DNA of 13,469 bases. It comes from an uncultured Roseburia sp. GTDB lineage: Bacteria; Bacillota; Clostridia; Lachnospirales; Lachnospiraceae. Positions 1 to 13,469 of the stretch are shown in pieces. The notes beneath the pieces are model-generated. The model was not told where the DNA came from. It searched no databases and saw only the letters and a list, made by a program, of their open reading frames with translations. Made by a program: the position numbers and the translations under genes. Location of the stretch: assembly GCA_947384095.1 (NCBI GenBank), contig CANDFU010000012.1, positions 1-13,469 of the forward strand. The letters are read 5' to 3'. Numbering within the stretch: position 1 is the first letter of the stretch; every line of letters begins with the position of its first letter.

Positions 1-47
1 GAGATGACGAGAGGTGACTGGAGTTCAGACGTGTGCTCTTCCGATCT
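1..47 (+). other. Illumina P7/TruSeq adapter contamination
   Basis: Bases 14-47 match the standard TruSeq read-2 adapter, ending in GCTCTTCCGATCT. Bases 1-5 (GAGAT) match the end of the P7 primer, and the eight bases between them (6-13, GACGAGAG) sit where the i7 index belongs. This is sequencing-library DNA joined to the contig end, not genome. Reading through it adds the false peptide MTGVQTCALPI to the first gene. True genomic sequence starts at about 48. Confidence 0.97.
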
Positions 48-313
48 TTCTGCCGCACCGGATTATGGTGGATATCGAGGAAATGATTATTGCGCTCGAT
101 AAAGTGACGCCGGGACTTGCCAGCGATGAGACGCTGCTCTATGGCGTGGAAGTCAAATTTTACTCAAACAAGGTGATCGTCAATGCCGATTTTGAGACAA
201 ATGTGAAAGGACTGCGCGCCATCGGAGACGGGGCTTCCGTGACAAGGGGGCTGCAGCAGGCGTCCGCGAACGGCCTTTCGGCGGCGCGGAGTATTTTAAG
301 CAGATACGCATAA
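48..313 (+). CDS. FAD-dependent dehydrogenase (COG2509-like), C-terminal fragment
   Basis: This is the last 88 or so codons (first whole codon at 50) of a NAD(P)/FAD-dependent oxidoreductase; the 5' part is lost at the contig end, where adapter is attached. The visible end carries the second flavin-binding signature, AIGDGASVTRGLQQASANG, followed by a short helix ending in SRYA. That GDG-x-(S/G)-x-TRGL-x-QA pattern is typical of the uncharacterised FAD-dependent dehydrogenases of COG2509, which are usually around 450-550 residues long. The substrate is unknown for the family. The stop is followed after 13 bases by the next gene, so it probably belongs to the same transcript. A related HI0933-type flavoprotein is a less likely alternative. 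Confidence 0.75.
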
Positions 314-326
314 GGAAACGGAGAAA

Positions 327-1325
327 ATGAAGAGACGGAGGAAACGGAAGGGAATTGTCTGTGTGCTGCTTGCCGCGCTTTTTATGCTGCTGTCGGGATG
401 CCGGATCGGCGGCCGTGATATCGTGGTTTCCGGTATTGCGGGCAGTAAGGATGTGTTCCGGATCGGCGGGGCCGCATGCAGCTTAAAGGAGACAAAAGTC
501 TATCTGGCAAATAACCGGAATATTTATGGGACGGCCTGCGGTGTAAATCTGTGGGAGCATGATTTCGGAGACAATTCCCTGACAAAGTACATAAAGGATG
601 TCACGCTGGATGAACTGACAAAGATCTATTGTATGAATCTTCTGGCACAGTCGCGGGAGATGACGCTGTCGGAAGATGAGACGAAAGCCGTGACGGAGGC
701 GGCAAAAGAATATTATGAAGGGCTTTCAGCCGACGAATTAGTGTATATGGGGGTTCTGGAGGCGGATATCAGGGAATATTATACGCACTATGCGCTTGCC
801 CGGAAATTATACAGCTCGCTGACAAACGGAGTGAATGAGGAAGTCAGCGATGACGAGGCGCGCGTGATGGAAATCATGCAGATTTATGTCAGCGATGCGG
901 CAAAAGCGGCTGAGGTGCGTGCAAAGCTGAAAAACGGGGATGATTTTGCCGCGGTTGCAAACAATTACAATGAGCTTTCCGCCATCCAGATTACGGTTTC
1001 AAGAGACGGGCTGGACGAGGAGGTTGAGAAAATCGCTTTTTCGCTTGACAACGATGAGATTTCCGGAATGATTACGGTAGAGAATGGATACTATTTTATC
1101 AAATGTCTGAATAAATATGATGTGGAGCTGACAGAGGCAAATAAATCGAACATTGTGGAGAAAAGGGAAAAGGAAGCCTTTGACGATGTATACAATGCGT
1201 TTGTGTCTTCTCTGAGCTCCGATATCAACAATGAAGTCTGGAGCGGGATAACGCTGGATATGGAAGGCGGGATTGAAACCGACAGTTTTTTTGAAGTATT
1301 TGAAAAACACTGCGGCGATATCTGA
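327..1325 (+). CDS. Parvulin-like (PrsA/SurA-type) foldase lipoprotein
   Basis: The 332-residue protein begins with a very basic n-region (KRRRKRK), a hydrophobic core and the lipobox LLSGC, so Cys25 would be lipidated and the protein held on the outer face of the membrane. Residues of about 171-265 resemble a PpiC/parvulin domain: a run of helices with KLKNGDDFAAVANNYN, then LDNDEISGMITVENGYYFIKCL, matching the family pattern of a G-D-F-A-x-x-A helix, an E-I-S turn and a G-Y-Y-x-I-K strand. By analogy with PrsA it would help exported proteins fold; whether the isomerase site is active cannot be judged here. The start at 327 follows a GGAAACGGAG ribosome binding site. It lies 13 bases after the flavoprotein gene and 49 before uppP. 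The assignment rests on pattern only. Confidence 0.72.
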   Translation: MKRRRKRKGIVCVLLAALFMLLSGCRIGGRDIVVSGIAGSKDVFRIGGAACSLKETKVYLANNRNIYGTACGVNLWEHDFGDNSLTKYIKDVTLDELTKIYCMNLLAQSREMTLSEDETKAVTEAAKEYYEGLSADELVYMGVLEADIREYYTHYALARKLYSSLTNGVNEEVSDDEARVMEIMQIYVSDAAKAAEVRAKLKNGDDFAAVANNYNELSAIQITVSRDGLDEEVEKIAFSLDNDEISGMITVENGYYFIKCLNKYDVELTEANKSNIVEKREKEAFDDVYNAFVSSLSSDINNEVWSGITLDMEGGIETDSFFEVFEKHCGDI

Positions 1326-1374
1326 TGCAGGACCGGCACGTCCGACAGGCTTCACGGAAAGGAGAGAAGGAAAG

Positions 1375-2241
1375 ATGGCGGAAGTGCTCAAAGCAATAAT
1401 CTTCGGCATTGTGGAGGGAATTACGGAATGGCTGCCGATCAGCAGCACCGGGCATATGATTCTGCTGAATGAATTTCTGACACTTTCGGTGAGCCGGGAG
1501 TTCTGGGATATGTTTCTGGTGGTCATTCAGCTGGGCGCGATTCTGGCGGTTATTGTGCTGTTCTGGGATAAAATATGGCCGTTCGCACTTGGAGGAAATC
1601 ACCGTCTGCAACGGGAATCCTGCATTACGGCCGGGCCTGTAAGAATCCGGACGCAGGTTGTCATAAACTGGTTTAAAATTGTAGCAGCCTGTCTTCCCGC
1701 CGTTGTCTTTGTGGCGCTGGGTCTTGACGACGTCTGCGACGCACTTTTTTATGCGCCTGTTCCCGTTGCGGTTGCGCTGATTGTTTTCGGCGTGGCGTTT
1801 CTGGCTGTGGAGCGTTGGAATCAGGGCAGGACGGCCGCGATTGCGGAAATGTCTGCGATTCCGTTCCGGATGGCAGTGTTTATCGGTTTTTTCCAGCTTC
1901 TTGCGGCGGCATTTCCAGGTACCTCACGGTCCGGCGCGACGATTATCGGCGCGCTTCTGATCGGCATTTCGAGAAAAGCAGCCAGCGAATTTACCTTTAT
2001 TCTGGCGATTCCTGTCATGCTGGGGGCCAGTCTGCTTGAAGTGCTGGATTTTGGTTTTTCCCTGACAGGGGGAGAGTGGATGATCCTGGCAGCCGGGATG
2101 GCCAGCGCGTTTCTGGTGTCGGTAGCGGTCATTCGTTTTCTGCTCGGTTATATACGCAGACATGATTTTAAAGTATTCGGCTGGTATCGGATTGTACTGG
2201 GAGTCGTCGTACTGCTTTATTTCGGATTGCGTTCTGTGTAG
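1375..2241 (+). CDS. uppP: Undecaprenyl-diphosphatase UppP (BacA)
   Basis: Integral membrane enzyme that dephosphorylates undecaprenyl diphosphate so the lipid carrier can be reused for peptidoglycan and other envelope polymers; overproduction is known to give bacitracin resistance. The 288-residue protein carries both family signatures: EGITEWLPISSTGH at residues 14-27 (E14, E18 and H27 correspond to E. coli E17, E21 and H30) and PGTSRSG at 181-187 with the catalytic Arg185. Several hydrophobic segments fill the rest. The ATG at 1375 is chosen because AAAGGAGAG lies just upstream and it gives the usual N-terminus MAEVLKAIIFGIVEG. A longer frame open from 1273 overlaps the upstream lipoprotein gene and adds non-family sequence. 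The proB start follows after 35 bases. Confidence 0.96.
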   Translation: MAEVLKAIIFGIVEGITEWLPISSTGHMILLNEFLTLSVSREFWDMFLVVIQLGAILAVIVLFWDKIWPFALGGNHRLQRESCITAGPVRIRTQVVINWFKIVAACLPAVVFVALGLDDVCDALFYAPVPVAVALIVFGVAFLAVERWNQGRTAAIAEMSAIPFRMAVFIGFFQLLAAAFPGTSRSGATIIGALLIGISRKAASEFTFILAIPVMLGASLLEVLDFGFSLTGGEWMILAAGMASAFLVSVAVIRFLLGYIRRHDFKVFGWYRIVLGVVVLLYFGLRSV

Positions 2242-2276
2242 GAGAGGCGCTAATATTTTACGAGAAGGATAAAAGA

Positions 2277-3128
2277 ATGAAACAGCATCATTTTGAATTT
2301 TACACAAAAAAGCGGATTGTCGTAAAGATCGGTTCGTCCTCTCTGAATTATGAGGAAACCGGCGGCCTGAATTTTACGAAACTGGAGCATCTGGTGCGGG
2401 AGCTGTGTAATCTGAGAAACCGCGGCATGGATGTATGCCTTGTGAGCTCCGGAGCGATTGCCGTGGGCAGACAGTCCCTGGGGCTGAAAGAACGTCCCGG
2501 GGACATTTCCATAAAGCAGGCGTGCGCGGCGGTGGGACAGGCCCGGCTGATGATGATCTACCAGAAATTATTTGCCGAGTATAATCAGGTGGCGGGACAG
2601 ATTCTGATGACGAAAAATACGATGGTAAATCCGGTTTCACGCGAAAACGCAAAGAATACGTTTGAAGAATTGTTCCATCTGGGCGCGATTCCGATTGTAA
2701 ACGAAAATGACACGGTATCCACCTATGAGATGCAGTTTGGGGACAACGACACGCTTTCTGCGATTGTGGCGTCCCTGGTGGGAGCGGATCTTTTGATTCT
2801 GCTGACGGACATCGACGGACTGTTTACGGACGACCCGCGCGAAAATCCCGCCGCAGAGCTGATCGAAGTGGTGGAGCAGATGGATTCCGGCATTTACGAA
2901 ATGGCAAAAGCTTCGACCGGGAGCGATGTGGGCACCGGCGGTATGGCGGCAAAACTGACGGCGGCAAAGATCGCGACGCTTTCGGGGGCGGATATGATTA
3001 TCGCAAACGGGAGGGACGTCAGTATCCTGCACCATATTTTCGACGATTCTTTTACCGGTACGATTTTTAAAGCGAATCAGAAGGATACATTCCGCATTGC
3101 GGATTTTATTCTGGAGACGATCGGATAA
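2277..3128 (+). CDS. proB: Glutamate 5-kinase ProB, short form without PUA domain
   Basis: Phosphorylates L-glutamate to gamma-glutamyl phosphate, the first step of proline synthesis, handing the unstable product to ProA. The 283-residue protein is an amino-acid kinase fold: KIGSSS at 17-22 (phosphate-binding loop), VSSGA at 56-60, NENDTVS and GDNDTLSA near 155 (glutamate binding), LLTDIDGLFTDDPR, and the GTGGMAAKLTAAKIA nucleotide-binding segment. It stops right after the kinase domain, so the C-terminal PUA domain found in E. coli ProB (about 367 residues) is absent; such short forms are common in Firmicutes. Feedback inhibition by proline cannot be inferred from sequence alone. AGAAGGA precedes the ATG. 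proA lies two genes downstream, with two unrelated genes between. Confidence 0.96.
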   Translation: MKQHHFEFYTKKRIVVKIGSSSLNYEETGGLNFTKLEHLVRELCNLRNRGMDVCLVSSGAIAVGRQSLGLKERPGDISIKQACAAVGQARLMMIYQKLFAEYNQVAGQILMTKNTMVNPVSRENAKNTFEELFHLGAIPIVNENDTVSTYEMQFGDNDTLSAIVASLVGADLLILLTDIDGLFTDDPRENPAAELIEVVEQMDSGIYEMAKASTGSDVGTGGMAAKLTAAKIATLSGADMIIANGRDVSILHHIFDDSFTGTIFKANQKDTFRIADFILETIG

Positions 3129-3142
3129 ATTGTGGAGGGGCC

Positions 3143-3355
3143 ATGAAACAGGAACAGATTGACAGAATCAATGCGTTGTATCACAAATCGAAGGCGGAGG
3201 GCCTTACGGAGGCGGAAAAGGAAGAACAGGCGGCACTGCGGAAGCAGTTTATCGCGGATGTCCGGAGCAGCTTAAGGGCGCAGCTGGATCAGATCGACAT
3301 GGTAGATGCCGACGGCAGGGTGGAAAACCTGGGAGAGAAATATAAAAGATCATGA
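3143..3355 (+). CDS. DUF896 (YnzC/UPF0291) family small protein
   Basis: A 70-residue soluble protein with the DUF896 pattern: an N-terminal helix IDRINALYHKSKAEG, the turn LTEAEKEEQAALRKQF and RSSLRAQLDQIDMVD. The family folds as a short helical hairpin; in B. subtilis the member YnzC lies in the SOS-linked yneA region, but the molecular role is unknown. Highly charged with no signal peptide, so cytoplasmic. A GGAGGGG ribosome site precedes the ATG. The end overlaps the next start by four bases (ATGA at 3352-3355), which indicates translational coupling with the folate enzyme gene, though no functional link is known. Confidence 0.9.
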   Translation: MKQEQIDRINALYHKSKAEGLTEAEKEEQAALRKQFIADVRSSLRAQLDQIDMVDADGRVENLGEKYKRS

Positions 3356-3948
3356 ATTTTTTCACAGAGCGGGAGAAGCTACGCCGGCTTCACAAAAAAC
3401 GGCGGGATGAAATGTCTGCAGAAGAAGTGTCTGACTACAGCAGGAAAATCTGTGAGAGCGTGCATGACTCAGACTGGTATGCCGGCTGCGCCGTGCTGTA
3501 TGCCTATTATCCTCTGGGACGGGAGGCGGACTGCAGACCGCTGATTGAGCGGGCGCTTGCGGAGGGAAAGCGTGTGGCGCTTCCCCGGACGGCGGACAAA
3601 GGACAGAAATGCCGGATGGATTTTTTCCAGATAACGTCGCTAAAGCAGGTCGTGGAGGGAAATTTTCATGTGATGGAACCGGAAACAGGCTGCCCGCCGG
3701 TGCAGGGCAGCGACGGGCTCATCCTTGTTCCAGGCCTGGTCTTTGATGTCGAGGGACGGCGGTATGGTTATGGAAAGGGATATTACGACCGCTATTTTGC
3801 CCGTTTTCCGGGCCTGCTGCGTGCTGCGCTCGCCTTTGAGCACCAGGTGGAGGCAAATATCAAGGCCATTGACACGGATATTGCGATGCAGCGTATTTAC
3901 ACGGAAAAAACGGTATACCCGACGGGGGAAGAGAGGAATATGGGATGA
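3352..3948 (+). CDS. 5-formyltetrahydrofolate cyclo-ligase
   Basis: Converts 5-formyl-THF to 5,10-methenyl-THF using ATP, returning the storage or inhibitory folate to the one-carbon pool; cytoplasmic. The 198-residue length is normal. An N-terminal basic helix ([12 protein letters not shown], the usual substrate and ATP-contact region) is followed by the Rossmann-like core, and the C-terminal signature [20 protein letters not shown] with GYYDR at 143-147 is the family's most conserved block. The gene overlaps its neighbours by four bases on both sides (ATGA at 3352 and ATGATG at 3945), so it is embedded in the proB-proA run. The product is often named Fau, YgfA or YqgN. Confidence 0.94.
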
Positions 3949-5216
3949 TGGAGCTGACAGAAATCTGCAGAATGGCAAAAGAGACAAGCCGGATGATCGG
4001 AACGCTTGACACCGGAATGAAAAATAAGGCGCTTTTTGCGGCGGCGGATGCACTCGTACAAAAGATGGATGAGCTGCTGCGTGAAAATGAAAAGGATATG
4101 GAGCGCGGAAGGGCCCGCGGGATGGCCGGGGGACTCTTAGACCGCCTTCTGCTGACTCCCGCACGGATCGGACAGATGGCCGACGGCCTGCGCGCGGTGG
4201 CAGGGCTTGACGATCCGATTGGCGAGGTGATTTCGATGAAGAAGCGCCCGAACGGGCTTATGATCGGTTTAAAGCGTGTTCCGCTCGGCGTTGTCGGTAT
4301 TATTTACGAGGCGCGTCCCAACGTTACGGCCGACGCGTTCGGACTTTGCTTTAAAACGGGGAACGCGGTTATTTTAAAGGGCGGGAGTGACGCCGTCTCA
4401 TCCAACGCCGCCATTGTCGCAGTCATCAGGGACGCGATTGCGGCGCAGGGGATCCCGGGAGAGGCGGTTTCGCTGATTGAGGATACTTCGCGTGAGACGG
4501 CCGCGGCATTTATGAAAATGAACCGGTATGTGGATGTCCTGATTCCACGGGGCGGGGCGGGGCTGATCCATGCCGTGGTAAATCAGGCGACGATTCCCGT
4601 GATCGAAACAGGAACGGGAAATTGTCATGTCTATGTGGATGAGACGGCTGATTTTAAGATGGCGGCGGAGATTATCCTCAATGCCAAGACACAGCGCATC
4701 AGCGTCTGCAATGCCTGTGAATCGCTTGTCATCCATAAGGCGGTTGTCGACACGTTTGTTCCCGCCCTGGCGGAACGGCTTTTTGAAAAAAATGTGGAGC
4801 TGCGCGCGGACGAACCCGTTTATCTGGCGGCCGGAAATGTGTCCGGAAAACATCCGGGCCTGCTGAAACGGGCCGTGGAAGCGGATTGGGGGACAGAGTA
4901 TCTGGATTATATTCTTTCCGCAAAAACCGTTTCGTCCCTTGAAGAGGCGATTCGCCACATCAACCGCTATAATACCGGACATTCCGAGACGATTGTCACA
5001 GAAAATTATACGCACGCACAGCGTTTCCTGGATGAGATTGACGCAGCCTGCGTCTATGTCAATGCGTCAACCCGGTTTTCAGACGGAGCGGAGTTTGGCC
5101 TCGGTGCAGAGATCGGCATCAGCACGCAGAAGCTTCATGCGAGAGGGCCGATGGGGCTTGGCGCATTAACGAGTACCAAATATATTATCTATGGAAACGG
5201 ACAGGTGCGCCCATGA
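3945..5216 (+). CDS. proA: Gamma-glutamyl phosphate reductase ProA
   Basis: NADPH-dependent reduction of gamma-glutamyl phosphate to glutamate-5-semialdehyde, the second proline step, working with ProB. At 423 residues it has the usual length. An aldehyde-dehydrogenase-fold protein: the nucleotide-binding part includes [20 protein letters not shown] and the substrate part includes [16 protein letters not shown]. The catalytic cysteine is Cys258 in SVCNACESL. The C-terminal block includes [20 protein letters not shown]. The start overlaps the preceding stop; a second ATG at 3948 would also serve. The 3' end overlaps the next gene by four bases. No proC is in the window, so the final reductase must lie elsewhere. 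Confidence 0.97.
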
Positions 5217-5722
5217 GAAAAAGAGTGCGGAAGTGGCGGGAGTTTTTCTGTGTTCTTCTGTGTTTCTGCCTGGTCGTTTCTCAGGCGGCATGCGGCAGTA
5301 TTCCCGCGGAAGAAGACGAAATGGCGGAGATCTATGACAATGCGGAAAAGCTTGCAAACAATTTCAGCAGTTACCGCATGGAAAACGCAGAACAGACGAT
5401 TGACGGCATGCGTATGAGCGGAACGTTCGAAAAGTTAAACGGTATGGTTATGTTCTGGACGTATGAGCCGGCGGAAGATACCGTGGCGGATATCCGTTAT
5501 CTGTTAAAAGTGTCTGCAGGAAAGGTGAAGCTGGTTCTTGTAGACGGGAATAACCGGATTGAGACGGTCGCAGAGATGACAAGGCAGGAGAAAATGGAAG
5601 GAAGCGAGGCGGTCACGCTCTCGATCAGGGCGGGATACAACCGGCTCAAACTGGTCGGGACGCAGGACGCCGTCGTAGAATTTGACATTGAGATGAATGC
5701 GGGCGGCCTGATTGGAATCTGA
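5213..5722 (+). CDS. Putative small lipoprotein of unknown function
   Basis: A 169-residue protein that I do not recognise. It opens with a basic n-region (RKRVRKWR), a hydrophobic stretch ([13 protein letters not shown]) and QAAC at 24-27, so it is probably exported and perhaps lipidated at Cys27. Gln at the -3 position is unusual for a lipobox, so cleavage by signal peptidase I is possible instead. The mature part is predicted beta-rich, with alternating segments such as [18 protein letters not shown] and [17 protein letters not shown] that suggest a compact beta-sandwich. Its ATG overlaps the proA stop (ATGA), so it is co-translated with ProA, but nothing in its sequence points to proline metabolism. 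Confidence 0.75.
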
Positions 5723-5763
5723 GAATTTAAGCCGGTAAAGAACGTCAGAAAGGGGCCCGTTTG

Positions 5764-8571
5764 ATGGATATGACATCTGAAGTTAAGCCAAAAGAATATA
5801 TCTGTGCTGGCCTGCTGGCCCATGTGGATGCGGGGAAGACCACCTTATCGGAAGCCCTTCTCTATCAGAGCGGGATGATCCGCCGGGCGGGCCGCGTGGA
5901 TAAAAAGGATACCTTTCTGGATACAGACAGGCTGGAGCGTGCCAGGGGAATCACTATTTTTTCCAAACAGGCCGTTTTAAATGTGTCGGATACGCGGATC
6001 GTCACGCTTCTGGATACGCCGGGACATGTGGACTTTTCGTCGGAGATGGAGCGCACGCTGCAGGTGCTGGACTATGCGGTTCTTGTGATCAGCGGCGCGG
6101 ACGGCGTGCAGGGACATACGAGAACACTCTGGCGGCTGCTTGCGCGTTACCGGATTCCGGTTTTTTTGTTTGTCAACAAGATGGATCAGAGCGGGGCGGA
6201 CAAAGAAATAAGGATGCGGGAGCTTAAAAGCATACTGGACGAAAATTGTGTGGATTTTTCTGATACCGCTTCCGAAGAATTTTATGAAAATGTGGCGGTC
6301 TGTGATGAAGATGCGCTGGAGCAGTATCTGGAAGAGGGGAGTATCCGGAAGGAGGCGCTGTGCCGGCTGATCTGGGAGAGAAAACTGTTTCCCTGTTATT
6401 TCGGGTCTGCGCTGAACATGGAAGGAGTGGAAGCATTTCTGCATGGATTCAACACTTACACGTGCTCCGGCAGACGCCTTGACGAATTTGGGGCGAAGGT
6501 TTTTAAGATCGCAAGGGATGCGCAGGGCGTCCGGCTGACTTATGTGAAAATTACAGGCGGCAGTGTCAGGGTAAGACAGGCGCTATGCGGCCGGGATATG
6601 AGGCGGAATGCGGGCGCCGGGGATGCCTGGGAAGAAAAAGTAACACAGATCCGTATCTACTCCGGAGAGAAGTATGAGGCGGTTGAGGAGGCGCCCGCGG
6701 GCTGTGTGTGCGCCCTCGCCGGACTTTCCAGGACCTGGCCGGGCGAGGGGCTGGGGACGGAAGAGAGGTCTGCTCCGCCGCTTCTGGAGCCGGTGCTGAC
6801 ATACCAGGTGATTCTGCCGGAAAACATTGACACTGCGAGTGCTCTTCCGAAATTCCGGCAGCTTGAGGAAGAAGACCCGCAGCTTCGCGTCGTCTGGAAT
6901 GAGCCGACAAAGGAAATCCAGGTGCAGCTGATGGGTGAAGTGCAGCTCGGGATCTTAAAGAGCCTGATACTTGAGCGTTTTGGGATGGAAGTGGAGTTTG
7001 GCAGCGGTGCGATAGTATATAAAGAGACAATCAGATCAACGGTAGAAGGTGTCGGACATTTTGAGCCGTTGCGCCATTATGCTGAGGTACATCTGCTTTT
7101 AGAGCCGCTGGAAGCCGGGAGCGGCCTGGTTTTTGCGTCTGTGTGCAGCGAAGATATTCTGGACAAAAACTGGCAGCGGCTGATTTTGTCCAGCCTTTCG
7201 GAGCGGGAATATCCGGGCGTGCTGGCAGGAGCGTCTGTTACGGATATGAAAATTACGCTGGTGAGCGGGCGGGCGCATTTAAAACACACGCAGGGCGGTG
7301 ATTTCAGACAGGCCGCCTGCCGGGCGCTGCGACAGGGGCTGATGCAGGCGGAATCCGTGCTGCTTGAGCCGTACTATAAGTTCTGGCTGAATGTTCCGCA
7401 GAGTATGGCGGGGCGGGCACTTGCAGACATTGAGCGGATGCATGGGTCGGTCGATATCGACAGCGTGTCGGGAGACGGCCGGACAGACGGAATATTTTCA
7501 GACGGCAAAGCGGGCGGCCTGTCTGCGCAGGAAAGTGGGATGCGGATCTTTTCGGGAACGGCGCCGGTGGCGGCGATGTGTAATTACCAGAAGGAAGTCG
7601 TCTCCTATACGAGAGGGGAGGGCAGCCTGTTCTGCGCGCCGGAAGGCTATCGGCCCTGTCACAACGCAGAGGAAGTGATTGCAAAAACCGGTTATGATCC
7701 CGGGCGGGATACGGAAAATCCGGCCGGTTCTGTTTTCTGCGCACACGGAGCCGGATTTCCCGTGAGCTGGGATAAGGTGTGGCAATACATGCATCTGGAG
7801 AGCTGGCTGGCGTCGTCGGAGTATTTGGGGGAAGAAAACGGATTTTTGCCCGAAATCCGGCGGAATGCCGGAAATGGCGGCAGAAGCGGGGAAGAGACGT
7901 GGATCGGAACGGAGGAGATCGATCGGATCCTGGACCGGACTTACAATGCAAATAAGAGAGAAAAAGGACCGGCGGATCGAAAGGGCTGGAGGCGCCACGG
8001 CAAAGCGGAAAACACTGTCCCGGCCGTGACGCGGACATACCGGCCCGGACCGGCGGAGGAAGAATACCTGCTTGTGGACGGGTACAATATTATTTTCGCC
8101 TGGGATGAATTAAAAAGCCTGGCGGCGGAAAATATCGATGGCGCGAGAGGAAAGCTTCTCGATATTTTGTGCAATTATCAGGGAATCCGCGGCTGCCATC
8201 TGATCGTGGTGTTTGATGCGTACCGTGTGCAGGGACATCGGACGGAGGTTTTCGATTATCAGAATATCCATGTGGTGTACACAAAGGAAGCGGAGACGGC
8301 GGATGCATATATTGAAAAGTTTGCCCACGAGAATGCACACAGGTACCGGGTGACGGTCGCCACATCGGATGGACTGGAACAGGTTATTATCCGGGGAGCG
8401 GGCTGCAGTCTGTTGTCCGCAAAAGATCTCAGGGAGGAAGTTGTCCGCAAAAACAGATATGCGCAGGAGCAATTCGGGCGTGAGAGGGAGACGGGGCGCA
8501 GTTATCTGCTGGATGGTATTTCGGAGGAGATTTTGAAGGAGTGTGGATTAAAAGAGGATGATCGGATATAA
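5764..8571 (+). CDS. EF-G/TetM-like translational GTPase fused to YacP/Rae1-type NYN nuclease
   Basis: A 935-residue two-part protein. Residues 1-690 or so form a ribosomal-protection-type GTPase: P-loop AHVDAGKTT at 19-27, RGIT switch region, DTPGH at 84-88, NKMD at 138-141, then EF-G-like domains II-V (for example VQLMGEVQLGILKSL and VLLEPYYKFWLNVPQ). A charged linker (about 700-765) follows. Residues about 767-920 match YacP/Rae1: LVDGYNIIFAW, VVFDAYRV, EAETADAYIEKF, VATSDGLEQ, with acidic candidates D772, D818, D847 and D869. B. subtilis Rae1 is a ribosome A-site mRNA endonuclease and TetM-type GTPases also occupy that site, so a joint role in ribosome surveillance is inferred. The TetM tip loop is not conserved, so tetracycline resistance is doubtful. 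The start is ATG 5764, after AAAGGGG; an in-frame TTG lies at 5761. Confidence 0.9.
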   Translation: MDMTSEVKPKEYICAGLLAHVDAGKTTLSEALLYQSGMIRRAGRVDKKDTFLDTDRLERARGITIFSKQAVLNVSDTRIVTLLDTPGHVDFSSEMERTLQVLDYAVLVISGADGVQGHTRTLWRLLARYRIPVFLFVNKMDQSGADKEIRMRELKSILDENCVDFSDTASEEFYENVAVCDEDALEQYLEEGSIRKEALCRLIWERKLFPCYFGSALNMEGVEAFLHGFNTYTCSGRRLDEFGAKVFKIARDAQGVRLTYVKITGGSVRVRQALCGRDMRRNAGAGDAWEEKVTQIRIYSGEKYEAVEEAPAGCVCALAGLSRTWPGEGLGTEERSAPPLLEPVLTYQVILPENIDTASALPKFRQLEEEDPQLRVVWNEPTKEIQVQLMGEVQLGILKSLILERFGMEVEFGSGAIVYKETIRSTVEGVGHFEPLRHYAEVHLLLEPLEAGSGLVFASVCSEDILDKNWQRLILSSLSEREYPGVLAGASVTDMKITLVSGRAHLKHTQGGDFRQAACRALRQGLMQAESVLLEPYYKFWLNVPQSMAGRALADIERMHGSVDIDSVSGDGRTDGIFSDGKAGGLSAQESGMRIFSGTAPVAAMCNYQKEVVSYTRGEGSLFCAPEGYRPCHNAEEVIAKTGYDPGRDTENPAGSVFCAHGAGFPVSWDKVWQYMHLESWLASSEYLGEENGFLPEIRRNAGNGGRSGEETWIGTEEIDRILDRTYNANKREKGPADRKGWRRHGKAENTVPAVTRTYRPGPAEEEYLLVDGYNIIFAWDELKSLAAENIDGARGKLLDILCNYQGIRGCHLIVVFDAYRVQGHRTEVFDYQNIHVVYTKEAETADAYIEKFAHENAHRYRVTVATSDGLEQVIIRGAGCSLLSAKDLREEVVRKNRYAQEQFGRERETGRSYLLDGISEEILKECGLKEDDRI

Positions 8572-8604
8572 TGGAGAAAACAGACAACGGGAGGTATCCG
8601 GAAG

Positions 8605-8850
8605 ATGAACAGAAAGGAAGAAGTGAAAATGACACATTCGGGGATTCTGGCGGCAGACGGCAGACGGTATGTTTCCGTCCGTTTCGAACGTGGAAGAGAC
8701 GCTGCGGAGGGGCGGCTTCCAGACTGTAAAATCACGGAAAATCATGGGTTTTCTCCGGTGGAAGTGGAGGGGCTGGAAAACTTTATGGTACAAAAATGCG
8801 ATGAAATTTTTTGTAAGGCCAGGGAAATCAATCCGATCAGAAACTGGTGA
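8605..8850 (+). CDS. Small conserved-looking hypothetical protein
   Basis: An 81-residue soluble protein without signal peptide or membrane segment, which I cannot assign to a named family. The body (HSGILAADGRRYVSVRFERG, then AEGRLPDCKI and a C-terminal helix EVEGLENFMVQKCDEIFCKA) looks like a short beta-hairpin followed by a helix, and the composition is that of a real protein. GGGAGG at about 8589-8594 supports ATG 8605; an in-frame ATG at 8629 after a purine-rich stretch would give 73 residues. It sits 33 bases after the GTPase-NYN gene and 10 bases before the GH5 gene, suggesting cotranscription. A 52-codon frame opening at 8571 overlaps it and is judged spurious. Confidence 0.65.
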   Translation: MNRKEEVKMTHSGILAADGRRYVSVRFERGRDAAEGRLPDCKITENHGFSPVEVEGLENFMVQKCDEIFCKAREINPIRNW

Positions 8851-8860
8851 GGAGGCGGTT

Positions 8861-9997
8861 ATGAAATTCCTTTTTTTCCTCATACTGGCTGCAATGCTTT
8901 GCATTCAGGGCTGCCAGGGCAGGCATGCGGAGCGTCAGACGCCGGAAATGCGGACAGAAAGTCCGGGACGGCAGAGTGTGGATGCAGGACAAGAAGATGC
9001 TGACCGGACTCTGGCGGGCGGAGCCGTCACAGAAGAGGCGGCGACAGAACCATACCCGGGCGCGGCGGGTGAGAAAAAAGCCGCGCCGTCCGTGACAGGT
9101 GCGCTCCACGTGGACGGGACAAAACTGTGCGGCAGTGACGGAACGCCTGTGCAGCTGAAAGGAATCAGCACGCACGGGCTGGCATGGTTTCCGGAGTATG
9201 TAAATGAGGCCTGTTTTGCACAGCTGAACGAAGAATGGAATATCAATGTAATCCGGCTCGCGATGTATACGGCGGAATCGGGCGGTTACTGTACGGACGG
9301 CGATAAGGAGCGGTTAAAACAGCTTGTCCGCGACGGCGTGGACTATGCGGGCGCGCAGGATATGTACGCCATCATCGACTGGCATATTTTGTCGGATGCG
9401 GATCCGATGCAGTATCTGGACGAGGCGAAGGATTTTTTTGACGGAATGTCTGCGGAATACGCGAAGGCGGAGCATGTGCTGTATGAAATCTGCAATGAGC
9501 CGAACAGCGGCACAACCTGGGCTGAGATCAGGACGTATGCGGAGAGTATCGTGAATGTCATCCGGAAAAACGACCCGGATGCGGTGGTTATCATCGGCAC
9601 GCCGAACTGGTCGCAGTACGTGGACGAGGCTGCGCGCGACCCGCTTACGGGATATGACAATCTGATGTATGCGCTTCATTTCTATGCCGCCTCTCATAAG
9701 GAAGAGCTGCGGGAAAGACTGATTCGGGCAGTGGACGCCGGGCTTCCGGTTTTTGTATCGGAATATGGCATCTGCGACGCCAGCGGAAATGGAACGATCG
9801 ACGAAGCGGAGGCAGATGCCTGGATCGGGCTGCTGGATTCCCTTGGAATCAGCCACGTCGCCTGGAATCTGTCAGACAAGGCTGAAACCTCGGCCATTTT
9901 AAGGGATTCCTGTGAAAAAACAAGCGGCTTTGCAGAGAGCGATCTGAGCGATGCCGGAAAATGGCTGTATCGGATGCTGACGGCGGAAAAGCGGTGA
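8861..9997 (+). CDS. Glycoside hydrolase family 5 lipoprotein (endoglucanase-like)
   Basis: A 378-residue exported enzyme predicted to cut beta-1,4-glucans or related beta-glycans at the cell surface. The signal peptide is short and very hydrophobic with a CIQGC lipobox (Cys18). Residues 19-80 are a Glu/Thr/Pro/Gly-rich tether, and the TIM barrel starts near VDGTKLCGSDGTPVQLKGIS. Family landmarks are visible: WNINVIRLAMY, IIDWHI, the acid/base Glu213 in YEICNEPN, His273 in ALHFYAA and the nucleophile Glu301 in VFVSEYG. The pattern is closest to subfamily GH5_2. No carbohydrate-binding module is present. The start at 8861 has GGTGAGGAGG just upstream; the longer open frame from 8669 overlaps the previous gene and lacks the signal peptide. 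It is the last gene of the + run. Confidence 0.93.
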   Translation: MKFLFFLILAAMLCIQGCQGRHAERQTPEMRTESPGRQSVDAGQEDADRTLAGGAVTEEAATEPYPGAAGEKKAAPSVTGALHVDGTKLCGSDGTPVQLKGISTHGLAWFPEYVNEACFAQLNEEWNINVIRLAMYTAESGGYCTDGDKERLKQLVRDGVDYAGAQDMYAIIDWHILSDADPMQYLDEAKDFFDGMSAEYAKAEHVLYEICNEPNSGTTWAEIRTYAESIVNVIRKNDPDAVVIIGTPNWSQYVDEAARDPLTGYDNLMYALHFYAASHKEELRERLIRAVDAGLPVFVSEYGICDASGNGTIDEAEADAWIGLLDSLGISHVAWNLSDKAETSAILRDSCEKTSGFAESDLSDAGKWLYRMLTAEKR

Positions 9998-10017
9998 GCA
10001 GATCTCACCGTTTTCCG
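9984..10017. terminator. Bidirectional terminator between converging genes
   Basis: An inverted repeat with arms 9984-9998 and 10004-10017 pairs as CGGAAAA/TTTTCCG plus CGGTGAG/CTCACCG, with one bulged G and a 5-base loop (CAGAT). The stop codons of the GH5 gene (9995-9997) and of the convergent dtxR-like gene (10005-10007) both lie inside it. The GC core followed by TTTT on either strand suits intrinsic termination in both directions, although the T-tracts are short. Confidence 0.6.
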
Positions 10018-10379
10018 GTATTTGCAATGTGCCGCTTAATCGCCGCAAAGCTTTCCGCGCTCACGTCGTGCTCGATCTTGCATGCGTCCTCAGCGGCGAC
10101 CTTCGGGTCCACGCCGAGCATAACCAGCCAGTTTGAGAGGGTCGTATGGCGTTCATATATTTTTTCCGCAATCTCAAGTCCTGTTTCCGTCAAATGGATG
10201 TGACTGTCTGTGTCCACGGTAATATAGCCGTTTTCCCGCAGATTTTTCATCGCTACGCTGACGCTCGGTTTTTTAAAGTTCATCTCGTTGGCGATGTCGA
10301 CGGAGCGGACATTTCCAAGCCGGTGAGACAGAATCAGAATTGTCTCCAGGTAATTTTCTGCCGATTCATTCATTACCAT
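10005..10379 (-). CDS. DtxR/MntR-family metal-dependent transcriptional repressor
   Basis: A 124-residue regulator: winged helix-turn-helix (about 1-65) followed by the dimerisation and metal-binding region (about 66-115). There is no C-terminal FeoA/SH3 domain, so the layout is that of MntR. By family knowledge it binds operators when loaded with Fe2+ or Mn2+ and represses uptake genes. Metal ligands can be aligned by hand: Asn9 and Glu12 (MntR Asp8 and Glu11), His78 (MntR His77), Cys100 (Glu99 in MntR, Cys102 in DtxR), Glu103 and His104. It is thus a hybrid between manganese and iron types, and the metal cannot be called. ATG 10379 is preferred: AAAAAAGGGGG lies eight bases upstream, whereas the GTG at 10388 falls inside that site. 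No transporter gene adjoins it. Confidence 0.88.
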   Translation of the reverse strand: MVMNESAENYLETILILSHRLGNVRSVDIANEMNFKKPSVSVAMKNLRENGYITVDTDSHIHLTETGLEIAEKIYERHTTLSNWLVMLGVDPKVAAEDACKIEHDVSAESFAAIKRHIANTGKR

Positions 10380-10402
10380 CTGATACACCCCCTTTTTTAT
10401 AT

Positions 10403-10419
10403 CAGACCGCGGCGGTCTG
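10403..10419. repeat. Perfect palindrome in the dtxR-like leader
   Basis: CAGACCGC at 10403-10410 and GCGGTCTG at 10412-10419 form a perfect 8-bp inverted repeat around one central base, about 24 bases upstream of the regulator's start codon. It could be an operator or an mRNA hairpin next to the ribosome site. No long T-tract follows, so it is not a terminator. Confidence 0.5.
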
Positions 10420-10451
10420 TCTGTTTACCGTCTCGGAGAGCCGGTCTCTGT

Positions 10452-10480
10452 CAGGATGGAATCCTATCCTGTTTATTTTA
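10452..10480 (-). promoter_or_regulatory. Candidate dtxR-like promoter -10 and operator palindrome
   Basis: On the - strand TAAAAT (10480-10475) is a fair -10 element, with no good -35 in front. Overlapping the expected start of transcription is an imperfect 20-bp palindrome at 10452-10471 (CAGGAT, 8 bases, ATCCTG; 16 of 20 positions symmetric). A repressor bound there would block the promoter, so autoregulation by the metal regulator is a reasonable guess. It does not match the classical DtxR or MntR boxes. Confidence 0.35.
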
Positions 10481-10530
10481 ACACATTTCCCGGCCTGTTC
10501 CCATACTCTTTCTGAAAATGGGGCGTCGGT

Positions 10531-10560
10531 TTTATAAAGGTTCCCTAAATCGGTTATACT
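10531..10560 (+). promoter_or_regulatory. Weak candidate sigma-A promoter pointing into the left site
   Basis: TTTATA (10531-10536), an 18-base spacer and TATACT (10555-10560, five of six consensus) form a plausible housekeeping promoter on the + strand. As assembled it would run straight into the hairpin terminator at 10567-10615. If the segment to its right inverted, the recombinase gene would come to lie downstream of it in the sense direction. The match is modest. Confidence 0.3.
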
Positions 10561-10566
10561 GTAAAA

Positions 10567-10615
10567 TAAACAAAAAACGCAACATTCTGTTATGAAATGT
10601 TGCGTTTTTTGTTTA
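10567..10615. terminator. 20-bp perfect hairpin, bidirectional terminator enclosing the left recombination site
   Basis: Arms 10567-10586 and 10596-10615 are exact reverse complements over 20 bp, with a 9-base loop (CTGTTATGA). The GC part (GCAACATT/AATGTTGC) is flanked by A6 and T6, so each strand shows a stem followed by TTTTTTGTTTA, a strong intrinsic terminator in both directions. It would stop recombinase transcripts before dtxR and also catch the sigma-28 promoter at 10624-10650. The inner 12-bp arms and loop double as the left recombination site. Confidence 0.85.
10575..10607 (-). repeat. Left recombination site (inverted copy)
   Basis: Read on the - strand: arm AAACGCAACATT, spacer TCATAACAG (10595-10587), arm AATGTTGCGTTT. 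The arms are perfect inverted repeats around an asymmetric 9-base spacer, the usual form of a tyrosine-recombinase core site. It matches the right site at 28 of 33 positions, including 8 of 9 spacer bases, and lies in the opposite orientation, so recombination between the two would invert the DNA between them. Confidence 0.75.
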
Positions 10616-10623
10616 CACTGTAT

Positions 10624-10650
10624 ATATCGTCCATGTGCAGAAATACTTTA
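10624..10650 (-). promoter_or_regulatory. Sigma-28/sigma-D flagellar promoter inside the invertible segment
   Basis: On the - strand TAAA (10650-10647), exactly 15 bases, then GACGATAT (10631-10624). The Bacillus sigma-D consensus is TAAA-N15-GCCGATAT, so 11 of 12 defined bases match; against the E. coli form TAAAGTTT-N11-GCCGATAA, 13 of 16 match. The expected start near 10616 falls at the edge of the hairpin terminator. No flagellar gene lies in the direction it points, but csrA and flagellin lie on the other side of the invertible segment. I see no comparable motif directly upstream of either of those genes. Confidence 0.72.
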
Positions 10651-10681
10651 GTCTTTTTTCTGAATTTTTCTTTTCTTTTTC

Positions 10682-11260
10682 TTAAAGCAGAACTTCCATA
10701 AATGCCGCGTCGCGCTCATCCTGATCGATCCCCAGATAACGTTTGGTGTAGGAATACGAAGAGTGGTTGTAAATATCCATCAGAAGCGCAGGCTGTATGC
10801 CTTTTTTCCATGCATGATAACCGAATGTTTTGCGGAGTGAATGGCAACTGATATGCGGCAGCCGTATCGTCTCATCTGCGGCTTTCCGGATCAGCCGGTA
10901 TGCCGTTGTGCGGCTGATCGGTATCGAGTGATCTGTGCTTTTGGTAAACACAAACTCGCCGGCCTGCGGCGTTCTTATTCCGGCAAAAGATTTCAGCGCG
11001 CTCACGACATGGGAATTGAGTGCAATCACAGATGCTTTTCCTGTCTTTTGTTCTGTGATCCGCAAGTGTTTTACAATCTGGCGCGAATCAAAGTCATAGA
11101 GATCATCCCATCTCAAGGATAACACGTCACTGATGCGCAGCGCCGTATTCAGGGTAAGGACGATCAATGCATGGTTTCTGGCGGAAGGACGCGTTGTCAG
11201 ATAATAGTCTGTAAACTGTCTCAGTTTTTCTTCATTTCGTATTGGTTGTGCTGTTCCCAC
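10682..11260 (-). CDS. FimB/FimE-type tyrosine recombinase (DNA invertase)
   Basis: A 192-residue site-specific recombinase consisting almost only of the catalytic domain, the size of FimB and FimE (about 200 residues), without the separate arm- or core-binding domain of phage integrases. All catalytic residues are visible: Arg42 in TALRISDVLSL, Lys72 in the QKTGK beta-hairpin, His140 and Arg143 in CHSLRKTFGYHAWKKG, His166 in IYNHSS, and the nucleophile Tyr175 in TKRYLGI. It starts at GTG 11260 with AGAAAAGGGGG about nine bases upstream. Paired inverted lox-like sites flank it, at about 20 bases upstream and 75 bases downstream, so it most likely catalyses inversion of the segment in which it lies. 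Its own promoter is not clear; it may overlap the right site. Confidence 0.92.
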   Translation of the reverse strand: MGTAQPIRNEEKLRQFTDYYLTTRPSARNHALIVLTLNTALRISDVLSLRWDDLYDFDSRQIVKHLRITEQKTGKASVIALNSHVVSALKSFAGIRTPQAGEFVFTKSTDHSIPISRTTAYRLIRKAADETIRLPHISCHSLRKTFGYHAWKKGIQPALLMDIYNHSSYSYTKRYLGIDQDERDAAFMEVLL

Positions 11261-11281
11261 TGTTGTTTTCCCCCTTTTCTG

Positions 11282-11314
11282 AAATGCAACATTTCATAAC
11301 AAACTGTTACATTT
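11282..11314 (+). repeat. Right recombination site
   Basis: Read on the + strand: arm AAATGCAACATT, spacer TCATAACAA (11294-11302), arm ACTGTTACATTT. The arms pair at 10 of 12 positions. It matches the left site at 28 of 33 positions in inverted orientation. It lies between the recombinase start (11260, leftward) and the csrA leader hairpin (11316), exactly where an inversion would exchange the promoter region of csrA. Confidence 0.75.
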
Positions 11315-11315
11315 T

Positions 11316-11350
11316 CAGCCAGTCGGACATGGCTGCAGAAACAAGGAGGT
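11316..11350 (+). promoter_or_regulatory. Predicted CsrA binding sites in the csrA leader
   Basis: CAGCCA (11316-11321) and TGGCTG (11330-11335) make a 6-bp stem whose 8-base loop GTCGGACA exposes GGA. Five bases later ACAAGGAGGT (11341-11350), the Shine-Dalgarno of csrA, matches the CsrA consensus ACAnGGAnGU at every fixed position. A looped GGA plus a GGA in the ribosome site is the classical two-site layout for CsrA repression, so csrA is probably autoregulated. Confidence 0.68.
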
Positions 11351-11357
11351 TTTTCGG

Positions 11358-11615
11358 ATGTTAAAGCTGACACTGAAACCGGGAGAGTATATCAACATTG
11401 GCACGGATATCCGCATTGTTTTTTCGGGCGGTTCGGCCAACAATATTCATCTTTTGCTGGATGCGCCCAGGGAAATTCCGATCGCGCGAAACCGCGCGCA
11501 AAACGACGGGGGAAAAACATCCTACTATACGGATCGCAGGATTTCGGAGGAAGCACAGCGCGAGATTGCAGGCATCATAAGGCGGGAGCGCCACAGACAG
11601 GATGCAGCGCGGTAA
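11358..11615 (+). CDS. csrA: CsrA carbon storage regulator (RNA-binding translational repressor)
   Basis: An 85-residue CsrA/RsmA protein. Its N-terminal half follows the family: LKLTLKPGEYINIG, a beta-rich middle, and LLLDAPREIPIARNRA with the conserved DAP turn and Arg44, which contacts RNA in E. coli CsrA. Position 6, Arg in E. coli and an RNA contact, is Leu here, and position 7 is Lys. The C-terminal tail is long and very basic (RRERHRQDAAR). In B. subtilis CsrA represses flagellin translation and is held by FliW; here csrA lies directly before the flagellin gene, 92 bases apart. No fliW is in the window. The start has a perfect SD, itself a predicted CsrA site, and no sigma-28 promoter precedes it in the assembled orientation. 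Confidence 0.9.
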   Translation: MLKLTLKPGEYINIGTDIRIVFSGGSANNIHLLLDAPREIPIARNRAQNDGGKTSYYTDRRISEEAQREIAGIIRRERHRQDAAR

Positions 11616-11654
11616 TAGGCAGGCCGTAACGGCGCTGTTTATTATAGACAACAG

Positions 11655-11701
11655 CCCGGGAACGGATTCCGGGGCAGAACAAATTTTAAACACATGGAGG
11701 T
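11655..11701 (+). promoter_or_regulatory. Predicted CsrA binding sites in the flagellin leader
   Basis: A hairpin at 11655-11674 pairs CCCGGGAA with TTCCGGGG (one mismatch) and presents CGGA as its tetraloop. Downstream, ACATGGAGGT at 11692-11701 contains the flagellin Shine-Dalgarno and matches ACAnGGAnGU at every fixed position, seven bases before the ATG at 11708. This is the same hairpin-plus-SD layout as in the csrA leader and resembles the two-site control known for B. subtilis hag. Confidence 0.72.
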
Positions 11702-11707
11702 AATATT

Positions 11708-13312
11708 ATGGTAGTACAGCACAATTTGACAGCGATGAATGCGAACAGGATGTTAGGGATCACGACCGGACAGCAGTCCAAGTCTGCGGAGCGGTTATCT
11801 TCCGGTTATAAGATCAACCGCGCGGCTGACGATGCGGCAGGACTTACGATCTCTGAAAAGATGCGGAAGCAGATCCGCGGCCTCGATCAGGCATCGGCGA
11901 ATGCACAGGACGGTATTTCCTGCGTGCAGACAGCGGAAGGCGCGCTGACGGAAGTACATTCCATGCTGCAGCGTATGAATGAGCTGGCAGTGCAGGCGGC
12001 AAACGGCACAATGTCGACGGATGACCGGCAGGCAGTCCAGGACGAGATCGATCAGCTTGTGACAGAGATCGACCGTGTCTCCGAGACGACAAAATTTAAT
12101 GAGATCTATCTGCTGAAGGGCGAAGACGGGACGCAGAAGACGAGTACGAAGGCAAGCTACGCGATACAGGATGCCTATAAGGCGGACCAGGAAGGAAAAC
12201 TGGGCGTCATAGCCGGACAGGATGCGTACGCAGCGGGAAGTACGACAGCTGTTACGGGAGGGGCGGCGGCTACCGCAGCTTCCATGGCGCTGGATACGGC
12301 GGCGCTCGGGGCAAACAAACTGTTTGTCAGTCCTACAGGCGGCGGTACGGCAGCTACAGACCACGTCGAAGTGACAGACGCTGACCTTAAAAATTATTTT
12401 GACGTGGATGACGCGGGAAATGTGACGGCAAAAGCCGGGCTGACTTTCGTGACGGCGGCAAACATCACACTGGCGAATGCCGGCGGCGGAACTACTTCTA
12501 CCGGCGTCGACAGCGTTACCGGTACGGCGGCAACGGACGCGGCACAGAGCGAGATCGACAAATATGTGGAAATCGGCGCGGACGGCAAATTAAAATATAA
12601 AGAAGGCATGCTTCTTTATAAACAGCCGGCAGACGCGACAGATGAATATGGAGATCAGCTGAATGCAGAAGTCATCGCGGAGGCAGATCTGGATCAGTAC
12701 TTTGAGGTTGCCGGAAATCCGCTTGTGGATCTCGCCAGCGGTGAAAAAATTTCGGAAGCTGACCTGGAAAAATATTTTGAAAACGGCGCTTATAAGGGCG
12801 GGATTGCCAGGAAGGATGCCGGCGGCAATGTAACTGAGATCGGCGCCGAGCAGATCGAGACGTATGTCAAGGTGAATAAAAAGACGTCGACAAGTGCGGA
12901 GGCACTGGAATTTAAGCTTCATGTCGGTTCCGAGTCAGATCCGAAAAACAAGATCGACGTGAAAATTGAGGCGATGTCCGCAGGCGGAATCGGTGTCGAT
13001 GTCTTAAAAGCGGACGGTCTGATGACACAGGATGACGCGACGGCCGCGATTGATACGATCGCGAATGCAATCAAAAAAGTGTCAGAGCAGCGTTCTGCGC
13101 TCGGCGCCGTACAGAACCGTCTGGAGCATACCATAGCGAACCTGGATAACGTCGTCGAGAATACGACCGCGGCGGAGTCCCGCATCCGTGACACCGATAT
13201 GGCGGAAGAGATGGTGGAATACAGCAAGAATAATATTCTTGCGCAGGCCGGCCAGTCCATGCTGGCACAGGCAAATCAGTCTACACAGGGCGTTCTTTCG
13301 TTATTACAGTAA
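11708..13312 (+). CDS. Flagellin (Lachnospiraceae type)
   Basis: The 534-residue filament subunit, exported by the flagellar type III system without a cleaved signal. The N-terminal D0/D1 region (1-140) is strongly conserved: MVVQHNLTAMNANRMLG, LSSGYKINRAADDAAGL, LQRMNELAVQAANGT. The C-terminal D1/D0 region (about 430-534) has AVQNRLEHTIANLDNV, SRIRDTDMAEEM and the end QSTQGVLSLLQ. The surface-exposed middle is Ala/Thr/Gly-rich and contains five copies of a motif like ADLxxYFEV (225, 281, 326, 351, 381). Arg89, Glu92 and Leu93 align with TLR5-contact residues of Salmonella FliC, with Asn91 in place of Arg92. Translation is probably controlled by CsrA; transcription may be read through from csrA. 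A strong terminator follows. Confidence 0.97.
   Translation: MVVQHNLTAMNANRMLGITTGQQSKSAERLSSGYKINRAADDAAGLTISEKMRKQIRGLDQASANAQDGISCVQTAEGALTEVHSMLQRMNELAVQAANGTMSTDDRQAVQDEIDQLVTEIDRVSETTKFNEIYLLKGEDGTQKTSTKASYAIQDAYKADQEGKLGVIAGQDAYAAGSTTAVTGGAAATAASMALDTAALGANKLFVSPTGGGTAATDHVEVTDADLKNYFDVDDAGNVTAKAGLTFVTAANITLANAGGGTTSTGVDSVTGTAATDAAQSEIDKYVEIGADGKLKYKEGMLLYKQPADATDEYGDQLNAEVIAEADLDQYFEVAGNPLVDLASGEKISEADLEKYFENGAYKGGIARKDAGGNVTEIGAEQIETYVKVNKKTSTSAEALEFKLHVGSESDPKNKIDVKIEAMSAGGIGVDVLKADGLMTQDDATAAIDTIANAIKKVSEQRSALGAVQNRLEHTIANLDNVVENTTAAESRIRDTDMAEEMVEYSKNNILAQAGQSMLAQANQSTQGVLSLLQ
12380..12874 (+). repeat. Five degenerate ADLxxYFEV motifs in the flagellin variable domain
   Basis: The translated motif occurs at residues 225 (ADLKNYFDV), 281 (SEIDKYVEI), 326 (ADLDQYFEV), 351 (ADLEKYFEN) and 381 (EQIETYVKV), at intervals of 25-56 residues. 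Each is followed within a few residues by a Gly- or Lys-rich turn. The copies have diverged at the DNA level, so they look like an old structural repeat rather than a slipping tandem array. Confidence 0.6.
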
Positions 13313-13375
13313 ATCCTCATGCCGGTTATTCCGGTGCCACTATGGAATGAAGAATGAAAGTGGTTTTCCTGTGAG

Positions 13376-13411
13376 CCTCCGGCGTGCAGAATTGCACGCC
13401 GGAGGTTTTTT
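13376..13411 (+). terminator. Strong intrinsic terminator after flagellin
   Basis: A perfect 13-bp stem, CCTCCGGCGTGCA (13376-13388) with TGCACGCCGGAGG (13393-13405), a 4-base loop GAAT, and T6 at 13406-13411. It lies 63 bases after the flagellin stop and closes the csrA-flagellin unit. Nothing recognisable follows in the last 58 bases. Confidence 0.95.
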
Positions 13412-13469
13412 CCTGTTTACTGTGAATGGGTTTTCGCTATTTTTTACCCCTGCCTGGGTATATCTGCCT

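Follow-up and report, generated by a model that had tools for sequence, protein, structure and literature searches.

Closest described systems

An invertible promoter is a known kind of switch. In the Hin/fljBA system of Salmonella, the recombinase gene and the promoter both lie inside an invertible segment adjoining the flagellin operon, which has fljA where the locus described here has a csrA-like gene. This locus was found in the window, that is, the whole stretch of DNA analyzed, an entire contig of 13,469 bases from a metagenome-assembled genome that is 61.6% complete. The window has the Hin-type layout, with a recombinase gene and a predicted promoter inside a segment and a flagellin gene downstream. 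However, Hin is a serine recombinase (PMC11868660), whereas the window encodes a tyrosine recombinase between sites with 7-bp cores. The locus also differs from Hin in that its promoter lies beyond the recombinase gene and its distal site is terminator-like.

The FimB and FimE genes of E. coli are located outside their invertible segment. At fimS, a small tyrosine recombinase (FimB/FimE) flips a promoter, as is predicted for the window (PMC2784873). In contrast to fimS, the recombinase gene in the window lies inside the segment, while two related loci, L010 and L155, have a fim-like arrangement in which the small promoter segment does not include the recombinase gene.

In C. difficile, the tyrosine recombinase RecV is encoded away from the switches it serves. 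The flg switch of this species, which controls the early flagellar operon, involves RecV, inverted repeats, and a 154-bp segment in the flgB 5' leader, and RecV also serves cwpV (PMC5386303). The flg switch and the window locus are alike as tyrosine-recombinase flagellar switches of Clostridia with inverted repeats, the latter by prediction, but the segment in the window precedes csrA and flagellin, holds its own recombinase gene, and would target one flagellin. For cwpV, an intrinsic terminator was proposed in the OFF transcript, and the promoter is not part of the DNA that inverts (PMC2784873). The idea of terminating the OFF transcript is shared with the window, where in contrast the promoter itself would invert and the hairpin lies on its outward side. 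At the pneumococcal hsdS inverton, the gene of the tyrosine recombinase PsrA is counted within its own inverton (PMC12324116), although that inverton shuffles coding sequences of methylase subunits and involves neither promoter inversion nor a flagellin. A recognized description of flagellin inversion in Lachnospiraceae or Roseburia was not found in the literature searched; the inverton surveys named in PMC11868660 may list some of these loci.

Organization of the locus

The genes and elements of the locus are arranged in the order MntR-like gene, distal site, promoter, recombinase gene, proximal site, csrA, and flagellin (Table 1). The segment between the cores of the two sites is very probably an ON/OFF switch for csrA and flagellin, predicted to be flipped by its own recombinase. 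This reading is based on how the locus is built and conserved, on one relative in which the segment is inverted, and on an exchange of half-sites at the core. More broadly, the locus probably represents an undescribed switch found across the Lachnospiraceae, a self-inverting cassette in which one site doubles as a terminator, which is OFF by default and maintains a reserve of silent flagellin.

Table 1. Coordinates of the features of the putative switch and its neighboring genes in the window
Feature	Position	Strand	Remark	Basis
MntR/DtxR-type regulator gene	10005..10388	-	outer side of segment	ORF and profile search
Distal-site palindrome, perfect over 20 bp, with A/T-runs	10567..10615	.	predicted terminator for OFF transcript	repeat search, folding
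Distal site	10578..10604	+	10-bp arm, 7-bp core TGTTATG (10588-10594), 10-bp arm	inverted-repeat search, site pattern
Predicted invertible segment	10588..11301	.	core to core, OFF orientation here	paired sites; inverted homologue in L208
Sigma-28-like promoter	10624..10650	-	TAAA-N15-GACGATAT, directed away from csrA-flagellin	pattern scan; same place in relatives
Tyrosine recombinase gene	10682..11260	-	192 aa, GTG start, inside own segment	ORF and profile search
Proximal site	11285..11311	-	inverted copy, same core (11295-11301)	inverted-repeat search, site pattern
csrA-like gene	11358..11615	+	85 aa, divergent, first gene of controlled pair	ORF and profile search
Flagellin gene	11708..13312	+	534 aa	ORF and profile search

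The csrA-like product scored above the Pfam threshold and far under the NCBIfam CsrA cut-offs. The csrA and flagellin genes are predicted to be co-transcribed, and the terminator-like site is predicted to insulate the MntR/DtxR-type gene. A weak sigma-70-like match between csrA and flagellin (11616-11645) counts against the switch reading; the region of the window scanned included four sigma-70-like matches, compared to 2.3 by chance.

Inverted repeats were identified at 10574-10607 and 11282-11315, with 29 of 34 positions matching. These are probably the same pair, before trimming, as the 33-bp sites with 28 identical positions that were proposed in an initial annotation made from the sequence of the window. 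The site-derived pattern had two matches in the window and none in 200 shuffles. The outer arm of the proximal site is the diverged one, and this site ends 46 nt from csrA. Hence, paired inverted sites, a defining feature of invertons, surround the promoter, which itself was recognized by sequence pattern. The pattern TAAA-N15-GNCGATA had its sole match in the 13.5 kb window just inside the left site and aimed left, where the initial annotation had placed it (mean of 0.02 matches in shuffles), and the element is a putative promoter on this basis.

A terminator to the left of the promoter had also been claimed. A hairpin with a perfect 20-bp stem was present there, with a folding energy of -26.1 kcal/mol (z -6.7). 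It was not listed by a simple terminator scan of the window region, probably because the T-run is part of the stem. While the presence of a terminator-like hairpin beside the promoter was thus correctly recognized, it had gone unseen that the distal site is itself part of the hairpin. This embedding of the distal site in a terminator-like hairpin, predicted to face the OFF transcript, is the new element of the locus.

The FimB-sized recombinase gene that had been noted between the sites encodes a protein of the Phage_integrase family (PF00589; E 1.4e-25, 90.5 bits, gathering score 27.1), and is a tyrosine recombinase rather than a serine recombinase of the Hin/Gin type. The residues R42, K75, H140, R143, H166, and Y175, which we take to be the catalytic R-K-H-x-x-R-H-Y set of tyrosine recombinases, were invariant in all 52 recombinases aligned, including that of the window. 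The alignment was drawn from the 59 csrA loci described below and left out L118 (internal stop), L019 and L071 (two-piece matches), and four loci whose stretch included no recombinase. The closest NCBIfam models were XerA, two DNA-invertase models, and XerC/D, all far under cut-off. The scores for NF007370 and NF007371 were 39.8 and 45.9 bits, far from the curated cut-offs of 221 and 222, and the protein was therefore not assigned to the families PRK09870/PRK09871, which presumably correspond to FimB/FimE. The nearest solved structures by sequence were XerC-like (E 4e-8) and XerA (E 8e-4). Between the window and the sister locus L028, whose recombinase is 90% identical, dN was 0.047 and dS 0.518 (dN/dS about 0.09), and by this measure the recombinase is under purifying selection. 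It is the likely catalyst of the predicted inversion.

A second recombinase, 58% identical to that of the switch, was observed in the genome of the window (L154, 8825-9406; G000:C6:8825-9394), adjoining a gene that by eye is aspS-like. Within 1.5 kb of it, no inverted repeat was found to exceed 12 nt. The switches of L029 and L053 likewise adjoin an aspS-like gene, suggesting that L154 may be a remnant or may work in trans.

Distribution among relatives

Counting the genome of the window, 25 of the 62 genomes from the genus and 30 of the 397 from the family had a recombinase match (both E <= 1e-38), as did 20 of 60 mixed relatives (E <= 1e-20). From a genome collection, the best 80 of 123 confirmed recombinase loci were taken, and 30 flagellin loci of the genus, taken from a longer list, were added. 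A second draw from the family, seeking more ON loci, returned nearly the same genomes as the first. After removal of duplicates, csrA matches defined 59 loci, and L221, L222, and L241, which entered the promoter tally only, raised this number to 62, the window included. Additionally, the 17 viral-contig loci from IMG/VR included no new switch locus.

According to the initial annotation, an absence of paired sites next to recombinase orthologues would have spoken against a switch. Under a strict script demanding at least 20 of 27 matches per pair, such sites were present in 47 of the 59 csrA loci. The other 12 were L008, L013, L025, L039, L047, L053, L121, L123, L127, L180, L181, and L187, among which another script found long inverted repeats in L013 and L053 and a shorter one in L127. 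Flanking inverted repeats were also present in the three late additions. The 7-bp cores were identical in 43 of the 47 site pairs (shuffled mean 1.8, maximum 8 in 10,000 shuffles), even though the distal cores were of 36 distinct kinds. For example, both sites of the window carry TGTTATG and both sites of L028 carry TGCCATG, a change of two bases in concert. In the four remaining pairs (L029, L118, L209, and L219), one edge base of the core differs. Identical inner arms were found in 29 of the 47 pairs and identical outer arms in 10.

The arrangement varied among the relatives. One clade has the recombinase gene reversed relative to the promoter, with the promoter still OFF (10 loci in the recombinase tree). 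L176 and L181 have the small segment only (227 bp from outer end to outer end in L176) and the recombinase on another contig. In L155, an insertion of approximately 1.9 kb with the look, by eye, of a group II intron and reverse transcriptase was observed between the distal site and the promoter.

The recombinase also matched the phage integrase family phrog_216 (E 6e-44), as would be expected if the unit were the remains of a phage, or a small mobile element, landed by chance beside flagellin genes. This explanation is extremely unlikely in view of the fixed geometry beside csrA and flagellin in tens of genomes, the promoter inside the unit, and a median of 794 bp between outer site ends (46 loci) that leaves little room for cargo. 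The occurrence of recombinase relatives in two-fifths of the genus genomes, as counted above, also argues against it.

A sigma-28-like promoter directed away from csrA was found in 54 of the 62 distinct csrA loci, including both the window and its sister L028. Among these, L019 was missed by a narrower promoter scan and seen in two others, L029 and L209 were called OFF by a laxer pattern only (background 0.004 per 120 nt and strand), and L217 has a further match inside the recombinase gene. Only one switch locus, L208 (genome G466), had its promoter directed at csrA. In L180 and L187 the promoter was also directed at csrA, with neither sites nor recombinase in the stretch. L025, L039, L047, L121, and L123 have the recombinase and no promoter within the range scanned; weak matches toward csrA 1.7 kb upstream in L039 and away from csrA at 1.76 kb in L121 were left uncounted. 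The initial annotation had arrived at the switch reading, which stood, and had overlooked both the recurrence of the switch across the family and the near-constant OFF state in assemblies.

From its start to where the distal site ends on the outer side, the promoter was at a median distance of 72 nt among 43 loci, and at 65-73 nt in 40 of them. Folding was compared in 45 of the 47 loci with site pairs, leaving out L155 for its insertion and L208 as ON. In all 45, the OFF leader exceeded the predicted ON leader in stability (mean -21.5 vs -11.2 kcal/mol), and it was followed by more U on average (8.2 vs 3.4 of 12). The stem extended beyond the site by a mean of 5.2 pairs in the OFF form and 1.3 in the predicted ON form, with exceptions in five loci, where the two were equal (L036) or reversed (L122, L130, L171, and L219).

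Since almost all assemblies show an outward promoter, it could instead serve its own side, driving an upstream gene, an antisense transcript, or a small RNA, with the recombinase and sites incidental; in the window, the next outward gene (MntR-like) does lie in the sense direction. Such a role is highly unlikely, as the outward neighbors vary between species and often run in the opposite direction (by eye, they include phosphofructokinase, aspartyl-tRNA synthetase, and ribosomal L17), and a hairpin more stable than its predicted ON form follows within about 70 nt in every locus folded. Moreover, 28 flagellin loci were read, of which 14 had no csrA match, and by hand count 13 of these 14 had such a promoter directed at a flagellin (in L201, at the second flagellin copy), suggesting that an outward promoter is a trait of the switch loci. 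The outward gene was rejected as the target of the promoter, as the neighbors differ and are often convergent. In G440 and G057, a recombinase was found near a csrA-less flagellin, and no paired sites were found there.

Evidence for inversion

The 54 OFF loci and one ON locus among the 55 promoter-classified switches are far from an even mix, which counts against the switch reading. Selection against this flagellin in the host or in culture, an intrinsic recombinase bias, or inversion that is rare and regulated are possible causes, and a locked or very rarely moving state is possible in many species. In the extreme case, the segment would be a relic, inverted once and now fixed OFF in this and most other species with the flagellin silent. 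Besides the OFF bias, this would agree with the lack of a second copy of the segment in the genome of the window, at its 61.6% completeness, and with two assemblies (G202 and G060) in which a search at contig ends found no other orientation. Contigs of L108 and L122 that end 17 nt beyond the distal site were accordingly not counted as evidence of mixed orientation. A locked relic is nonetheless unlikely, because the recombinase is under purifying selection with its catalytic residues retained in every aligned copy, the cores co-vary between paired sites, and L208 is ON while nested among OFF relatives.

When L208 was compared to the OFF locus L007, 695 bp of the segment aligned in reverse at 73% identity; on the csrA side and on the outer distal side, the flanks aligned directly. 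The position of L208 among OFF loci in the recombinase tree suggests a recent flip rather than an old rearrangement. In the OFF relatives L205 and L006, the distal site has the outer arm TGCAACATTC and the inner arm GAATGTTGCA. The distal site of L208 has the same outer arm and a proximal-type inner arm, and its proximal site shows the converse. The outer arms have thus stayed with the flanks and the inner arms moved with the segment, indicating an exchange within CTTATAA.

A related segment was found in opposite orientations in L050 and L051, which share 99.96% identity across 7.8 kb of flanking DNA. The contig of L045 starts with a reversed repeat of the right flank (1-137 and 915-1051), so that this flank adjoins the segment at either end; this is as expected of a sample of mixed orientation, though an assembly artefact is possible. 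Neither L050/L051 nor L045 adjoins flagellin genes, which limits their weight for a flagellin switch. Both orientations, another defining feature of invertons, were thus observed in relatives, namely in L208 against the OFF loci and, for a related unit, in L050/L051, the comparison that had been suggested as a check. For the species of the window itself, inversion is predicted from these relatives. Taken with the core co-variation and the catalytic residues, these loci uphold, at the level of sequence, the earlier proposal of a flagellin switch based on a tyrosine recombinase and captured in the OFF state.

The segment of L050 and L051 (7884-8793, with 8 kb flanks) lies between divergent and similar genes that by eye are glycosyltransferase-like, and looks like a two-way switch of surface sugars. 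The two pieces of DNA are labelled as different species (Blautia and Eisenbergiella).

In the proposed mechanism, the promoter in the OFF state would face away from csrA and fire into the terminator-like hairpin of which the distal site is part. An exchange of strands within the 7-bp cores, as deduced from the relatives, would turn the segment round and place the promoter about 115-120 bp upstream of csrA; in L208, it starts 115 bp upstream. The ON transcript would then pass through a hybrid site whose hairpin is weaker, so that csrA and flagellin could be transcribed by sigma-28 RNA polymerase. Inversion would therefore both aim the sigma-28 promoter at csrA-flagellin and dismantle the terminator. 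Termination, co-transcription of the two genes, and a phase-variable display of flagellin are the expected consequences.

A possibly silent flagellin in Roseburia intestinalis

Roseburia are among the prevalent motile bacteria of the gut, and their flagellins are pro-inflammatory (PMC3720852). Three flagellin genes were reported by Neville et al. to lack an upstream sigma-28 or sigma-43 promoter, one of them being ROSINTL182_08635 of R. intestinalis (539 aa, starting with MVVQHNMSAM; PMC3720852). A matching flagellin of 541 aa, MAMVVQHNMSAM, was found after csrA in G472, an assembly of one 4,493,348-bp contig that appears to be R. intestinalis. Inside paired sites at this locus, a degenerate sigma-28-like promoter, TTAA-N15-GCCGAAAT, faces away, so that the locus is OFF. 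Hence, the switch may explain the missing promoter at the R. intestinalis flagellin of Neville et al. (PMC3720852), and the presence of an OFF switch locus in G472 means that the idea can be put to the test in a commensal that is in culture. If the switch reading is true, the presence of a flagellin gene in metagenomes would not mean its expression, and one flagellin would be kept silent in nearly all genomes that have the switch, a large reserve in the gut.

Other features of the window

At the start of the contig, the translation of positions 14-60 resembles what is presumably read-through of a sequencing adapter, a candidate assignment. Elsewhere in the window (5761-8571), a single ORF was found by profile search to join an Elongation-factor-G-like GTPase to a YacP-like NYN domain.
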